Shown piece by piece: positions 1-64,000 of a stretch of 64,000 nucleotides of DNA (position 1 is its first letter; every line of letters begins with the position of its first letter). The position numbers and the translations under genes are program-made. A model generated the notes under the pieces. It had not been told where the DNA came from. It saw only the letters and a program-made list of their open reading frames with translations, and did no database searches. Source of the stretch: Verrucomicrobiota bacterium. GTDB lineage: Bacteria > Verrucomicrobiota > Verrucomicrobiia > Limisphaerales > UBA9464. Location: assembly GCA_947471985.1 (NCBI GenBank), contig CANIZL010000005.1:1-64000 (forward strand), written 5' to 3'.

Positions 1-2
1 AG

Positions 3-98
3 CGATACCGAGAGCAGGCGACCAAGAAGCTTGAGGCCCTTAGTCGAAAATTCGGCTACCGCCTCGTGAAGGAATCCGACCCAATCCCGGCAACCTGA
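3..98 (+). CDS. C-terminal fragment of an unidentified protein, cut by the window start
   Basis: An open frame runs from the first bases to a TGA at 96-98 and encodes about 31 residues, ending in a basic, helical-looking tail (KKLEALSRKFGYRLV, then ESDPIPAT). The other two forward frames hit stops earlier or look less protein-like, so this is probably the 3' end of a gene that starts before the window. Too little is present to assign a family. It lies 122 bases before the cytochrome c maturation gene on the same strand. Confidence 0.4.
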   Translation, partial: RYREQATKKLEALSRKFGYRLVKESDPIPAT

Positions 99-220
99 AT
101 CAAAGACGCCCAAGTGGCGCGAATTTGGTTCAGTTCATTGGTAGCCGCGACGGTGCCGGCACCGGAGGGCCGGCCCGACCCGGCCCGCAACCGCCAACCA
201 GAACCCCCGACGACGCTGAC

Positions 221-2239
221 ATGAAACGCTGGCTTCCCCTCGCTCTGGCCCTGATCACCGCCGCGTGGGCCTTTTCGCAATGGCGGGTTCCGGGCGGCTC
301 CTCCGACCGCGATCGGGCGATTTCCGAGTTCGGCCGCCTGCCCGTGGTGTTCAACGGGCGGATCCAACCCTTCGATTCCCTCGCCCGCAATTCCCTCACC
401 CAGATCCGCGGCAAGCAATCGGCGAACTACGAACCGTGGAAGGGAACCTTCGAGAAGCCCCAATTGGCCACCGGCACAGATTGGCTTCTGGAAGCGATGT
501 CCATGCCCGAACTCGCCAATACCCGGAAGATCTTCCGCCTCGACCACCCGGAGCTGAAGGGCCTGTTCCGCCTGCCGGCCGATGCCGATCCGGCGCGGGC
601 GGACGACGGCAAGCATTATTCCCTGAGCCAACTGCGCGTCGGCCTGGCTGAATTTCAAAACGTGGTGGAGAACGTGCCGAAGGAGTCCGCCAGCCAGACC
701 GCCTTCCAAAAGGCCGCCCTCCGTCTGCACAACGCACTGACGCTCTACCAGCGATTGCTGAACACGCTGCAGCCGATGGACGCCACCAACGCCGTCGCCG
801 AACTCGCCGCCTATCAGGCCGTCGCGCCGGCCGGAGCCGCTGCTTTCCAGGCCCGCTATTCCGGGCGGGCCTTCGATACCAATGCGTTCGCCCGAATTCT
901 GGAACCGGCCCAACGGTATATGACCATGGAAGGCGCCGATGCCCCGCTGGTGATCCCTCCCGTCACCGAAGGCGGCGCCTGGCAACGCCTGGCCGCAGCC
1001 ACGCTGGAGATTTCCCTGCCGGTGGATTTGCTGGCGCATTTCACTGGGAATAGCCCGCTCAATCCGGAGGAGGCCCGGACACGCCTGGCCGCCGTTGGTC
1101 AGCGCCCGCTCAATCCGGCCGTTCCGCGCCTGGTGGCCATGACGCTCGCCTACCGGGAATCCCGCTTCGCCGATTTCCGACGCCAGATCGCCGACTACCG
1201 CGACTTCCTCGCACCCCACCTGTCCGTGACGCTCCGAAAAGTCCAACGCGAACAGGCCTTCAATCAATGGGCGCCCTTCTATCAGGCCATGGTCATCTAT
1301 GTCCTGGCCTTCCTGGTGATCGGCGCCTTCTGGCTGACCCTGTCGGAAACCGCCCGCAAAATCGGCTGGTGGCTCATCCTCGTGGGTTATCTCATTCACT
1401 CCTCCGGACTGATCACCCGCATGGTCATTGAGGGCCGGCCTCCCGTGACCAACCTTTACAGTTCCGCGGTCTTCATCGGCTGGGGCGCGGTCGGCCTGGG
1501 TTTGGTATTGGAACGATTCTGGCGCAACGCCATCGGGCTCGCCGTGGGTTCGGTGCTGGGCTTCGCCACGTTGATCATCGCGCACGGACTATCCAAGGAC
1601 GGAGATACGATGCAGATGATGCGGGCCGTGTTGGACACCAACTTCTGGCTGGCCACCCACGTGGTCATTGTGACGCTGGGCTATGCCTCCACTTATGTGG
1701 CCGGCTTCCTCGCCATTCTGTATGTCGCCCTGGGTTGCACCACCCGTGTGGTGACGGCGGACATGGCGAAATCCCTGAGCCGCGCCGTTTATGGCATTCT
1801 TTGCTTTGCCACTCTGTTCAGTTTCGTCGGGACGGTATTGGGCGGAATTTGGGCGGATCAGAGCTGGGGGCGGTTCTGGGGCTGGGATCCCAAGGAAAAC
1901 GGGGCCCTGATCATCGTTCTCTGGAACGCGCTGATTCTCCACGCCCGCTGGGGCGGAATGGTCCGTGATCGCGGGGTCATGCTGCTGGCCTTGGTGGGCA
2001 ACATCGTCACGAGTTGGTCGTGGTTCGGTACCAATATGCTGGGAATCGGCCTGCATTCGTACGGTTTCATGGATTCCGCCTACTTCTGGTTGCTCGCCTT
2101 TGTCGCCAGTCAGCTGGCCCTGATCGCCTTGGGATTGATTCCGCAAACTTACTGGCGCAGCTGGCGGGGACGCCCTGACGGATCCGTCCCGCCCGCCTCA
2201 GCCGCGGGTCGGAAGCAACCCAGCCCGGCAACTTCCTGA
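221..2239 (+). CDS. ccsA: CcsA/ResC-type cytochrome c biogenesis membrane protein
   Basis: Predicted 672-aa inner-membrane protein of the CcmF/CcsA family, which in System II handles haem transport and its attachment to apocytochromes in the periplasm. The tryptophan-rich WWD signature is clear (WGRFWGWDP, about residues 549-557), inside a C-terminal block of about eight membrane helices that begins near residue 350. The first ~340 residues follow a signal-anchor-like helix and form a long hydrophilic region, larger than in the shortest CcsA proteins. ATG at 221 is preferred over an earlier start at 125 because it gives a clean N-terminal helix (MKRWLPLALALITAAW). No ResB/CcsB partner is visible in the window. 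The position just before a multihaem cytochrome cluster fits a role in maturing those cytochromes; the link is inferred from order only. Confidence 0.88.
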   Translation: MKRWLPLALALITAAWAFSQWRVPGGSSDRDRAISEFGRLPVVFNGRIQPFDSLARNSLTQIRGKQSANYEPWKGTFEKPQLATGTDWLLEAMSMPELANTRKIFRLDHPELKGLFRLPADADPARADDGKHYSLSQLRVGLAEFQNVVENVPKESASQTAFQKAALRLHNALTLYQRLLNTLQPMDATNAVAELAAYQAVAPAGAAAFQARYSGRAFDTNAFARILEPAQRYMTMEGADAPLVIPPVTEGGAWQRLAAATLEISLPVDLLAHFTGNSPLNPEEARTRLAAVGQRPLNPAVPRLVAMTLAYRESRFADFRRQIADYRDFLAPHLSVTLRKVQREQAFNQWAPFYQAMVIYVLAFLVIGAFWLTLSETARKIGWWLILVGYLIHSSGLITRMVIEGRPPVTNLYSSAVFIGWGAVGLGLVLERFWRNAIGLAVGSVLGFATLIIAHGLSKDGDTMQMMRAVLDTNFWLATHVVIVTLGYASTYVAGFLAILYVALGCTTRVVTADMAKSLSRAVYGILCFATLFSFVGTVLGGIWADQSWGRFWGWDPKENGALIIVLWNALILHARWGGMVRDRGVMLLALVGNIVTSWSWFGTNMLGIGLHSYGFMDSAYFWLLAFVASQLALIALGLIPQTYWRSWRGRPDGSVPPASAAGRKQPSPATS

Positions 2240-2676
2240 TCCGGTCAGGAATTCCGTCGGCACGCACCGCCAAACGACTTCCGAGCGGTCAGCCTTAAGG
2301 TTGGGCACAACTCCCTTGGGAATCCGCTCCCCTGCGGACTCCCGCTCCCGGCCCATTGGCCCTGCCCCACCGCACGGTTTCGGGATTGCGTCAACCGCTC
2401 CCCACCCCTCGCACCGCAATCCGCGAGCGGACAATTCTTGCGTCACCGCAACGGCTTTTCGTCGCGAAAGTGGTTACCAACTAATCCCCAAACAGTTACC
2501 CGACCAGCCAGGAAACTGTACCGCCCTCGCCATCCGCCTGGGGAACCTCCCCAAGCCAAAAAAGGGTTATCGGTTGCCAAATAATGTCAGCCGTCGGCGC
2601 AACCCCGCCGTGTACGGTCGGTACGCATGCAAAATCAGCCATGCTTAGAACCGAGGAACGGCCCTCTTGTTGAATC
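2240..2676. other. Intergenic region before the cytochrome cluster
   Basis: A 437-base gap. A small imperfect-terminator-like hairpin overlaps the ccsA stop (TTCCTGA at 2233-2239 with TCAGGAA at 2245-2251) but has no T run. The last ~100 bases before the multihaem gene are richer in A/T and are the likely promoter region; I cannot point to convincing -35/-10 boxes. A 115-codon open frame here has no protein-like features. Confidence 0.5.
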
Positions 2677-3447
2677 ATGAAAACAAAACCTCTCACAATA
2701 CTCGGTGCCCTTGGCGCGATCCTTCTGGTCATCAACGTGGTTTCGTGCAGTACCGTGACCCGAACCGTGAACCTTCCGCCGGAAATCCCCGGCGCGACCT
2801 TCATGGGATCCCAGAGCTGTGCCGAATGTCACGCCGAAAAGAACAAGCACTTTGCCGGTTCGGATCATGCCCGTCTGAAGGCTCAGGGCGCGAACGCCGA
2901 GAACGTCGGATGCGAATCATGCCACGGCCCGGCCAGCGTCCATATCAAGTCCGGCGGCGCGGCCCGCACCATCATCAATCCGCGCCAATCCCCCGAGACC
3001 TGCTACCAATGCCATCTCGACAAGCGCGGCTCCTTCAACACGGCCCATCATCATCCCCTGCAAGAGGGCAAGGTCAGCTGCGGCGACTGCCATAACCCCC
3101 ACGAAGGACGGGCAGTGAAGGGCGGCGGGACTTCCATGGCGGCCGCGAACGAAACCTGCTTCAAATGCCATACGGCCCAACGCGGTCCGTTCGTCTTCGA
3201 GCACGAAGCCCTCCGCGAAGGCTGCACCAGCTGCCACTCGCCCCACGGCTCCGTCAATCAACGGATGCTCACCGAGCGGAACCAAATCCTTTGCCTCAAG
3301 TGCCATATGCAAACCCAGGTGGCACCCGGAAAGATCATCATCGGCGGTCACGAACACACGGACGACCTGCCGCGCGGCACCTGTTGGAGTGCCGGCTGCC
3401 ATGAAGCCGTGCACGGGTCCCAGATCAATCGCTCACTTCGTTTCTAA
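2677..3447 (+). CDS. DmsE/MtrA-like multihaem c-type cytochrome, predicted lipoprotein, eight haem sites
   Basis: 256-aa protein with a short hydrophobic leader ending in a lipobox-like VVSC (Cys24), so probably a lipid-anchored periplasmic or outer-membrane-associated protein. Seven CXXCH haem motifs are present (CAECH at 48-52, then CESCH, CYQCH, CGDCH, CFKCH, CTSCH, CLKCH), plus a C-terminal CWSAGCH that matches a CX4CH variant. Family relatives (DmsE, MtrA, PioA) are usually decahaem proteins plugged into an MtrB/PioB barrel to form a transmembrane wire; this one has about eight sites. The next gene, 10 bases downstream, encodes such a barrel, which supports an MtrA-like role. Direction of electron flow (metal/oxidant reduction or Fe(II) oxidation) cannot be told from sequence. 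Confidence 0.88.
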   Translation: MKTKPLTILGALGAILLVINVVSCSTVTRTVNLPPEIPGATFMGSQSCAECHAEKNKHFAGSDHARLKAQGANAENVGCESCHGPASVHIKSGGAARTIINPRQSPETCYQCHLDKRGSFNTAHHHPLQEGKVSCGDCHNPHEGRAVKGGGTSMAAANETCFKCHTAQRGPFVFEHEALREGCTSCHSPHGSVNQRMLTERNQILCLKCHMQTQVAPGKIIIGGHEHTDDLPRGTCWSAGCHEAVHGSQINRSLRF

Positions 3448-3457
3448 CCCTTAACCC

Positions 3458-5590
3458 TTGAAAGCCGTGAAAACTAATCACGTCGTAGGAACTCCGGGCC
3501 GCCTATTGGCCGGCACGAGTGCACTGCTGCTGGGGGCCTGTCTGGCCGGAGCCCTCTCCGCAAGAGCAGCCGATGCCCCCAAACCATCCGCCCCCGGTGA
3601 CGCCGCCAGCGACGCCGACGACGCGGAATTGCTCAATTGGGTGCAGTTCGGTGTGGGCGGAAACTTCATCTCGGGCGACAAGGCCCAGTTCCAAACCCAA
3701 AAAGGCCTGCCCTCCGGCGCCTTCGGGGGCCTCGAGGGCTTCCACTTCGAGTCGCCCGTCGACAAGAAAGGCCTCTTCACCGCGGACGGCCGCGGCATGT
3801 TCGACAACCATGACTATTCGATCAAACTCGAATTGTCCCACCCCGACAAAGGCTTCATCCGCGCGGGCTACAGCCAATACCGGGTCTACTATGATGGAAT
3901 TGGCGGTTATCTCCCCTCCAATGGCCTGATTTTCCCGGGCCTCTTCGACAACCGCTTGGCCGTCGACCGCGCCCACACCTTCTTCGAAGCCGGACTCACG
4001 TTGCCCGATAAACCGGTCATCACCTTCCGGTATGATCTGGATACCCGCGACGGACTGAAGGACACGACCAGCTGGGGCCAATCCACCTTGACGCCCAAGA
4101 GCGTCCAAAAGAAGATCGTCCCCGGCTTCCGTGACCTGGACGAAACCCGCCATACCTTCTCGCTCGACGTCAAGCACGCCATCGGTAACACCGAGTTCGG
4201 TTTGGGCGGGCGCTACGAAATCCAGGCCAATGATGATCTAAAAACCATCTACCAACAACCCACGCAGGGGACAACTGCCCGCACCCTGAACCAGGCGGAG
4301 GGTGTGCACGCGGACATCGCCAATGCCCACGCGTACACGGATACCAAGCTGAACGACAAGTGGGAGTTCACCACCGGGTATTCCTTCAGCACCCTGCATT
4401 CCGTGCTGTCCGGCAGCCGTTACAATAAGGCGATCGTCACGCCGCTGTCCGCCACGGATACCCGTTTCGCCAATCTCGCCGGCGGCTCGGACCTCAACCA
4501 ATACGTGATGAATCTGAACCTCATGTACAGTCCGAGCACGAACTGGTTCATCATCCCGTCCGTGCGTGTGGAAAAGGAGGATTTGACCGGCAGCGCCACC
4601 GACAATGTGGTGACCGGGACGGCGACGCCCGTGGTTTCGCCCGCCACCCAGTTTGCCAACAATGACAAGGGATCCCTTTACGTCACGGAGGCCCTCGATC
4701 TCCGCTACGTGGGCATCACCAACTGGGCCTTTTATACCCGGGTGGAATTCTCGGAAGATCGCTCGGACCTCAGCGAACAATTCGGCACCAACATCACCAA
4801 GGCGGCCACCATCTTCCGCGACACGGAATGGAACCGCTTGCTCCAAAAGTACACCATCGGCGCGAATTGGTATCCGATCCGCAAAGCCAACTTTGGCGCC
4901 CAATACTACCACCGGATCTCGGACAACGACTACCACAACACCTTGGATTCCACGTCGAATCTCGGCACCAGTGGGGATCGCTTCCCGGGCTATCTCGGAG
5001 CGCAAAACTTTGATGTGGATGACGTCAATTTCCGGATGACGCTGCGCCCGCTGCCCTTGCTGACATTGGTCACCCGCTATGACTACCAACTCAGCACGGC
5101 GTATACGCAACCGGATCTCCTGGCCGGCATCGAAAGCGCCCGGAACCAACGCCACCTCATCGGCCAAACCATCTCCTGGACGCCGCTGAACTGGCTCGCC
5201 GTGCAAGCCAACGGCAACTACGTCCGGTCCACCACTCACAGTCCGGTGGAGGATCTGACCGGAGCCATGACGGGCGTCGTCCTCTCCGCGCCCAACAACT
5301 ACTGGACCGCCGGGCTCACCCTCGGCTTTGTGCTCGACGACAAGACGGACCTGCAAACCAGCTATTCCTACTATCGCGCCAACAACTACGTGGACAACTC
5401 GCTGGTGGGCCTGCCCTACGGCGCCGGCGCCCGGCAACACGAGGTGGGCGTGACCCTGACCCGTCGGATCTCCCGCAGCATGCGCTGGAATCTCCAATAT
5501 GCGTTCTCCAGCTATCACGATGAAACCTCCGGCGGCGCCCTGAACTACGAGGCCCACGGAATTCTCTCCTCCCTGCAATACCGCTTCTAA
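3458..5590 (+). CDS. MtrB/PioB-family outer-membrane beta-barrel of the porin-cytochrome complex
   Basis: 710-aa exported protein. A signal peptide is followed by an ARA-like cleavage site before Ala-Asp-Ala-Pro. The rest is a long series of alternating, aromatic-girdled amphipathic strands with short turns, ending in LQYRF with a C-terminal Phe, the usual BAM signal of outer-membrane barrels. Length and context match MtrB/PioB barrels, which sheathe the multihaem cytochrome. The N-terminal CXXC pair reported in some metal-reducer MtrB proteins is absent. The start is TTG at 3458 or GTG at 3467; both give a workable signal peptide. It follows the octahaem gene by 10 bases, so the two are probably co-transcribed and co-assembled. 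Confidence 0.85.
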   Translation: MKAVKTNHVVGTPGRLLAGTSALLLGACLAGALSARAADAPKPSAPGDAASDADDAELLNWVQFGVGGNFISGDKAQFQTQKGLPSGAFGGLEGFHFESPVDKKGLFTADGRGMFDNHDYSIKLELSHPDKGFIRAGYSQYRVYYDGIGGYLPSNGLIFPGLFDNRLAVDRAHTFFEAGLTLPDKPVITFRYDLDTRDGLKDTTSWGQSTLTPKSVQKKIVPGFRDLDETRHTFSLDVKHAIGNTEFGLGGRYEIQANDDLKTIYQQPTQGTTARTLNQAEGVHADIANAHAYTDTKLNDKWEFTTGYSFSTLHSVLSGSRYNKAIVTPLSATDTRFANLAGGSDLNQYVMNLNLMYSPSTNWFIIPSVRVEKEDLTGSATDNVVTGTATPVVSPATQFANNDKGSLYVTEALDLRYVGITNWAFYTRVEFSEDRSDLSEQFGTNITKAATIFRDTEWNRLLQKYTIGANWYPIRKANFGAQYYHRISDNDYHNTLDSTSNLGTSGDRFPGYLGAQNFDVDDVNFRMTLRPLPLLTLVTRYDYQLSTAYTQPDLLAGIESARNQRHLIGQTISWTPLNWLAVQANGNYVRSTTHSPVEDLTGAMTGVVLSAPNNYWTAGLTLGFVLDDKTDLQTSYSYYRANNYVDNSLVGLPYGAGARQHEVGVTLTRRISRSMRWNLQYAFSSYHDETSGGALNYEAHGILSSLQYRF

Positions 5591-5625
5591 AAGCGAAGGC
5601 TTTTCCACAGCACCCGTTCAATCCT

Positions 5626-5982
5626 ATGAAATTCCTGTTATTCTCAAACCCTCTGGTGAAACCCCTGCTCCTCGCGGCCGCCCTGGCGCCCGCCGCCCTC
5701 GCCGCGGATGCGAAGGAGAACTGGAACACCCACTGCATGGCCTGCCACGGCAAGGATGGCAAAGGCCAGACCAAGGCGGGCCGGATGGCCGGTGTGAAGG
5801 ATCAGTCCGATGCTGCTTATCAGGCCAGCCTGACTGACGAAAAGATGCTAACCTCCATCAAGGAAGGTGTGAAGGAAGGTGTGAAGGAAGGTGGCAAAGA
5901 GAAGATGAAACCCTTCAAGGACAAGCTGTCCGACGATGAGATCAAGGCACTGATCGCCCAGATCCGTTCCTTCAAGAAGTAG
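5626..5982 (+). CDS. Small periplasmic monohaem cytochrome c
   Basis: 118-aa class I cytochrome c with an N-terminal signal peptide (leader rich in Leu/Ala ending near LAADA) and one haem motif, CMACH. A Met in the C-terminal half could be the axial ligand, as expected for this fold, and the final helix (DDEIKALIAQIRSFKK) is typical. It lies 35 bases after the barrel gene. The likely role is as a soluble electron shuttle between the inner-membrane module and the octahaem/barrel complex. It carries a short tandem repeat, KEGVKEGVKEGGKE, encoded by near-perfect 12-base repeats. No downstream gene overlaps, and a strong hairpin follows at 6040-6076. Confidence 0.9.
   Translation: MKFLLFSNPLVKPLLLAAALAPAALAADAKENWNTHCMACHGKDGKGQTKAGRMAGVKDQSDAAYQASLTDEKMLTSIKEGVKEGVKEGGKEKMKPFKDKLSDDEIKALIAQIRSFKK
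5865..5895 (+). repeat. 12-base tandem repeat inside the cytochrome c gene
   Basis: About two and a half copies of a 12-base unit (GTGAAGGAAGGT) occur in phase with the reading frame and encode Val-Lys-Glu-Gly. Copy-number change would insert or delete four residues without shifting frame. The repeat sits on the surface-lysine-rich part of the cytochrome, before the C-terminal helix. Confidence 0.75.
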
Positions 5983-6039
5983 TTTTCGGTAGTCGGTACT
6001 GTCGGGCCGCATCACTCACAGTTCCTCGAGGATCGGTCC

Positions 6040-6076
6040 CCCGGACGGAGTGCCCAATCAGGGCATTCCGCCCGGG
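6040..6076 (+). terminator. Strong inverted repeat after the small cytochrome gene
   Basis: A 16-base stem with one mismatch and one G-T wobble, around a five-base AATCA loop, lies 58 bases after the cytochrome stop. There is no T run after it, so it may act as a processing or stability hairpin, or a partial terminator that separates the outer-membrane genes from the inner-membrane genes starting at 6251, more than as a classical intrinsic terminator. Confidence 0.45.
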
Positions 6077-6250
6077 ATCAGATCGGGCGATCCATACGTC
6101 CTCCCCCCAAGCCCCTGCTCCGGCTGGCGGCTACCCGGATTTTAAAAAATCACACATCTTGCGCAGAGCAGAGCAGAAAAAGGTGACCTTTATGCAAGGT
6201 GCGGTGAGCCAGACCCAGATGCAGCAACGACAGATATAGGGAAGTTGAAT

Positions 6251-6895
6251 ATGAACACGAACGCTAAAGAATCCCTCGTCATGACGGGCTTGGCTGTTGG
6301 GTTCTTCGGGTTGGCGGGTGCGTTCGCCCTCACGTTGTGGGCCAAGCCCCTCGAACCGGTCGTGAATCCCCCCACCCCACCGGACTTCACCAACACCGCC
6401 ACGGTCCGCCAATCCCCCGCAGAAATCTATCGCACTGAGGGCGATACGTCGGGGTTCTCCTGTTACTCGTGTCACGACGCGAAGAAAAAACTGGAGATCC
6501 ACCTGGACACCAACGGCGAGGCGATTCTAGCCGAACCGCACAAGGATCTCGTCATGCGGCACGGGCGGAAGAATCGCAACGATTACTGCTTCAACTGCCA
6601 CGACGCCAAAAACCTCGAACAACTTCGGGTGAACGAGGGACAAACGTTCAAGCTCACCGAAGGAAATCGGCTGTGTGGAAGCTGCCACGGCCCAACCTAT
6701 CGGGATTGGGAACGGGGCGTCCATGGGCGGATGCAGGGCTTCTGGGATCTCAGCCGCGGTGCGAGCGCGAAATCCGACTGTACGTCCTGTCACGATCCGC
6801 ACGCCCCTTCTTTTCCCCCCATCAAACCCGGTCCGCGGCCTCACGCACTCCATCCCGAACCCGCCGCCGGCGAAACTCCCAAACACACTCCCTGA
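6251..6895 (+). CDS. Membrane-anchored tetrahaem c-type cytochrome
   Basis: 214-aa protein with an uncleaved-looking N-terminal helix (LVMTGLAVGFFGLAGAFALT) followed by a Pro-rich linker and a periplasmic domain with four haem motifs: CYSCH, CFNCH, CGSCH and CTSCH. Extra His residues between them could be distal ligands, as in bis-His multihaem proteins. ATG at 6251 is preferred over an in-frame TTG six bases earlier; an AGGG sits about 10 bases upstream of it. The stop is one base before the Fe-S protein ATG, so these are translationally linked. The likely role is to accept electrons from the Fe-S/NrfD module and pass them to periplasmic cytochromes. It resembles the haem subunits of alternative complex III-type or Nrf/Ttr-type modules in arrangement, not clearly in sequence. 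Confidence 0.85.
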   Translation: MNTNAKESLVMTGLAVGFFGLAGAFALTLWAKPLEPVVNPPTPPDFTNTATVRQSPAEIYRTEGDTSGFSCYSCHDAKKKLEIHLDTNGEAILAEPHKDLVMRHGRKNRNDYCFNCHDAKNLEQLRVNEGQTFKLTEGNRLCGSCHGPTYRDWERGVHGRMQGFWDLSRGASAKSDCTSCHDPHAPSFPPIKPGPRPHALHPEPAAGETPKHTP

Positions 6896-6896
6896 C

Positions 6897-7880
6897 ATGG
6901 CTGATCACACCTGTAATTGTGGCGGAAATGGCGCCAATTCGTGCGCCTCCGGAAAACCCAGCACCCCCGAGAGTGGCAAGGTGGATCGGCGCAGCTTTCT
7001 CCGAAAGTCGGTGGTGATGACCGCCGGCCTGGCGGCGGTCGCGGCAAGTCTGGCCCCCCTTCGTGACCTCACCGATCTGGGATCGGTCGATCAGTTCCTG
7101 CAAAAGCATTACAAGGAACTCACGCCGGCCGAGATGGAAAAGGCGCTGGAACGGATTCGCGGGGAGGTATCCCGCCAATACGGTCTGCGCCCGCACCTGC
7201 GCGATCTCAAGCCGATGGATGGCGTGGAGTTCGTCTACTGCCTCAACCTCACCCGTTGCGTCGGCTGCCGGAAATGCGTCCACGCCTGCGTGGCGGAGAA
7301 CAACCAATCCCGCAGTCCGGAAATCCAATACATCCGCGTCGTCAAAATGCCCAACGGCACTTTCGATATGGAGCGGGGTGATCATACCTACGCACCCGAA
7401 ACCGTGCCGGAGAAGGGATTCTTCTACATGCCGGTGCAATGCCACCAATGCAAAAACCCGCCCTGCGTCAAGGTGTGTCCGGTGGACGCCACCTGGCAGG
7501 AAAAGGACGGCATCACCGTCATCGACTACAACTGGTGCATTGGTTGCCGCTATTGCGAGGCCGCCTGTCCCTATTTCGCCCGGCGCTTCAATTTTGCAAC
7601 ACCGTCCATCCCCAAGGACCAGATCAATGCGAATATGTCCTATCTCGGCAATCGCCCGCGGCAAAAAGGGGTGATGGAGAAATGCCACTTCTGCATTCAA
7701 CGGACCCGGGAGGGCAAATATCCCGCGTGCCTGGAAGTCTGTCCGACCGGTTCCCGTAAATTCGGCAACATCCTCGATCCCAACAGCGAGGTCTCCTACA
7801 TCCTCAAAAACAAGCGCGTTTTTGTGCTCAAAGAGGAGGTCGGAACCTTGCCCCGCTTCTTTTACTACTTTGACGTATGA
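6897..7880 (+). CDS. Tat-exported HybA/NrfC-like ferredoxin subunit with four Fe-S clusters
   Basis: 327-aa protein with a twin-arginine motif (RRSFLRK, about residues 32-38) ahead of a hydrophobic stretch (TAGLAAVAASLAP), so it should be exported folded. Four Cys groups follow: CVGCRKCVHAC, CHQCKNPPCVKVCP, CIGCRYCEAACP and CHFC...CLEVCP, the set expected for four [4Fe-4S] clusters in the HybA/NrfC/DmsB/PsrB family. Such subunits dock on the periplasmic face of an NrfD/PsrC membrane protein. The start at 6897 is chosen because it lies one base after the tetrahaem stop; a longer frame exists but overlaps that gene. It overlaps the NrfD gene by four bases (ATGA), indicating tight coupling. No molybdopterin catalytic subunit is next to it, so the electron partner is probably a cytochrome. 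Confidence 0.92.
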   Translation: MADHTCNCGGNGANSCASGKPSTPESGKVDRRSFLRKSVVMTAGLAAVAASLAPLRDLTDLGSVDQFLQKHYKELTPAEMEKALERIRGEVSRQYGLRPHLRDLKPMDGVEFVYCLNLTRCVGCRKCVHACVAENNQSRSPEIQYIRVVKMPNGTFDMERGDHTYAPETVPEKGFFYMPVQCHQCKNPPCVKVCPVDATWQEKDGITVIDYNWCIGCRYCEAACPYFARRFNFATPSIPKDQINANMSYLGNRPRQKGVMEKCHFCIQRTREGKYPACLEVCPTGSRKFGNILDPNSEVSYILKNKRVFVLKEEVGTLPRFFYYFDV

Positions 7881-9553
7881 GCCGCGCAATTAAAGACTAC
7901 TTCACCTTCCTGTTGCGTTGCGTGCGCCTGGCCTGCGTGGGCGACTGGCGCTACTTCCTCTGGGTCGGCACGCTCTTCGCCGTCTGCCTACTGGGGGTCA
8001 ACGCCTATGCCAAGCAGTTTGTCCACGGGCTCTTCACCACGGGGATGACTGACCAGGTTTCCTGGGGCGTCTATATCGCGAACTTCACCTTCCTGGTAGG
8101 TGTCGCCGCGGCGGCGGTGATGCTGGTGATTCCCGTTTATATCTATAAGAGCGAGGAACTCCACGATCTGGTCATTTTCGGGGAGCTGCTGGCCGTATGT
8201 GCGATTCTCATGTGCCTGGCGTTTGTCACCGTGGATCTGGGGCGGCCCGACCGCTTCTGGCACATGATTCCTGGCATCGGCAAACTGAATTTCCCCCGCT
8301 CGCTGCTGAGCTGGGACGTCATCGTGCTCAACGGTTATCTGGTGCTGAATGTCTACATCTGCGCCTATCTCCTCTACTGCCGCTATCGCCGGCAGGCACC
8401 ACTGAAGTGGTTGTATCTGCCCGTGGTTTTTCTGGGCATCTTCTGGGCTGTTTCCATCCATACCGTGACCGCGTTTCTTTATGTTGGTCTGGGCGGGCGC
8501 CCGTTCTGGAACTCGTCGATCGTCGGACCTCGCTTTATCGCCTCCGCTTTCACCGCCGGTCCCGCCTTGATCATTCTGGCGCTGCAAGTCGTCCGCCGCT
8601 TCACCGCCTCGGCGCCCCATACCGGAGTCGATGTGGCCAGTGATCTCGGCCACGCCCCGAGCCGCGAAGGGACTCTGGGCGACCTCGATCTGTTGGCCCA
8701 TCACTTGCCGGAGCTCGATGCGGTTCCCGTGGAAGTGCGGCGAGCCTGTCTGGTCGGCTCCAAGGTTATCGAAGTGGGTGCGGGTGCCATGCTGCTGCGG
8801 CAAGGCGCCAAGGATGATGATGCGTATTTGATCCTCGAAGGCCGGGTGGTGGTGAAACGGGAGGAGGGCGGCCGTTTCCGGACCATTCGAACGGTGGGTC
8901 CAGGCGAACAGTTCGGCGAGGTTTCCGCGCTGAACGGCACGCCCCGGACCGCGTCGGCGATGGCCGAGACCACGACCCGGGTCTTGCAATTGCCGGCGGA
9001 ATCCCTGCGCAAGCTGATGAGGATTCCCGCAATGAATCACGCTATTCGCGAACGGATGACCGAACGGCTGATGATCGCCGACCAGGGACTTCTGACCCTG
9101 CGGAACATCGTGCAGGTCTCGATGTTGATTAATGTCTTCCTGCTCTTGAACGAGGTTTTCAAGGAGTTCTATACCGACAACCTGCACGTCGCGGCCTCCC
9201 GTTACCTCTACTTCGGATTGCATGGCCACTACGCCTTGGTTCCTTGGATTTGGTCAGCGATCGGCTGCAACCTTGTCGCCCTCGTGCTGTTGCTTTTGCC
9301 CATCAGCCGCAGTCTCTTCTGGCTGGATATCGCGTGCGTGCTCGCCATCGTGGGTATCTGGATTGAGAAGGGGATGGGACTGGTGGTTCCAGGCTTCATC
9401 CCCAGCCCGCTGGGGGAGATCGTGGAATACTCGCCCAGTCTTAACGAAACCCTGATCTGCTTCGGCATCTGGGCCTTCGGATTGCTCTGCTACACCGTGA
9501 TGCTGCGGGTGGCGGTGCCCATCCTGCAAGGTCGGTTCACCAAAAACGCCTGA
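7877..9553 (+). CDS. NrfD/PsrC-type membrane subunit with an inserted cyclic-nucleotide-binding domain
   Basis: 558-aa protein with about ten predicted helices, six before and four after an insertion. The membrane part matches the ten-helix NrfD/PsrC/HybB group that exchanges electrons with quinones. Between helix 6 (ending near residue 240) and helix 7 (starting near 413) lies a soluble CRP-type domain at about residues 265-405. It has AYLILEGRVVVK strands and a phosphate-binding cassette FGEVSALNGTPRTASA, keeping the Glu (348) and Arg (357) that contact the cyclic phosphate in cAMP/cGMP sensors. By the positive-inside rule the basic loop RRF after helix 6 is cytoplasmic, so the sensor should face the cytoplasm. 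This makes a cyclic-nucleotide-gated quinone oxidoreductase plausible; ligand and effect are inference. The gene overlaps the Fe-S subunit by four bases. Confidence 0.88.
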   Translation: MSRAIKDYFTFLLRCVRLACVGDWRYFLWVGTLFAVCLLGVNAYAKQFVHGLFTTGMTDQVSWGVYIANFTFLVGVAAAAVMLVIPVYIYKSEELHDLVIFGELLAVCAILMCLAFVTVDLGRPDRFWHMIPGIGKLNFPRSLLSWDVIVLNGYLVLNVYICAYLLYCRYRRQAPLKWLYLPVVFLGIFWAVSIHTVTAFLYVGLGGRPFWNSSIVGPRFIASAFTAGPALIILALQVVRRFTASAPHTGVDVASDLGHAPSREGTLGDLDLLAHHLPELDAVPVEVRRACLVGSKVIEVGAGAMLLRQGAKDDDAYLILEGRVVVKREEGGRFRTIRTVGPGEQFGEVSALNGTPRTASAMAETTTRVLQLPAESLRKLMRIPAMNHAIRERMTERLMIADQGLLTLRNIVQVSMLINVFLLLNEVFKEFYTDNLHVAASRYLYFGLHGHYALVPWIWSAIGCNLVALVLLLLPISRSLFWLDIACVLAIVGIWIEKGMGLVVPGFIPSPLGEIVEYSPSLNETLICFGIWAFGLLCYTVMLRVAVPILQGRFTKNA

Positions 9554-9558
9554 CTCAC

Positions 9559-9996
9559 ATGGCTTGCCAACAACTCACCGTTGAAGACGCCCGCCAATCC
9601 CTGGCGGGACACCTCGAAACCAAGGGCCAGGAGATTCACACTCGATTCGGCCCGCATCTGGGTTGGAACAAACTCCAGGAACTGCTCACGGATCGGAATT
9701 ACGTCCGTTATCCCTGCGACATCGTCTTTGACGCCGGGCCCTTGGAGCCGGGTGAGTTCGCCCACCCCGAACCCAAAGGAGAGCGTCCGGAAGAGGGTTT
9801 CAATTTGCACATCCACCCGTTCTTTATGACCCAATTGGAACGGGTGCCCTATCTGGTGCTCTACCAACTGGTGATCGTGAACTACGGGGATTTCGCCACT
9901 CCGGAGGATGCCGAAGCCTTCGGTGCCGCGGCCTTGGGCCTCTCCCCGGACGAGTACTACCACGAGATCTGCGAACTCGCCGACCAACTCGGCTGA
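9559..9996 (+). CDS. Small acidic protein of unknown function, last gene of the electron-transfer cluster
   Basis: 145-aa soluble protein, five bases after the NrfD gene and therefore probably in the same transcript. No signal peptide, helix or haem motif is visible. It is acidic, with a central HIHPFF segment followed by a hydrophobic stretch (YLVLYQLVIVNYG) and an acidic C terminus. The two His in HIHP could bind a metal, but I see no family I can name. Position suggests an assembly, maturation or regulatory partner of the membrane module, or of its cyclic-nucleotide domain. Confidence 0.7.
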   Translation: MACQQLTVEDARQSLAGHLETKGQEIHTRFGPHLGWNKLQELLTDRNYVRYPCDIVFDAGPLEPGEFAHPEPKGERPEEGFNLHIHPFFMTQLERVPYLVLYQLVIVNYGDFATPEDAEAFGAAALGLSPDEYYHEICELADQLG

Positions 9997-10042
9997 CCCA
10001 ACCGCCGACCGCCGTTCGAGGCCCCCGTCTCCCGGCCCCAGC

Positions 10043-10314
10043 GGTACCAGGTTCACAATTCCCCGCGCCCGGAGATACGGTGCCAGGCTCACTGTTAAGC
10101 GCCGATAGCGTGCGAGGCTTCCTATTGGGTGGCCCACCTCCCCCAGCCGGCTCCACTCCCGCCTAATTCGCGGGACCAGCTTCGCTTTGCTCGCCCCAAA
10201 GTTTTTGAACCGAGGGGAGGAGGCGGTACCATTTTTATATCTGCACCCCAACGGTTTAAGTGGTGCCAGGTTCGCTATATCGGGCTGGCGTGGATTGCGT
10301 GCCAGGCTCAAAGT
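10043..10314 (+). repeat. Dispersed intergenic repeat, four units
   Basis: Units at 10043-10060 (GGTACCAGGTTCACAATT), 10079-10096 (GGTGCCAGGCTCACTGTT), 10262-10278 and 10297-10314 (GCGTGCCAGGCTCAAAGT). They share the core CCAGGYTC. The last unit is preceded by GATTG and matches, including that flank, the units at 42917 and 43041. Such short repeated boxes in PVC genomes may be REP-like remnants mobilised by a transposase elsewhere in the genome; that part is inference. Confidence 0.7.
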
Positions 10315-10442
10315 CAGCCGGAGCATCCGGTGCTTGGGGGGGCCAAGCTCACAATTCGGTGACCTGGGAAGCGGCCCACCGGAAAATTCAATTAAGGGTA
10401 CCTAGTCAGGCCAAGCCCAACGCTCCCCCGGTCGGCGCGAAA

Positions 10443-10472
10443 AGTCCGGTGGCCTCGCGGCCACCGGACTTG
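10443..10472 (-). terminator. Intrinsic terminator of the 685-aa exported protein gene
   Basis: A perfect 13-base stem (10443-10455 with 10460-10472) around a TCGC loop, 55 bases past the stop of the minus-strand gene. Read on the minus strand it is followed by TTTT within the end of the stem, a short U tract. Good placement and a very stable stem make termination likely. Confidence 0.75.
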
Positions 10473-10526
10473 GTCTTCAGGCATTCCCAGCGTGGAAGAC
10501 CCGCCGAACTCCCTGCGGGGAGGGCG

Positions 10527-12584
10527 TCAGTTGTAGGAGATCACCACATTGCCACCCACGATGGCAATGCCTTTGATCGAGGACGCGCCACTCGACCGGA
10601 GACGGTAGAAGCTCGCCGCCCCACCGACCGGTACCGTGATGGTCTTGGCCGCCGCATTCACCGTGGCACCCGCGGCAGCAGCGTAGGGACCGGAGACCGT
10701 GGCCGCGGTTTCCAGGGTGATCGCAGCCACCGTCGCCGCCGGAACGAAAAGGAGGTAGTCCAACGAGACCTGCCGCTCCTCCTTGGAAACGGTACCGCCC
10801 TGGGTCAGACGCAGGGTGTTGGTACCGGACAGGCTCAACTTCGCCAGATCGCTGCCCGACATCAACGGGACATACCGGTAGTTGAGGCGCGTGATGTGAT
10901 TCTCCACGTTGAACGCGCCCAATCGCGTGGCGGTTTGATTGGTTGTCGCGATGTCCCCACCCATCTGGTCCAGGTACAAGGTCGTCGCACCGTAGCTGGC
11001 GCAGCGCAGATAGACGTTGTAGTTCGAGGGCGCGAAGCCACGGGTGTAGTTGAACCAATCGCCCGGCGAGGTCAGACGCACCTGGTATTCCGGAACGTTG
11101 GCCGCCACATACTGAGCCCGCTGGGTGTCGTGGACCCGGATGGGGTCAGGCGAAAGCGCCATGATCTCGACCAGGTCACCGGCTTCATCCCGGCCACCGA
11201 CGATCGTGGATCCCTGGGTGATCTGCACCCGGTCCGCCGTGCGGTATTCCGAGAAAATCGAGTGGTAACTGCCGCCGGGCTTGAAATAATCCACTTCCGG
11301 GGTGCCTTCGAGGTCAAAGTATCCGACGCCCCCGCCATTGACCTGGCTGCCATTCGCATCCAAACCGGAAACTTTGATCGGTTCCGGCTGGGCAAGTCCG
11401 CCGCCGTAATTGTAATCCTCCGCTTCCACCGTCTTCACCGGCGCCGCGGCGAGATAGGTGTTCGAGAACGTGTCGAACCAAAAGGTGTTGGTCGACTTGA
11501 GCGTGCCGGTGGTGTCCTGCAGTTCGATCCGGCCGGCATAAATGGTATTGGCCGCCAGAGTACCCACCGCCGTGCTGAAGTTCACCGAGGAACCATTGGC
11601 CGGCAGCGGCGCCAGAGACGACGAAACGTCGGTATTGTTGAGAAACAACTTGGTCGCTCCGGCATTGATGAGACCCGCCGTGAAGGTCTTCGCGGTGAAG
11701 CTGATGCCGTTGGCGGCCGGGTGGAGATTGGCAAAGCGCTTGGCGGGAACACGCGTCACGACCGTGGGAGTCCCGGCAATCGGGGACGCCAGCGCGGGTG
11801 CCGACGCCGGATTGGGATCCTTGGCGGCGGCAAAAAAGTTATCGATCGTCACGTCCGTCACCCCGGAGGTGCCGTTGCGGCTGAAGGAAAGAAAGCCGTT
11901 CTTGCCGCTCGGATACGTCGAATCATCGGCGTGAACCGTCGCCAAGGGAGTCGTCAGGTCATTCATGTCATAGACCTTGCCCGTATACAAAGTTCCCACA
12001 GCTTGGAATACCAAGCGATACGAACGACCGGGCTGAAGGGTGATCTCCGCGGCCGCCAGAGTTCCGGCATTGAAGCCGGGGGCAATCGTGTTGATCTGCA
12101 ATTGGCCCCCGTTGCGGTCTCCTGCATTCTCGCCGTCCTGGGCGACGTCATAGTTCAGGATCATACCGGTGCCCTCGGACAATCCATCACTGCCACCGAG
12201 CGTCCAGTGCCCGAGCACCACCGCAGCCTGATCCAGCACGGCCCAGTTCACCAAATCCAAGGCCACATAGAAGTCGGAATAGACATCCGGCCGCGAAATC
12301 GCCGCCGCCGCCGGAGCCGCTCCGGGGACCGGCCGAGCCTGAATTCGCAGCGCTTTGCCGCTGCCCGAGTCGACCAAATTGTAGCTCTGCGGGAAGAACT
12401 GGTGCGTCGACCACTGGCTGTTCAGGGTGCCTGCATCGAAATTATCGGACTGAGCCCGGGCGATCGATGCGGTACCGGCCAAGGCCAGCAGCGCCGTACA
12501 AACGGGGATACTGGGAATCAGGCGGGCCCACTGCCCCCGGGCACTGGGCCGGAGACCGGTAGAGGATGAGGTCGGAGTGTTCAT
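10527..12584 (-). CDS. Secreted protein with concanavalin-like and CBM6-like regions, function unknown
   Basis: 685-aa protein. A long, Ser-rich N terminus leads into a hydrophobic segment (VCTALLALAGTASIARA) with a cleavage site before Gln-Ser, so it is exported. Residues ~45-260 resemble a LamG/DUF1080-like beta sandwich (DNFDAGTL at the start, VTDVTIDNFF at the end). After an Ig-like stretch, a segment starting VEAEDYNYGGG near residue 400 looks like the beginning of a CBM6/35-type carbohydrate-binding module and includes a large VDYFKPGG/ADRVQI region. The C-terminal part is a small beta domain. No catalytic residues are recognisable. Related proteins in Verrucomicrobiota are annotated as hypothetical; polysaccharide binding is a reasonable guess only. 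It ends at a strong terminator. Confidence 0.75.
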   Translation of the reverse strand: MNTPTSSSTGLRPSARGQWARLIPSIPVCTALLALAGTASIARAQSDNFDAGTLNSQWSTHQFFPQSYNLVDSGSGKALRIQARPVPGAAPAAAAISRPDVYSDFYVALDLVNWAVLDQAAVVLGHWTLGGSDGLSEGTGMILNYDVAQDGENAGDRNGGQLQINTIAPGFNAGTLAAAEITLQPGRSYRLVFQAVGTLYTGKVYDMNDLTTPLATVHADDSTYPSGKNGFLSFSRNGTSGVTDVTIDNFFAAAKDPNPASAPALASPIAGTPTVVTRVPAKRFANLHPAANGISFTAKTFTAGLINAGATKLFLNNTDVSSSLAPLPANGSSVNFSTAVGTLAANTIYAGRIELQDTTGTLKSTNTFWFDTFSNTYLAAAPVKTVEAEDYNYGGGLAQPEPIKVSGLDANGSQVNGGGVGYFDLEGTPEVDYFKPGGSYHSIFSEYRTADRVQITQGSTIVGGRDEAGDLVEIMALSPDPIRVHDTQRAQYVAANVPEYQVRLTSPGDWFNYTRGFAPSNYNVYLRCASYGATTLYLDQMGGDIATTNQTATRLGAFNVENHITRLNYRYVPLMSGSDLAKLSLSGTNTLRLTQGGTVSKEERQVSLDYLLFVPAATVAAITLETAATVSGPYAAAAGATVNAAAKTITVPVGGAASFYRLRSSGASSIKGIAIVGGNVVISYN

Positions 12585-12955
12585 ATTCGTTCGTCTCAGG
12601 ATTGTCTGCTTTTGAGGTACTGCTTCAGCACAAAAGTCCCAGCTCCTAAACCGATGTGCATCGTTTTAGATCGGCGGTCGAATGCATCACGGGGTTCATG
12701 AAGAGGGCTCAAAGGATATGGCATATCGCGACAGACCGCGTCAAAGCCTTTGTACCCTGGGGCCCGATCGTAACGCGGGATTACCCCACCCATCCCTGCG
12801 GCGGCGAGCCTGGCCGGAATAACACGGAACCGCCTGCACGCCAAGCTCTCCGCGGAGATATCCCAGCACCGGTCCGCAAGCCGCTCACTCGGGCCGACCG
12901 ACGTCGAACCGGGAATGCGCCGGCAGCACCGGCCAACGCATCCCCCGTTTCGGAA
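12585..12955. other. Intergenic region upstream of the 685-aa protein gene
   Basis: A 371-base gap between two minus-strand genes. It must hold the 3' end signals of the giant dehydrogenase-like gene and the promoter of the exported protein. I see no convincing RNA, repeat or conserved short gene in it. Confidence 0.5.
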
Positions 12956-15900
12956 CTACAAGCTCTGAAGATACGCCACGATATCGGCAATCCCCCGCGC
13001 ATCCACGCCAATGGTCTCCGGCGGATACATGAGCGACCGGGTCATCTTCTTCACCGAGACAATCCGCGCCTGCGGCACGGTCTGCACCAGGCCGCCCATG
13101 CACTTGATGATGAGCGGATCACCGGTCGACAGCACCATGCCCGTGATGGTTAGACCATCCTTCGTCTTCACTTCACTGCCCTCGAAGCCGTGGGAAATGG
13201 TGGCGGACGGTTGCGCGATGGCCTGCACGAGGACCTCCCGGGTCTGCTGTTTGCCAAAGGTGGTGAGCGCCGGTCCAAACTCCACGCCGACGTTGCCGAG
13301 GCGGTGACAGACCGTGCACGACGACGTCGCCAGTTGCTGGCCGCGCGCCACGTTGCCGGTCAACTTTAGGATCTCGGCCACCGACGGAAGCTTGGGCGCG
13401 TCCGTCCGTTCGGCCGGCATCTCCACGCCGACCAGTTCCACCTTCTCCGGGTCATAGATCCCCAGCGCCTTCATGCCGGCGTCGACATCGAACTGTTGCC
13501 AGTCGTTGCCTTTGCGGTTCAACAACCACCACTTCGCCAGGTCCTGAAACGGCGTGTCCTTGGAATGGGCGATTTCAATCATCGCGCCAGCCGCGTACCG
13601 CGTCGGCACAAACGCCAGCGCCGTCAGCATGAGCTTGCGTTGATCGGTGGACAGTTTGGTGGAAAGAACGCGGGTCTTGAAATCAGCCACCGCCTCCTCC
13701 GGATGCAACCGCCAAGCCAGCCAGGCAAAGGCATCGGTCCAACCCTCCGCCTTGCCGCCCAGGGATTTTGCCAGAGCGGCATAAACTTCGCGTTCCTTGC
13801 CCTGACAGCCGAGCCCGAAGGCCTCGAGATAGGTGCGATCCTTGCCGTCGAATTGCCGCGCGAGCTTCACGAGCGTGGGAACACTCTTGGCCGCGGGAAC
13901 ATCGCGCAGGGTCACCGCTACTTCCCGACGGATCGCCGGCGACGAGTCGTCCGCCATCCGCTGAGCCATCGCGAGCACGTTGAATTCGGCGCGACGCAGC
14001 GCCCGGTAGGCGACCAGTCGCTGGGTGGCATCGGCCGACCGCAGCAGCGGAGTCACCTTCGCCCGGCCGGCCTCACCCATTTGCGCCAGGAGCCACACGG
14101 CCCGAGCCGCAATGTAGGGATTCTCGTCCTTGAGCAGGGCCGCCACGGCGGGCACCGCCGCCGCACCTTTTTGACGCAGCCGCTCAAAGCCCGTGGACCG
14201 GAGGTTCGCCGCCGGACTCTTGAGCGCGGCGATCTGACCTTCCAGCGTCTGCAGATTCAACTTCGGAACGCGGGACTTGAAGCCCTTCGGAGCAATCCGG
14301 TAGATCGATCCGTTGTATCCATTGTCCCGCGTCGCGTGTCCGCCAACCCCGGCATCAAACCAGTCCGCGACATAAATCGCCCCGTCCGGCCCGACACAGA
14401 CATCGCTGGGACGGAACATCGTCTTGAGTTCACCGGTCGCCCGGCCACCCAGGAAGTCGGAACCCGCCCATTGCCGTTCGCGGTTGGACGTCAGGAAGTC
14501 GATCCGCTCCAACTTGAACCCGGCACCGTCCGGCTTGGGCAGGTAGCCAAAGACCACATTCTTGCCCGCCTCACACGCCAGCAGCAGGCCGCGCCACTTG
14601 TCGCCGAGGGCGCCATTTTCATAAAACGCCACGCCCGTGGGCGAACCGCCACCATAAACATCACCCGCCGGCATCGTGCCCGGATCCTCCTGCCGCCACT
14701 CGGCGATGGGCGTGCTCTGACCCGGACGCCGATCCGCCTCCCAAGCGCGCTTGCCGTCCGCCGAGGCAAAGCCCGCGTTGCCCCCTTCGAGGACCGGGGT
14801 CACGCGGCACGCCGGCGGATCATCGTTGTCGCTTTGGAAAATGTCGCCCAACGAGGTGATCGTCTGCTCGTAGCTGTTGCGATAATTATGTCCGAGGATG
14901 CGAACTTGCGAACCATCCGGATTCATCCGGGCGCTGAAACCACCAATCCACACCTTCCCGTCATCGCTCTTCTGTCCGGCAATCTCCGACATCATATACG
15001 GACTGCCCATGCGGAAGGTCTTCCCGGATTTGTCGGTGAATTTCGCCCCGGTGTTGCCCTGATTCCAGTACCACTGGCCATCGGGTCCCGCGGTAACGCT
15101 GTGCAGGCTGTGATCATGCTGCCGACCGCCGAAACCCGTCAGCAACACCTCACGCTTATCCACCGCACCATCGAATTTCCCGTCCCGGTTCACATCGGTG
15201 TAAACAATCATGTCCGGCGGTTGCGACACGACGATGCGATTGTCGAACACCGCCACACCCAGCGGCGACGCCAGAGCCGGCTCCTGAACGAACACCGTGC
15301 TCTTGTCCGCCTTGCCCGCGCCCGTGGTGTCTTCCAGGACCACAATCCGATCGCCCTCGGGACGCCGCCCCGCTTTGCCGCGGTAATTGACGCCCTCGGC
15401 GACGTAGAGCCGCCCCTGGTCGTCGAAGTCCATGTTGGTCGGATTGAACAGCAGCGGCGACGTGGCCCAAAGCGTGACCTCCAAATCCTCCGGCGCGGCG
15501 AACATGTCCGGCGGCACGAACGGCGGTCCTTCCACCAGAGTCTCGGCCCGACCGGCCGCCGGCCGCACCAGACCGGCGGGCCGCTCCGTGTAAACCTGGA
15601 ACTTCAATGCGGCATCGCTCGGAGCACCGCCCCGGACCATGCCCCCGTCATCAATCGCCACCCGGGCCTGGAATCGCTCCGCGCCAGCGGGCAGTTCGTA
15701 AGCAATCACCGAGGTGGCGTGAGTGCCCAAACCCTGGGTGTACGTCTTGCCGTCCACTTGGAGCGGTCCCCCGCCACTCGCCTTGCCGCGGCGCACCTCG
15801 GCATATCCGGCAAAGGCGGACTTCCATGACAAGGTGGTCACGTCCCGGGTGGTGCCGTCCGCGAAAACCAGCTTCGGTTCAATCCAATCCGCCCAGTCGC

Positions 15901-17038
15901 AGCTGATGGAATCCAGTTCCGCCACCACGAGGTACAATTCCCGCGCGCCCTTCACCGAGACATCGACGTCCACCCAACGGGATTTGGATTGGGCGGTCAG
16001 CACCGGGGATTCAAAGATCGGCTTGGGGGCCTTGCCCGCGGCGGCGGGCGGAGTCGCCGGTTTCGCGGCGGGTTGGCCGAAGCCCTTCTCCCGTTCCGTC
16101 TGCACCGCGGCCGTGGGGATCGCGGCAAATTCACCGGACACGGGCACTTTCAAACGCTTCGGCGTCCCACCCTTGGGGTCCAGATTGGCGTTCAATTCAT
16201 CCTCCGTCACCGCCCGCGATTTCACCCCGTTCGCCGGCACTTCCATCCCGGCCGTCCAGACGATCGCATTCAGCACCAGCGTGCGGAAACCATCCACCGC
16301 CCAATTGCGATGATAATGCCCGCCGGTGAAGCCCACCCCACGACCGCCATCGGGACGTTGGATGCCCCACATCAGCGTCTGCGTCTTATCCAGGCCCGCG
16401 ACGCCATGTTCGTTCCAGAGATTGATGTATTGCTTGATCCGCTCCCGCGTGGGCGTCGCCGTCACCAAATCCAACACCTGCGACGGATCCTTCGGAAACC
16501 GCATGTGGTAGTAAAATTCATCATACGCCTGCACCATCGACGCCACACCGCGGGATACCGGATGGTTGGGCAGCGCGTGCAGATCGGCCACCCAATGGGG
16601 ATTCACCGACCAACCCTCTTCAAAGGCCCCGCCAATCCACGGGCGATAATACTTCTCACCCTCCTCGGGCGACGGATGCACGGCGTAGTGCAGGAACAGG
16701 ATGCCCACGCCCTTCTTCGCCAGCGCATCGACCTTGGCCCAACCATGCCCCACCACGCTGGTGCCATCCGCGTAGATCACCAATTCCTGGATACCATCGA
16801 GCACCGACTCGTCCTTGGGCCAGCCCTGAACCACGGTGGCCTGCACATCCAATCCGCTCTGCTCGTTGAGCGCCCGGGCGAGCAATTGACAGCCGGCATT
16901 GAATTCGTGCTCCCCGGGACCGTGACTGCGGCCCCCGGCCAGGAAGACGATCTTGTTCGCGGCCTCGGCGGCCGACATCAGCGCCAAGGCGGCAATGATG
17001 CCAAAGCCCCGGCGAAAGGAATTCTGAAACTTGAACAT
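12956..17038 (-). CDS. Giant ThuA + NPCBM + PVC-type dehydrogenase + HEAT + cytochrome c fusion
   Basis: 1360-aa exported protein. After a signal peptide (IIAALALMSAAEA) a ThuA-like domain occupies about residues 27-260. A Pro/Ala linker leads to an NPCBM-like carbohydrate-binding region (~365-490: WVDVDVSVKGARELYL, GLGTHATSVI). Residues ~510-930 match the 'PVC-type membrane-bound dehydrogenase' beta-propeller (FNPTNMDFDDQGRLYVAEG, DRIVVLEDTTGAGKAD). HEAT-like helical repeats fill ~950-1220 and a C-terminal cytochrome c domain has CTVCH at 1241-1245. Such multi-domain proteins are typical of Planctomycetes and Verrucomicrobia and are thought to oxidise sugars or related compounds with the haem as electron acceptor; substrate here is unknown. 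A haem protein would need the cytochrome maturation system found at the left end of the window. Confidence 0.9.
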   Translation of the reverse strand: MFKFQNSFRRGFGIIAALALMSAAEAANKIVFLAGGRSHGPGEHEFNAGCQLLARALNEQSGLDVQATVVQGWPKDESVLDGIQELVIYADGTSVVGHGWAKVDALAKKGVGILFLHYAVHPSPEEGEKYYRPWIGGAFEEGWSVNPHWVADLHALPNHPVSRGVASMVQAYDEFYYHMRFPKDPSQVLDLVTATPTRERIKQYINLWNEHGVAGLDKTQTLMWGIQRPDGGRGVGFTGGHYHRNWAVDGFRTLVLNAIVWTAGMEVPANGVKSRAVTEDELNANLDPKGGTPKRLKVPVSGEFAAIPTAAVQTEREKGFGQPAAKPATPPAAAGKAPKPIFESPVLTAQSKSRWVDVDVSVKGARELYLVVAELDSISCDWADWIEPKLVFADGTTRDVTTLSWKSAFAGYAEVRRGKASGGGPLQVDGKTYTQGLGTHATSVIAYELPAGAERFQARVAIDDGGMVRGGAPSDAALKFQVYTERPAGLVRPAAGRAETLVEGPPFVPPDMFAAPEDLEVTLWATSPLLFNPTNMDFDDQGRLYVAEGVNYRGKAGRRPEGDRIVVLEDTTGAGKADKSTVFVQEPALASPLGVAVFDNRIVVSQPPDMIVYTDVNRDGKFDGAVDKREVLLTGFGGRQHDHSLHSVTAGPDGQWYWNQGNTGAKFTDKSGKTFRMGSPYMMSEIAGQKSDDGKVWIGGFSARMNPDGSQVRILGHNYRNSYEQTITSLGDIFQSDNDDPPACRVTPVLEGGNAGFASADGKRAWEADRRPGQSTPIAEWRQEDPGTMPAGDVYGGGSPTGVAFYENGALGDKWRGLLLACEAGKNVVFGYLPKPDGAGFKLERIDFLTSNRERQWAGSDFLGGRATGELKTMFRPSDVCVGPDGAIYVADWFDAGVGGHATRDNGYNGSIYRIAPKGFKSRVPKLNLQTLEGQIAALKSPAANLRSTGFERLRQKGAAAVPAVAALLKDENPYIAARAVWLLAQMGEAGRAKVTPLLRSADATQRLVAYRALRRAEFNVLAMAQRMADDSSPAIRREVAVTLRDVPAAKSVPTLVKLARQFDGKDRTYLEAFGLGCQGKEREVYAALAKSLGGKAEGWTDAFAWLAWRLHPEEAVADFKTRVLSTKLSTDQRKLMLTALAFVPTRYAAGAMIEIAHSKDTPFQDLAKWWLLNRKGNDWQQFDVDAGMKALGIYDPEKVELVGVEMPAERTDAPKLPSVAEILKLTGNVARGQQLATSSCTVCHRLGNVGVEFGPALTTFGKQQTREVLVQAIAQPSATISHGFEGSEVKTKDGLTITGMVLSTGDPLIIKCMGGLVQTVPQARIVSVKKMTRSLMYPPETIGVDARGIADIVAYLQSL

Positions 17039-17143
17039 GTGAGTAGCGGAATCGGTGACGGAAAGCCTGACGTGTGGCGTTTCGTCCGACTTCAGTCAAC
17101 CTCGGCCCACCATACGGCCGGAAAATGCCGCGCGGGCGCCGCC

Positions 17144-17464
17144 TCAGTTCATGTCCGCATCGTCGACATGAAACTTGTGCAGGAGTCGGTGAACGATCGG
17201 CGAGACCAGGACGCCGCTGGCCACCACGAACACCAGTCCGGAAAACAACGCGTACCCGGTGGCAAAAAGCTTCGCAGCGACGGACGTCAGTGGGTTCACG
17301 GGGCCCATCCCGGTGAGAATCATCGCGGCATTGAGCAGGGCATCAATCCACTCCAATCCCGCCACATAGTGGTAGCCCAGAACCCCAATCACCAACGCGC
17401 CCACAATGAACAGTGAGGAGATCAACAGGCCCTTCAGGAAGCGGCGGTGGAACGACATTCCCAA
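17144..17464 (-). CDS. Small two-helix membrane protein resembling a K+-channel pore module
   Basis: 106-aa protein with a basic N terminus, a first helix (GLLISSLFIVGALVIGVLGY), a re-entrant-looking segment (IDALLNAAMILTGMGPV) and a second helix (FATGYALFSGLVFVVASGVLV), then a His/Asp-rich cytoplasmic tail. The TM-pore-TM order and the FATGYALFSG stretch recall two-TM potassium channels of the Ion_trans_2 type, but the selectivity filter TVGYGD is replaced by TGMGPV, so K+ selectivity cannot be assumed. The gene stands alone between two unrelated minus-strand genes. Confidence 0.6.
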   Translation of the reverse strand: MGMSFHRRFLKGLLISSLFIVGALVIGVLGYHYVAGLEWIDALLNAAMILTGMGPVNPLTSVAAKLFATGYALFSGLVFVVASGVLVSPIVHRLLHKFHVDDADMN

Positions 17465-17576
17465 ACCTACGGAACTTCCGTGGGCAACGCCAGCAGCGCG
17501 TGCGCACCCCGCCCGGACGAATCCCGCTCAGCTCCGTGTCGGGCGCAAATCCAGCAGCCGCGGAAAAACCAGAGGC

Positions 17577-18305
17577 TCAACGCCCCCGATGCCCGCCATG
17601 CCCGCCGCCGGAACCACCACCGCCCGCACCGCCGCCCGGATGCCCGACCGGCGGACGCCCTCCACCTCCACCGCCCCCGCCCACATGTCCGCCGAAATGC
17701 CCACCCCCACCGCCATGATATCCACCGCCGCCGTGCCAGCCGATCGAAGCGCGGAAGAGGGGGTAGCGATAATACCCGTAAGTGGGCCAATACGACGAAT
17801 AACCCCAGTAGGGATAAGTATCGTAGTAGGAGTACGAATAGACCGAAGGGGCGTAGTACACCGGCGCCGGACTATAGACCACCTGCGGGGCAGGCTGACT
17901 GACGATGGTCACGGGCGCCGCTGCAGGTGCCGCCGCGGGAGCAGCTACACTGGTCACCGCCGAGCTCAGATCGACCGGCGTACCGGGTGCAGCCAAAGCG
18001 GGGGCGGGAGCCGGCTTCGCCGTGGTCGCGAGGAGGCTGAGGAGGACGCTGTCATCGATCTTGAGCCGGTTCAGCTCCAAGAGCTCCTCACTGGTCGGCG
18101 CCGTGCTGTGCGGTGAATTCTCCACGAAGGCTTTTTGGATCTCCGTCGACACCCCGGCCCGCTTCAGCTTCACCACCTCGGAGGCCAGCCACGAGAGTTG
18201 GACAGTGGGACGCTCCGCGGTGGAATCCGCCGCCAATCCGCGCAGAAGCAAAACGCCGCACAAGGCTCCCACCCAAAGCAATCCTCGGCCCGCCGGTTGT
18301 TTCAT
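17577..18305 (-). CDS. Exported Gly/Tyr/His-rich low-complexity protein
   Basis: 242-aa protein starting at ATG 18305, chosen because it gives a signal peptide (LLWVGALCGVLLLRGLAA); a longer frame upstream lacks one. The first half is a helical region with LSWLASEVVKLKRAGVSTEI and LLELNRLKIDDSVLLSLL, the second is Ala/Pro-rich and then a Tyr-rich stretch (YSYSYYDTYPYWGYSSYWP), ending in a long Gly/His tail (HGGGGYHGGGGGHFGGHVGG). The N-terminal helical pattern occurs in many Verrucomicrobia proteins with similar Tyr/Gly tails. A structural or metal-binding surface role is possible; no enzyme motif is seen. Confidence 0.7.
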   Translation of the reverse strand: MKQPAGRGLLWVGALCGVLLLRGLAADSTAERPTVQLSWLASEVVKLKRAGVSTEIQKAFVENSPHSTAPTSEELLELNRLKIDDSVLLSLLATTAKPAPAPALAAPGTPVDLSSAVTSVAAPAAAPAAAPVTIVSQPAPQVVYSPAPVYYAPSVYSYSYYDTYPYWGYSSYWPTYGYYRYPLFRASIGWHGGGGYHGGGGGHFGGHVGGGGGGGGRPPVGHPGGGAGGGGSGGGHGGHRGR

Positions 18306-18379
18306 GAGTACACCGCTACACCCATACCACCTCCGTGGCAAGGGACGCCGGGGCGACCCGGGGCCGGCGGGCCGACGGC

Positions 18380-20827
18380 TCAGGGCTGGCGAATCAACCA
18401 GATCTCCGCCACCTGGCACCCGCGCCCATTGCCCCCTTTGCCCGGCTCACGGGTCCAGGTCAGCGTCAATTCCCCGTGCGCGTACGTGGAGCGCGGAACG
18501 TCAAACTCCTGCGGCCGATACGGATGCTCCGTCAATTGGTACGGATGAATCTCCACGTTGTCGCCCGCCACAAACCGGATCCGTCGCTGCGGATTGTCGC
18601 CGCCGTAAACCAGCCGCACCCGATACCGGGCGGTCGGATCGAGGTCGCGATACATCAATTTCAGCGGTTGGTCGTACAAAGATTCCGCGTGATCGATCCA
18701 GGAAAGGCGCAGCGCCCCCTCCGGCGCCGGATCCCCTTCGTCCACCACATCACCCTCTTCAAAGCCGGTTTTCGACGAAAACAAACTCGCCGGATCCGCG
18801 GCAAACGGCAGTCCGCGCACCAGATGCGGCTGCCGGGCCATGTTGCCCAGATCATCATAAAAACCGCCGGGCCCCGGATTGGTCCAATTCAACACGCCGG
18901 AGATCGCCGCCAATCGATTCGTCTCCTCGCGCAGAGTCGCAATCCGATCAAACTGCTCGTGCAACCAACGCCGGTTGTTCAACGGATAATCCACCGTGTC
19001 AAGACTCGCTCCGCGATCCACCCCGATGGCTTGGTACCGCGGCACACTGAGTTGCATCCGAATGGATTGAAACAGCGCTTCCGCAAGTTCGAAAATCCGG
19101 GCGCGCCGGTCGGGTGTCACGCGCTCGGACTGCGCCCGATCCAGAATCGCCGCGGCCGCCTTCAACGCGAGGGTCGTCCCCGCGTGCTCCGCGGTTCGCA
19201 ATTGTTCCAGGGCCTGGGTTTCCAAGGTGGTTTCATAAAGGTATCGGCTGCGGGTATAGGCGTCGTAATACGCGCGAAACAACGCCTGTTGAAACCGCCA
19301 ATTCTGCAACTGCGCCGGCGTGGCCTTTCGTTCCATGGTTTGAAATTGCTCCAGCGTCGTTTCAATACCCGCGTTGGCGGCAATCGGTCCGCGCCAATTT
19401 CGCTCCAACGCCAATAATCCCTGGGCAAATCCCTCCGTATAAGCCTCACCGATATAATAACGACTGTACTCCCGGAGGATATCCACCACCGGACGCTCCG
19501 GATCCCAACCCAAGCCGCTCCAAACCGCCTTGTTGACGTCATCATTGCAACCCTCGGAATAGGTGATGAATCCGATGGTATGCGGTTGGAGCAGCCGGAA
19601 GATGGCGGCTTCATCCACGGGCCGCGGATTGATGCATTCCCGGCCTTCCGTGATGGCGAACGCCCCGTCCCAATCCGGCACCGGATACTGACACTGCCGC
19701 GTGTGGGTGATGTCGGGATAATGACGGATCGGATATCGCGCCGGAACCGCGGCCCGCAATTCCGGGAGCGGCATGCGGACCTGCGGCGCAAACACCAGTC
19801 CCGTCAGCCATTCCGGGGGCGTGTTTTTCAGGATCCCCAGGAATTCGCCCAACCACTCGGTGCTGAAACCCTGCGGCGAGATCCACATCTGCGCCTTCGG
19901 ATGCAGCAATCGCAGGGACTTCGTCTGCCGCTCCAGCAACGCCATCAGCGGTCGCGGCGGTGTATGTCCCGGATCGCCGCCCGGCACCAGCACCGCATCG
20001 ATCCGCGGCAACTTTTCAAACACCGCCCGCCATTCCCGCAACGCGGCTTCGATTTGTTCCGGCTTGGAATAATCCGGATCCAACGCGGGATACCAGATCC
20101 AGACGTCGAGGGCGTAGTCGTCCGCGAGCTGCGACATGGCGATCATCATCTCCAACGGCGGCAGCGGAAAATGCGGACTGTCAGCGGCGTCATCCGAACG
20201 CGGCGGGATGAGCTCCACCGCATTGATGCCAAAGACAATCAGATCCCGGTAATATTGCTCCCAAATACGACGATCCCAGGCGTCGTAGGAATGCGTCTTC
20301 GGCCGATACCCCAGCTGATGGCCGCGCAGCGGGGATTTAGGGGAGGTGGTGATGTTATAACCGTCGGGCAAAGTGGCCCGGCCGGGCTCGAGGCGCAGTT
20401 GCCGCAGCAACTGGCCCACGGCAAAGAGCAGGGCCCGCGGTGATTTTCCCGTTAGCAAAACCGCCCGCGAATCCCCCTGTGCAGCGGCGGCCACGTGATA
20501 ACCCTCGTTGGATAGCCCTTCCACCCCGGCCGGCAACGCAGCGCTCCACGGCCCGGAAAAGGCGGCCCAGGCGGAGACCTGGCCGAGGACGATCACCGGA
20601 CTCCCGTTCGTGGGCCAGGTGGTCGACGACGTCCAGCGCACATGCGCCCGCTTTTCGACTTCGTCGGTCAGCATCGCCACCGCGTTCCGTTCCGGCACGG
20701 ACAGCGTGGCCGGATGCACGATCACGGCGTGGGTGAGATCCAGTGCCAGCGCGGGCAAAGTCAGTACGCACGCCCAAAAAGCAGCGCACAAACCGTGCCG
20801 TAAGCGGCGCACGAAAAGGTGAGGCAT
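18380..20827 (-). CDS. Predicted secreted glycoside hydrolase (TIM-barrel, GH20/GH67-like N-terminal domain)
   Basis: 815-aa protein from ATG 20827; the leader (HGLCAAFWACVLTLPALA) is a signal peptide. Residues ~20-150 look like the alpha/beta N-terminal domain of hexosaminidases and alpha-glucuronidases (VPERNAVAMLTDEVEKR, SPVIVLGQ, GNEGYHV-like NEGYHVAAAA). A TIM barrel follows (RRIWEQYYRDLIVFGINAVELIPP; VWIWYPALDPDY; DAVLVPGGDPGH; MWISPQGF). Acidic residues for catalysis are present but cannot be assigned without a structure. A C-terminal beta domain ends with QVAEIWLIRQP. No sugar transporter is adjacent. The exact GH family is uncertain. Confidence 0.75.
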   Translation of the reverse strand: MPHLFVRRLRHGLCAAFWACVLTLPALALDLTHAVIVHPATLSVPERNAVAMLTDEVEKRAHVRWTSSTTWPTNGSPVIVLGQVSAWAAFSGPWSAALPAGVEGLSNEGYHVAAAAQGDSRAVLLTGKSPRALLFAVGQLLRQLRLEPGRATLPDGYNITTSPKSPLRGHQLGYRPKTHSYDAWDRRIWEQYYRDLIVFGINAVELIPPRSDDAADSPHFPLPPLEMMIAMSQLADDYALDVWIWYPALDPDYSKPEQIEAALREWRAVFEKLPRIDAVLVPGGDPGHTPPRPLMALLERQTKSLRLLHPKAQMWISPQGFSTEWLGEFLGILKNTPPEWLTGLVFAPQVRMPLPELRAAVPARYPIRHYPDITHTRQCQYPVPDWDGAFAITEGRECINPRPVDEAAIFRLLQPHTIGFITYSEGCNDDVNKAVWSGLGWDPERPVVDILREYSRYYIGEAYTEGFAQGLLALERNWRGPIAANAGIETTLEQFQTMERKATPAQLQNWRFQQALFRAYYDAYTRSRYLYETTLETQALEQLRTAEHAGTTLALKAAAAILDRAQSERVTPDRRARIFELAEALFQSIRMQLSVPRYQAIGVDRGASLDTVDYPLNNRRWLHEQFDRIATLREETNRLAAISGVLNWTNPGPGGFYDDLGNMARQPHLVRGLPFAADPASLFSSKTGFEEGDVVDEGDPAPEGALRLSWIDHAESLYDQPLKLMYRDLDPTARYRVRLVYGGDNPQRRIRFVAGDNVEIHPYQLTEHPYRPQEFDVPRSTYAHGELTLTWTREPGKGGNGRGCQVAEIWLIRQP

Positions 20828-21092
20828 GCCGCACGATAGCCGGGCACCCCCCGATGCCAAATCAGGCTACGGCCCCCGAATCGGTCCGGCGAACCGGCGA
20901 ATTCACCGTGCGGCTGCCGCACCCAACGCCCGGATCGCGGCGCGGCGAATCGCTCATGCACCGCAACCCGCCCCGCCACAAAGGGCGAAACTTGCGGTCG
21001 CTGGCAGGGTCTATCGCTGCATGACGCTGCGGCCATGACTCGTCCCACACGCTTATTCCTCCCAACCAAACGCGCCCTCAAACCACCACCCC

Positions 21093-21488
21093 ATGCACCT
21101 AAAACTACTGCGACTTTTTTTGGGCTTCTCTGCCGTCGCTTGGGGCGTGTCCGTGTTCGGCGTGCTTCTGCGTTGGTCGGAGGCCGTTGAGGCGCTGCAG
21201 GGACTGGGAGCAGGACCCATTCCCTACGATCGAATGCTGGATTACTGGCTCCGGATGGCCGCCGGAGCCTTCAGCCTCGTCGGCGTGCTCTACCTCGTGC
21301 TGGCCCTTCAGCCGCTGAAGCACCGTAGCATGCTTCCCTGGTTTGGACTGCTGATGTTCGCCGAGGGCTTGGTCCTCCTGGTCCACGGTGTTCGCTTGGG
21401 ACTTCCTCCCTTCCCCTTCTACGCCGACACAGCCGCGTGTCTGGGTGCTGGCTCGGGAATTCTATGGTGCTGGAGCCGGATCTCCTGA
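21093..21488 (+). CDS. Four-helix membrane protein of unknown function
   Basis: 131-aa protein with four predicted membrane helices (LGFSAVAWGVSVFGVLL; AAGAFSLVGVLYLVLAL; SMLPWFGLLMFAEGLVLLV; ADTAACLGAGSGILWCW). Loops contain a YDRMLDYWLRM segment. Size and topology match small bacterial membrane proteins of the DUF4345 type, but I cannot assign a family securely. It starts 265 bases after the glycoside hydrolase gene, which is divergent. Confidence 0.65.
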   Translation: MHLKLLRLFLGFSAVAWGVSVFGVLLRWSEAVEALQGLGAGPIPYDRMLDYWLRMAAGAFSLVGVLYLVLALQPLKHRSMLPWFGLLMFAEGLVLLVHGVRLGLPPFPFYADTAACLGAGSGILWCWSRIS

Positions 21489-21580
21489 AGCCAGCGCGAG
21501 CCGCCGGCCGATTCCATGTCCCCACGGCGCGGGGGGGGACTACGGGGAACCAGCTCCGAGAAAATCGGCCAAATCCATTT

Positions 21581-22096
21581 TTAAGGATCGTCGATGGTAA
21601 CCGTCGTCCCGGCACGATACTGGAGAATCTTCACCGTCAGTACCGCCGTCGGTTGTTCATCGATCCGACCCACCCGATAGCGCTCGTCGCGCACCGACTG
21701 CGGAAATAACTTCATATTGAAGTAGGAAGCCAATTCGACGGGCGACGGGATCGCATTGCTGTCGGCCCGATGCTCCGCTGCCCACATGGTTTTGACATTG
21801 TCGATCGCACGCAAATTCGCACGTATCCGCGCCAGCGCGTATCCGTCGTCGCCGTCCAACTGTGCGTGGGTCTTCGCAAATTGATGGAGCGTTCCCAATA
21901 CCAATCCGCCAAGTAGTATTGCGGCCAGACCGACTCCAACAGCCGCGATGCGGCTGGAACGCCCGGGATCCGGACCCGTCGTCGGTAGTTGCTTTCCCGT
22001 TCCAACCAGACTCACAAAGAGGTCCAACAGCAAAGCGCATCGAAAGTTGCTTCGTCGAGGCACCGCCAGGATGTGCCGCGCCCCCGTTCTTACCAC
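21581..22096 (-). CDS. Single-helix membrane protein with a pseudopilin-like C-terminal region
   Basis: Up to 171 aa. The N-terminal ~45 residues have unusual composition; a GTG at 22015 is an alternative start that removes 27 of them. A membrane helix (AAVGVGLAAILLGGLVLGTLHQF) is followed by an extracytoplasmic region, ARIRANLRAIDNVKTMWAAEH and SPVELASYFNMKLFPQSV, a pattern seen in small PulG-related or prepilin-like proteins of Verrucomicrobia (residues aligned to measure a text-like 'time series'). No prepilin peptidase motif is present. Function unknown. It converges with the preceding four-helix protein gene. Confidence 0.55.
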   Translation of the reverse strand: MVRTGARHILAVPRRSNFRCALLLDLFVSLVGTGKQLPTTGPDPGRSSRIAAVGVGLAAILLGGLVLGTLHQFAKTHAQLDGDDGYALARIRANLRAIDNVKTMWAAEHRADSNAIPSPVELASYFNMKLFPQSVRDERYRVGRIDEQPTAVLTVKILQYRAGTTVTIDDP

Positions 22097-22186
22097 GCAA
22101 CGGGGTACAACGACAGGGAGCAGCAGCCTGCATCGGTTACAGCACCACCCAGGACGCAGCCTGCGATCTCACCCACCCGCCCGCGC

Positions 22187-22600
22187 TCAATCTACCACCA
22201 GCGCGACCGTGGCCTCGCCCCGCAGGGCCCGCGAGTACGGACACGTGCGGTGCGCCTCCTCCATGATCTCTCGGGCTTGAACCGGATCCACGCCGGGCAA
22301 TCGGCCATGCAGTTCGACGGCCAGTCCATATCGACCTTCGGCATCCTCCACCAAACTCACCAGAGCTCGAACCTGGGGATCCTTGACCGGTGTGCCCAGG
22401 GTCTTGGCCGCGTTCATCAAGGCACCGTTGTAACAAGCCGAATACGCGGCCGCGAAGAGCAGCTCGGGATTCGGGCCCCGCGTCGCCAGCGCCGGCTCCA
22501 GGGGATTTCCCAAGGTGAGATTCAACAGCCCACCGACGCTGGTGATCGAGCCGGAACGTCCGCCGTGGGAAACCGCCTCGGCGGTGAAGAGTGTTTTCAT
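22187..22600 (-). CDS. ohr: Ohr/OsmC-family organic hydroperoxide reductase
   Basis: 137-aa cytoplasmic protein that reduces organic hydroperoxides through a Cys pair. The peroxidatic Cys56 lies in AYSACYNGAL and the resolving Cys120 in RTCPYSRA, both typical of Ohr. An ATG three codons upstream is possible, but ATG 22600 (MKTLFTAEAV) gives the usual Ohr N terminus. A MarR-type OhrR regulator is not adjacent. Confidence 0.92.
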   Translation of the reverse strand: MKTLFTAEAVSHGGRSGSITSVGGLLNLTLGNPLEPALATRGPNPELLFAAAYSACYNGALMNAAKTLGTPVKDPQVRALVSLVEDAEGRYGLAVELHGRLPGVDPVQAREIMEEAHRTCPYSRALRGEATVALVVD

Positions 22601-22667
22601 TAGAAACACAAACTACCCGCCCCGCCGCCCCAATTCGCTGGGGTCTAACCCGACCGACCGGACAGCG

Positions 22668-24686
22668 TCAGCGCACCCGGTGCAGTTCCAGCGTCGCGTC
22701 GCGGACGCCGTCAAACTCATGCTCGAAATCAAACTGCATGGGTTCCGGGCCATGAAAGGTGTAGCGAATCAAATCCGGAGTGGCCGTGAACTCGTGTTCC
22801 TTGGCCTGGATCAAGAAGCCATAGAGCCCGCCGTCCGGCTCAAAGGAATCACTGGTGGTTGTCGTGGTGACACAGGTGTGCTCCTCGATCGACGACGGCC
22901 GCGTCTGCTGGTCCTCGCGGAGCGACCGAATCCCACGATTGCCGGCTTCACCGGAAATGGTGAGGCTGGGGGAAATGAAGAGATTACCCGTGCCGGGGGC
23001 GAGAATCACCGCTTCCAAGGAGATGTTGTTGAAATTCGTGGAGAGGCTCGAGGTAAAGACATTCCGATGCCGCTCCGACGGCAGGCCATTGCACGGATCG
23101 AACCAATATTCTTCGAGGGTCTCCACGTTATCCGAGGCCACGAAGCGACCGCCGAGGACACAAACAATATTGGTATAAGCGGGGAAAAATATATTGGCGG
23201 CGTTTCGCTCGACCTTGGCCGAAAGCACCGTCGCGGTGACGACCAAATCACTCGTCATGGTTCGTTGGGTCCGCCAATCCCCGTTGGTGGAGACATTCTT
23301 ATAATCGCCCCGGATGCGGAGGTTGAGGGTGCCGTACCATTCGGGCGCGCATTCCTTTTCGATTTGATCGACGGTCAGTTCCGCCCCACAGCGGGGATCT
23401 TCGCCAAAGCCGCTCAATTGCCGCTGGCGTTCGAGACCCAGCAGTTGCTGGATGAGCCGGGTGTCCCCGCCATGAGTCCGGCAGCACTCCAGCGCCTGCT
23501 CGCGGCAGCGCTTGGCGCCCTGACACATCAGCGTCACCGACGTCGAGCTGGCGCCTTCAGAAACGTCGCCCAACAATTGGCGCTGCCGGTCGTGGGAGAG
23601 GGCCCACGGGACGAGAGTCTGGGCCACCGCGCATTTTTGGAGCGCCTCCGGCAAATGGCTTTCAATTTCCTGCCGGAAGAAGGAATCGTCGGAGGCCAGG
23701 AGCTGGAACAATGCCGACTGCCCCTCGTCTTCACTGGTGGTACCCAGCAATTGCGACTGCCGTTCGGTTCCGAGAATGGCGGCAGCTTCCTGCTGCCGGG
23801 GACGGATCAAGTCCTCCAGCTTCTTCTCCAAATTCTGCGCGTCCCGCTCATCGTTGGGATAGCATTCCTCCAACAGCGCCCGCTGCCCCATCCGCGCCGC
23901 CGTCACCCGCACGGGCGGAACGGTCGACGCCAGGGCCTGCAGTTCCGCCAGGGTAAACACCGAGCAACCGTAAGTACCGAACTGGGTGGCGAAGATGCGG
24001 ACCCGGTTCGTCGCCCCATTGGCCACGACCACATCCGGGACGAGGTGCAGATTGGCGCCCGAGTTTTCGCAGGCGAACGACGAGATCTGTCGCGCCGGCA
24101 GATTGGTGGGAAAATCGATCTCCAGAAACAACGGCGAAAGCGGGACCAGTCCGGCGGGCTCGATCCGCACTCCGGCGAGCAACCCCGCCTGCGTTGGAAT
24201 CCCAGTGGCACCCTTCAAGGCGGTGAGCGTCACCAGAGTCGGTTCCAAGACGGAATTCGTCGGCATCCGCAGGCGATAAACCACCCGTTCCGCGGTCTCG
24301 AGGCGCAGGACGACCTCCTGCTCCGGCGTGACGACGCTGCTGACCACGCGAAGGGCGTCCGGCACGGGCACGACGGTCGGAAACGAAGCGACGGCCCCCG
24401 ACAGCAGCGCCCGGTAATAGATGGCACCCTGACCCGTCGGGCGCACATGCTGCAGGGTCAGCCCGCCGGCCTGGGCGATGCCGGAGCCCACGGGAAACCA
24501 ACTGATCAGGTTGGTGGAAGCCTCGAGTCGATACGATTGTCCCGCTTCGCCCTGAAGCTGCAAGGTGACCCGATCCGGAGTCACCGAAGGTGGCAACAAC
24601 TTCGGCGCGACAGCTGCCGCCACCCAGCACAGCACCGGCCACGCCAGCACCGCCGCGAAACTCCGAAAACGAGACCAAAAACGCAT
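22668..24686 (-). CDS. Secreted protein with central repeats of ~55 residues, function unknown
   Basis: 672-aa protein from ATG 24686 (MRFWSRFRSFAAVLAWPVLCW is the signal peptide). The N-terminal ~130 residues resemble the short beta modules found in Verrucomicrobia surface proteins (LQLQGEAGQSYRLEASTNLISW). A mixed region with repeated RQxQLLG boxes (RQSQLLG, RQRQLLG, RQRQLSG, spaced 58 and 53 residues) and many Cys follows. The C-terminal half is beta-rich with TTTTTSDSFEP. No catalytic family is recognisable. The boxes lie in a Gln/Glu/Arg-rich part that could be coiled coil. Confidence 0.65.
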   Translation of the reverse strand: MRFWSRFRSFAAVLAWPVLCWVAAAVAPKLLPPSVTPDRVTLQLQGEAGQSYRLEASTNLISWFPVGSGIAQAGGLTLQHVRPTGQGAIYYRALLSGAVASFPTVVPVPDALRVVSSVVTPEQEVVLRLETAERVVYRLRMPTNSVLEPTLVTLTALKGATGIPTQAGLLAGVRIEPAGLVPLSPLFLEIDFPTNLPARQISSFACENSGANLHLVPDVVVANGATNRVRIFATQFGTYGCSVFTLAELQALASTVPPVRVTAARMGQRALLEECYPNDERDAQNLEKKLEDLIRPRQQEAAAILGTERQSQLLGTTSEDEGQSALFQLLASDDSFFRQEIESHLPEALQKCAVAQTLVPWALSHDRQRQLLGDVSEGASSTSVTLMCQGAKRCREQALECCRTHGGDTRLIQQLLGLERQRQLSGFGEDPRCGAELTVDQIEKECAPEWYGTLNLRIRGDYKNVSTNGDWRTQRTMTSDLVVTATVLSAKVERNAANIFFPAYTNIVCVLGGRFVASDNVETLEEYWFDPCNGLPSERHRNVFTSSLSTNFNNISLEAVILAPGTGNLFISPSLTISGEAGNRGIRSLREDQQTRPSSIEEHTCVTTTTTSDSFEPDGGLYGFLIQAKEHEFTATPDLIRYTFHGPEPMQFDFEHEFDGVRDATLELHRVR

Positions 24687-25011
24687 CGCCCCAAGAAGCA
24701 ACGGATTCCGCCCAAGGCAAAAATCGCCCCGGGATTTCGCGGGAGCGACCAGCCAGCAATTGCTTTGGAACGTCGAACCCGGCACCTCTTGGAACGTCCC
24801 GCCGCCGCTAGCGGCAATCCGGGTTGGAAGGCCCGGGGAAAAGGCCGCAATGGAATTCCGAAAGTGAATCCCACGTGACGATTCGTCCCGGTCCGGTCAA
24901 ACTTCCGTTCCTCCCGTTGGTTCCCGCAGGGGATTCGTGGGCGGTTGAAATTCAACATAAAGTGCCTCTAAAGACTGCTGATGGCGGCACCGTTTGAGGG
25001 GGCGATAGTTT
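24687..25011. other. Divergent intergenic region
   Basis: A 325-base gap between the divergent 672-aa secreted-protein gene and the pseudopilin gene. Both promoters must lie here; A/T-rich sequence before 25012 (around 24950-24975) is a candidate for the right-hand one. No repeat or RNA was recognised. Confidence 0.45.
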
Positions 25012-25893
25012 ATGCAACAGAACTCCATTCCCACGCGGCTACTGGCCGCCGGTACCGATCGGAACGACCGATCTTCTCATCAGGGTTTTACCCGAGTCGA
25101 ATTGATGGCGGCCGTCGGCGCCATCGGCCTGCTCGCGGCCGTCGCCTTGCCTTCGCTGGCCAATGCCCACTTGAAATCCGCCTACGCCGTCTGTCTCGGC
25201 AACCAGAGACAGTTGATCCAGAGTGTCCACAATTTCGCCCAGGACAATCAGGATGCGATTGTACCCTCCGATTATACCAAGCCCGACGGCGCACGCGTTA
25301 CTTTGAACGGCGGAGGCTACTGGGCCGGGCCGACGGGCGATATCAGTGCCGGAATTTCCCGGGAGCAGGCGCTCCAGCGCGTTCAGGACGGACTGCGGCA
25401 GGGACCGCTCTGGTCCTACATTCAGGCCACCGAAGTCTTTCATTGCCCGGGGGACGAACGGGTGTCCCTACGCAAGCCCGGCAGCGGTTGGGCCTTTGAT
25501 AGCTATTCCAAATCCGAAGCCATGGCGGGCTCAGGCTTCAATCCCGGACCTTTGTACAAACGTCTGGCGCAAGTCACCGATCCGAAGATGAGCTTCGTCT
25601 TCTGCGAAGAGGCCGATCCGCGCAACTACAATCTGGGGGCCTGGGTGCTGCAAACCACACCACCCGGCTGGGTGGATGGTTTCGGCCCCTTTCACGAAGG
25701 CGGGTCCATGTTTGCCCTCCTGGATGGTCATACCGAACTCCATCGCTGGCGGGATCCCCAGACCCTTCAAGCGGCGGTCAATTCAACCCAGGGGCTCTTC
25801 AGTTTTTTCTGGTCCGGTGGCGGAGCCCAGAACCCGGACTTTCGCTGGGTCTGGGATCGCTATCAGTACCCCGGTTGGAAGGCCCTGCCGTAA
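25012..25893 (+). CDS. Prepilin-like (pseudopilin) protein with H-X9-DG-type C-terminus
   Basis: 293-aa protein with a type IV prepilin leader, QGFTRVELMAAVGAIGLLAAVALPS, including the conserved Glu5 after the cleavage site Gly-Phe. Downstream segments (LGNQRQLIQSVHNFAQDN, then VPSDYTKPDG) and the C-terminal FGPFHEGGSMFALLDGH are typical of the large Verrucomicrobia/Planctomycetes prepilin family. The function of these abundant proteins is unknown. Start ATG at 25012. Confidence 0.85.
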   Translation: MQQNSIPTRLLAAGTDRNDRSSHQGFTRVELMAAVGAIGLLAAVALPSLANAHLKSAYAVCLGNQRQLIQSVHNFAQDNQDAIVPSDYTKPDGARVTLNGGGYWAGPTGDISAGISREQALQRVQDGLRQGPLWSYIQATEVFHCPGDERVSLRKPGSGWAFDSYSKSEAMAGSGFNPGPLYKRLAQVTDPKMSFVFCEEADPRNYNLGAWVLQTTPPGWVDGFGPFHEGGSMFALLDGHTELHRWRDPQTLQAAVNSTQGLFSFFWSGGGAQNPDFRWVWDRYQYPGWKALP

Positions 25894-25929
25894 TCCCCCA
25901 ACCCTGTTCAACCAATCCTTATCTCTGGT

Positions 25930-28900
25930 ATGAATCCCCCGATTTTATCGACTCTGGCGCTCAGCCTCCTGTCCGGTGCGGCGTGGGCACAAGCCCCGCA
26001 ACTTATATCCCGCAGCGTATTGCCCACTCCCGCCCGCCGCACCGGCAACGGAGCCAGCACCGATGCCACCCTGAGTGGGAACGGCAGGTACGTCGTCTTC
26101 GTCAGCGGCGCCTCCGATTTGGTGAAGAACGACTCCAACGGGACCCATCTGGATACCTTTCGGCGCGCCGTGACCAATGCCGCCATCCAATGGGTCAGTG
26201 ATTTTGGAACCGGGGGCGCCCTGAGTCCCCTGGACTCCTTCGCTCCCTCCGTGTCCCGCGACGGCGCCCTCGTTTCGTTCCAAAGTAGCACACCCGCCCC
26301 CAACGTGTCGGACGGCAACGGCGTCAGTGACGTCTTCGTCCGACGAATGGACCACCCCACTGCCGAAGTCATTTCCCTCCGACCGGATAACACCGCCACC
26401 GGCAATGGAGCTTCCGGGCCCGCCGCGATCTCCAGCGATGGGCGGTTCGTGGCCTTTGAGAGTCTGGCCAGCAACCTCGTGGCCGGTGCCGATACCAACG
26501 GAGTGGTGGACCTCTTTTTGCGGGATCTGGCCACCGGCACCACCCGCCTGTTGAGTCATGCGGCCGGCACCGCGAATTCTGGCGACGGTCCCTCGTGGGA
26601 TCCCCAATGGAGTCGCGACGGCCAGACACTTCTCTTTCGCAGTCAGGCTTCGAATCTGACGTCGACCGCGGGCAATCTGACGGACCTGCACGTGTGGAAC
26701 CGGACCAATGACACACTCCAACGGATCGTTCTGCCCGGCGAACCCCTCCCGGCCGCCCGTCTGCCCGTGCGCGGCGTCAATCCGGTTCTCAGCGACGACG
26801 GCCGTTATCTCGCCTTCCGCGTGGGCTCCCGCCTGCCGGTGGATCCGCATTACGACGGCGTTTGGTACTTCGATTTGGTAACGGGCCATCAAATCAAAGT
26901 GACCGACGAGGCCGCCTCTTTGGCCAGTACCGGCAGTGACGACACGAGCGGGCCGGTCATGTCCGGCGACGGACGGACCCTGGCTTTTGAACAATCAGCA
27001 GGGAGCGCCGCCACACTCACCCTGCGGACCCGCCTTTGGAGCGAGGCGACCGGACTCCGTTCGCTGGGGGAACTGCCGATGGGCGCCTTCAATGCCCTCG
27101 CCGAACCCACCAATTCACGAGCCCCGGTGTTGAATGCGGACGGATCCAAACTGCTGTTTGTTTCTCAGGGCGCCTTGTCCGGAACTGTGATTTCCAACAG
27201 CAGTCCGTACAGCCTCCATCTTCGGGATCTTAAGAGCGGCGAAACCCGGGCCCTGCCGACCGCCACTCACGCCGGCGCCGGGGAGTTGCCGTATGCCGAA
27301 CTCAGTGCCGACGAATCCCTGGTTCTGTTCCAAACGGAGGAGGAACTGCTCACGGATACCCCGGATACCAACCGCGCATCGGATGTCTTCGCCTGGCAGC
27401 TCGCCAGCGATACCGTCCTGCCCGTGTCGGTGGCAGACACCAACTCTGCGTCCATCGCCGCCAGCGCCTCGGTCATGCTCTCCTCAAGAGGTGTTTCAGC
27501 CGATGGCAGCCGCGTTCTGCTCGCCAGCACCGCGACCAATCTGGTACCCGGAAAGCAATCGCTCTGGCGTGACGTGTATCTGGCGGATCGGATCGCCGGG
27601 ACAAATTCTCTAATATCTCATGGTCTTGCCGGTGCGGAGGCCAACGGTGGTTCCACACCGCTGGCCCTTTCCGCCGACGGACAACGGATTCTCTTTACCA
27701 GCCTGGCCACCAATCTGATCACGGGCGACACCAATCAAAGCGAGGACATCTTCCTCGCGGATCGCCCGTCCGGCACGATTCAACTGATCAATGCCCGCGA
27801 CGCCTCCGATGCCGTCAGTACGGGGAGCCTGATCGGAACACCCGCGATGTCTCTGGACGGTCAATGGGTGGCGTTTATCAGCACCGCCCGCGATCTCATC
27901 CCAACACCCGTCCAGTTCGGCAATAATCTCTATCTGCGGGACGTGGCCCAAAAACGAACCCGGTGGGTAAACAATGGCGCCTTGGTGGCTTCCGCGGCGG
28001 GCACACTCGGAAGCCCCCAACGGTTTGCTCTGAGCGAGAGCGGCGAAGCGGTGGCCTTCACCGCCTCACCCGTCGGACTGGGAGATGCCTATGTCTATCG
28101 TCGTTCGCTCAATTCCACGTATCGCGCCAGCACCAATCTGACGGTGCAATCTTTAGCGATCTTCGATGCCGGGCCGTCACTGGCCTTTGTCGGTCGCTCA
28201 CCCGACAGTTCCTCCACGAGTCTCTATTTTGTCGACCTGTCCACCTCGACGACCCGCGAACTACTTCGCCTGCCGACGGCTGGCTCCATCCGCTCCTTGC
28301 AGATTGCAGGAGAGGGTCGGGTCGTGATTTTTGTGACGGCATCCGCGCTGCCCTCCACCCTCACCGGGGTGATCGACGACAACAACGTCAGCGACGTCTT
28401 TTATCATGACGTCAGCACGGGGATAACCCGCCTTGCCAGTGTTTCGCCCGACGGCTCGCTTTCCCGGCAGGAAGCTTCGGATCCCAGCGTCAGCGTCGAC
28501 GGTCGGCTGATCACTTTTCGCAGTCTGCCAATTATCACCTCCGATTCCGAGCTGCCGAGTTTCGCCCAGATTCGGACCCATGACACGCACACGGGAAAAA
28601 CCGCGCTGGTGAGCGCCGGAAATGCCGCCACCACGGGGGCAACCCGCAGCGCGGATGGCCGCGTGATTGCCTTTGCCTCCGCTGCCAGCGACCTCGCAGC
28701 CGGCGACGGCAACGCGCTGCCCGATGTCTTCACCTTCACGATCCCCGAGATCAGCCTGACCGATTCCGATCACGATGGCCTCCCGGACGAATGGGAGAGC
28801 CACTATTTCGGGAATCTCAACCAGAACGGCAGTGGTGACTTGGATCAAGATGGGCAAACCAACGCGGAAGAGTATCTCGCGGGCACGGATCCCACCCGAA

Positions 28901-29127
28901 GCTCGTCGGTCTTCCGTGTTGCCATCTCCCGAGGAACCGGACAAGAAGCGTTCATTCAATGGTTGTCAGTTCCGGGAGTCTCCTACTCCTACGAGCGCGC
29001 ATCCGACTTGGCCCCCGGCAGTTTTGCGCAACTGATTCCCCCAATTAACGGAGACGGCACGGTCAAAACACTGCCGATCTCAACATCCGTCGGCATGGGC
29101 TGGATCCGCATCTCGGCCTACCGTTAG
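25930..29127 (+). CDS. Very large secreted beta-propeller protein with calcium-binding-like C-terminal segment
   Basis: 1065-aa protein with a signal peptide (LSLLSGAAWAQA). Most of the sequence is TolB/PD40-like blades: repeats such as LSGNGRYVVFVS, ISSDGRFVAFES, LSDDGRYLAFRV, MSGDGRTLAFEQ and LSADGQRILFTS, usually followed by a DVFxRD-like segment, recurring about every 50 residues and implying two or more six- to seven-blade propellers. Near the C terminus, DSDHDGLPDEWES and DLDQDGQTNAEEYLAGTDP are Asp-rich thrombospondin-type-3-like calcium motifs, common before the end of exported Verrucomicrobia proteins. Binding to a partner or matrix is plausible; no enzyme signature. Located 36 bases after the pseudopilin gene. 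Confidence 0.8.
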   Translation: MNPPILSTLALSLLSGAAWAQAPQLISRSVLPTPARRTGNGASTDATLSGNGRYVVFVSGASDLVKNDSNGTHLDTFRRAVTNAAIQWVSDFGTGGALSPLDSFAPSVSRDGALVSFQSSTPAPNVSDGNGVSDVFVRRMDHPTAEVISLRPDNTATGNGASGPAAISSDGRFVAFESLASNLVAGADTNGVVDLFLRDLATGTTRLLSHAAGTANSGDGPSWDPQWSRDGQTLLFRSQASNLTSTAGNLTDLHVWNRTNDTLQRIVLPGEPLPAARLPVRGVNPVLSDDGRYLAFRVGSRLPVDPHYDGVWYFDLVTGHQIKVTDEAASLASTGSDDTSGPVMSGDGRTLAFEQSAGSAATLTLRTRLWSEATGLRSLGELPMGAFNALAEPTNSRAPVLNADGSKLLFVSQGALSGTVISNSSPYSLHLRDLKSGETRALPTATHAGAGELPYAELSADESLVLFQTEEELLTDTPDTNRASDVFAWQLASDTVLPVSVADTNSASIAASASVMLSSRGVSADGSRVLLASTATNLVPGKQSLWRDVYLADRIAGTNSLISHGLAGAEANGGSTPLALSADGQRILFTSLATNLITGDTNQSEDIFLADRPSGTIQLINARDASDAVSTGSLIGTPAMSLDGQWVAFISTARDLIPTPVQFGNNLYLRDVAQKRTRWVNNGALVASAAGTLGSPQRFALSESGEAVAFTASPVGLGDAYVYRRSLNSTYRASTNLTVQSLAIFDAGPSLAFVGRSPDSSSTSLYFVDLSTSTTRELLRLPTAGSIRSLQIAGEGRVVIFVTASALPSTLTGVIDDNNVSDVFYHDVSTGITRLASVSPDGSLSRQEASDPSVSVDGRLITFRSLPIITSDSELPSFAQIRTHDTHTGKTALVSAGNAATTGATRSADGRVIAFASAASDLAAGDGNALPDVFTFTIPEISLTDSDHDGLPDEWESHYFGNLNQNGSGDLDQDGQTNAEEYLAGTDPTRSSSVFRVAISRGTGQEAFIQWLSVPGVSYSYERASDLAPGSFAQLIPPINGDGTVKTLPISTSVGMGWIRISAYR

Positions 29128-29258
29128 ATAAAGGACTCCGCGAAGCACTGGTGGCGTATCGCACCGAATCGATGCCCTTCGTCCGAAGCACCGCCGGGCG
29201 CCGACCAACGAGCCAGGCTCCCCCCCCAGGCCATCACCGGTGAGGGAGCCACTCCGCT

Positions 29259-29582
29259 TCAGTGCCCAAGCATCCAGGGCCGACGATTCTGTTTCGTCGA
29301 CATCTGCAGGGCCGGTCGATCCCCCTTTTGCGTGGCTTTCTTGGCCCGGGGTTTCGTATGGGAACAGCCGCTTCCACAGACATGCGGGGCATGCTGGCTC
29401 CGCTCATTCCGTTCCCACGCCTGGCGGTTGCCCGGGCGCATCGTTCGGAGATTGATCAGCGGAAACACTTTCAGGGCCACCTCACCGCACTGCGGACAAC
29501 CGGCTGGTTCCCCGGATTCACTCACCTTCCGGATCAGCCCAAACGGCCCGCAATCCCGGCAGCTATATTCGTACAAGGGCAT
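29259..29582 (-). CDS. fmdB: FmdB-family zinc-ribbon protein
   Basis: 107-aa protein starting MPLYEYSCRDCG with the paired CRDC and CPQC of the FmdB zinc ribbon (residues ~8-32), and further Cys residues in CGSGCSH. FmdB-type proteins accompany formamidase genes, where a regulatory role was proposed. The gene lies 13 bases after fmdA, in the same operon. The long basic tail after residue 75 is not conserved in known FmdB and is unexplained. Confidence 0.85.
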   Translation of the reverse strand: MPLYEYSCRDCGPFGLIRKVSESGEPAGCPQCGEVALKVFPLINLRTMRPGNRQAWERNERSQHAPHVCGSGCSHTKPRAKKATQKGDRPALQMSTKQNRRPWMLGH

Positions 29583-29595
29583 GGTTGTCTCCTTT

Positions 29596-30819
29596 CTAGC
29601 GGCAAACAGATAGATCGATCGGTCCCTTGATCATCTTCTTGGGTCCCGCGGCACAGGGATTGATATCGAACTTGAAGATTTCCGTGGGCAGGAAGAGCGT
29701 TGCGCAAGCGTTCGGGATATCGACGATGCCGCTGATGTGCCCTTCCACGGGTGCCGTGCCGAGAATGGCGTACGCCTGCTCACCCGTGTAGCCAAACTTC
29801 TTCATGTACTCGATCGCATTCAGACACGCGCGTCGGTACGCGATGTGGGCATCGAGGTAGTATTGCTTGCCATCCTCATCGACGGAAATGCCCTCAAAAA
29901 TAAGGTGTCGCAAATACCGGGGCTCCACCGGGCTGGGCTGGAAGATCGGATTAACGATGCCGTACTTCGCCATGCCTCCCTTGATGAGATTCACGCGCAG
30001 GTCGATCCAGCCGGCCATTTCAATCGCACCACAGAACGTGATCTCGCCATCGCCCTGGGAGAAGTGAATGTCCCCCATCGAGAGCCCGGCATCCTTTATG
30101 TAGACCGGGAAGTACACCTTCGATCCGCGGCTTAGGTTTTTGATGTCACAATTGCCGCCGTGTTCGCGGGGCGGGACAGTCCGGGCCGCCTCCTTCGCCG
30201 CAATCGCGGCCTTGGCCTTGGACATCCGTCCGAGGTGAGCCGTCTCCGCGTGCGGCAGGGCCGCCAGCGGGGGGACCCGCTGGGGATCGGTCGCCACGAG
30301 GGCTGCCTCGCGCTGGTTCCACGTGTCGAGGAGTTTGCGGGAAGGCAGGCAGCCGATCAGACCGGGATGCATGATACCCGCGAACTCCACTTCCGGAATC
30401 TGCGGCGAAGACGTGTAGACACCGTGAAAATCCCAGACCGCCTTGCGGGCCTTGGGAAAATGCTCGGTAAGAAACCCGCCGCCGTTCTCCTTGGCAAAGA
30501 TGCCCGTAAAGCCCCACTCGGAACTCGGCAGCGAACCGATGTCGAGGATGTCGACCACCAGCAAATCGCCGGGCTCGGCCCCCTTCACCGCAATCGGCCC
30601 GCTGAGATAGTGAACCTTGGTCAGATCCACGTCCCGCACGTCCGAGGCATTGTTGTTGTACTTGATCTGACCCCCGGTCCAATCGACGCACTCGACCCGG
30701 AATTCATCGCCCGGCTTGACCGTGGCGACCATCGGGATGTCAGGGTGCCATCGATTATGGATCATTTCCTGCTCGTTGGCGGGTTTGGACAGGTCAACTT
30801 TGATCAGTGGTTTAGCCAT
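29596..30819 (-). CDS. fmdA: Formamidase FmdA (acetamidase/formamidase family)
   Basis: 407-aa cytoplasmic amidase that hydrolyses formamide to formate and ammonia. Characteristic FmdA/AmdA stretches are present: FRVECVDWTGGQI, GDLLVVDILDIG, FTGIFAKENGGG, FAGIMHPGLIG, MGDIHFSQGDGEI and VEGHISGIVDIPNACATLFLP. ATG 30819 (with an AGAAGAG about six bases before it) is preferred to the GTG six bases upstream. It lies downstream of a complete urea/amide ABC transporter on the same strand, which suggests the imported substrate includes formamide. Confidence 0.93.
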   Translation of the reverse strand: MAKPLIKVDLSKPANEQEMIHNRWHPDIPMVATVKPGDEFRVECVDWTGGQIKYNNNASDVRDVDLTKVHYLSGPIAVKGAEPGDLLVVDILDIGSLPSSEWGFTGIFAKENGGGFLTEHFPKARKAVWDFHGVYTSSPQIPEVEFAGIMHPGLIGCLPSRKLLDTWNQREAALVATDPQRVPPLAALPHAETAHLGRMSKAKAAIAAKEAARTVPPREHGGNCDIKNLSRGSKVYFPVYIKDAGLSMGDIHFSQGDGEITFCGAIEMAGWIDLRVNLIKGGMAKYGIVNPIFQPSPVEPRYLRHLIFEGISVDEDGKQYYLDAHIAYRRACLNAIEYMKKFGYTGEQAYAILGTAPVEGHISGIVDIPNACATLFLPTEIFKFDINPCAAGPKKMIKGPIDLSVCR

Positions 30820-30881
30820 AAGCACTCTTCTATTGTTCTATGTTTTGGGATTGAGGGACGACTACACGATTGAAAGTAAAC

Positions 30882-31571
30882 TCAAACGGACAGCAGGGCC
30901 TTGATGCGACCGGCATCCAAGCCCACGCGGGACGCTTCATGCACAAAGCGGCCGCGTTCGATGACGAGGGCGCGATCGCAGACCTCCATCATGAAACTCA
31001 CCACCTGTTCGGACACCACGATGGCGATCTTCCGCATGTTGCGGATCTCCTTCAGGGCCCGGGCGATATCCTTGATAATCGACGGCTGAATGCCCTCCGT
31101 CGGCTCATCCAGCACCAGCACCTTGGGATTGGTGACGAGGGCACGCGCGATGGCCAGCTGCTGCTGCTGCCCACCGGAAAGATTCCCGCCTTTGCGGGCC
31201 CGCATGTCGTAGAGGATCGGGAAGAGCGCGTAGATCTCATCCCACACGCTCTTCTCCAAAGTACTGCGGGCACCTGTCAATATGTTCTCGGTCACCGTCA
31301 ACGCCGGAAAGATCATCCGCCCCTGCGGCACGAAAGCGATTCCGCGGCGCACGCGCTCAAACGATTCCAACCGGGAAATCTCCTGATCGCCTAATTTGAT
31401 GGATCCCGACTTGGAGGGGAGGATACCCAGCAGGGACTTCAATAGCGTGGTCTTGCCCATGCCATTCCGGCCCATGATGACCAGAATTTCCTCCGCTTCC
31501 ACCTTGAAACTGAGATCCTGGATGACCCGGCTTTGACCGTAGCCGACATTGAGTTGGGAAACTTCAAGCAT
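30882..31571 (-). CDS. urtE: Urea/short-amide ABC transporter ATP-binding subunit UrtE-like
   Basis: 229-aa LivF/UrtE-type ATPase. Walker A GRNGMGKTTLL, signature LSGGQQQQLAIARAL, Walker B VLVLDEPTEGIQPS, and the final H-loop replacement typical of this family are present. Fourth ORF after the periplasmic protein in the operon, 14 bases after UrtD. Substrate could be urea or, given the adjoining formamidase, a short amide. Confidence 0.92.
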   Translation of the reverse strand: MLEVSQLNVGYGQSRVIQDLSFKVEAEEILVIMGRNGMGKTTLLKSLLGILPSKSGSIKLGDQEISRLESFERVRRGIAFVPQGRMIFPALTVTENILTGARSTLEKSVWDEIYALFPILYDMRARKGGNLSGGQQQQLAIARALVTNPKVLVLDEPTEGIQPSIIKDIARALKEIRNMRKIAIVVSEQVVSFMMEVCDRALVIERGRFVHEASRVGLDAGRIKALLSV

Positions 31572-31585
31572 GATAAGACTTGGGT

Positions 31586-32332
31586 TTAATGACCGAGATA
31601 GACTTCGATAACCTTGGGATTGTTTTGCACCTCCAGCATGGTGCCCTCCGCGAGAATCTTGCCGAGATGCAGCACGGTAACCTTGTGGGCGATTCGGGAA
31701 ACAAACTCCATGTCGTGCTCAATGATGATGATGGAACGGCCCTTGCAGATCCGCTTCAACAGGTCGGCGGTCTGTTCCCGTTCCACCGGACTCATGCCGG
31801 CAACCGGCTCGTCGAGCATGAGCAGTTCCGGTTCCTGCATCAGCAACATGCCGATCTCCAACCACTGTTTCTGCCCGTGACTGAGCAGCGCCCCTTCGAC
31901 ATCCAGGAACTCCTTGAGGAAAATCTCCTCCGCCACCTTGTGGATTCGATCCACGACATCGGGCGTCGCCTTGAAGGCCAGACAACCCAGCACACTTCGC
32001 CCTTTCGGAAAGGATACCTCCAAGTTCTCGAAGACCGTGAGATTCTCGTAGATGGAGGGCGTCTGAAACTTCCGGCCCACACCCGCGCGAACGATGGTGT
32101 GTTCCGCCATACCCACGAGTTCCCGGTTGCGGAACTTGATGCTGCCACCGGTTGGCCGCGTCTTGCCACAGATCATGTCGAGAACCGTGGTCTTGCCCGC
32201 CCCGTTGGGACCGATAATGACCCGCAGCTCGTCCTTTTCGAGGTAGAGATTCAACCCATCAACCGCTTTGAAGCCGTCGAAGGAAACCGTCAGGTCCTCA
32301 ACGCCCAGCAGGAATTCGGTATTGCTGCTCAT
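31586..32332 (-). CDS. urtD: Urea/short-amide ABC transporter ATP-binding subunit UrtD-like
   Basis: 248-aa LivG/UrtD-type ATPase with Walker A GPNGAGKTTVLD, signature-equivalent LSHGQKQWLEIGM (LSHGQ replaces LSGGQ, as in known UrtD), and Walker B LLMLDEPVAGMSP. It overlaps UrtC by four bases (ATGA), so translation is coupled. The extra C-terminal LAEGTMLEVQNNPKVIEVYLG region is typical of the branched-chain amino acid/urea type. Confidence 0.92.
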   Translation of the reverse strand: MSSNTEFLLGVEDLTVSFDGFKAVDGLNLYLEKDELRVIIGPNGAGKTTVLDMICGKTRPTGGSIKFRNRELVGMAEHTIVRAGVGRKFQTPSIYENLTVFENLEVSFPKGRSVLGCLAFKATPDVVDRIHKVAEEIFLKEFLDVEGALLSHGQKQWLEIGMLLMQEPELLMLDEPVAGMSPVEREQTADLLKRICKGRSIIIIEHDMEFVSRIAHKVTVLHLGKILAEGTMLEVQNNPKVIEVYLGH

Positions 32333-33507
32333 GATTTTTCTCCTTTCGTGATTACCTCAGGCAAAACCGTGGAAGTCTCATTGGCTTTGGCCTTCAACTT
32401 CTTTAGGAGTGGCCCGGATTTCTTTTGCAGTGTCGTCCAAACACCCGCCAATCCGTTTGGAAACAGCACGACTACAGCGATAAACAAGCCACCCATCAGG
32501 AAGAGCCATAACTGCGGAAAAGTCTCTGAGAACAGACTCTTGCCGGTATTCACCACGAGGGTTCCGTAGACGGCTCCGTAGAGGGAGGCCTTTCCGCCGA
32601 CGGCGGCAAAAATCACCATTTCGATGGAGGGCACGATGCCCACCAGAGAGGGCGATATGAAACCCACCTGCAGAACAAACAGGGCACCGCCTATGCCACT
32701 GAAGGCGGCCGCGAGGCAAAACGCGAAGATCTTGAATGCGGAGACGTCGTAGCCGGAGAACCGAACCCGATCCTCCTTATCCTTCATGGCCAGCAGCATC
32801 TTCCCCATCTTGCCGGAAAGCAGCCATTGCGAGATCAGAATCAACAGCACCAACAGGGCGCACGTGACGAAATACAAGACATATTGGGCAGGTTTGCTGC
32901 GAATGTCCCAGCCCAGCAACGTGCGCAAGTCCGTGATGCCATTGCGGCCACCGGTGACACCCTGATTGCCATCGATTCCCAACGAAACAATGAGCGCCAT
33001 CGCCTGGGTGATGACGGCGAAGTAGACACCCCCCACCCGGCGTTTAAACATCGCCAAGCTGATAATGAAGGCGAGCAAGACCGGCACCACCACCACCGCC
33101 GCGAGACTGAAAGGCAGGCTCTTGAAGGAAACCCAGAAGGCCGGCAGATGAGTGATCTGATTCCAATCCATGAAGTCCGGAATGCCTGGCGTGGATTGAA
33201 TTTTGGTGCTGACGGGATCGGAGGATTCCAATTTGAGAAACATGGCCATGCAGTATCCCCCTAGGCCGAAGAATACGCCCTGCCCGAGACTTAGCACGCC
33301 GGCCTTGCCCCACAGGAGGACCAACCCCAGGGCGACAAAGGCGTAAGTGAGGTATTTACCCACCAGGTTAAGTCGGAAGATGTCGAGGCTCAGCGGCAGA
33401 ATGACGAACAAGAGGAGCGCCATCACCCCGAGGTTTCGCATTCCCGAACTGCCGGAAAACAGGCGATTGTAGACGTTTTTCACAGTAGATAGGTTTCCAA
33501 GAATCAA
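32329..33507 (-). CDS. urtC: Urea/short-amide ABC transporter permease UrtC-like
   Basis: 392-aa membrane permease with about ten helices, of the LivM/UrtC type. The loop containing GFFGLGGY-like VFFGLGGYCMAMFL, the conserved RRVGGVYFAVITQAMAL motif and the EAA-like KDKEDRVRFSGYDVSAFK stretch are present. It overlaps UrtD and UrtB by four bases on either side. Confidence 0.9.
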   Translation of the reverse strand: MILGNLSTVKNVYNRLFSGSSGMRNLGVMALLLFVILPLSLDIFRLNLVGKYLTYAFVALGLVLLWGKAGVLSLGQGVFFGLGGYCMAMFLKLESSDPVSTKIQSTPGIPDFMDWNQITHLPAFWVSFKSLPFSLAAVVVVPVLLAFIISLAMFKRRVGGVYFAVITQAMALIVSLGIDGNQGVTGGRNGITDLRTLLGWDIRSKPAQYVLYFVTCALLVLLILISQWLLSGKMGKMLLAMKDKEDRVRFSGYDVSAFKIFAFCLAAAFSGIGGALFVLQVGFISPSLVGIVPSIEMVIFAAVGGKASLYGAVYGTLVVNTGKSLFSETFPQLWLFLMGGLFIAVVVLFPNGLAGVWTTLQKKSGPLLKKLKAKANETSTVLPEVITKGEKS

Positions 33508-34427
33508 GACCGGATCTTGCTGGCGAAGAGCCCCTGCGGACGGATCATCAGCACCACGACGATGGCGAGCAGAATGGCCACCTTACCCATCGTGCCCTGC
33601 AGAAAGAACTCACAGATCGACTGCCCCTGCGCGATGCCAAAGGCCGAGGCGATAGTACCCAGAAGGCTCGCCGTGCCGCCAAAGACCACGACGAGGAAGG
33701 TATCAACAATATAGCGGGAGCCGCTGTCCGGCCCGGTGGAGCCGATGGTGGTGAAGGCTGCTCCGGCAATACCGGCGATCCCGCAGCCCAGGCAGAACGT
33801 GAAGCGATCCACCAGGCGCGTATTGATTCCGGCCGCTCCGCTCATCACCCGGTTCTGAACCGTGGCGCGCATTTGCAGTCCCATCTTGGATCGATACATG
33901 AAGATCCAGACGCCGAAGGTCAGAAACAGGGTCAAGCCCATGACAAACACACCATTGATCGGGATATCAATCGAACTGGTGGGTTTGAACGAACCCATCA
34001 ACCAATCCGGCAACGTCGGGGTCACTTCGCGGGCGCCAAAGATGGAGCGGAAGGCCTGTTGCATAATCAGGCTCAATCCCCAGGTGGCGAGCAAGGTGTC
34101 CAGCGGGCGACGATAGAGAAAGCGAATCAGGGCCCACTCGACCAGCAATCCCATCAAGGACGCCGCGAGAAAGGCCACGGCGATGGCGATGATGAAATAG
34201 TAGGGGACGAGGGCCGGAAAGTGGCTGTGAACAATGGTGGAGCACAGATAAACCGTATAGGCACCCAGCGCCATGAACTCGCCATGCGCCATGTTGATCA
34301 CGCCCATCTGTCCAAAGATGATCGCGAGACCCAGGGCCATCAGAAGCAGGACACTGAACAGGCTCAGGCCCGCGAAACTCTGCATGGTGAAGATCGAAAC
34401 CAATTCCTGGCTGGTATAGGCTAGCAT
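33504..34427 (-). CDS. urtB: Urea/short-amide ABC transporter permease UrtB-like
   Basis: 307-aa permease of the LivH/UrtB type with about eight helices: IIFGQMGVINMAHGEFMALGAY near the N terminus and the EAA-like QMRATVQNRVMSGAAGINTRLVDRFTF in the cytoplasmic loop. It lies 123 bases after urtA, with a strong hairpin in that gap. It overlaps UrtC by four bases. Together UrtB and UrtC form the translocation channel. Confidence 0.9.
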   Translation of the reverse strand: MLAYTSQELVSIFTMQSFAGLSLFSVLLLMALGLAIIFGQMGVINMAHGEFMALGAYTVYLCSTIVHSHFPALVPYYFIIAIAVAFLAASLMGLLVEWALIRFLYRRPLDTLLATWGLSLIMQQAFRSIFGAREVTPTLPDWLMGSFKPTSSIDIPINGVFVMGLTLFLTFGVWIFMYRSKMGLQMRATVQNRVMSGAAGINTRLVDRFTFCLGCGIAGIAGAAFTTIGSTGPDSGSRYIVDTFLVVVFGGTASLLGTIASAFGIAQGQSICEFFLQGTMGKVAILLAIVVVLMIRPQGLFASKIRS

Positions 34428-34499
34428 AGGAAAATATATCTAGGCGGCATTGATGAACATGGATCGGGCGCTCCCGCGGATGGCAGCCGCAGGTTGGGT

Positions 34500-34526
34500 G
34501 GGTCTGCGGCATTTCGCCGCAGACCC
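34500..34526 (-). promoter_or_regulatory. Stable stem-loop between urtA and urtB
   Basis: An 11-base perfect stem (34500-34510 with 34516-34526) around an ATTTC loop in the only wide gap of the operon. Read on the minus strand there is no T run, so it is more likely to stabilise the urtA message or reduce read-through than to end transcription. This arrangement, with high binding-protein expression and less permease, is common in ABC importer operons. Confidence 0.7.
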
Positions 34527-34550
34527 TTCACAGAGGAACGGAACCGTGAC

Positions 34551-35783
34551 TTATTGGTAACCCTTGGGGAACGGATCGGGTTCGATCAGGCCGGACTCAT
34601 ACAAGACTTTCGCCTGGCCATCCAATTGCCACTGGCCGATGCGGAGCTTGCTCCACAAGTGGTGATTCGGATGGAGTTTTACGTAGCCTTCCGGCGCGGT
34701 GGTCATTTCGATTCCAGGCGAGGCGGCGGCCACCTTGTCGATGTCAAAGCTACCCGCCTTCTCCACTGCAGCCTTCCACAACCAGGGCCCCAGGTAAGCC
34801 GCTTGGGTGACGTCACCGATCACGCTCTTGGCGCCATATTTCGCTTTGAAAGCCTCGACAAACTTCTTGTTGTTGTCGTTTTCGAGGCTCTGGAAGTACT
34901 TCATGGCCGAGTAGAAGCCCACGAGGTTTTCGCCGCCAATGCCGAGGACTTCATCCTCGGTGGTGGAGATGGTCAGCAGCGTCTGCTTGTCCGAGGTGAT
35001 GCCGGCGGCCTTGAGCTGCTTATAGAAGGCCACGTTACTGCCACCCACGATGATTGCATAGATGACGTCGGGCTTCTTGAGTTTGATCTTGTTGATCAGC
35101 GAGCCAAAGCTGGTGCTGCCCAGGGCGTAGAACTCCTCACCGACCACCGTGCCCTTGAGCACATTCTCGATGTGCTTTCGGGCAATTTTGCTGGAGGTGC
35201 GCGGCCAGATGTAGTCCGAGCCGATCAGATAAAAGGTCTTGGCCTTCTTCTCCTTGGCGATCCAGTCGAGGCCGGCAATGATCTGCTGCGTGGCTTCCTG
35301 GCCGGTATAGATCACGTTTTTGGACTGTTCGAGGCCTTCATAGAACGTAGGATAATAGAGCATCCCATTTTCCTTCTCGAACACCGGCAGCACGGCTTTG
35401 CGGGAGGCGGAGGTCCAGCAACCCATCACGGCCGCAACCTTGTCGTTGACCAGCAATTTCTTGGCCTTTTCGGCGAAGGTGGGCCAATCGCTGGCGCCAT
35501 CCTCCACGATGATTTTTATCTTGCGGCCCAGGACGCCGCCCATGGCATTGATCTGCTCGATGGCCAGCTGCTCGGCCTGGATGGAGCCGGTTTCGCTGAT
35601 GGCCATGGTGCCAGTGGCGGAGTGCAACTGGCCCACAGTCACCGTATCATCGGTCACGGCCAGCCCGGTGGTGTTGACCTGGGCCGTCGGGAATTCCGCG
35701 GCTTGAACGGCCAAAGGACCGCAGGCGAAGACCATGCAGGCCAGCGTGGCCAGCAGTCGAAACTTCTGTCGGGAGCTTTTCAT
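34551..35783 (-). CDS. urtA: Periplasmic urea/short-amide binding protein UrtA-like
   Basis: 410-aa exported protein with a signal peptide (LLATLACMVFACGPLAVQA). The body follows the UrtA/FmdD pattern closely: GQLHSATGTMAISETG, IVEDGASDWPTFAEKAKKLL, VMGCWTSASRKAVLPVFE, YLIGSDYIWPRTSSK and GDVTQAAYLGPWLWK. It belongs to the type I binding-protein fold. In known operons UrtA binds urea, but related proteins in amide operons bind formamide or acetamide; the adjoining fmdA makes the second plausible. First gene of the minus-strand operon. Confidence 0.92.
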   Translation of the reverse strand: MKSSRQKFRLLATLACMVFACGPLAVQAAEFPTAQVNTTGLAVTDDTVTVGQLHSATGTMAISETGSIQAEQLAIEQINAMGGVLGRKIKIIVEDGASDWPTFAEKAKKLLVNDKVAAVMGCWTSASRKAVLPVFEKENGMLYYPTFYEGLEQSKNVIYTGQEATQQIIAGLDWIAKEKKAKTFYLIGSDYIWPRTSSKIARKHIENVLKGTVVGEEFYALGSTSFGSLINKIKLKKPDVIYAIIVGGSNVAFYKQLKAAGITSDKQTLLTISTTEDEVLGIGGENLVGFYSAMKYFQSLENDNNKKFVEAFKAKYGAKSVIGDVTQAAYLGPWLWKAAVEKAGSFDIDKVAAASPGIEMTTAPEGYVKLHPNHHLWSKLRIGQWQLDGQAKVLYESGLIEPDPFPKGYQ

Positions 35784-36569
35784 AGGACTTTTTGCAGTTT
35801 TCAGTTCAATTTTCAGGTTCAGGTTTTTGGATCAGGCGGAAAAGGGGATGCTGGACCACTCGAGGTTCGGTGGGCGTTTCGGTGCCGGAATATTGTTCAT
35901 ATATAATGAGTGTGCCGTTTGCTGTGGAACGTTGTGTATCGGAGCTACGACTGTTCAAATCAGCCAGCGATGTCCGTTGAAGCTTACCCCATGCCGTTGT
36001 GAGGCTCGTGCCTGCACAAAGATTCCATGGGCGCGATCATTCAAATTCATTCGTGGCGAATTGCGTTGATGACGGCGCATCCACGTGACGCTGCAGCGTT
36101 GTGAAACTGGTGTTTTTTTGCGGCGCTAAAGGTTTCGAATTTTTGGCACGGTCGATTTTCAGCCTGGCGGGACGACGTGGGGTTCTATCGCAAATGCTTG
36201 CGACTGGTCAGGTTGGGCAAAAAGAAACAGTGCCTTCGAGATCGCACACGCTCAGTCTGATGCGGTATCACGCATTGCGGTGAGTGGTTGGGAGCGTGGA
36301 CGTCGGTGGCGTGGTCATTCGAGCACCGACGGCAGCGGGCGCGTCGCCTCGCGAGACTGTCGTTGCTGGCTCTGGTTGCAATCTGCGCTTGGCGAAATGG
36401 GGTCCAATCGCACAGAGTTGCGGCCACTGTGCGACGTTACGCAGGCAATCGTGTTTTTATGTGGAGGCTTTTCAATTCAACAGCGACGGAACAAGTGTCT
36501 GTCGGGGCACTTGGACCGACAGGCGTAGTTCTGTTTCGAGGGAGGACTTTGCTACGGGCCGGTGGCGGC
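35784..36569. other. Long intergenic region upstream of urtA, divergent to a surface-protein gene
   Basis: A 786-base gap with locally higher A/T content than the surroundings (for instance around 36030-36180). It must contain the urtA promoter and that of the protein starting at 36570. A TGGCAC at 36144 on the plus strand looks like half of a sigma-54 site, but no TTGC follows at the correct spacing. Open frames here look like noise. No RNA was recognised. Confidence 0.45.
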
Positions 36570-39500
36570 ATGGGTCGCGTCTTGTTCTGGCTGGGGCTGG
36601 CGGCGCTGTGTGCGGGCTTGGCATTACGAGCGCAGACGCCGCGAAGCGTTCCCTACGAAATCGAAGCGGTGGATGTCCCGTCCACCTTTGTTCCACGGGA
36701 CATGAATGCCGCCGGCACGGTGGTGGGCTACGCCCCCAGTGCGACCGGAAAGACCTCTGATCCCGGACCGGGATTTATCATTGAGCGAACGATCGCGGGA
36801 ACGAATCGGGTTCATCGTTTGGTACCGCCCCCCGGCCCGGGCGGGGGTGTCGCCAGTTATGATTGCATCGACGTCAATGAGCGCGGGGACGTCCTGGTGT
36901 GGGCGATGGGGGTCACCGACCGCACTGGCGGAACCCAACCCGTGTCGGAGTTGCTGGTTTGGCGAGGCGGCATTCTGACTCCCTGGTTAAACCAGCGGGA
37001 AGTCATGTCCCTCGACCCGGTGCGTCCCGGCAAATTGGTGGGCGATGGGTGGGATGGGAGTCTGAGTAACACGGTGGTCTCCCTGGGTTTCACGGCCTTG
37101 GGCGGCCGGGCGCGATTGGCCCCGGCCGGGGGGCTCTACTTTTCCGCGAGCACGTGTTACCTGACCAACGACACGCTGTTTTTCGTCACCCCCGCTGGCG
37201 TCCGGATTGCGATGTTGGGCTGCGAGGGCGTGCCCTTGGCGGAGCGCACGGGCAACTGTGCGCCGGACCCATCCTGGAAACCCATCTTCTCCTGCGTCAA
37301 AAACATCAATGACGTCTTCTATGCTCCGGGACCGGGATCGTTCTTCTCCTTGTCGAACTCTGATGAGGTGGGCTGGCCGCAAGGCGGTGGGGTAGGGCTG
37401 GCTTTGGGTACGGGCGAACCGATCATCCTGCTCAGTGACGGGCGATCGGCCGATTACTATCGGTTCAACGAGGGGGTTCGTTCGGGAAATTGGATACGGC
37501 CGGACCGGCAGGCGCTCGGTTTGGTGCCGAACGAAGAGGGTTTGCGCTACACCCTCCCCGAAAACGATCTGGGTCAGGTTCTGGTTTTCAGTCCGTTCTC
37601 GCGCAATCGCCGGATTGACGTCTTCTTTCCCTCACCGGCCTTTTGGTTTGGCCGCCGGGCTGCACTCCGTCGCGGTGGTGCCGGCGAACGATTCGGCAAT
37701 TTTTACGGGGGTCCAGCTCAACAACGCGGGGGAGATCCATTACGAATTGCGCCGCAACGGCAGCGTGGTTTCCCAGAATATCTGGCGGTCGGGGGTCACG
37801 GAAACGATGGCGGCGCAATTTCAAGGGCTGCCCGCGGCCCTCGCGGTCGCCTATCAACTCAACGATCGCGGACTCCTGTTCGCCGCCTACTCGGTGACCA
37901 ACGTCACCGCGGGTGTGCCGACCAATGTTATTCGCGGCTTTGGCTATGTCGTCCCCGCGTTTCGCGGCGAACTGACGGCGAGCACCAACCGGGTGTTCGT
38001 GGGTGAACCCCTGGAACTCCGCCTGAACGCGCACAATCCGGGTTCGCAATCACTCACCAACGTTCACCCGGACCCGGTGCTCAGCGACGACGGCCGTCTG
38101 ATTACGGAACCCATCGACGGACCGACACCTGCCCGCGCCGATCTGGCGAGCGGGGCCTCGACTCCGTTTGTGTGGCACACCCGGCCGATGGAAGTGGGCC
38201 GGATTCAATTCTCCGCGGGCGCCGCCGGACAGCAGGCGGGACGCCTCCTCACCACCGGGATCAGCTGGAGCGAAACCGTGCGAGTGGTCTTGCCCGCCGA
38301 CTTGTCGGTCCGGGAAGCCGAGGAATCGATCGGCAGCCTCCGCGGTGAAAACGAGTATCAGGAAACGCCGTTTGATGATCAGAATATCCGGGTCGATGTG
38401 GGCCCCGGGGGCAACGCCCGTTTTGTGGTGCGGTTGCACAATCGGGGCAAAGCGCCCGCAAAATTTCATCTTCTGGGCGTCACCAACAGTTTCCCCAACT
38501 GGCAGACCGTGGTGCGACCCGCCGGCGGCGGCGCGATCACCACCGCTTTGCTCAGTCCGGCCGGCTGGTCTTCACCGGTCCTGCCGGCCGCGGGTTTTGT
38601 GGATCTGGAGGTGGAATTTCGGCCGCGAGCGGGAGCCAGCTTTCGCGAACGCAAGACGCTGCTCCTGCGGGCGGATGATCCCGATCATCCCGACGAGACC
38701 TTCGATGCCGTGCTGGTCGGAGCGACCTTGCGGGAGACACCGGTGAAAGTCGCGCTGCACCGCACCGTCTCCAACGCCTACACCCAGAACTCCATTCTGG
38801 CCGGCCAGCGTGACCCGGATTTGCCCCTGCAGCTGGTCACCGATCCGCAAATTCTCGACGTCCAACCCGTCATTCACGGGGGCCTGGTGGCCGACGGCGT
38901 GACGCCGCTGCTGGTGTCCTACGCAATAGAACCGGAACTTCTGCGGGCCTACCCCGACGGCCGCCGACTGCAGGCCAACGTCGTGCTGGAACGCGGCGGC
39001 ACCTTGCGGGGCACGAGCCTGGCGGCGGAGTTTTTCGTCCTCAAAGGAGGCCGCTGGGTTGCCACGGATGAATTGCTCTTCACGGCCGAAAATCCGACGG
39101 TTTTCGCCCAAATACGTCCACTGCGTGCCGATGACGTATTACTCACCCTCACCGCCGGCGAGCTGCGGTGTCATCTGTCCGTGACCGAGCCGGCCACAGG
39201 AGACGAGTCCGAGTGGACCAAGTTTGGGGTACGGAAACCGCCGATCTTTTTCATTCACGGCTACAACACGCCGGGCGATTGGGGGACGGGCTTTCTCAAC
39301 GAAGTGAGCCGGGTGAATATCGCGGACAGTGATCTGTTTCTGCAGATCCTCCGCTACGGACAGCAAAGTTTTGGACAGCAAACGGCACCCGGGCAGGCCT
39401 ACGTCAGCAAGAAGGCGGGCACGGACTTGGTGAACGCTTATTATACGTTGGCGGACCTTGCACCGATCGCCCTGGCGGAAGTCGACGCCGCGCGCAACCG

Positions 39501-42500
39501 GGTGAAGGAAAACTGGGCGATGACGCGGCACGACATGGTCTGCCACAGTCAAGGCGGTCTGCTTACCCGGATGCTCTGCTCCCGCAATCCCAATCCGTGG
39601 GTGCCCGAGCCTTTCCGCAATTGGAAGAACAGTTTCCGCGGACGCTTCCACCGGGTGAATCACCGTTGGCTCCCCGCACAACGGCACCCGCATCCTGCGG
39701 TACCTGGTGGCGCTGGACAATCTACTGCCCGGGGAAGAGGGACTTTCCCGTCTGCTGCCCGCAACGATCGCCCGGGTCGCCGTGTTCGGGGGCCTCGCGC
39801 AAAAGAAATTCGATCCGTTCGGTCCGCAGATCCAGGCGCTGAACGACCCGAGCCCGGATGCGCCCTGGCAGCCGGATTCCGGGGCGAAATTTCACCTGAT
39901 CCGCACCACCATCAATGGCGGACGTCCGCCGGGACTGCTGCACGCCACGCCGGCTGACATTGCTCTGGGTTTGAATAGTGAATTCCAGAAGGTGGTGCCC
40001 CGCGGATCGGACGGCGTGGTGGATTGGGACAGCATGGCGGCCCACGGCCCGGGCGCGTCGGCGGGCTACAATGTGACCACTCTGGAGCCTCTGCAGGACG
40101 TCTCCCACGCCGGCCCCACGACCGCCTTCGCCTCCATCTCCGGCCAGACGGATTCCAGCGCGGTCGGCAAACTGGTGCATCGCCTGCTCGTGGACGGCGG
40201 CGCCGGTGCGGCGGATCGCTTTGGATCCTTCCCGCTGCCCCCGCTCCTTGGGCCGGTGGAAATGGAGGAGATCGATTCCTGGGCCCGTCCCATTCAGATC
40301 GCCGGTCTGAGCATCCTTCCCTTCCGCGCCAATGGCGGTGCCCGGCCCGCGGCGGATGCCCACCTGACGGTTCGCTGGCAAACCCCGGCCGGGACCACGC
40401 TCACCACCGCCCCCGGATGGAGCATTTCGGTTTATGGTCCCGACGGGATCACGGAGGATGGGGTGTCCATCGAACCCGTGCCCGGAGTCTTGAATTCCGC
40501 AGACGTCCGGATCGCCGACACCGTGGTGGGCGATGTCGTCGTCCGGGCCACCTTGCGGGAATTGAATGGGAAGCTCTATATGGGCCGGCCCATTCTGGTG
40601 GCCCACCGGGATCCACCGGGAACCCAGCCGCGCCAATTGCTGACCGAGTTCAGCGAGATCACGCTGCCAGTCGATGCGCGAATTCCGGTCCGCCTCGGCA
40701 TCGAGTTTTCTGACGGCTCCCGTTCGCTGGTTTTCCCCGGCCCCGGTGAACTCACGGCCCAGTCGGATCGCCCGGCCGTGGTGGATGTGACGTCGCCGTT
40801 GGAATGGCGAATCCGCGCCGCGGGGACTGCGGTGGTGACACTGCAATTCCGCGGCCTTTCGCAAAAGGTGACCGTACGGGGCGAAACCAGCGTGCCGCCA
40901 CCGCTGCCGCTTTATGACTTTCAACCATTGGCCGACGCCGAAGCGGAACTGACCTGGCCGGCCACTCCCACCCAGCGCCTGCAGATCACCGAATCGCTGA
41001 ATCCACCGCAATGGCGGACCTATTATGATGACGTGGTGCAGGGCACCCGCCGACAGGCCCGCGTGCCCATGCTTCAACCGCAGCAGTATTTCCGGTGGCG
41101 CACGGACGCCGAATTGCAGCCCGACCCAAAGATTGCCACCGCGGAAGCCACCACTTTCGAAACCGGCGCCACGGCGGCCCGGGAGCGATTTGGCACCACG
41201 GGTCGCGGGGTTTTGGTGGCCATCCTGGATCGCGGGATCGACTGGCGGAACGCGGACTTCCGGAAACCGGACGGCACCACGCGCATCCGGGGCATCTTCG
41301 ATCTGACCGATCCCACCGGGGCCGCAGCGGCGGGTAATCCCTATGGCAAAGGGACCCTCTACACGGAGGCGCAGATCAATGCCGCCCTGGCGGGTGGACC
41401 CGCCCTCGCGCATCGGGATGCCGTGGGCCACGGCACCAGCACCACGGGGATCGCCGCTGGCGGTGGCCGCAATGATTCCCGTTTCGCCGGCCTGGCACCC
41501 GAAGCGGATCTGCTGGTGGTCAAGGTGACTTCCGACGGTGCGCCTGCCCACGACGGCGAGGCCGCAGAGCCGGCCTTCAATGATGCGACGGCCTATCTCA
41601 AGGGCCCCGATTACGTCCGGGACCAAGCCCGCCGACTGGGTCAACCCTGCGTCATGCTGTTGAATCTGGGTTCCGTCAACGGCCCCACCGACGGCACCAG
41701 TGAACTCTGTCGGAAGATTGATTCGGTCGTTGGCCCCGGGATTCCCGGTCTCGCCTTTGTCTGCGGCACGAGCGATGACGGCGGCAGTGCGAATCGTGCC
41801 GGCGGCATTGTTCGGACTGGTGAAACCAATGTGCTCACCCTGCACAAGGGCACGACGGGTTCCCTCTTTGTCGATCTCTGGTATCCAGGTGCCGATCAAT
41901 ACGCGGTGCGCCTGTTCACGCCACAGGGATCCTTCGGCCCTTTTGCCGCGCCCGGCACTGGAGGGTTCGATACCCGCACGGTCGGCGGAATCGTCTATTA
42001 TCAGCTGACCCCGACCCGCGCCTTCTACGGAGCGGTCAATAACAAGCGGGAGCTTTGGCTGCGGATCGACGGCGCCGCGGGCGACTACCGGATCGAACTG
42101 ATGGGCACGGTGGCGAACGGCGGGCGTTTTGACGCCACGATGAACCCCTCGCGCTTCAGTGTGACGCAGGGTGGGGGCAATTACTTCTCCAGCAACGTTG
42201 CCCCGGGCAGCATCTGGGATGGGGCGACATCGCTGTACACCATAGTGCCCAATTCCTACGTGTTGCGGACCAACTACACCGACATCAACGGCGTGGCACG
42301 GTCGATTCCCAACGAAGGCGCGTTGGGGGACCTGTGGCTGGGCAGCGGCGTGGGGCCCACGTTTGACGGCCGTCTGGGAGTGGATGTTTCGGCGCCGGGT
42401 GAATCGGTGTTTACGACGTATAACCCCAAATCGTTTTGGGCGACGGCGCGGCACAACGTGGTGGCCAGTCGGGCGGGAGTTTATGGACGGGCGAATGCAG

Positions 42501-42703
42501 TCAGTGCCGCCAACCCGCAGATCACCGGCATTGTGGCCCTGATGCTCGAAGCCAATCCGCAACTCGACTCCCCCACGATCAAACGATTGCTGCAACAATC
42601 CGCCCGGGCCGATGGGTTTACCGGACCCGTGCCGAATCCCCGCTGGGGTTATGGGAAGGTGGATGCCCTGGAGGCGGTCCGCCTCGCCGTGGAGAGTCGT
42701 TGA
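36570..42703 (+). pseudogene. Very large exported protein: HAF-like repeats, alpha/beta-hydrolase and subtilase, broken by two one-base insertions
   Basis: If the two shifts are corrected this reads as one ~2040-aa protein. ATG 36570 gives a signal peptide (VLFWLGLAALCAGLALRA). The N-terminal ~350 residues have HAF-type boxes (DMNAAGTVVGY, KNINDVFYAPG). The frame changes near 37641-37653 and again at about 39657, where GTGAATCACC would read in frame as GTGATCACC. After the first shift come beta domains; an alpha/beta-hydrolase has IFFIHGYN and a nucleophile in CHSQGG (Ser codon 39547-39549), with TVGSPHNGT right after the second shift. The C-terminal third is a subtilase (S8): Asp in AILDRGIDW (41228-41230), His in GHGTSTTG (41429-41431) and Ser in NAVSAANPQITG (42503-42505). 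The normal GTS before the Ser is AVS. Downstream frames stay open for hundreds of codons, so sequencing indels are as likely as real decay. Confidence 0.75.
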
Positions 42704-43160
42704 GGGACGAATCCTCCCGACGCGAAATCAGTCCCCCGTCCAAATTGGAATACCCCGTCCCCGTTCCGCCGGCATCAGCGCCCGGGAGATGACCTCATCG
42801 GTCACCACCACTCCACGCTGGCGAGGTGCGGCCAAATTGGGGGACAGGCTCCCTATTCGGGCGGCAAAAAACGTCGTACCAGGCTCAAAGTTTGCCCTTC
42901 GCGCCCACCCCGGATTGCGTGCCAAGTTCAAAGTTATGCCTTGTGGGAATGAGGGTTGGATGAGGTACCAGGTTCCCTAATCGGGCGGTTAGAACTCCGT
43001 GCCAGGTTCATAATTTACCCTGCGCGCCCACCCCCGGATTGCGTGCCAGGCTCAAAGTTACGCCCGGGCGGCGGGAGCGAATACCCCAGCAAAAAACCCA
43101 CATCGAATTTCCGGTCGGCCCGATCTAATCGAAGTCTCGGTCCAGTGCCGAGAGTTGAGC
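42704..43160. other. Gene-free region with dispersed and tandem GTGCCAGG repeats
   Basis: A 457-base gap between the convergent giant surface protein and the ABC exporter pair. Most of it from 42875 to 43064 is two diverged copies of a ~123-base unit containing the same CCAGGYTCA boxes found at 10043-10314. Nothing gene-like is present. Confidence 0.7.
42875..43064 (+). repeat. Diverged tandem pair of an intergenic repeat (~123-base period)
   Basis: Boxes at 42875 (CGTACCAGGCTCAAAGTTTG), 42917 (GCGTGCCAAGTTCAAAG), 42964 (GGTACCAGGTTCCC), 42997 (CGTGCCAGGTTCATAATTTA) and 43041 (GCGTGCCAGGCTCAAAGTTA). The first and fourth, and the second and fifth, are 122-124 bases apart and share the flank CGCGCCCACC followed by CCGGATTG. 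The 43041 unit with its GATTG flank matches the unit at 10297, more than 32 kb away. Confidence 0.75.
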
Positions 43161-44966
43161 TCACGTGCCCATGAAGGCGGCGTGCAGGCTGGCGTATTTG
43201 CCACCGGCGGCGAGCAGCGCTTCGTGGGTGCCGCTTTCCAGCAAGTGTCCGTGATCCATTACCAGAATGCGGTCCGCGCGGCGGACGGTGCTCAGTCGGT
43301 GCGCCACCACGAAACACGTGCGTCCAACAAACAAACGTTCCAGCGCGTGCTGGATGATCCGTTCCGTCCGCGGATCCACGGCACTGGTGGCTTCGTCGAG
43401 GATCAACAGAGCCGGGTTCGCCACGAGCGCCCGCGTCAGCGTGGTCAATTGTCGTTCGCCCGCCGAAAGCGTTCCGCCCCGGTCCCCCACCTTCGTGTCA
43501 TAGCCGTCGGTCAAAGCGGCGATGATCTCGTGCGTGCCCAGTTCGCGCGCGGCCGCGTGAACTTCCGCGTCCGTCGCTTCCGGTCGGCCGAATTTCAAGT
43601 TCTCCATCACGGTGCCGCTGAAGAGGAAATTCTCCTGGGTGACGATGCCCAATTGCTGGTGCCAGGAGGTCAACGTATGAGCGAGGAGATCGCAGCCGTC
43701 CACCCGCACGCACCCGGATTGCGGTTCGTAAAAGCGCGCCAGCAGGCTGATGATGGTGGTCTTGCCCGAGCCGGTGTGGCCCACGAGCGCGATGGTTTCC
43801 CCGGCGCGGACGGAAAAGGAAAGGTCCCGCAGAATCCACTGATCCGCTGGTGTGGTGTCGTAACGAAAGGAAACGCCCTCGAAAGACACGTCGCCCCGGA
43901 CCCGCGGCAGGACGGCGGCATCGGCCCGATCCCGCACCTGGGGTTCCGTGTCCAGCAGAGCGAAGATGCGTTCGGCGCTGGCGGCGGCCGAGAGGAAGGC
44001 GTTGTAGAGATCGCCCATGGTCTGGATGGGACCGAAGAACATGCCGACGTACAAAACGAAGGCCGCGAGCGCCCCGACGGTGAGTTCCCCGTGCTGCACG
44101 CGCCAGCCGCCGTAGCCCAGCAGGATGGCTGTGGTGAGTCCGAACACCTGATTCACCAGCGGCATGTAGGTGTGGAAAACCCGGGCGGATTTGACCCAGC
44201 GCTGGGTGAAATCCCCGTGCAAGGCCGCGAAACGCTGCGCGTTCTCCGCCTCGCGCCCAAACGCCTGCACCACGCGGACACCCGAAATGTTCTCCGCCAT
44301 CGCCGCCCCCAGGCGCGACATCGTGCCCCGGAGCGCGCGGTACGCCACCCGACCGCGCCGATGAAACCACCACGTCAACACCGCGAGCGACGGCAGCACG
44401 GCGCACACCGCCAGACACAGACGCCAGTCGTACCACAGCATCAACCCGATCACGCCCACGAGCGTCACCGCACTGGACAGCAATTGCGATGCGCCCCAGG
44501 TCAGGACGCGATCCAGCGAATCCACGTCGGTATCGGCGCGGGCGATGATCCGACCCTGGTGCGTCCGATCAAAGTAGTTCAGGGAGAGCTGCTGGATGTG
44601 TTCGAAGATCGCCAACCGCAGATCGTTCATGGCGCCCTGTCCCACGCGGATCGAAGCCCGCACCTGGATCACCGACAGACCCCAACCGACCAGCAAGTTT
44701 CCGAGATAGAGCGCACTCACGATGAGGATGCCGCGCTGCGCATCGGCGGCATTCGTCCAGTGGGTGAGGTGACGATCAATTCCGTGCTGAATGAGCCGGG
44801 GCCCCAGCAACGCCGAGGCGGTCGCCAGCAGGGTGAGCCCCAGATTCAGCCAGAAGATGCGCCGGTACGGCCGCGTGAACGCAAAGAGCCGGCGAAAGAG
44901 CGATCCGCGCAGGGTGCCCTGCGCGAACTCCTCATCGAGAGCGATGTCATCGTGCGTGGCCGACAT
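43161..44966 (-). CDS. ABC exporter half-transporter with consensus Walker B (heterodimer partner 2)
   Basis: 601-aa MsbA/MdlB-type protein with six membrane helices (residues ~20-310) and a C-terminal ATPase. Walker A is GHTGSGKTTIISLL, the signature is LSAGERQLTTLTRAL (a change from LSGGQ) and Walker B is LLILDEATSAVD, with the catalytic Glu kept. Together with the upstream gene it forms a heterodimeric exporter in which the ATP site made by this protein's Walker motifs and the partner's LSGGQ is normal. Substrate unknown; lipids, peptides or drugs are all possible. It starts 3 bases after the partner ends. Confidence 0.9.
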   Translation of the reverse strand: MSATHDDIALDEEFAQGTLRGSLFRRLFAFTRPYRRIFWLNLGLTLLATASALLGPRLIQHGIDRHLTHWTNAADAQRGILIVSALYLGNLLVGWGLSVIQVRASIRVGQGAMNDLRLAIFEHIQQLSLNYFDRTHQGRIIARADTDVDSLDRVLTWGASQLLSSAVTLVGVIGLMLWYDWRLCLAVCAVLPSLAVLTWWFHRRGRVAYRALRGTMSRLGAAMAENISGVRVVQAFGREAENAQRFAALHGDFTQRWVKSARVFHTYMPLVNQVFGLTTAILLGYGGWRVQHGELTVGALAAFVLYVGMFFGPIQTMGDLYNAFLSAAASAERIFALLDTEPQVRDRADAAVLPRVRGDVSFEGVSFRYDTTPADQWILRDLSFSVRAGETIALVGHTGSGKTTIISLLARFYEPQSGCVRVDGCDLLAHTLTSWHQQLGIVTQENFLFSGTVMENLKFGRPEATDAEVHAAARELGTHEIIAALTDGYDTKVGDRGGTLSAGERQLTTLTRALVANPALLILDEATSAVDPRTERIIQHALERLFVGRTCFVVAHRLSTVRRADRILVMDHGHLLESGTHEALLAAGGKYASLHAAFMGT

Positions 44967-44969
44967 GGT

Positions 44970-46934
44970 TTATCCGGGTGGCAGGGCTGCGTTGGCGGAC
45001 GAGGCTTGGAACAACTCCGCATACAATCCCTTTCGGGCGAGCAATTCCGCCGGGCGACCGCGCTCGACGATTCGTCCCTGATCCAGCACGAGAATCAGAT
45101 CCGCCTGCGCCACGGAGGCAGCGCGTTGGGAAACAATGAAGGTGGTGCGACCGCGCCGGAGTTCCGCCGTCGCCGCCTGAATGTCCCGTTCCGTCCCGGG
45201 ATCGATCGCACTGGTGGCGTCGTCGAGCAGCAGAATGCGGGGCTGGCACAAAAACGCCCGGGCGAGCGCCAGCCGTTGGCGCTGACCACCGCTCAGCGAA
45301 ACGCCGCGTTCCCCAATGACCGTGTCGTAGCCACGGGCCAGTTCACTGATGAAGCCATCGGCGTACGCGGCCTTCGCAGCCTGGATAATCTCTTCGCGGA
45401 GAGCGTCGGGGCGGCCATAGGCAATGTTGTCGGCCACACTCGCACTGAAGAGGAAGGTCTCCTGAAAAACGATCGCCAGAGCCCGGCGAAGTTCCGCCCG
45501 ATCGAGCGTGCGCAGATCGTGCCCCCCCAGAGTGATGCGTCCCGTGGTGGGTTCATAGAACCGCGGCAGCAGGGCCAGGAGACTGCTCTTGCCCGCGCCG
45601 GTGGGCCCGACGATGCCCACGGTCTGTCCCGGTTCGACCGTGAACGAAACGTCACTCAACGCCGGGTGCCCGGATCCCGCCGGCCTCGCGGTGGGCGCCA
45701 CGGGCTTATCCTTTGCCTCGGACTCCACCCGCAACGACGGCGTGCGATCGTAGACCAACGATACGTGCTCGAAACAAAGCGGACCGGTCAGGGCGGTGGC
45801 GACGGACAGGGACGGCGTGGAAACCGACGACGCGGACGCCGGGGTGGGCAGCAATTCCGCGACTCGTTGGGCGGCGGAACCGGCGTTTTGCAGGATGCTG
45901 GTGATTTGGCCGATGACTCCGATGCGCCCGCCCACGGCCAGGAGATAAAACACCACGGTCGCGAGCTGCCCGAGTTCGAGACGACCGGCGATGACTTCGC
46001 GGCCCCCAGCCCACATCACGAGAGGCAGACCCAGGCCGAAGAGGAACTGAGCCAGGGGCACGCGGGCTGCCCAATAATTCACGGTCGAGTGCAGTTCGCG
46101 CAGAAATTCGTCGCGTCGCTCCCGGAACCGACGGATTTCCGCCGCCTCCCGGGCAAAGGCCTTCACCACCCGGACTCCCGCAATGTTCTCCTGCAACACC
46201 GTACTCATCGCACTGTGACGCTCGTGCACCTTGCGCCAGCGGGGTTGCAACCGGGCGGCAAAAAAAGCCATCGCCCCCACCGTCGGAACCATGGCCACCA
46301 GCGTAAGACCGCCCAGCAGCGGGCTGATCAGAAAAATGAACATCAGGGTGCCCGCCAGACCCGCGAGGACGTCGATGGCGAACAGCAGGCAGACGAAGAC
46401 CAGTTCCTGCAGGCGGAAAACGTCGGTGCCCGCCCGGGAGATCAACTCCCCCAACTGGGAATTGTCGTGCCAGGCAAACGGGCGGCGCTGCACGCCGTCG
46501 TACACCGCGCACCGGACATCCCCGAGCGTTTCCAGGGCGGTGCGATTGCGCAGCGGCCCGAGCACGAGGCCAATGGCCGTCCGGAGGGTTACCAGGCCCA
46601 CCAACCAGGCGACCGTTGAAGGCAGGGCGAGTTGGCCGGTGGCGATCGCCCCCCGCGGTCCCAGCGCCGTGATCGCGTGCCCCAGGAACTGCGGCAGGGT
46701 GAGTTCGATGAAGATGTGCGTGAGCAGCAGTCCGACGCACAGGGCGACCCAGCCGGGTCGCCGCCCGAGGTACCGCAAAATCCGGCCGACCGCCCGCGCG
46801 GCCGAGAGCGGCGCGGGGGTTGGGAGTGGAGCAGAAGCGGCGGCGTTCAAGTGGCGATTCCCGGGTTCGCCCGGGGCGCCGGAGACTGGCAGGGAGGCGC
46901 TGATCGGCAAGCGGCCGCAGCGGGGCAGATCCAC
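44970..46934 (-). CDS. ABC exporter half-transporter with degenerate catalytic site (heterodimer partner 1)
   Basis: About 654 aa if GTG 46934 is used; no ATG is present in this part and a TTG at 46910 is an alternative, while a longer frame reaches 47021. Six helices precede an ATPase with Walker [15 protein letters not shown], signature [15 protein letters not shown] and Walker [13 protein letters not shown]. The residue after the Walker B Asp is Asp in place of Glu, as in degenerate sites of TM287/288-like exporters. The other half has the altered LSAGE signature, so both defects fall in the same composite site. A Pro/Ala/Ser-rich N-terminal extension of ~70 residues precedes helix 1. It is divergent from the prepilin gene at 47024. 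Confidence 0.85.
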
Positions 46935-47023
46935 CCACCGGACAGTGGTTGGAATTGTCTTTCTTTTTGCGTTGTCAAAGCGCCCGAATTTCGATTGTCT
47001 TGCCGAACGGCATACGCACACAT

Positions 47024-47818
47024 ATGGACATCCCTCACTCTCCCCGGTTCACCGCACGAAGCCGCGGCTTCACCTTGATTGAACTGCTGGTGGTGATCGC
47101 GATCATCGCCATCCTCGCCGGGATGCTATTGCCCGCGCTCAGTCGGGCGAAGGAAAAGGGCAAGGCCACGTCGTGCCTGAACAGCCTGCACCAGATGGCC
47201 ATCGCCCAGCAGGTGTACGGTGCGGACTACGGCGGGCGCTTCACCCCCACGTTCGCCGTACGCGGTTCCAACGTGGAACGGAAGGCCTGGTTCAACTTCC
47301 TCCAACCCTTTACCCAGACCACCAACCTCATCCTCTGCCCGTCGAAAACGAAGAAGTTTAAGGAACTGGTGGCGCTGTACCCCAGCGACAAGAAGGACGT
47401 GGCCGTGTCGAACTACGCGATGAATTTCGGGGTGGGCGGTTGTGACTGGCCGGAGTCCTGGCCGTCCTCGCTTTACCCGCAGGTCAAGGATTCCGCCATT
47501 CGCAAGCCCTCCGCGACCGTGCATATCACAGACGGCGCCAGTCAGCCGCTGGCCAGCAAGGATCCGTTGAAATGCGTAACGGTGGCTTCGGCCGAGAAGG
47601 CGGGGGCCTGGGTACTGCATGATCCGGTGAAGAGTTCTCCCTGTGACGGATGCGTGGTGGCACCCTCCACGGGGGATCCGAACTGGGGCGGCCCGCACCT
47701 GCGGCATTCGGGGAAGAGCGAGATCGTGTTCGCCGATTCCCATGTGGAATCCCTGGCGGCCTCCCGCTGGTATTACGGCGAGACCCCTTGGTTGCGTGCC
47801 GACACCGGCGGGGAATAG
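47024..47818 (+). CDS. Prepilin-like protein with N-terminal cleavage/methylation motif and H-X9-DG-type end
   Basis: 264-aa member of the large PVC prepilin family. ATG 47024 gives the leader [20 protein letters not shown], cleaved at Gly-Phe. Downstream [19 protein letters not shown] and the C-terminal [16 protein letters not shown] (equivalent to the HX9DG box) are typical. The promoter must share the short gap with the divergent ABC exporter gene. Confidence 0.88.
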
Positions 47819-47948
47819 CCCCCGTGAAACGGCGCGCTGCGCCCATGGAAAACCCCTCGCTTGGGGTGGATTGCCTCGCCTAGCTTTTAACTGTTCCTCA
47901 AAGCCGGGTGAGCGTCGGACGCTGGGCCGGTCTGAAGGGGCGTCTAGC

Positions 47949-48578
47949 ATGAGTCGAAGCGCACCGTTGCGTGACAGTTTGAAGTTCCTGCGTCTGGCGT
48001 TGCGCAAGCCGCGGGAAATCGGCGCCGTCCTGCCCAGCTCGCGGGCGCTGGGCCGCGCCATGGCGGAGGCGGCGACTCGGGCGCAGGGTCGGCCGGTGCT
48101 GGAACTGGGTCCCGGCACGGGCGCGGTCACCGCCGCGATCCTGAAGGCCGGGGTCGTCCCCCGGAGTTTGGTGGCCGTCGAGCGGACCGAGGAACTGCTC
48201 CCCGAGCTGGGTCGACGCTTTCCGGGTGTGCAGTTCATCGGTGGCGATGCCTTCAAAGTGGGCGGCTTGCTCCAACAGGCGGTCCCGGCGTGGCGGGGCC
48301 AGTTTGGCGCGGTGATCTCCAGCCTCCCTCTGCTGAATTTTCCCGCCTCCCTGCGCGATCAATTGCTCGAGCAATTGGCCGAATGGATGCACCCCGACGC
48401 CACCATCGTCCAGTTCAGCTACTCGCTCCGCCGCTCGCAATCGTTTCGCGGACTCGAGGAAGTGTCGTCCAAGGTGGTGTGGCTGAACGTTCCCCCGGCG
48501 CGGGTCAGCGAGTTCACCTTGGGCCGGCGCCCGGGTTCTCACCCCCGCCGTAACGGGGACACCCCGCCCAAGCATTGA
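47949..48578 (+). CDS. Small SAM-dependent methyltransferase, PmtA/KsgA-like
   Basis: 209-aa protein with the SAM-binding loop VLELGPGTGAVTAAIL at about residues 49-64, an acidic loop (VAVERTEEL) and SSLPLLNF (motif IV-like). The N-terminal RLALRKPREIGAVLPSS is typical of phospholipid N-methyltransferases of the rRNA-adenine-methyltransferase-like group. Start ATG 47949. Substrate, membrane lipid or other, is not determined. Confidence 0.75.
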   Translation: MSRSAPLRDSLKFLRLALRKPREIGAVLPSSRALGRAMAEAATRAQGRPVLELGPGTGAVTAAILKAGVVPRSLVAVERTEELLPELGRRFPGVQFIGGDAFKVGGLLQQAVPAWRGQFGAVISSLPLLNFPASLRDQLLEQLAEWMHPDATIVQFSYSLRRSQSFRGLEEVSSKVVWLNVPPARVSEFTLGRRPGSHPRRNGDTPPKH

Positions 48579-48636
48579 CCGGCGGGCCCCCATCGGTCCG
48601 CCGCTGCCCTGCCCTGAAGCCCCGCGACCTGCGACC

Positions 48637-49374
48637 GTGATCGGCACACTCGTCAACACTGGAGCCATCCTTGCCGGCGGCCTGATCGGCCTGGCGTTTG
48701 GCCACCATTTGAGCCCGGCAATTCAGCAGCGCCTGCGCCTCGGTCTCGCCGCCCTGACCACCTATGCCGGTCTGTCCATGGTCTGGACGGGTTTGCAGAG
48801 CGGCGGGTTCCTGACGGGCGCCAAACAACTGGGCATCGCCCTGCTGGCGCTGTCCGTGGGCAGCTGGTTGGGACACACCTGTCGATTGCAACGCAGCGTC
48901 GACCAGCTGGGACGTTGGGCGAAACGACGATTCACCGCCGCCACCGCGGAATCCCCCACCCAGTCCCGCCCGGATCCGATCGAGGGTTTCATCACCTGCT
49001 CCCTGCTTTTCTGCGTCGGGCCGATGGCCATCCTCGGCCCCATCCAGGACGGGCTGGAGGGCCGCTGGCAGGTGCTGGCGGTGAAAAGTCTTCTCGACGG
49101 CCTGGGCGCGATGGGATTTGTCGCAGCCTTCGGCTGGGGACCGCTGGCCGCGGCCCTGCCCGTTTTGCTCTACCAGGGCGGCATCACGTTGGCTGCCCGA
49201 CAATTGGAGCCGGTGCTGGCCGCGCACGATCTCAAGGACACCCTGAGCATCACGGGTGGCTTCATCGTGACGACGATCTCCCTGGTAATCCTGGAGATCC
49301 GCAAGGTACCCCTCGCCGATTATTTGCCGGCCCTGCCCCTGTCCGTGCTCCTGGCCCAGTGGTGGCTGCATTGA
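48637..49374 (+). CDS. DUF554-family membrane protein (YdfK-like)
   Basis: 245-aa protein with about seven membrane helices, beginning MIGTLVNTGAILAGGLIG, which is a hallmark of DUF554, and ending KVPLADYLPALPLSVLLA. GTG 48637 is the start. The central CSLLFCVGPMAILGPIQDGLEG is the family's most conserved stretch. Physiological role unknown. Confidence 0.9.
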   Translation: MIGTLVNTGAILAGGLIGLAFGHHLSPAIQQRLRLGLAALTTYAGLSMVWTGLQSGGFLTGAKQLGIALLALSVGSWLGHTCRLQRSVDQLGRWAKRRFTAATAESPTQSRPDPIEGFITCSLLFCVGPMAILGPIQDGLEGRWQVLAVKSLLDGLGAMGFVAAFGWGPLAAALPVLLYQGGITLAARQLEPVLAAHDLKDTLSITGGFIVTTISLVILEIRKVPLADYLPALPLSVLLAQWWLH

Positions 49375-49435
49375 TATCGCTGCCCGCCGGCTCCGCGCTC
49401 CACGAACGGCCGGAAAAGTGGAACCCGCAAAGGAT

Positions 49436-50335
49436 CTACGCCGCGTGCGCGAGCGTAACGACGCCGATGACGGCAATGAAACCGCCGATCACACCCCGTC
49501 GCGAGGGACGCTCGCCCTCGAGGAAATAGGCGAGGGCCATAACACACAGCGGGGTCATGGCGGTGACGCTCAGGACCAGGGAGGTGTTCGCCACCTTGGT
49601 CGCCCATTGATAACACGCCACGCCGAGCGTCGGGCCGGCCAGCATGTTCAACAAGACCCATGGCCAGGCCCGACGATACTCGGGCCGGGGCGTCTCGGAG
49701 GTTCGCCAGCCAAAGTGATCCAACAGGAACCAGATCAGGGCGACGGTCACGCCGGGCAAAATGCGCTGATAGGTCACGGTGAGCGGATCCGCCGGCGTGT
49801 CGGCCGCCTGGGCGAGTTGGAAACCATGCTTGGCCACCACCTGTCCCCCCGCCTGTCCCAAGGCGGCCAGCAACCCGCACACCACGCCGCTCCACTGGAG
49901 GGCGGCCGGCCGGGGCTTGCTGGGATCCTGCCGACCGGGTGTCAGGGCCAACGCCACCCCCGCCAGGATCAGCCAACCGGCGATCGCCTCGGCAATGGAC
50001 GGACGGGTGCCATGCCAGGCCCACGCCATGAGCACGCCAAACGGCGCGGCCAGGCATTGCGTTATCAGCGCCGTCAACCGGGCGCCGATCCGGGGCAAGG
50101 CCAGATAAATGGACACGTCCCCGATGCCGAAACCGATGAACCCGCTGAGAAGAAACCACGGCAGGGAAGCCCCGCGCCAGCCCTGTCCCAGCGTGTGCGC
50201 ATACGCGGCGAGCACGACCACGGCGAACAACTGCCGCCAGAAATTCGCCGCTGCCGAGCCCAACAAGCGCACGTTGCGACGACCCGAGATCGTCGAGACG
50301 GCAAACAACACCGTGGCCAGCAGGGCGGGAAGCAT
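49436..50335 (-). CDS. DMT-superfamily EamA-type transporter
   Basis: 299-aa protein with ten predicted helices in two EamA repeats. It begins MLPALLATVLFAVSTISGRR and includes FIGFGIGDVSIYLAL and, in the second half, AGPTLGVACYQWATKVANTSLVLSVTAMTPLCVMAL. The ends match amino acid or metabolite exporters of this superfamily. Substrate unknown. It is convergent with DUF554. Confidence 0.88.
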   Translation of the reverse strand: MLPALLATVLFAVSTISGRRNVRLLGSAAANFWRQLFAVVVLAAYAHTLGQGWRGASLPWFLLSGFIGFGIGDVSIYLALPRIGARLTALITQCLAAPFGVLMAWAWHGTRPSIAEAIAGWLILAGVALALTPGRQDPSKPRPAALQWSGVVCGLLAALGQAGGQVVAKHGFQLAQAADTPADPLTVTYQRILPGVTVALIWFLLDHFGWRTSETPRPEYRRAWPWVLLNMLAGPTLGVACYQWATKVANTSLVLSVTAMTPLCVMALAYFLEGERPSRRGVIGGFIAVIGVVTLAHAA

Positions 50336-50404
50336 GACGGAAGGGCGGAGCCGGGTGCGATTTCCCTGCGACGGCGCGTGCGTTCACCGCGGCCGGGGGC
50401 CGGC

Positions 50405-51076
50405 TCAACGCGAGGTGGACGCGGCGAGACAGCGATCGTGCAATCGGGTTACCGCCCGGCGAAGCTGCGTTTGTTTGAACAAAAAGGTGCCCGCCACCAG
50501 CGTGTCCGCCCCCGCCCGGGCGCATTCCGCGCCCGTCTGCTCATTGATCCCGCCATCCACCTGCAGTCGATACGGCAACCCCAACTGCCGGCGCCAGACG
50601 TCAGCCTGCTGGATCTTGGGCACACATTCTTCAATAAACGATTGTCCACCGAAGCCCGGATTGACCGTCATCACGAGCAGGAGATCAATCTTCTTCAAGT
50701 AGGGCCGGGCCTCGGAAATGTTGGTGGGTGGATTGACCGCGAGACCCACCTGTTTGCCCAGCGAACGGATCTTCCAGATCAGGGCATTTACCGTATCGGC
50801 CCCGAGTTCGACGTGGACCGTGATGGAATCCGCGCCCGCCTTGATGAAGGGCTCGAGCAGGATCTCCGGCTTGGAGCACATCAGATGGACATCCATGTGG
50901 CCCTTGAAATGCGGCCGGACAATCCGGGCGACTTCCGGGCCGAAGGAAATGTTGGGCACGAAATGGCCGTCCATGATGTCGACGTGGAGCCATTTTGCGC
51001 CGGAACGATCCACACGGGCGGCTTCGTGGGCGAAGCGGCCGTAGTCACAAGCAAGCAGCGAAGGCGCGATGATCAC
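50405..51076 (-). CDS. rpe: Ribulose-phosphate 3-epimerase
   Basis: 223-aa TIM-barrel enzyme of the pentose phosphate and Calvin pathways. IIAPSLLACDYGRF, VDIMDGHFVPNISFGP, MDVHLMCSKPE, VMTVNPGFGGQSF and VDGGINEQTG match the family's phosphate and metal sites. The family needs a divalent metal held by His, Asp, His, Asp residues, which are in those motifs. No other pentose-phosphate gene is adjacent. Confidence 0.95.
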   Translation of the reverse strand: MIIAPSLLACDYGRFAHEAARVDRSGAKWLHVDIMDGHFVPNISFGPEVARIVRPHFKGHMDVHLMCSKPEILLEPFIKAGADSITVHVELGADTVNALIWKIRSLGKQVGLAVNPPTNISEARPYLKKIDLLLVMTVNPGFGGQSFIEECVPKIQQADVWRRQLGLPYRLQVDGGINEQTGAECARAGADTLVAGTFLFKQTQLRRAVTRLHDRCLAASTSR

Positions 51077-51148
51077 AGAACCCGAAGGCTATCCGTAGTC
51101 GCGGCGCCAAACAAGGAAACCGGTCAATCCTTGCGCCGCCCGCCGGGT

Positions 51149-52345
51149 TTAGTTTCCCTCGTTCACCCGCGGCACGGTGAAATAGAACGTGGTGCCACGT
51201 CCAAGTTCGCTCTCCACCCGGACTTCGCCCCCATGGGCCTGAACCAGGTGTTTGACGATGCTCAGGCCGAGGCCCGTGCCGCCCAAGTCACGCGAACGGG
51301 CCTTGTCCGCCCGGAAAAACCGTTCGAACACGCGATCCCGCGCCTCCGGTGGAATTCCCTGTCCGTCGTCGGCCACCCAGGCCTCGACGATGTCCTCGTG
51401 CAACGAGCGCGCCCCGACCACCACCTTGCCCCCGATCCGGCCGTACTTGATCGCATTGTCGGCGAGATTGGAATAGACCTGCTGCAGACGATCCCCGTCG
51501 ACGTGCACTTGCAGGGCGACCGGGATTTCATTGACGAAGGTGATGTTCCGTTCGCGCGCCTTGGGTTGCAGCGCCTCCAGCGCCTCTTCGGCCACGCGCC
51601 GCAATTCGGTCGGCTGCGGGTTCAGCATCGCGCGGCCGGATTCCAACTTGGAAACCGTCAGCAAATCCTCAATCAGGAAGGTCAGCCGATCGGCGTGCTT
51701 GTCGATGATGTTGAGGAAACGGGTGGTCGCCTCGGGATCATCCTTGGCCCCGGCCAGCAGGGTTTCGGCGGAACCTTTGATGAGGGACAACGGCGTCCGG
51801 AGTTCGTGGGAGACATTGGCGACAAAATCGCGCCGCATCTCCTCGAGCCGCTGGCGGTCGGTCAGATCATGGAACACCAGCAGGGAACCGGTGCGAAGCC
51901 GATCGGCATCGCGGAGGGAAACGGCATTGACCTGGAAGGTGCGGGGATTTTCGCCCGGGGTGGTGAGTACGAATTCCTCCAGGCGGCCGCTGCGGTCGAT
52001 CTGCTCCAACGCCTGCCCCAGCGCAGGATCCCGGATGACCTCCAACAGGGGACGGCCGAGGAAATTTTGTCCCAGGGTGAACTGGCGTTGCACCGCGGGG
52101 TTGGCGTGTTCGACCGTCCCCTTCTCGTCCAGCACCAGCACTCCCTCCACCATGGCGTCGAGCAGGGCCTGCTGCCGCGATTGCTCGGTGATCAGGGCGA
52201 GATGCCGCTCGGTTTTAAGCTCGGCAAAACTGAGCATGCGCTCGCGCAACTGCGACTGCAGGCGCTGACACCTCTGGTACAGCCAGGCACAGGCGAGGCC
52301 AAGGGCCACGAGGGCGACCGCTTCGACAAGGAGGGTCGGATTCAT
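51149..52345 (-). CDS. PhoR-like sensor histidine kinase
   Basis: 398-aa kinase. An N-terminal helix (LLVEAVALVALGLACAWLYQ) is followed by a PAS domain (DAMVEGVLVLDEKGTVEHANPAVQRQF, ~80-180), then the H box VANVSHELRTPLSLIKGS, the N box DNAIKYG, the G1 box VADDGQGIPPEARDR and the G2 box GGTGLGLSIVKHL. The PAS-first order and absence of a large periplasmic sensor are typical of phosphate-type PhoR. It starts 33 bases after its regulator. Phosphate sensing is inferred from architecture, since no pst/phoU genes are near. Confidence 0.88.
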   Translation of the reverse strand: MNPTLLVEAVALVALGLACAWLYQRCQRLQSQLRERMLSFAELKTERHLALITEQSRQQALLDAMVEGVLVLDEKGTVEHANPAVQRQFTLGQNFLGRPLLEVIRDPALGQALEQIDRSGRLEEFVLTTPGENPRTFQVNAVSLRDADRLRTGSLLVFHDLTDRQRLEEMRRDFVANVSHELRTPLSLIKGSAETLLAGAKDDPEATTRFLNIIDKHADRLTFLIEDLLTVSKLESGRAMLNPQPTELRRVAEEALEALQPKARERNITFVNEIPVALQVHVDGDRLQQVYSNLADNAIKYGRIGGKVVVGARSLHEDIVEAWVADDGQGIPPEARDRVFERFFRADKARSRDLGGTGLGLSIVKHLVQAHGGEVRVESELGRGTTFYFTVPRVNEGN

Positions 52346-52378
52346 AAAAGCTGCAGGCCTTCGGGGGCAGGAGCGCCC

Positions 52379-53080
52379 TTACGCCTCTTCAAACCGGTAG
52401 CCCACACCCCGGATGGTCTCAAGGTGCTTGGCCGCGTCGCCCAGTTTTTCCCGCAGACGGCGCATGTGGGTATCCACCGTCCGGGTGTCGATCAAACTGT
52501 CGTATTCCCAGACATCCCGCAGCAACGCTTCACGGCTTTGCACCCGACCGCGCCGTTGGGCGAGCGTCAATAGCAGCTTGAATTCCGTGGCGGTCAGTTC
52601 CAACGGCCGCCCCTGCCAGGTCACCTGATGGCGCGGAACATCAATGCCGAGATCGCCGCATTTGAAGTGCTCCAGCGGCGCCTCGGGGGTGGCGCGACGC
52701 TGCAGCAGCTTGCGAATGCGCAGCACCAGTTCGCGTGGACTGAAGGGCTTGGTGACGTAATCATCCGCCCCGAGCTCCAGTCCCAGCACCCGATCCACCT
52801 CGGCCGCGCGGGCCGTGAGCATGATGATGGGAATATTGGAAGTGGCGGCCTCGCGCCGCAGCACGCGGCAAGCCTCCAAGCCGTCCACATCCGGCAACAT
52901 GACGTCCAGCAGGATCAGGTCCGGCAGTTCCTGACGGGCGCGTTTCAGGGCCTGCGCCCCGTCTTCCGCTGTGAGCACGGTGAATCCGGCAGCTTTCAAG
53001 TTGAAGCCCACCAGTTCCAAAACGTCCGGCTCGTCGTCAACCACAAGAATCTTAGGCATGACAGCATCGGTGGTAGCCAT
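52379..53080 (-). CDS. PhoB-like OmpR-family response regulator
   Basis: 233-aa protein. The receiver has the acidic pair KILVVDDEPDV and the phospho-acceptor Asp in LILLDVMLPDVDG, then a winged-helix domain (TEFKLLLTLAQRRGRVQSREALL, VDTHMRRLREKLG, IRGVGYRFEEA). Start ATG 53080 or the downstream ATG 53059; the first gives an extra seven residues. It precedes and probably shares a transcript with the kinase. The queE gene is divergent upstream. Confidence 0.9.
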   Translation of the reverse strand: MATTDAVMPKILVVDDEPDVLELVGFNLKAAGFTVLTAEDGAQALKRARQELPDLILLDVMLPDVDGLEACRVLRREAATSNIPIIMLTARAAEVDRVLGLELGADDYVTKPFSPRELVLRIRKLLQRRATPEAPLEHFKCGDLGIDVPRHQVTWQGRPLELTATEFKLLLTLAQRRGRVQSREALLRDVWEYDSLIDTRTVDTHMRRLREKLGDAAKHLETIRGVGYRFEEA

Positions 53081-53225
53081 GCCAACAACGTGCGGCAAAT
53101 GACGCTCCGTTACAAGCCGGTGACGGCCCGGTAGGGAAATAGTCAAGAAGCGGTGTCGGAAGCGCTTCGGATCGCTCCCCCACGCCCGCCCTGTTTGCCG
53201 GCGGATTTGCCGGCTAGGCTGCGGC

Positions 53226-53972
53226 ATGAGTGAGACCTTGGTGGTGAACGAAATTTACCTGAGCCTGCAGGGCGAAAGCACCTGGGCGGGGCTGCCCTGC
53301 ATTTTTGTCCGCCTCACCGGTTGCGGTCTGCGGTGCTCCTATTGCGATACCGCGTACGCCTTCACCCAGGGGCAGCGCCGGCCCGTGGCAGAGGTGCTGG
53401 CGGAGGTTCGGCGGCTGGCGGCGGACTACTCCGGGCGCGGGTGGCAGGGCGACAGCGCCGTTCGCCTGCCGCTCGTCGAATTCACCGGCGGCGAGCCCCT
53501 GCTCCAAAAACAATCCGCCGCCGCCATGAAGGCGCTCTGCGACGAGGGCTTCACCGTGCTCGTCGAGACCAACGGCGCCCACGACCTCGGCGTGCTAGAT
53601 CCGCGGGTGCGGGCCATCATGGACCTCAAAGCGCCAGGGAGCGGCGAAGTGGAGCGCAATCGCTGGGCGAACATCCCCCTTCTGAAGCCCACGGATGAGG
53701 TGAAATTCGTGCTCGGCTCCTGGGAGGATTACTCGTGGGCCAAGCAGATGCTGGCGGAACATTCGTTGGCCACCCGCTGTCCGATCCTCTTTTCCTGGGT
53801 GGCCCCGCTGGCGCCGCAACAACAGGACAAATCGCTCAAACCCGTCCCGGCCGGGCACCGCCCGATGTCGCGGGTGGAATTGGTCGAAGCCATCGTCAAC
53901 GACCACCTGCCGGTGCGATTCCAACTACAGATGCACAAATTCGTCTGGCCCGCGGAACAGCGCGGGGTTTGA
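53226..53972 (+). CDS. queE: 7-carboxy-7-deazaguanine synthase QueE
   Basis: 248-aa radical SAM enzyme of queuosine/7-deazaguanine synthesis. The cluster motif CX3CX2C is C33-C37-C40 in TGCGLRCSYCDTAYA; FTGGEPLLQ and KAPGSGEVERN follow. Residues 9-20 (EIYLSLQGESTW) are the family's start. Standing alone here, with queC/queD not in view. Start ATG 53226. Confidence 0.9.
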   Translation: MSETLVVNEIYLSLQGESTWAGLPCIFVRLTGCGLRCSYCDTAYAFTQGQRRPVAEVLAEVRRLAADYSGRGWQGDSAVRLPLVEFTGGEPLLQKQSAAAMKALCDEGFTVLVETNGAHDLGVLDPRVRAIMDLKAPGSGEVERNRWANIPLLKPTDEVKFVLGSWEDYSWAKQMLAEHSLATRCPILFSWVAPLAPQQQDKSLKPVPAGHRPMSRVELVEAIVNDHLPVRFQLQMHKFVWPAEQRGV

Positions 53973-54009
53973 CCCTCGGGAGGGGGCGGTGTGCCCGGCC
54001 GGGCACACC

Positions 54010-54039
54010 AAAAAAAACAGCCCGGTCGAAACCGGGCTG
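54010..54039 (-). terminator. Intrinsic terminator of the tRNA-Gly gene
   Basis: Nine-base stem CAGCCCGGT (54018-54026) with ACCGGGCTG (54031-54039) around a CGAA loop. On the minus strand it is followed by eight T residues (complement of the A run at 54010-54017), so it terminates the minus-strand tRNA. It may also help stop queE transcripts coming from the left. Confidence 0.88.
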
Positions 54040-54045
54040 AAAAAT

Positions 54046-54122
54046 TGGAGCGAGAGAAGGGATTCGAACCCTCGACATTCACCTTGGCAAGGTGACGCTC
54101 TACCAGGCTGAGCTACTCTCGC
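54046..54122 (-). tRNA. tRNA-Gly (anticodon GCC)
   Basis: 77 bases on the minus strand including a genome-encoded CCA. The acceptor stem is GCGAGAG/CTCTCGC, the anticodon stem is TCACC/GGTGA around TTGCCAA, so the anticodon is GCC, and the T arm contains GGTTCGAAT. The D-loop is AGCCTGGTA. A clear intrinsic terminator lies six bases after the 3' end. Confidence 0.97.
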
Positions 54123-54253
54123 AAACTGCGGTCGGATAGATGGCGTTCACCCCCCCTCCTGGCAAGCAGAGATTTCGGTATTTCCTTCTTCGCCATCGCG
54201 CGCGTCCCCCAGACGCATTTGCCGGCGGCGCGCCCGACCACGGAATCTCCCCC

Positions 54254-54724
54254 ATGCCTCACCTCCATGAGCAGATCGATTTCACTGTCGCCATCTTTGT
54301 CGTGCACGCCGGGCGCGTCCTGCTGGTGCTGCACCGAAAACTGGGGAAATGGCTGCCGCTGGGTGGGCACATCGAGTTGGACGAAGATCCGGAACAGGCG
54401 GCGCGGCGCGAGGCCCGGGAGGAAAGTGGTCTGGAAGTCGAACTGGTGGGAGATCGTCCCCCCACCACCGAGCCCGGCACCCGAGCGCTCATTGCGCCGC
54501 GTTTCCTCGACATCCATCGAATCAACCCGACCCACGAACACATCGGCATGATTTACTGGGCGCGCCCGCTCGCGACGGCCGGGAGGCTGGATCCCCAACT
54601 GGCGGTGGCCGAACACCACGATATCCGGTGGGTTTCCGCGCTGCAGCTCGATGAATTGCAGCCGCCGCTATCGGGGGCCATCCGGTGGTATTGCGAAAAG
54701 GCGCTGGCGGAACTTGCGCAGTAA
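54254..54724 (+). CDS. NUDIX hydrolase
   Basis: 156-aa protein whose Nudix box reads GGHIELDEDPEQAARREAREESGLE (GX5EX7REUXEEXGU). ATG 54254 is chosen over an earlier start because the N-terminal region before it (from 54140) has no family similarity. Substrate cannot be told; nucleotide, ADP-ribose or coenzyme derivatives are usual. Final helix ALAELAQ ends just before the divergent small-protein gene. Confidence 0.88.
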   Translation: MPHLHEQIDFTVAIFVVHAGRVLLVLHRKLGKWLPLGGHIELDEDPEQAARREAREESGLEVELVGDRPPTTEPGTRALIAPRFLDIHRINPTHEHIGMIYWARPLATAGRLDPQLAVAEHHDIRWVSALQLDELQPPLSGAIRWYCEKALAELAQ

Positions 54725-54759
54725 TCTGCACCGCGGCACCGAGGCTGGGGCCTGACGGA

Positions 54760-55035
54760 CTAATTCCGCTCGGGCGTGTTGCGGCGCAAACCCACGGCAC
54801 TGGCAATATCGTCAAACTCCTCGCGACTGACCTCGTGCATTTCCTTGCCGCGACGCGCCAACTGTTCGTTCACCTTGATGGCCTTCTCGGTCATCTCCTC
54901 GTGGGTGGACTGCGACCCGCCGATCAGGGCAAAGTTTTTGCCGGTGGTGACCCGCTTGTGGCCATCGTCGCCATCCAGTCCCACTCCAACCAGCAGGGCG
55001 CGGCGGGGCTTGGCGGGGGTTTTCCCGTTCGACAT
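54760..55035 (-). CDS. Small conserved protein of unknown function (91 aa)
   Basis: ATG 55035 starts a 91-aa basic-then-acidic protein containing RALLVGVGLDGDDGHKRVTTGKNFALIGGSQSTHEEMTEKAIK. The LxGVGLD..DGHxR.T.G.NF.L.GGS..TH motif is familiar from short hypothetical proteins of Verrucomicrobia and Planctomycetes. A longer frame to 55209 adds no similarity and overlaps the next gene's start region. Function unknown. Confidence 0.7.
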   Translation of the reverse strand: MSNGKTPAKPRRALLVGVGLDGDDGHKRVTTGKNFALIGGSQSTHEEMTEKAIKVNEQLARRGKEMHEVSREEFDDIASAVGLRRNTPERN

Positions 55036-55193
55036 GGGCAAACGGTAGGCACGTTCCGGCATTTGAACAATAGCGGAACCGGGACAGACGGCGTGAACCG
55101 GGGAAATTATGGGGCCTTCGCCGTCCCGTGGTGGGGTGTCGGTCGGGAATATTGTCAGTGGATTTACGGCCCGGCGGCGGCTCTGCTCCCGGC

Positions 55194-55985
55194 ATGCCGA
55201 AGGCGACATGGATTTTTGCGGCGGGGTTGACCGGTATGGTGGTGCTTTTCCTGGGTGTCTTTCAGCTCCGGGAGTTCCAGCGTGTCGCCGCGGAGTCGCA
55301 GGCCCAGCTGGCGGCGCAGACGGCCAGCGCGGCCGCCCTCACCGCCACCAACGCCACGTTGTCGGCCCAACTCGGGGCCGCGCGGGATCTGGTCGCGGAA
55401 TTGCAGCAGGCCGTCGAACAGGCCGCCCAACGCAAATCCTCCATGGAAGCGGAATTCCGGGCCGCGTTGGATTCCAAGGACGTCACCATCTCGGAACTGC
55501 AGGGGCGCCTGACGGTGGATATTCTCGATCGGGTGCTGTTTGATTCCGGCGAAGCGATATTGAAACCGGAGGGCGAAACGGTGCTGTCGAAGGTGGCGCA
55601 ACTGCTGGCGCAGTATCCCAAGCGACAACTGCAGATCATTGGCCACACCGACAATGTTCCCATCCGTCTGCGCACTGCGGGGGGATTCACGGACAACTGG
55701 TCGTTGTCGGTAGGCCGGGCGTTGGCGGCAGTACGCTTTCTGGAAACCCGGGCCGGGGTGGATCCGCACCGGCTGGCCGCGGTGGGCTGCGGGGAATTCC
55801 GACCGCTGGCCGACAATGCCACGACCGAAGGACGGGCGCGCAATCGGCGGATCGCCGTAGTGGTGCTCCCGGAAGAAATCAGTGATCTCAGCACGCCCAA
55901 GCCAAAGGCTCCTGCAGCCGTGCCCACCCCTCCCACGGCGCCCGTGGAACCCGCCGACAGCAAGCCGGCACCGGCAGCGCCCTGA
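55194..55985 (+). CDS. OmpA/MotB-domain protein with N-terminal membrane anchor and coiled coil
   Basis: 263-aa protein starting at ATG 55194 with a membrane helix (WIFAAGLTGMVVLFLGVFQL), a coiled coil of about 80 residues (QLAAQTASAAALTATNATLSAQL...), and a C-terminal OmpA-like peptidoglycan-binding domain (VLFDSGEAILKPEGE, IIGHTDNVPI, GRALAAVRFLETR, GRARNRRIAVVV). A Pro/Ala tail ends it. A role in anchoring the cell envelope to the wall or as a stator-like MotB relative is possible; no MotA is near. Confidence 0.85.
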   Translation: MPKATWIFAAGLTGMVVLFLGVFQLREFQRVAAESQAQLAAQTASAAALTATNATLSAQLGAARDLVAELQQAVEQAAQRKSSMEAEFRAALDSKDVTISELQGRLTVDILDRVLFDSGEAILKPEGETVLSKVAQLLAQYPKRQLQIIGHTDNVPIRLRTAGGFTDNWSLSVGRALAAVRFLETRAGVDPHRLAAVGCGEFRPLADNATTEGRARNRRIAVVVLPEEISDLSTPKPKAPAAVPTPPTAPVEPADSKPAPAAP

Positions 55986-56012
55986 GCCACCGCGAGGAGC
56001 AAAAGGCGGGCC

Positions 56013-56687
56013 TCAATCCAACCCGAGCAGTGGCAGCAGCTCCGACAACGACCGGATGGTAGCATCCGCGTCCGCGTGTTCGCGCTCGTCGCGTTGAAAC
56101 CAGCAGGTCGAAAAACCCACCGCCCGGGCGCCGGCGATGTCCTTTTCCGGATGATCGCCGACAAACAACAGCTCGTGCGGCGCTAATTTCAGCGCGGCGC
56201 ACACGTGGTGAAACGTGATCGGATCCGGTTTGTCCCGGCCGATTTCCCCCGAGACGAAAACCCGGTCGGGTCCGATGAATTCCGCCAGACCGGCCGCGTG
56301 GTATTTGGCCCGCTGAAATTGCGAGCCGCCATTGGTCAGGATGCTTTGCACCAAGTCCGTCCGGGCCAGCCGGCGCAACACGGGAAGCGTGTCGTCCACC
56401 CGGATATGCGCCGGGAACTCGCGTTGATACCGCTCCCACAGTTCGGCCCCGGAGGCGTCCGGGACCGGATACCGCTCCTTCAGGAAGGAAAAGAACTCCA
56501 CCCGGATGGAATGTCCCCGGGCATCCTGCGGCTTGATCAAGTTCCAATCGCGTTCGCTCAAGGGCCCCCACCACGCCTCGAAGAGCCGGGACAAAGCCGG
56601 CTGCCGATCGTAAAGCGTGTCATCGAGGTCGAAGACTATGCCCCGACACGCGGCGAATGGGGCGGCGGCGTTCTTTGCGGTACTCAC
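56013..56687 (-). CDS. HAD-family hydrolase (phosphoglycolate phosphatase/YjjG-like)
   Basis: 224-aa enzyme from GTG 56687. The HAD motifs are DLDDTLYD (I), SILTNGG (II), GRDKPDP (III) and FVGDHPEKDIAGA (IV). The GTG overlaps the TGA of the upstream cyclic-nucleotide-binding protein (GTGA), which fixes the start and shows translational coupling. Substrate may be a small phosphorylated metabolite; a nucleotide is possible, given the coupling. Confidence 0.85.
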   Translation of the reverse strand: MSTAKNAAAPFAACRGIVFDLDDTLYDRQPALSRLFEAWWGPLSERDWNLIKPQDARGHSIRVEFFSFLKERYPVPDASGAELWERYQREFPAHIRVDDTLPVLRRLARTDLVQSILTNGGSQFQRAKYHAAGLAEFIGPDRVFVSGEIGRDKPDPITFHHVCAALKLAPHELLFVGDHPEKDIAGARAVGFSTCWFQRDEREHADADATIRSLSELLPLLGLD

Positions 56688-57169
56688 GGGGCGGAGGACA
56701 CCGGCGGGGGTTTTCCGGTGGCGATCTGTTCCGCCAATTTCGTCCGCGCCGCGGCCAAACGCTGCACCAGCGATTCCGCCATGCCGCGCACCATCTGATA
56801 ACCCAGCGTCTGCTCGGCATCGCACGCCTGCCGCAAACGCGAGCCGGCGAAGCAGATGGCATCGACCGGCTCCAGCGTCCGCGCACTGAACTGCCAACGA
56901 TGCGGCGGCAACAACCAGGACCAGCCCACGAGTTCACCGGCCCCCAGCACCTGCACCACCATGGGCTGGCCATCAGGCCCCCGGGTCTCGATGGCGATGC
57001 GCCCGGAACGCAGCACGTAAAAACGATCGGCGGGCTCGCCTTCGCGGAAGATCTCAACCCCCGGCTCCAGGCGGACGTGCATCGCGGAGGCACTCAACAA
57101 CCGCAGCGATTCCCGGTTGAAATCCCGGAAGAACGGCAGCTCCGACAACAGGTGCGGGGTGGGATCCAT
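56684..57169 (-). CDS. Stand-alone cyclic-nucleotide-binding domain protein without a DNA-binding domain
   Basis: 161-aa protein starting at ATG 57169. The CRP-type domain spans most of it: FREGEPADRFYVLRSGRIAIET, then VLGAGELVGWSWLLPPHRWQFSARTLEPVDAICF. The cassette GELVGWSWLL keeps the Glu but the usual Arg of the R-A-A/S motif appears changed (HRWQFSART), so binding of a cyclic nucleotide may be altered. No helix-turn-helix follows, only a Gln/Arg/Ala-rich helix. It overlaps the HAD gene by four bases. A longer frame upstream is not used because it lacks protein-like sequence. Confidence 0.8.
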   Translation of the reverse strand: MDPTPHLLSELPFFRDFNRESLRLLSASAMHVRLEPGVEIFREGEPADRFYVLRSGRIAIETRGPDGQPMVVQVLGAGELVGWSWLLPPHRWQFSARTLEPVDAICFAGSRLRQACDAEQTLGYQMVRGMAESLVQRLAAARTKLAEQIATGKPPPVSSAP

Positions 57170-57374
57170 AACAAAATTTCTCCGAATTCCGGTCCGCCGC
57201 GACTGCCCCGCTTCATTGGGAAACCGGGCCAACCGGCAACGGATGCTTTGCTCACATGAACGTGACCCCAAGCGCTCCGTGGCACAATGGCGGAAACCGC
57301 TATTTTGCCTCTTCGATTCCATTAATTAATTATTTTCTGACGACCGCATCCGCAACGGCGAGTATGCGTCTGTG

Positions 57375-59147
57375 ATGAACATCGCATCGCCCGCCGGAGC
57401 CCCCCGCAATTCGCACGTCATTGCCTGGGTCGAAGAACAGGTCCGCCTCTGCCAACCCGACCGCGTCGTCTGGTGCACCGGTTCCGAAGCCGAGAAGATC
57501 GCCCTGCAGGACGCCGCCGTGGAGCAGGGAATCCTGCTGCGGCTCAATCCGGAGAAGCTGCCAGGTTGCTTCTATCATCGCTCCAACCCCAACGACGTCG
57601 CGCGGGTGGAGCAGTCCACCTTCATCTGCACCCCGCATGCCGAGGATGCCGGTCCGACCAACAATTGGTCCGCACCCCGCGAGATGTACGCGCGACTCCG
57701 CGGCCTGGTGGACGGTGCCATGCGCGGCCGCACCCTGTATGTCGTGCCGTATCTGATGGGCCCGGCGGGTTCACCCATGACCAAGGTCGGCGTGGAACTC
57801 ACCGACTCGCTGTACGTGGTACTGAACATGCGCATCATGACCCGCATGGGCGAAGTCGCCTGGGAACACCTGGGCGAGAGCGACGATTTCAGCCGCGGCC
57901 TGCACTGCCTCCTCGATGTGCATCCGGATCGGCGATACATCTGCCATTTCCCCCAGGACAACACCGTGATTTCCGTGGGCTCCGGCTACGGCGGCAACGT
58001 GCTATTGGGCAAGAAGTGCCTCGCCTTGCGCCTCGGTTCGTACTTGGGCCGCGACGAGGGCTGGATGGCGGAGCACATGCTTCTGCTGGGGGTGGAGGCG
58101 CCGAGCGGGCAGAAATCGTTCATTGCCGCCGCGTTTCCCAGCCAGTGCGGCAAGACGAATTTTGCGATGATGGTGCCGCCCGTGCGGTTCAAGGGCTGGA
58201 AAATCTGGACCGTGGGCGACGACATCGCGTGGATGCGGCCCGGCGCCGATGGCCGGCTGTGGGCCATCAATCCGGAGGCCGGCTATTTCGGGGTCGCCCC
58301 GGGCACCAACGGCCGGACCAATCCCAATGCCACCAGCCTGATCCAGCGTGACACGATTTTCACCAACGTGGCCTTGAAACCCGACGGCACCGTCTGGTGG
58401 GAAGGCCACGATGAACCCGCGCCGGCGGAGTGTCTCGACTGGCAGGGACGTCCCTGGACCCCGGCCTCCACGGAAAAGGCGGCGCATCCGAATTCCCGAT
58501 TCACCGCGCCCATGAGCAACAATCCGATGCTCGCCCCGGAGGTGTTGGATCCCCGCGGCGTCCCGGTGGATGCCATCATTTTTGGTGGTCGACGTGCGAC
58601 CACGGTGCCGCTGGTGTTCGAAGCGTTTAACTGGAGTCACGGCGTCTTCCTGGGCGCGACCATGGGCAGCGAAACCACCGCGGCCGCGACGGGAACGGTG
58701 GGCCAGGTCCGGCGTGACCCGATGGCGATGCTGCCCTTCTGCGGTTACAACATGGGTCGGTACTTCCGCCACTGGCTCGACATGCGGAAACAGATCCAGT
58801 TCCCGCCGCGGATTTTTCACGTGAACTGGTTCCGACGCGACGCCGACGGCCGGTTCCTGTGGCCGGGGTTCGGCGACAACATGCGGGTCCTGCGATGGAT
58901 TCTGGATCGCTGCCACGGCCGCGCCGGGGCGCACGAAACCCCGCTGGGCTGGGTGCCGCGCTGGGAGGATTTCGATGCCGAAGGATTGGTGGATTTTGAT
59001 CGGGCCCGCTTCGACGCCCTGCAAGCGATGAACCCGGACGAGTGGCGGCGCGACATTCTTTCGCACGACGAACTCTTCATGCGGCTGTATCAGTACCTGC
59101 CGAAGGAGATGATCTTCCAGCGGGAATTGCTGGTGGCCCGCCTCTGA
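57375..59147 (+). CDS. pckG: Phosphoenolpyruvate carboxykinase (GTP-dependent)
   Basis: 590-aa enzyme that makes PEP from oxaloacetate and GTP. Diagnostic segments are YVVPYLMGPAGSPMTKVGVELTDS, PSQCGKTNFAMM (with the reactive Cys258), WMRPGADGRLWAINPEAGYFGVAPGTN, the guanine-binding FHVNWFRRDADGRFLWPGFGDN, and HWLDMRKQIQFPPRIFHVNW. ATG 57375 follows GTG 57372. The gap to the divergent CRP-like gene is ~205 bases. Supplies gluconeogenic or anaplerotic flux. Confidence 0.96.
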   Translation: MNIASPAGAPRNSHVIAWVEEQVRLCQPDRVVWCTGSEAEKIALQDAAVEQGILLRLNPEKLPGCFYHRSNPNDVARVEQSTFICTPHAEDAGPTNNWSAPREMYARLRGLVDGAMRGRTLYVVPYLMGPAGSPMTKVGVELTDSLYVVLNMRIMTRMGEVAWEHLGESDDFSRGLHCLLDVHPDRRYICHFPQDNTVISVGSGYGGNVLLGKKCLALRLGSYLGRDEGWMAEHMLLLGVEAPSGQKSFIAAAFPSQCGKTNFAMMVPPVRFKGWKIWTVGDDIAWMRPGADGRLWAINPEAGYFGVAPGTNGRTNPNATSLIQRDTIFTNVALKPDGTVWWEGHDEPAPAECLDWQGRPWTPASTEKAAHPNSRFTAPMSNNPMLAPEVLDPRGVPVDAIIFGGRRATTVPLVFEAFNWSHGVFLGATMGSETTAAATGTVGQVRRDPMAMLPFCGYNMGRYFRHWLDMRKQIQFPPRIFHVNWFRRDADGRFLWPGFGDNMRVLRWILDRCHGRAGAHETPLGWVPRWEDFDAEGLVDFDRARFDALQAMNPDEWRRDILSHDELFMRLYQYLPKEMIFQRELLVARL

Positions 59148-59181
59148 TCCGGCCGCCCGCCCCCGGTGGGTGTGGGGTTTC

Positions 59182-59676
59182 ATGATGAAGACATTTTTCC
59201 TTCGGTTGAGCCGGATCCTGCCGGCGCTGTGGCTCGGCGCCGGTCTGGCCGTTTCGTTTGTGGCCATCCCGGTCGTATTCAGCCCGGCCGTCCGGGCAAT
59301 CCTGCCAAAGGAGGCGGTCGGCCAGGTGGCGCAGACGATCCTGGGACGTTTTTTCTGGGTCCAACTCGGGCTGTGCGGCGTCGGACTTTTCTCCCGCTGG
59401 GCCGCTGGTGGCGCCTGGAGCCGGGGGGAGCGTCTCGCCTGGGTGATTCTCAGCCTCGGCTCGGTCGTGGCCGCCGGATGGTTGCATCCGAAACTCCGCG
59501 CGCTGCATCAGACGCGCTATGACGCGGGGCAGAGTGCGGCGGTCCGGGACGCCGCCGCCGCGGAGTTTGGTCGCTGGCACGGCGGTTCGCAGGCGGGCAA
59601 TCTGGTAATGTTGCTGACGCTGGGCGGATTGACCTTCGCCGGCAGCACCCGCCGGCCTTCCGCCCCTTTGGCCTGA
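59182..59676 (+). CDS. DUF4149-type four-helix membrane protein
   Basis: 164-aa protein with about four helices (ILPALWLGAGLAVSFVAIPVVF; FFWVQLGLCGVGLFSRWA; LAWVILSLGSVVAAGWLHPKL; NLVMLLTLGGLTFAGS). The sequence WLHPKLRALHQTRYDAGQSAAVR matches the TMEM205/DUF4149 pattern, including the His-Pro-Lys and a following acidic helix. ATG 59182 with a second ATG next to it. Function unknown. Confidence 0.75.
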   Translation: MMKTFFLRLSRILPALWLGAGLAVSFVAIPVVFSPAVRAILPKEAVGQVAQTILGRFFWVQLGLCGVGLFSRWAAGGAWSRGERLAWVILSLGSVVAAGWLHPKLRALHQTRYDAGQSAAVRDAAAAEFGRWHGGSQAGNLVMLLTLGGLTFAGSTRRPSAPLA

Positions 59677-59736
59677 GCCCGGGTCATTCTGGGGGGTGAC
59701 AAGCCCAATAATCCCGTCAACTTGGGCATCAAACAC

Positions 59737-60042
59737 ATGCCCCTACAGAAACAGATTGTTCGTGACGAGTGCGAACTCCTCGTCACTGGCCGCGTCGACG
59801 GTGCAGCGGCCAACGAGTTGGAAGTGGAAGTTCTGGCCCTGGCCAAGACTCCGATTCAAAGCGTCTACCTCAACCTAGCGAACGCGAACTTCCTCTGTTC
59901 CGCCGCGTTGCGGGTCATCCTCCAGAGTCACCGCCAGTGGCACGCGAAGGGCCGCCGGTTTGTGATTTCCCGGACCTCGCCGGAAGTGGACCAGATCCTG
60001 GACCTGACCGGCATGCGGGAGTTGATCGTCGAACCCACCTGA
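59737..60042 (+). CDS. STAS-domain anti-sigma-factor antagonist
   Basis: 101-aa single STAS domain (SpoIIAA/RsbV type). The segment NANFLCSAALRVILQSHRQWH holds the phosphorylation position: DSSG(L) is replaced by CSAAL, with the Ser kept and the preceding Asp changed to Cys. ATG 59737 starts MPLQKQIVRDECEL; a TTG 15 bases earlier is possible. It ends two bases before the ATPase gene, so the pair is a partner-switching module. Confidence 0.88.
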   Translation: MPLQKQIVRDECELLVTGRVDGAAANELEVEVLALAKTPIQSVYLNLANANFLCSAALRVILQSHRQWHAKGRRFVISRTSPEVDQILDLTGMRELIVEPT

Positions 60043-60044
60043 CC

Positions 60045-60449
60045 ATGGCCGTCGCAGCGGACATCATCCTGCCGGTGACCCCGGAGCTGCCCCAAGTGGC
60101 GCACGCCCGTCTGGAGGCGTTTGCGCTTTCCGTGGCGCTGCCGGCCAAGGTGATGTTTGCGGTCGACACGGCCCTGGAAGAATTGCTGCAGAACGTCGTG
60201 GACTACAGCGGCGCCCACGAGGTGAAACTGTGGCTCACCGTGGAGGGCGGCGAATTGCGCATGGAACTGGCCGATGACGGTCGCCCCTTCAACCCCCTCG
60301 CAGAGCCCGGTCCGGATCTTTCGGTTCCCCTGGCCGAACGCGACGTGGGCGGTCTCGGTGTGCACCTGGTGCGGCGCATGATGGATCGGGCCGCCTACGA
60401 ACACCGGGGCGGCCGCAATTGCTTGAAGCTGGCGAAGACGCTGGTTTGA
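60045..60449 (+). CDS. RsbW/SpoIIAB-type serine kinase (HATPase) anti-sigma factor
   Basis: 134-aa ATPase of the GHKL fold. The N box is DTALEELLQNVVDY, the acidic G1 box ELADDGRPFNPLA and the G2 box DVGGLGVHLVRRMMD. Partner of the STAS protein, which it phosphorylates and binds. The sigma factor or effector they regulate is not in the window. Followed 45 bases later by a symporter gene. Confidence 0.88.
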   Translation: MAVAADIILPVTPELPQVAHARLEAFALSVALPAKVMFAVDTALEELLQNVVDYSGAHEVKLWLTVEGGELRMELADDGRPFNPLAEPGPDLSVPLAERDVGGLGVHLVRRMMDRAAYEHRGGRNCLKLAKTLV

Positions 60450-60494
60450 GGCGGATCCGTCGCCTGCCCCAAAAACTCCCCCACGGGATCGGCG

Positions 60495-61682
60495 GTGAAA
60501 CGACCCAACCTCACCCTGCTGGTCCTCGCGGCCGTTTTGCTCGGCATTGCCATTGGCCATTTTGCCCCCGCCCGGGGCATCCAATTGCAGGCTTTGGGCG
60601 ACGGCTTCATCGGCCTCATCAAGTGCTTCATCGCCCCGATGGTCTTCCTGACCGTGACGCTGGGCATGGCGGGAATGACGAGCCTGCGGACCACGGGGCG
60701 GGTGGGTCTGAAGGCGTTGATCTATTTTGAAGTACTGACCACGCTGGCCTTGCTGCTGGGTCTCGCGGTCGCCACGTGGTTGCAACCGGGGGCCGGTCTG
60801 GATCCAGATCGGTTTGCCACCGCAGCCGCCGATGTGGCCAAGTACCGGGCCCGCGCGGAGCAGTTTTCGTGGCTCGGCTTTTTTCTTCAAAACCTGACCC
60901 TGCAGGTCCTGGTGGTCGCGCTGCTGTTCGGCACCTGGCTGGGGCGCTGGGCGGGCCGGGCGCCCGTGATCGCGGGTTTGGAATGGGCGTCCCGCCACGT
61001 CTTCCGAATTCTGCGCTGGGTGATGTGGCTGGCGCCATTGGGGGCCTTGGGGGGAATGGCGTACACCGTGGGGCGGTTCGGTCTCGGCAGTCTGGTGCCG
61101 CTCGCCAAACTCATGGCGGCCGTTTACCTGACCATGGCCCTGTTTATTTTCGGCGCGCTCGGCCTGGTGATGCGCTGGTGCGGGCACAGTCTGTTCCGGT
61201 TTCTGCGCCATATCCGGGAGGAACTGCTGATCGTGCTGGGCACGTCCTCCAGCGAGGCCGCGCTCCCGCAGTTGATGGTGAAACTGGAATCCTTCGGCTG
61301 CCCGCGCCCGATCGTCGGCCTCGTCGTGCCCGCCGGATATTCGTTCAACCTCGACGGCACCACCGTGTACCTGGCCATGGCCGTAATGTTTCTCACCCAG
61401 GTGTACCACGTGACCCTTTCGCCGGGGCAGATCGTGGGCTTGATCGGCGTGCTGGCGGTCACGTCCAAGGGATCAGCCGGGGTCACCGGTGCCGGCTTTG
61501 TCACGCTGGCCTCCACCTTGATGGCCTTGAAAGTGGTGCCGGTCGAAGGCCTGGCCCTGCTGCTGGGCGTGGATCGGTTTATGTCCGAAGCCCGTTCCAT
61601 CACCAATCTCATTGGCAATGGTGTCGCCGCCCTCGCCGTGGCCCGGTCGGAACGTGGGGCCACACCGGCCGGAGAACGTTGA
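60495..61682 (+). CDS. Dicarboxylate/amino acid:cation symporter (DctA/GltP family)
   Basis: 395-aa membrane protein with the family's helical hairpin motifs: GTSSSEAALPQLM (serine-rich hairpin 1), PAGYSFNLDGTTVYL (NMDG-like), SKGSAGVTGAGFVTLASTL (hairpin 2) and LLGVDRFMSEARSITNLIGNG. GTG start at 60495. It could import C4-dicarboxylates, aspartate or glutamate with protons or sodium; the residue equivalent to the substrate Arg cannot be assigned with certainty. Confidence 0.9.
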   Translation: MKRPNLTLLVLAAVLLGIAIGHFAPARGIQLQALGDGFIGLIKCFIAPMVFLTVTLGMAGMTSLRTTGRVGLKALIYFEVLTTLALLLGLAVATWLQPGAGLDPDRFATAAADVAKYRARAEQFSWLGFFLQNLTLQVLVVALLFGTWLGRWAGRAPVIAGLEWASRHVFRILRWVMWLAPLGALGGMAYTVGRFGLGSLVPLAKLMAAVYLTMALFIFGALGLVMRWCGHSLFRFLRHIREELLIVLGTSSSEAALPQLMVKLESFGCPRPIVGLVVPAGYSFNLDGTTVYLAMAVMFLTQVYHVTLSPGQIVGLIGVLAVTSKGSAGVTGAGFVTLASTLMALKVVPVEGLALLLGVDRFMSEARSITNLIGNGVAALAVARSERGATPAGER

Positions 61683-61767
61683 CCCAGGGAGCTCCCCGCG
61701 CCCGGCAGGATCGGCCCTGGCGACGGACAACCTATCCCTTTCCTGAAGGTCCCGGAGTGGTCACTGT

Positions 61768-64000
61768 GTGAGCTGCGTGGCTGCCCTTGCGAATTCAACG
61801 TCCAGTGTCCCGATAGCTTCCGTCGCCCCCGCCCCCGCTTCGGCGCCGGCGTCGGCGCCCGCGGACTGGAGCGGCGGTCGCCTGCCCGAGCTGCTCGCGC
61901 CGGCGGGCGACTGGGACTGCGTCCGGGCCGCGGTCGAGAATGGCGCCGATGCCATCTATTTCGGCCTGGACCGGTTCAATGCCCGGATGCGCGCCCACAA
62001 CTTCACCGAGGCGGATCTGCCCAGTCTCATGGAGTTTCTCCATCGCCGGGGCGTGCGCGGTTACGTCACGTTCAACACGCTGGTCTTCACCGACGAACTC
62101 CCCGCGGCCCGCGCGTACCTGCGGAGTCTCATTGCCGCGGGAGTCGACGCCGCCATCGTGCAGGACGTGGGCATCTGCCGGCTCATCCGCCAGTTGTCCC
62201 CGGATTTTCCCATCCACGGCTCCACCCAGATGACCATCACCAGTCCGGCCGGCGTCGAATTGGCGCGCGAGCTGGGGTGCGAACTGGTCGTGCTCGCCCG
62301 GGAGAATTCGATTCCCGAAATCACCGCGATTCAATCCGCCCAACAGGCCGCCCAGGTGGCGCATCCCGAACGGACTCCCCTGCCCCTCGAAGTGTTCATC
62401 CATGGCGCCTTGTGCGTGGCGTATTCCGGTCAGTGTCTCACCAGCGAATCGCTGGGCGGGCGCAGCGCGAACCGCGGCGAATGCGCCCAGGCCTGCCGCA
62501 TGCCGTACGAATTGGTGTCCGATGGCCAGACTGTCCCGCTCGGGGATCGGCGCTATCTGCTCAGTCCGCAGGATCTGGCCGGCCTGGAAGTCCTGCCGGA
62601 TCTGGTCCGTTCGGGCGTCCGATCCTTGAAGATCGAGGGACGGTTGAAGAGCCCCGAATACGTGGCGAGCATCACGCGGGTCTACCGGCGGGCGCTGGAT
62701 CAACTCCGCGTGCACCGGGAATCCGGGCAGCCGATCAACGCCGGCTCCGCGCAAGTTCGCCCCTCGGATCGCTACGAATTGGAAATGGCCTTCAGTCGCG
62801 GTTGTATCCGGGCTGGTTCCGCGGCGTGCAGAATCAGGAACTGGCCCACGCCCGTTTCGGTAAGAAGCGCGGCGTTCTGCTCGGGACGGTCACCCGGGTG
62901 GATTTCGAGCGGGTCGTCATCCGACCTGAGAGCGCGGTGAAACTCGGCGACGGCGTGGGCTTCGATGCCGGCCGGCCCGATCTGCCGGAGGAAGGCGGAC
63001 GGGTTTACGAAATCCGCCCCGTGGGATCCGCTGGCGAGCTCGCGCTGGCCTTCGGACATGGCTCGGTAAATTTCGCGAACATCCACATCGGCGATCGTTT
63101 GTGGAAGACCCACGATCCGGAACTCGAGCGGGAGGTGCACCGCACGTACGCCGGCGAGACGCCGAAATACCAGCGCCCCGTGGATTGGCAGGTGCACGGC
63201 CATGTCGGCAGCCCGCTGACGCTGGAACTCCGCGACGAACAGGGCCACGTCGCCCGCGTTACTTCAACGGTGTTGCTGGCGCGCGCGGAAAAATCCCCGC
63301 TCACCACCGCGCGCCTGGCCGAGCAACTCGGCCGCCTCGGCGGCAGTCCCTTCCGCCTGGGCCATCTGGAGAATCTTTTGGAAGGCGAAGTCATTGTGCC
63401 GGTCAGCGAACTGAACCGCCTGCGCCGCGACGCCGTGGCGCTGCTCGATGCCCAACGCGCCGCCCCGCACCGCTGGACCTTGCGTAAGGACCCGGAAGTT
63501 CCCGCCCCATCCCCGCTCGCCGCTACCGCGTCCCCGCCGCCCGGAGATCCGGAATTGATCGTTCTGGTTCGAAACCTCGCCCAGCTCGACGCGGCCCTGC
63601 TGGCCGGCACGACGACGGTCTATTGCGATTTCGAAGATCCGAAAAAGTACCGCGAAGCGGTCCATACCGCGCGCACCTCCTTCGGCTGCGGCGGGCCCGA
63701 GCGAACCATCTGGGTTGCGCCGCCCCGGGTGTTCAAGCCGGGCGAAGAATGGATCCTCCAGCAGGTGCGGTCCGCCAACCCCGACGGCTACCTCGTGCGC
63801 AACGCCGAACACCTGCGGTATTTCCAGGACTGCCGGAGGCGCGGGGACTTTTCCTTCAACGTCGCCAACCCGCTCACGGCGGAATATTTCATCGCCGAGC
63901 AGGGACTCGAACGCATCACCGCCAGCTACGATCTCAACGCCACGCAACTCGAGCGTCTCCTGCAGGGGGCTCCGCCCGCGTGGTTCGAACTTACGATTCA
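61768..64000 (+). pseudogene. U32-family peptidase/RlhA-like hydroxylase, frameshifted and cut by the window end
   Basis: GTG 61768 starts a U32 protein with a Pro/Ala-rich N terminus. The barrel has LLAPAGDWDCVRAAVENGADAIYFG, HGSTQMTITSPAG, and the family signature EVFIHGALCVAYSGQCL with the Cys pair CAQACR. The frame stops at 62940, but one missing base near 62800 restores a long frame: after AFSRG the new frame reads LYPGWFRGVQNQELAHARFGKKRGVLLGTVTRV, typical of RlhA (YdcP), and continues openly to 64000 with SFGCGGPERTIWV and RSANPDGYLVRN. Known RlhA hydroxylates 23S rRNA C2501. The shift may be an assembly error or real. Confidence 0.85.

Follow-up and report, generated by a model that had tools for sequence, protein, structure and literature searches.

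A cyclic-nucleotide-binding domain in a cytoplasmic loop of an NrfD/DsrP-type quinone oxidoreductase subunit of Verrucomicrobiota: possible control of electron export by a signalling molecule

What would a cyclic-nucleotide-binding (CNB) domain be doing in the middle of a membrane protein that is predicted to handle quinones? Respiratory chains answer cAMP via transcription (through CRP), and we know of no case of a second-messenger receptor residing inside a quinone-handling subunit. The window analyzed here, i.e., the whole 64,000-nucleotide stretch of DNA from a Verrucomicrobiota bacterium, raises exactly this question, and the best explanation that sequences and structural models suggest, held by us at a probability of about 0.55, is that the product would be the quinol dehydrogenase of an electron export pathway, with its CNB domain tuned by cAMP or cGMP. 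The features needed for the argument are as follows:

2677..3447, +, MtrA/DmsE-like multihaem cytochrome, 7 CXXCH plus one CX4CH making 8 sites (profiles, PDB sequence match)
3458..5590, +, outer-membrane porin-like protein, 710 aa, with a signal peptide and a C-terminal Phe, partner of the octahaem cytochrome (features and neighbourhood)
5626..5982, +, periplasmic mono-haem cytochrome c
6251..6895, +, membrane-anchored tetrahaem cytochrome c (4 CXXCH) in a DsrJ-like position
6897..7880, +, DsrO-like periplasmic 4x[4Fe-4S] ferredoxin subunit with a twin-arginine signal (DRRSFLRKS), its stop overlapping the DsrP start
7877..9553, +, NrfD/DsrP-type quinone oxidoreductase subunit with an inserted CNB domain, 558 aa (Pfam, NCBIfam, AlphaFold2, fold match)
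7877..8605, +, residues 1-243 of it, N-terminal amphipathic helix and helices 1-6 (24-53, 63-82, 94-121, 146-170, 177-204, 218-243; AlphaFold2, ActC match; flank boundary from empty-site relatives)
8606..8674, +, residues 244-266, poorly conserved linker
8675..9076, +, residues 267-400 (about 262-398 by the overall estimate, about 262-394 in the AlphaFold2 model), CNB domain (N-terminal helices, beta barrel, C-helix) in the helix 6-7 cytoplasmic loop (Pfam, structure, topology)
8912..8959, +, phosphate-binding cassette F346-G-E348-V-S-A-L-N-G-T-P-R357-T-A-S-A361 (alignment, conservation in 43 proteins)
8918-8920 and 8945-8947, +, cassette codons of Glu348 and Arg357, respectively
9077..9544, +, residues 401-556, membrane helices 7-10 (402-432, 455-473, 480-498, 522-550; AlphaFold2, ActC match)
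9559..9996, +, conserved 145-aa partner of unknown family, directly 3' of DsrP in almost every relative, whether insert-bearing or insert-free

The open reading frame at 7877-9553 is uninterrupted, with its frame and coordinates confirmed, and its product matches Pfam NrfD (PF03916) over residues 55-247 (E 7.7e-38, 131 bits against a curated cut-off of 25.8) as well as the NCBIfam DsrP equivalog NF045798 (399.6 bits against a cut-off of 350), the latter match coming in two stretches with the insert between them. An AlphaFold2 model built with 54 related sequences (mean pLDDT 77, the blocks of the CNB domain mostly at 82-93) has ten membrane helices with the CNB domain between helices 6 and 7, and its membrane part resembles ActC of alternative complex III (Z 30 over 354 residues) and PsrC (Z 15.8). 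Two four-helix bundles and two extra helices, making ten, are what characterizes the NrfD family (PMC8076601), and the same count follows here from the modelled helices and the ActC match; the periplasmic 4x[4Fe-4S] genetic partner of the family is likewise present, as the overlapping DsrO-like gene, whose product bears a Tat motif. An NrfD/DsrP-type quinone oxidoreductase subunit with predicted quinone handling is, on these profiles and models, a well-supported assignment, and the ten-helix NrfD/PsrC core that a preliminary description had read from the letters alone is borne out, as is, by the structure prediction it had proposed as a check, the CNB fold between helices 6 and 7.

NrfD-like proteins of ten helices have their N-terminus inside, and their quinone site lies close to the periplasmic surface, next to the Fe-S subunit (PMC8076601); the frequency of Lys plus Arg per residue in the family of the window DsrP (0.16 in loops predicted inside, 0.05 in those predicted outside) agrees with the same orientation. 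A cytoplasmic CNB domain, across the membrane from the Tat-exported Fe-S partner, is thereby well supported by prediction, just as had been proposed from the positive-inside rule; the Fe-S subunit, then too described as Tat-exported, does bear a twin-arginine motif. ActC and PsrC, as NrfD-like subunits (PMC8076601), share the fold and the periplasmic-side quinone site, but both are devoid of any cytoplasmic sensor domain.

The insert itself matches Pfam cNMP_binding (PF00027) over residues 299-382, far above the curated cut-off (E 3e-20), and its model resembles solved ligand-binding CNB domains at Z of about 16 (16.6 for the ligand domain of MloK1). Glu348 and Arg357 align with Glu200 and Arg209 of PKA RI-alpha at identical spacing, and the FGE-x(8)-R cassette, whose canonical form in CNB domains is given in PMC2246266, retains its Glu and Arg in all 43 of the insert-bearing proteins that constitute our conservation set, so the complete CNB domain with an intact cassette that was claimed for this protein holds up. 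Its description as “CRP-like” is loose: the nearest solved relatives by sequence are the CNB domains of PKA RI, PKG and Epac, all cAMP or cGMP binders, and the insert has no DNA-binding part. MloK1/SthK/HCN channels and the bacterial mechanosensitive-channel-CNB fusions (PMC2246266) have the same fold and cassette tied to a helix bundle on the cytoplasmic side, although there the domain is C-terminal, whereas here it lies inside a respiratory quinone oxidoreductase subunit. No description of such an NrfD-CNB protein was found in the literature searched (most subscription journals being outside it), where NrfD and CNB terms co-occur in a single paper and there for unrelated genes, in line with the preliminary description, which was aware of no such system.

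When 84,980 species were scanned, each represented by one genome, at least 552 relatives came up. Of the best 80, which were kept, 47 have a junction spanned by the insert, a further one is a fragment ending inside the insert, and 32 are without it, all belonging to Verrucomicrobiota wherever the sequence can be placed. The spacing between the same flanking residues, counted over all fetched loci (some genomes contributing two), is strictly bimodal and always in frame: 462-495 bp at 57 loci and exactly 12 bp at 59, which excludes chance or artefact; an assembly or frameshift error in the window, in particular, is rejected, since 47 other species-level genomes of Verrucomicrobiota have the same in-frame insert at that very site. 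The domain architecture of this protein and its conservation are thus well supported. (Metagenome-assembled genomes titled Klebsiella pneumoniae, Akkermansia muciniphila or Proteobacteria (L060, L103, L105, L056) carry the Verrucomicrobiota locus, and these titles look wrong. The species with the insert are represented here by metagenome-assembled genomes only. The closest among the matches listed, L026 (G376:C32:6913-8580, 81%), has one in-frame TAG and is either a pseudogene or an assembly error.)

In a sample of the whole Verrucomicrobiota phylum the insert is confined to the window's class, and the more distant relatives in the host-protein comparison are all insert-free. Close insert-free relatives are 70-80% identical in the flanks and have a clean 12-bp empty site, thus providing a natural model of domain deletion. 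In a tree of the host proteins with the insert removed, the insert-bearing ones require 8-9 label changes, at least five of which are forced by well-supported branches, and a single insert-bearing host clade is rejected (AU p = 0.01, under one model and for a group named after a quick tree and before the careful one), while the inserted CNB domains form one clade against 16 other CNB domains of the same genomes (99%, by a quick method). As the inserted domains are of one clade and their hosts are not, the simplest reading of these sequences is that the domain probably entered once and was then repeatedly lost or exchanged by allele replacement.

Such a history might also be expected of a tolerated passenger in a permissive loop, which would have no regulatory function and would repeatedly be in the course of being lost, and no neighbouring gene clearly tracks with the insert either. 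A passenger would, however, decay as the linker does, and the CNB core does not: it is under purifying selection while the linker drifts, as dN/dS over eight species pairs amounts to 0.06-0.24 in the core and 0.14-0.94 in the linker, and mean column identity among the 43 proteins to 0.75 and 0.42, respectively (0.87-0.89 in the membrane parts). Ten positions (E348, R357, G343, F346, G347, S350, L352, A361, Q309 and G310) are invariant in 43 of 43 proteins, the cassette being kept over an old and wide group. We consider the passenger explanation improbable; low core dN/dS together with an invariant cassette points to a domain kept by selection, above all at its predicted ligand site.

How selection on that site might relate to electron transfer is best seen by following the electrons. 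The complex would act as the inner-membrane quinol dehydrogenase of a Verrucomicrobiota electron export pathway, with the NrfD/DsrP core oxidizing menaquinol on its periplasmic side (the direction of flow, unreadable from sequence, is our assumption) and electrons passing to the Tat-exported DsrO Fe-S subunit, next to the membrane-bound tetrahaem protein and the small cytochromes c, and finally to the octahaem-porin conduit. The CNB domain, presumably acquired once, would sit on the cytoplasmic side, in the loop that joins helices 6 and 7 of the ten (with which the second four-helix bundle begins), where cAMP (or cGMP) bound at Glu348/Arg357 would most likely move its C-helix. In the model this C-helix meets helix 7 after about seven residues, the 394-402 joint being of low confidence, and its movement would alter helix 6/7 and hence quinol turnover or ion coupling, the outcome being fast post-translational control of electron export. 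For the identity of the ligand and for gating the odds are about even, and the claim in its full breadth, that in a large group of Verrucomicrobiota cAMP/cGMP binds directly to a quinol dehydrogenase's membrane subunit and turns electron export, possibly towards extracellular acceptors, on or off with no transcriptional step, is put, judging from the sequences compared, slightly short of an even chance. Against gating stands the fact that many close relatives function without a CNB domain beside the same neighbours. Class III cyclases were found in 25 of 25 genomes tested and are equally present in insert-free ones, which makes cAMP supply uninformative as a discriminator. If the reading is true, a signalling molecule would exert direct, fast control over electron flow via the quinone-handling subunit, and cells of many Verrucomicrobiota may be able to adjust respiration directly in this manner.

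Would the ligand have to be a cyclic nucleotide at all? The insert could have a nucleoside, a different nucleotide or some metabolite as its ligand and still regulate the complex, as there are CNB folds that bind haem or chlorophenolacetic acid (reviewed in PMC2246266), a nucleoside-responsive PKA is reported in PMC10959531, and position 358, which follows the cassette Arg, varies (T, M, V, A, L) among the 43 proteins. This is quite unlikely in our view, since these exceptions alter the cassette Arg or Glu, both of which are invariant in the insert. The nucleoside-responsive PKA is itself a case of a changed cassette Arg or Glu. FNR- or CooA-type sensing is not indicated, as the insert has no conserved Cys and its His276 is only moderately conserved (26 of 43).

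A different doubt concerns whether the domain senses anything. In cAMP binders, a residue of the PKA Gly169 type is co-conserved with the cassette Arg (Kannan et al., PMC2246266); the corresponding position in the beta2-beta3 loop is Asp313 in the window protein and Gly in only 6 of 43, so allostery may take another route than in PKA. The same deviation could also speak for a ligand-independent scaffold, which would dimerize the complex or dock a cytoplasmic partner such as the 145-aa neighbour. CNB barrels of other proteins are known to do both, and the gene for that neighbour adjoins DsrP in nearly all loci. It is, however, found just as readily beside insert-free DsrP (nearby in 10 of 14 such loci and in 18 of 28 insert-bearing ones), and the conservation of the insert peaks at the phosphate-binding cassette, with its unvarying Glu and Arg, and not at a surface helix, for which reasons a mere scaffold seems unlikely. 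The 145-aa protein itself gave no Pfam, NCBIfam or PADLOC match and no PDB fold match, its AlphaFold2 model having a pLDDT of 91.

Cyclic-nucleotide control of a quinol dehydrogenase remains our preferred reading, and among the closest known relatives of the complex is the DsrJ-DsrO-DsrP part of DsrMKJOP (NF045798/NF045797), with which it shares the DsrP equivalog above its cut-off, gene order, a Tat-exported Fe-S DsrO, an anchored multihaem cytochrome c, and ten helices. It differs by the CNB domain in the helix 6-7 loop and by a tetrahaem cytochrome in place of the trihaem one, and its DsrO scores 169 on the DsrO profile, whose cut-off is 200 (NCBIfam). No dsrA above cut-off was found in the window genome or in nine other insert-bearing genomes, so that, for the window genome, the sulfite-reduction role suggested by the DsrP name is rejected and does not carry over. 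(Only one insert-bearing genome, G110, has a dsrA-like gene pair at 329 bits, under the cut-off of 393, with a separate, divergent insert-free DsrP nearby (C14:49585-51752, C14:56453-57115; L164, L156).)

The order tetrahaem-DsrO-DsrP is conserved in relatives, the tetrahaem gene at 6251-6895 having been absent from the finding of the preliminary description, whose multihaem porin pathway next door is confirmed by the octahaem and porin-like genes upstream. The octahaem protein matches PDB chain 6r2q_A (E 2.4e-32), which we take to be the MtrA chain, the file carrying another name. The porin-like protein has no Pfam or PDB sequence match, and its gene is kept beside the octahaem gene in relatives. 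A porin gene adjoining an MtrA/DmsE-like cytochrome is found at 2677-5590, the porin being assigned by features and neighbourhood. Freshwater and soil Verrucomicrobia were shown to have clusters with a porin beside a periplasmic cytochrome with eight haem sites, for which extracellular electron transfer was proposed (He et al., 2017, PMC5615132), and the window operon shares both components; the main text of that paper does not contain the term “NrfD”, and in its figure the step at the inner membrane bears no label but “ET in IM”. If true, our reading would put a name to this step, which is missing from the pathway proposed for Verrucomicrobia of humic lakes and soil. The octahaem protein is present in 18 of 19 genomes with the window's DsrP clade versus 11 of 24 without it (p = 0.0008, not corrected for kinship).

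The insert, on the other hand, does not go with these neighbours. Whether NrfD-CNB proteins all sit beside porin-cytochrome genes had been suggested as a check, and they do not: a porin is nearby in 13 of 28 insert-bearing and 8 of 14 insert-free loci (p = 0.74), and insert-free DsrP relatives also occur with the same octahaem conduit. With porin proximity being the same either way, the CNB domain is an add-on to the complex and no mark of the porin pathway.

Other neighbourhoods show further variety. Loci L055, L061, L094 and L118 have a second NrfD, a NapC/NirT-type hexahaem protein and multihaem proteins as neighbours, the one profiled (from L120) having a cytochrome b561 domain; such a set resembles the several quinol dehydrogenases that iron-reducing bacteria have. 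Only a weak tendency (p = 0.09) links a second NrfD next door to insert status, and NapC-type hexahaem proteins are commoner beside insert-free copies (p = 0.02, uncorrected over several tests). On the Flammeovirga kamogawensis plasmid NZ_CP076130.1 (L166), an insert-free homologue lies in an operon of NapD, molybdopterin oxidoreductase, cytochrome c3, Fe-S protein and DsrP, which suggests that in Bacteroidota an NrfD-type quinol dehydrogenase serves the periplasmic nitrate reductase and would agree with proteins of this kind supplying periplasmic cytochromes with electrons from quinol more generally. Farther along the window, at 12956-17038 on the minus strand, there is a gene for a large PVC-type haem-binding protein (TIGR02604/TIGR02603, with ThuA and NPCBM domains), of a kind typical of Planctomycetes and Verrucomicrobia.
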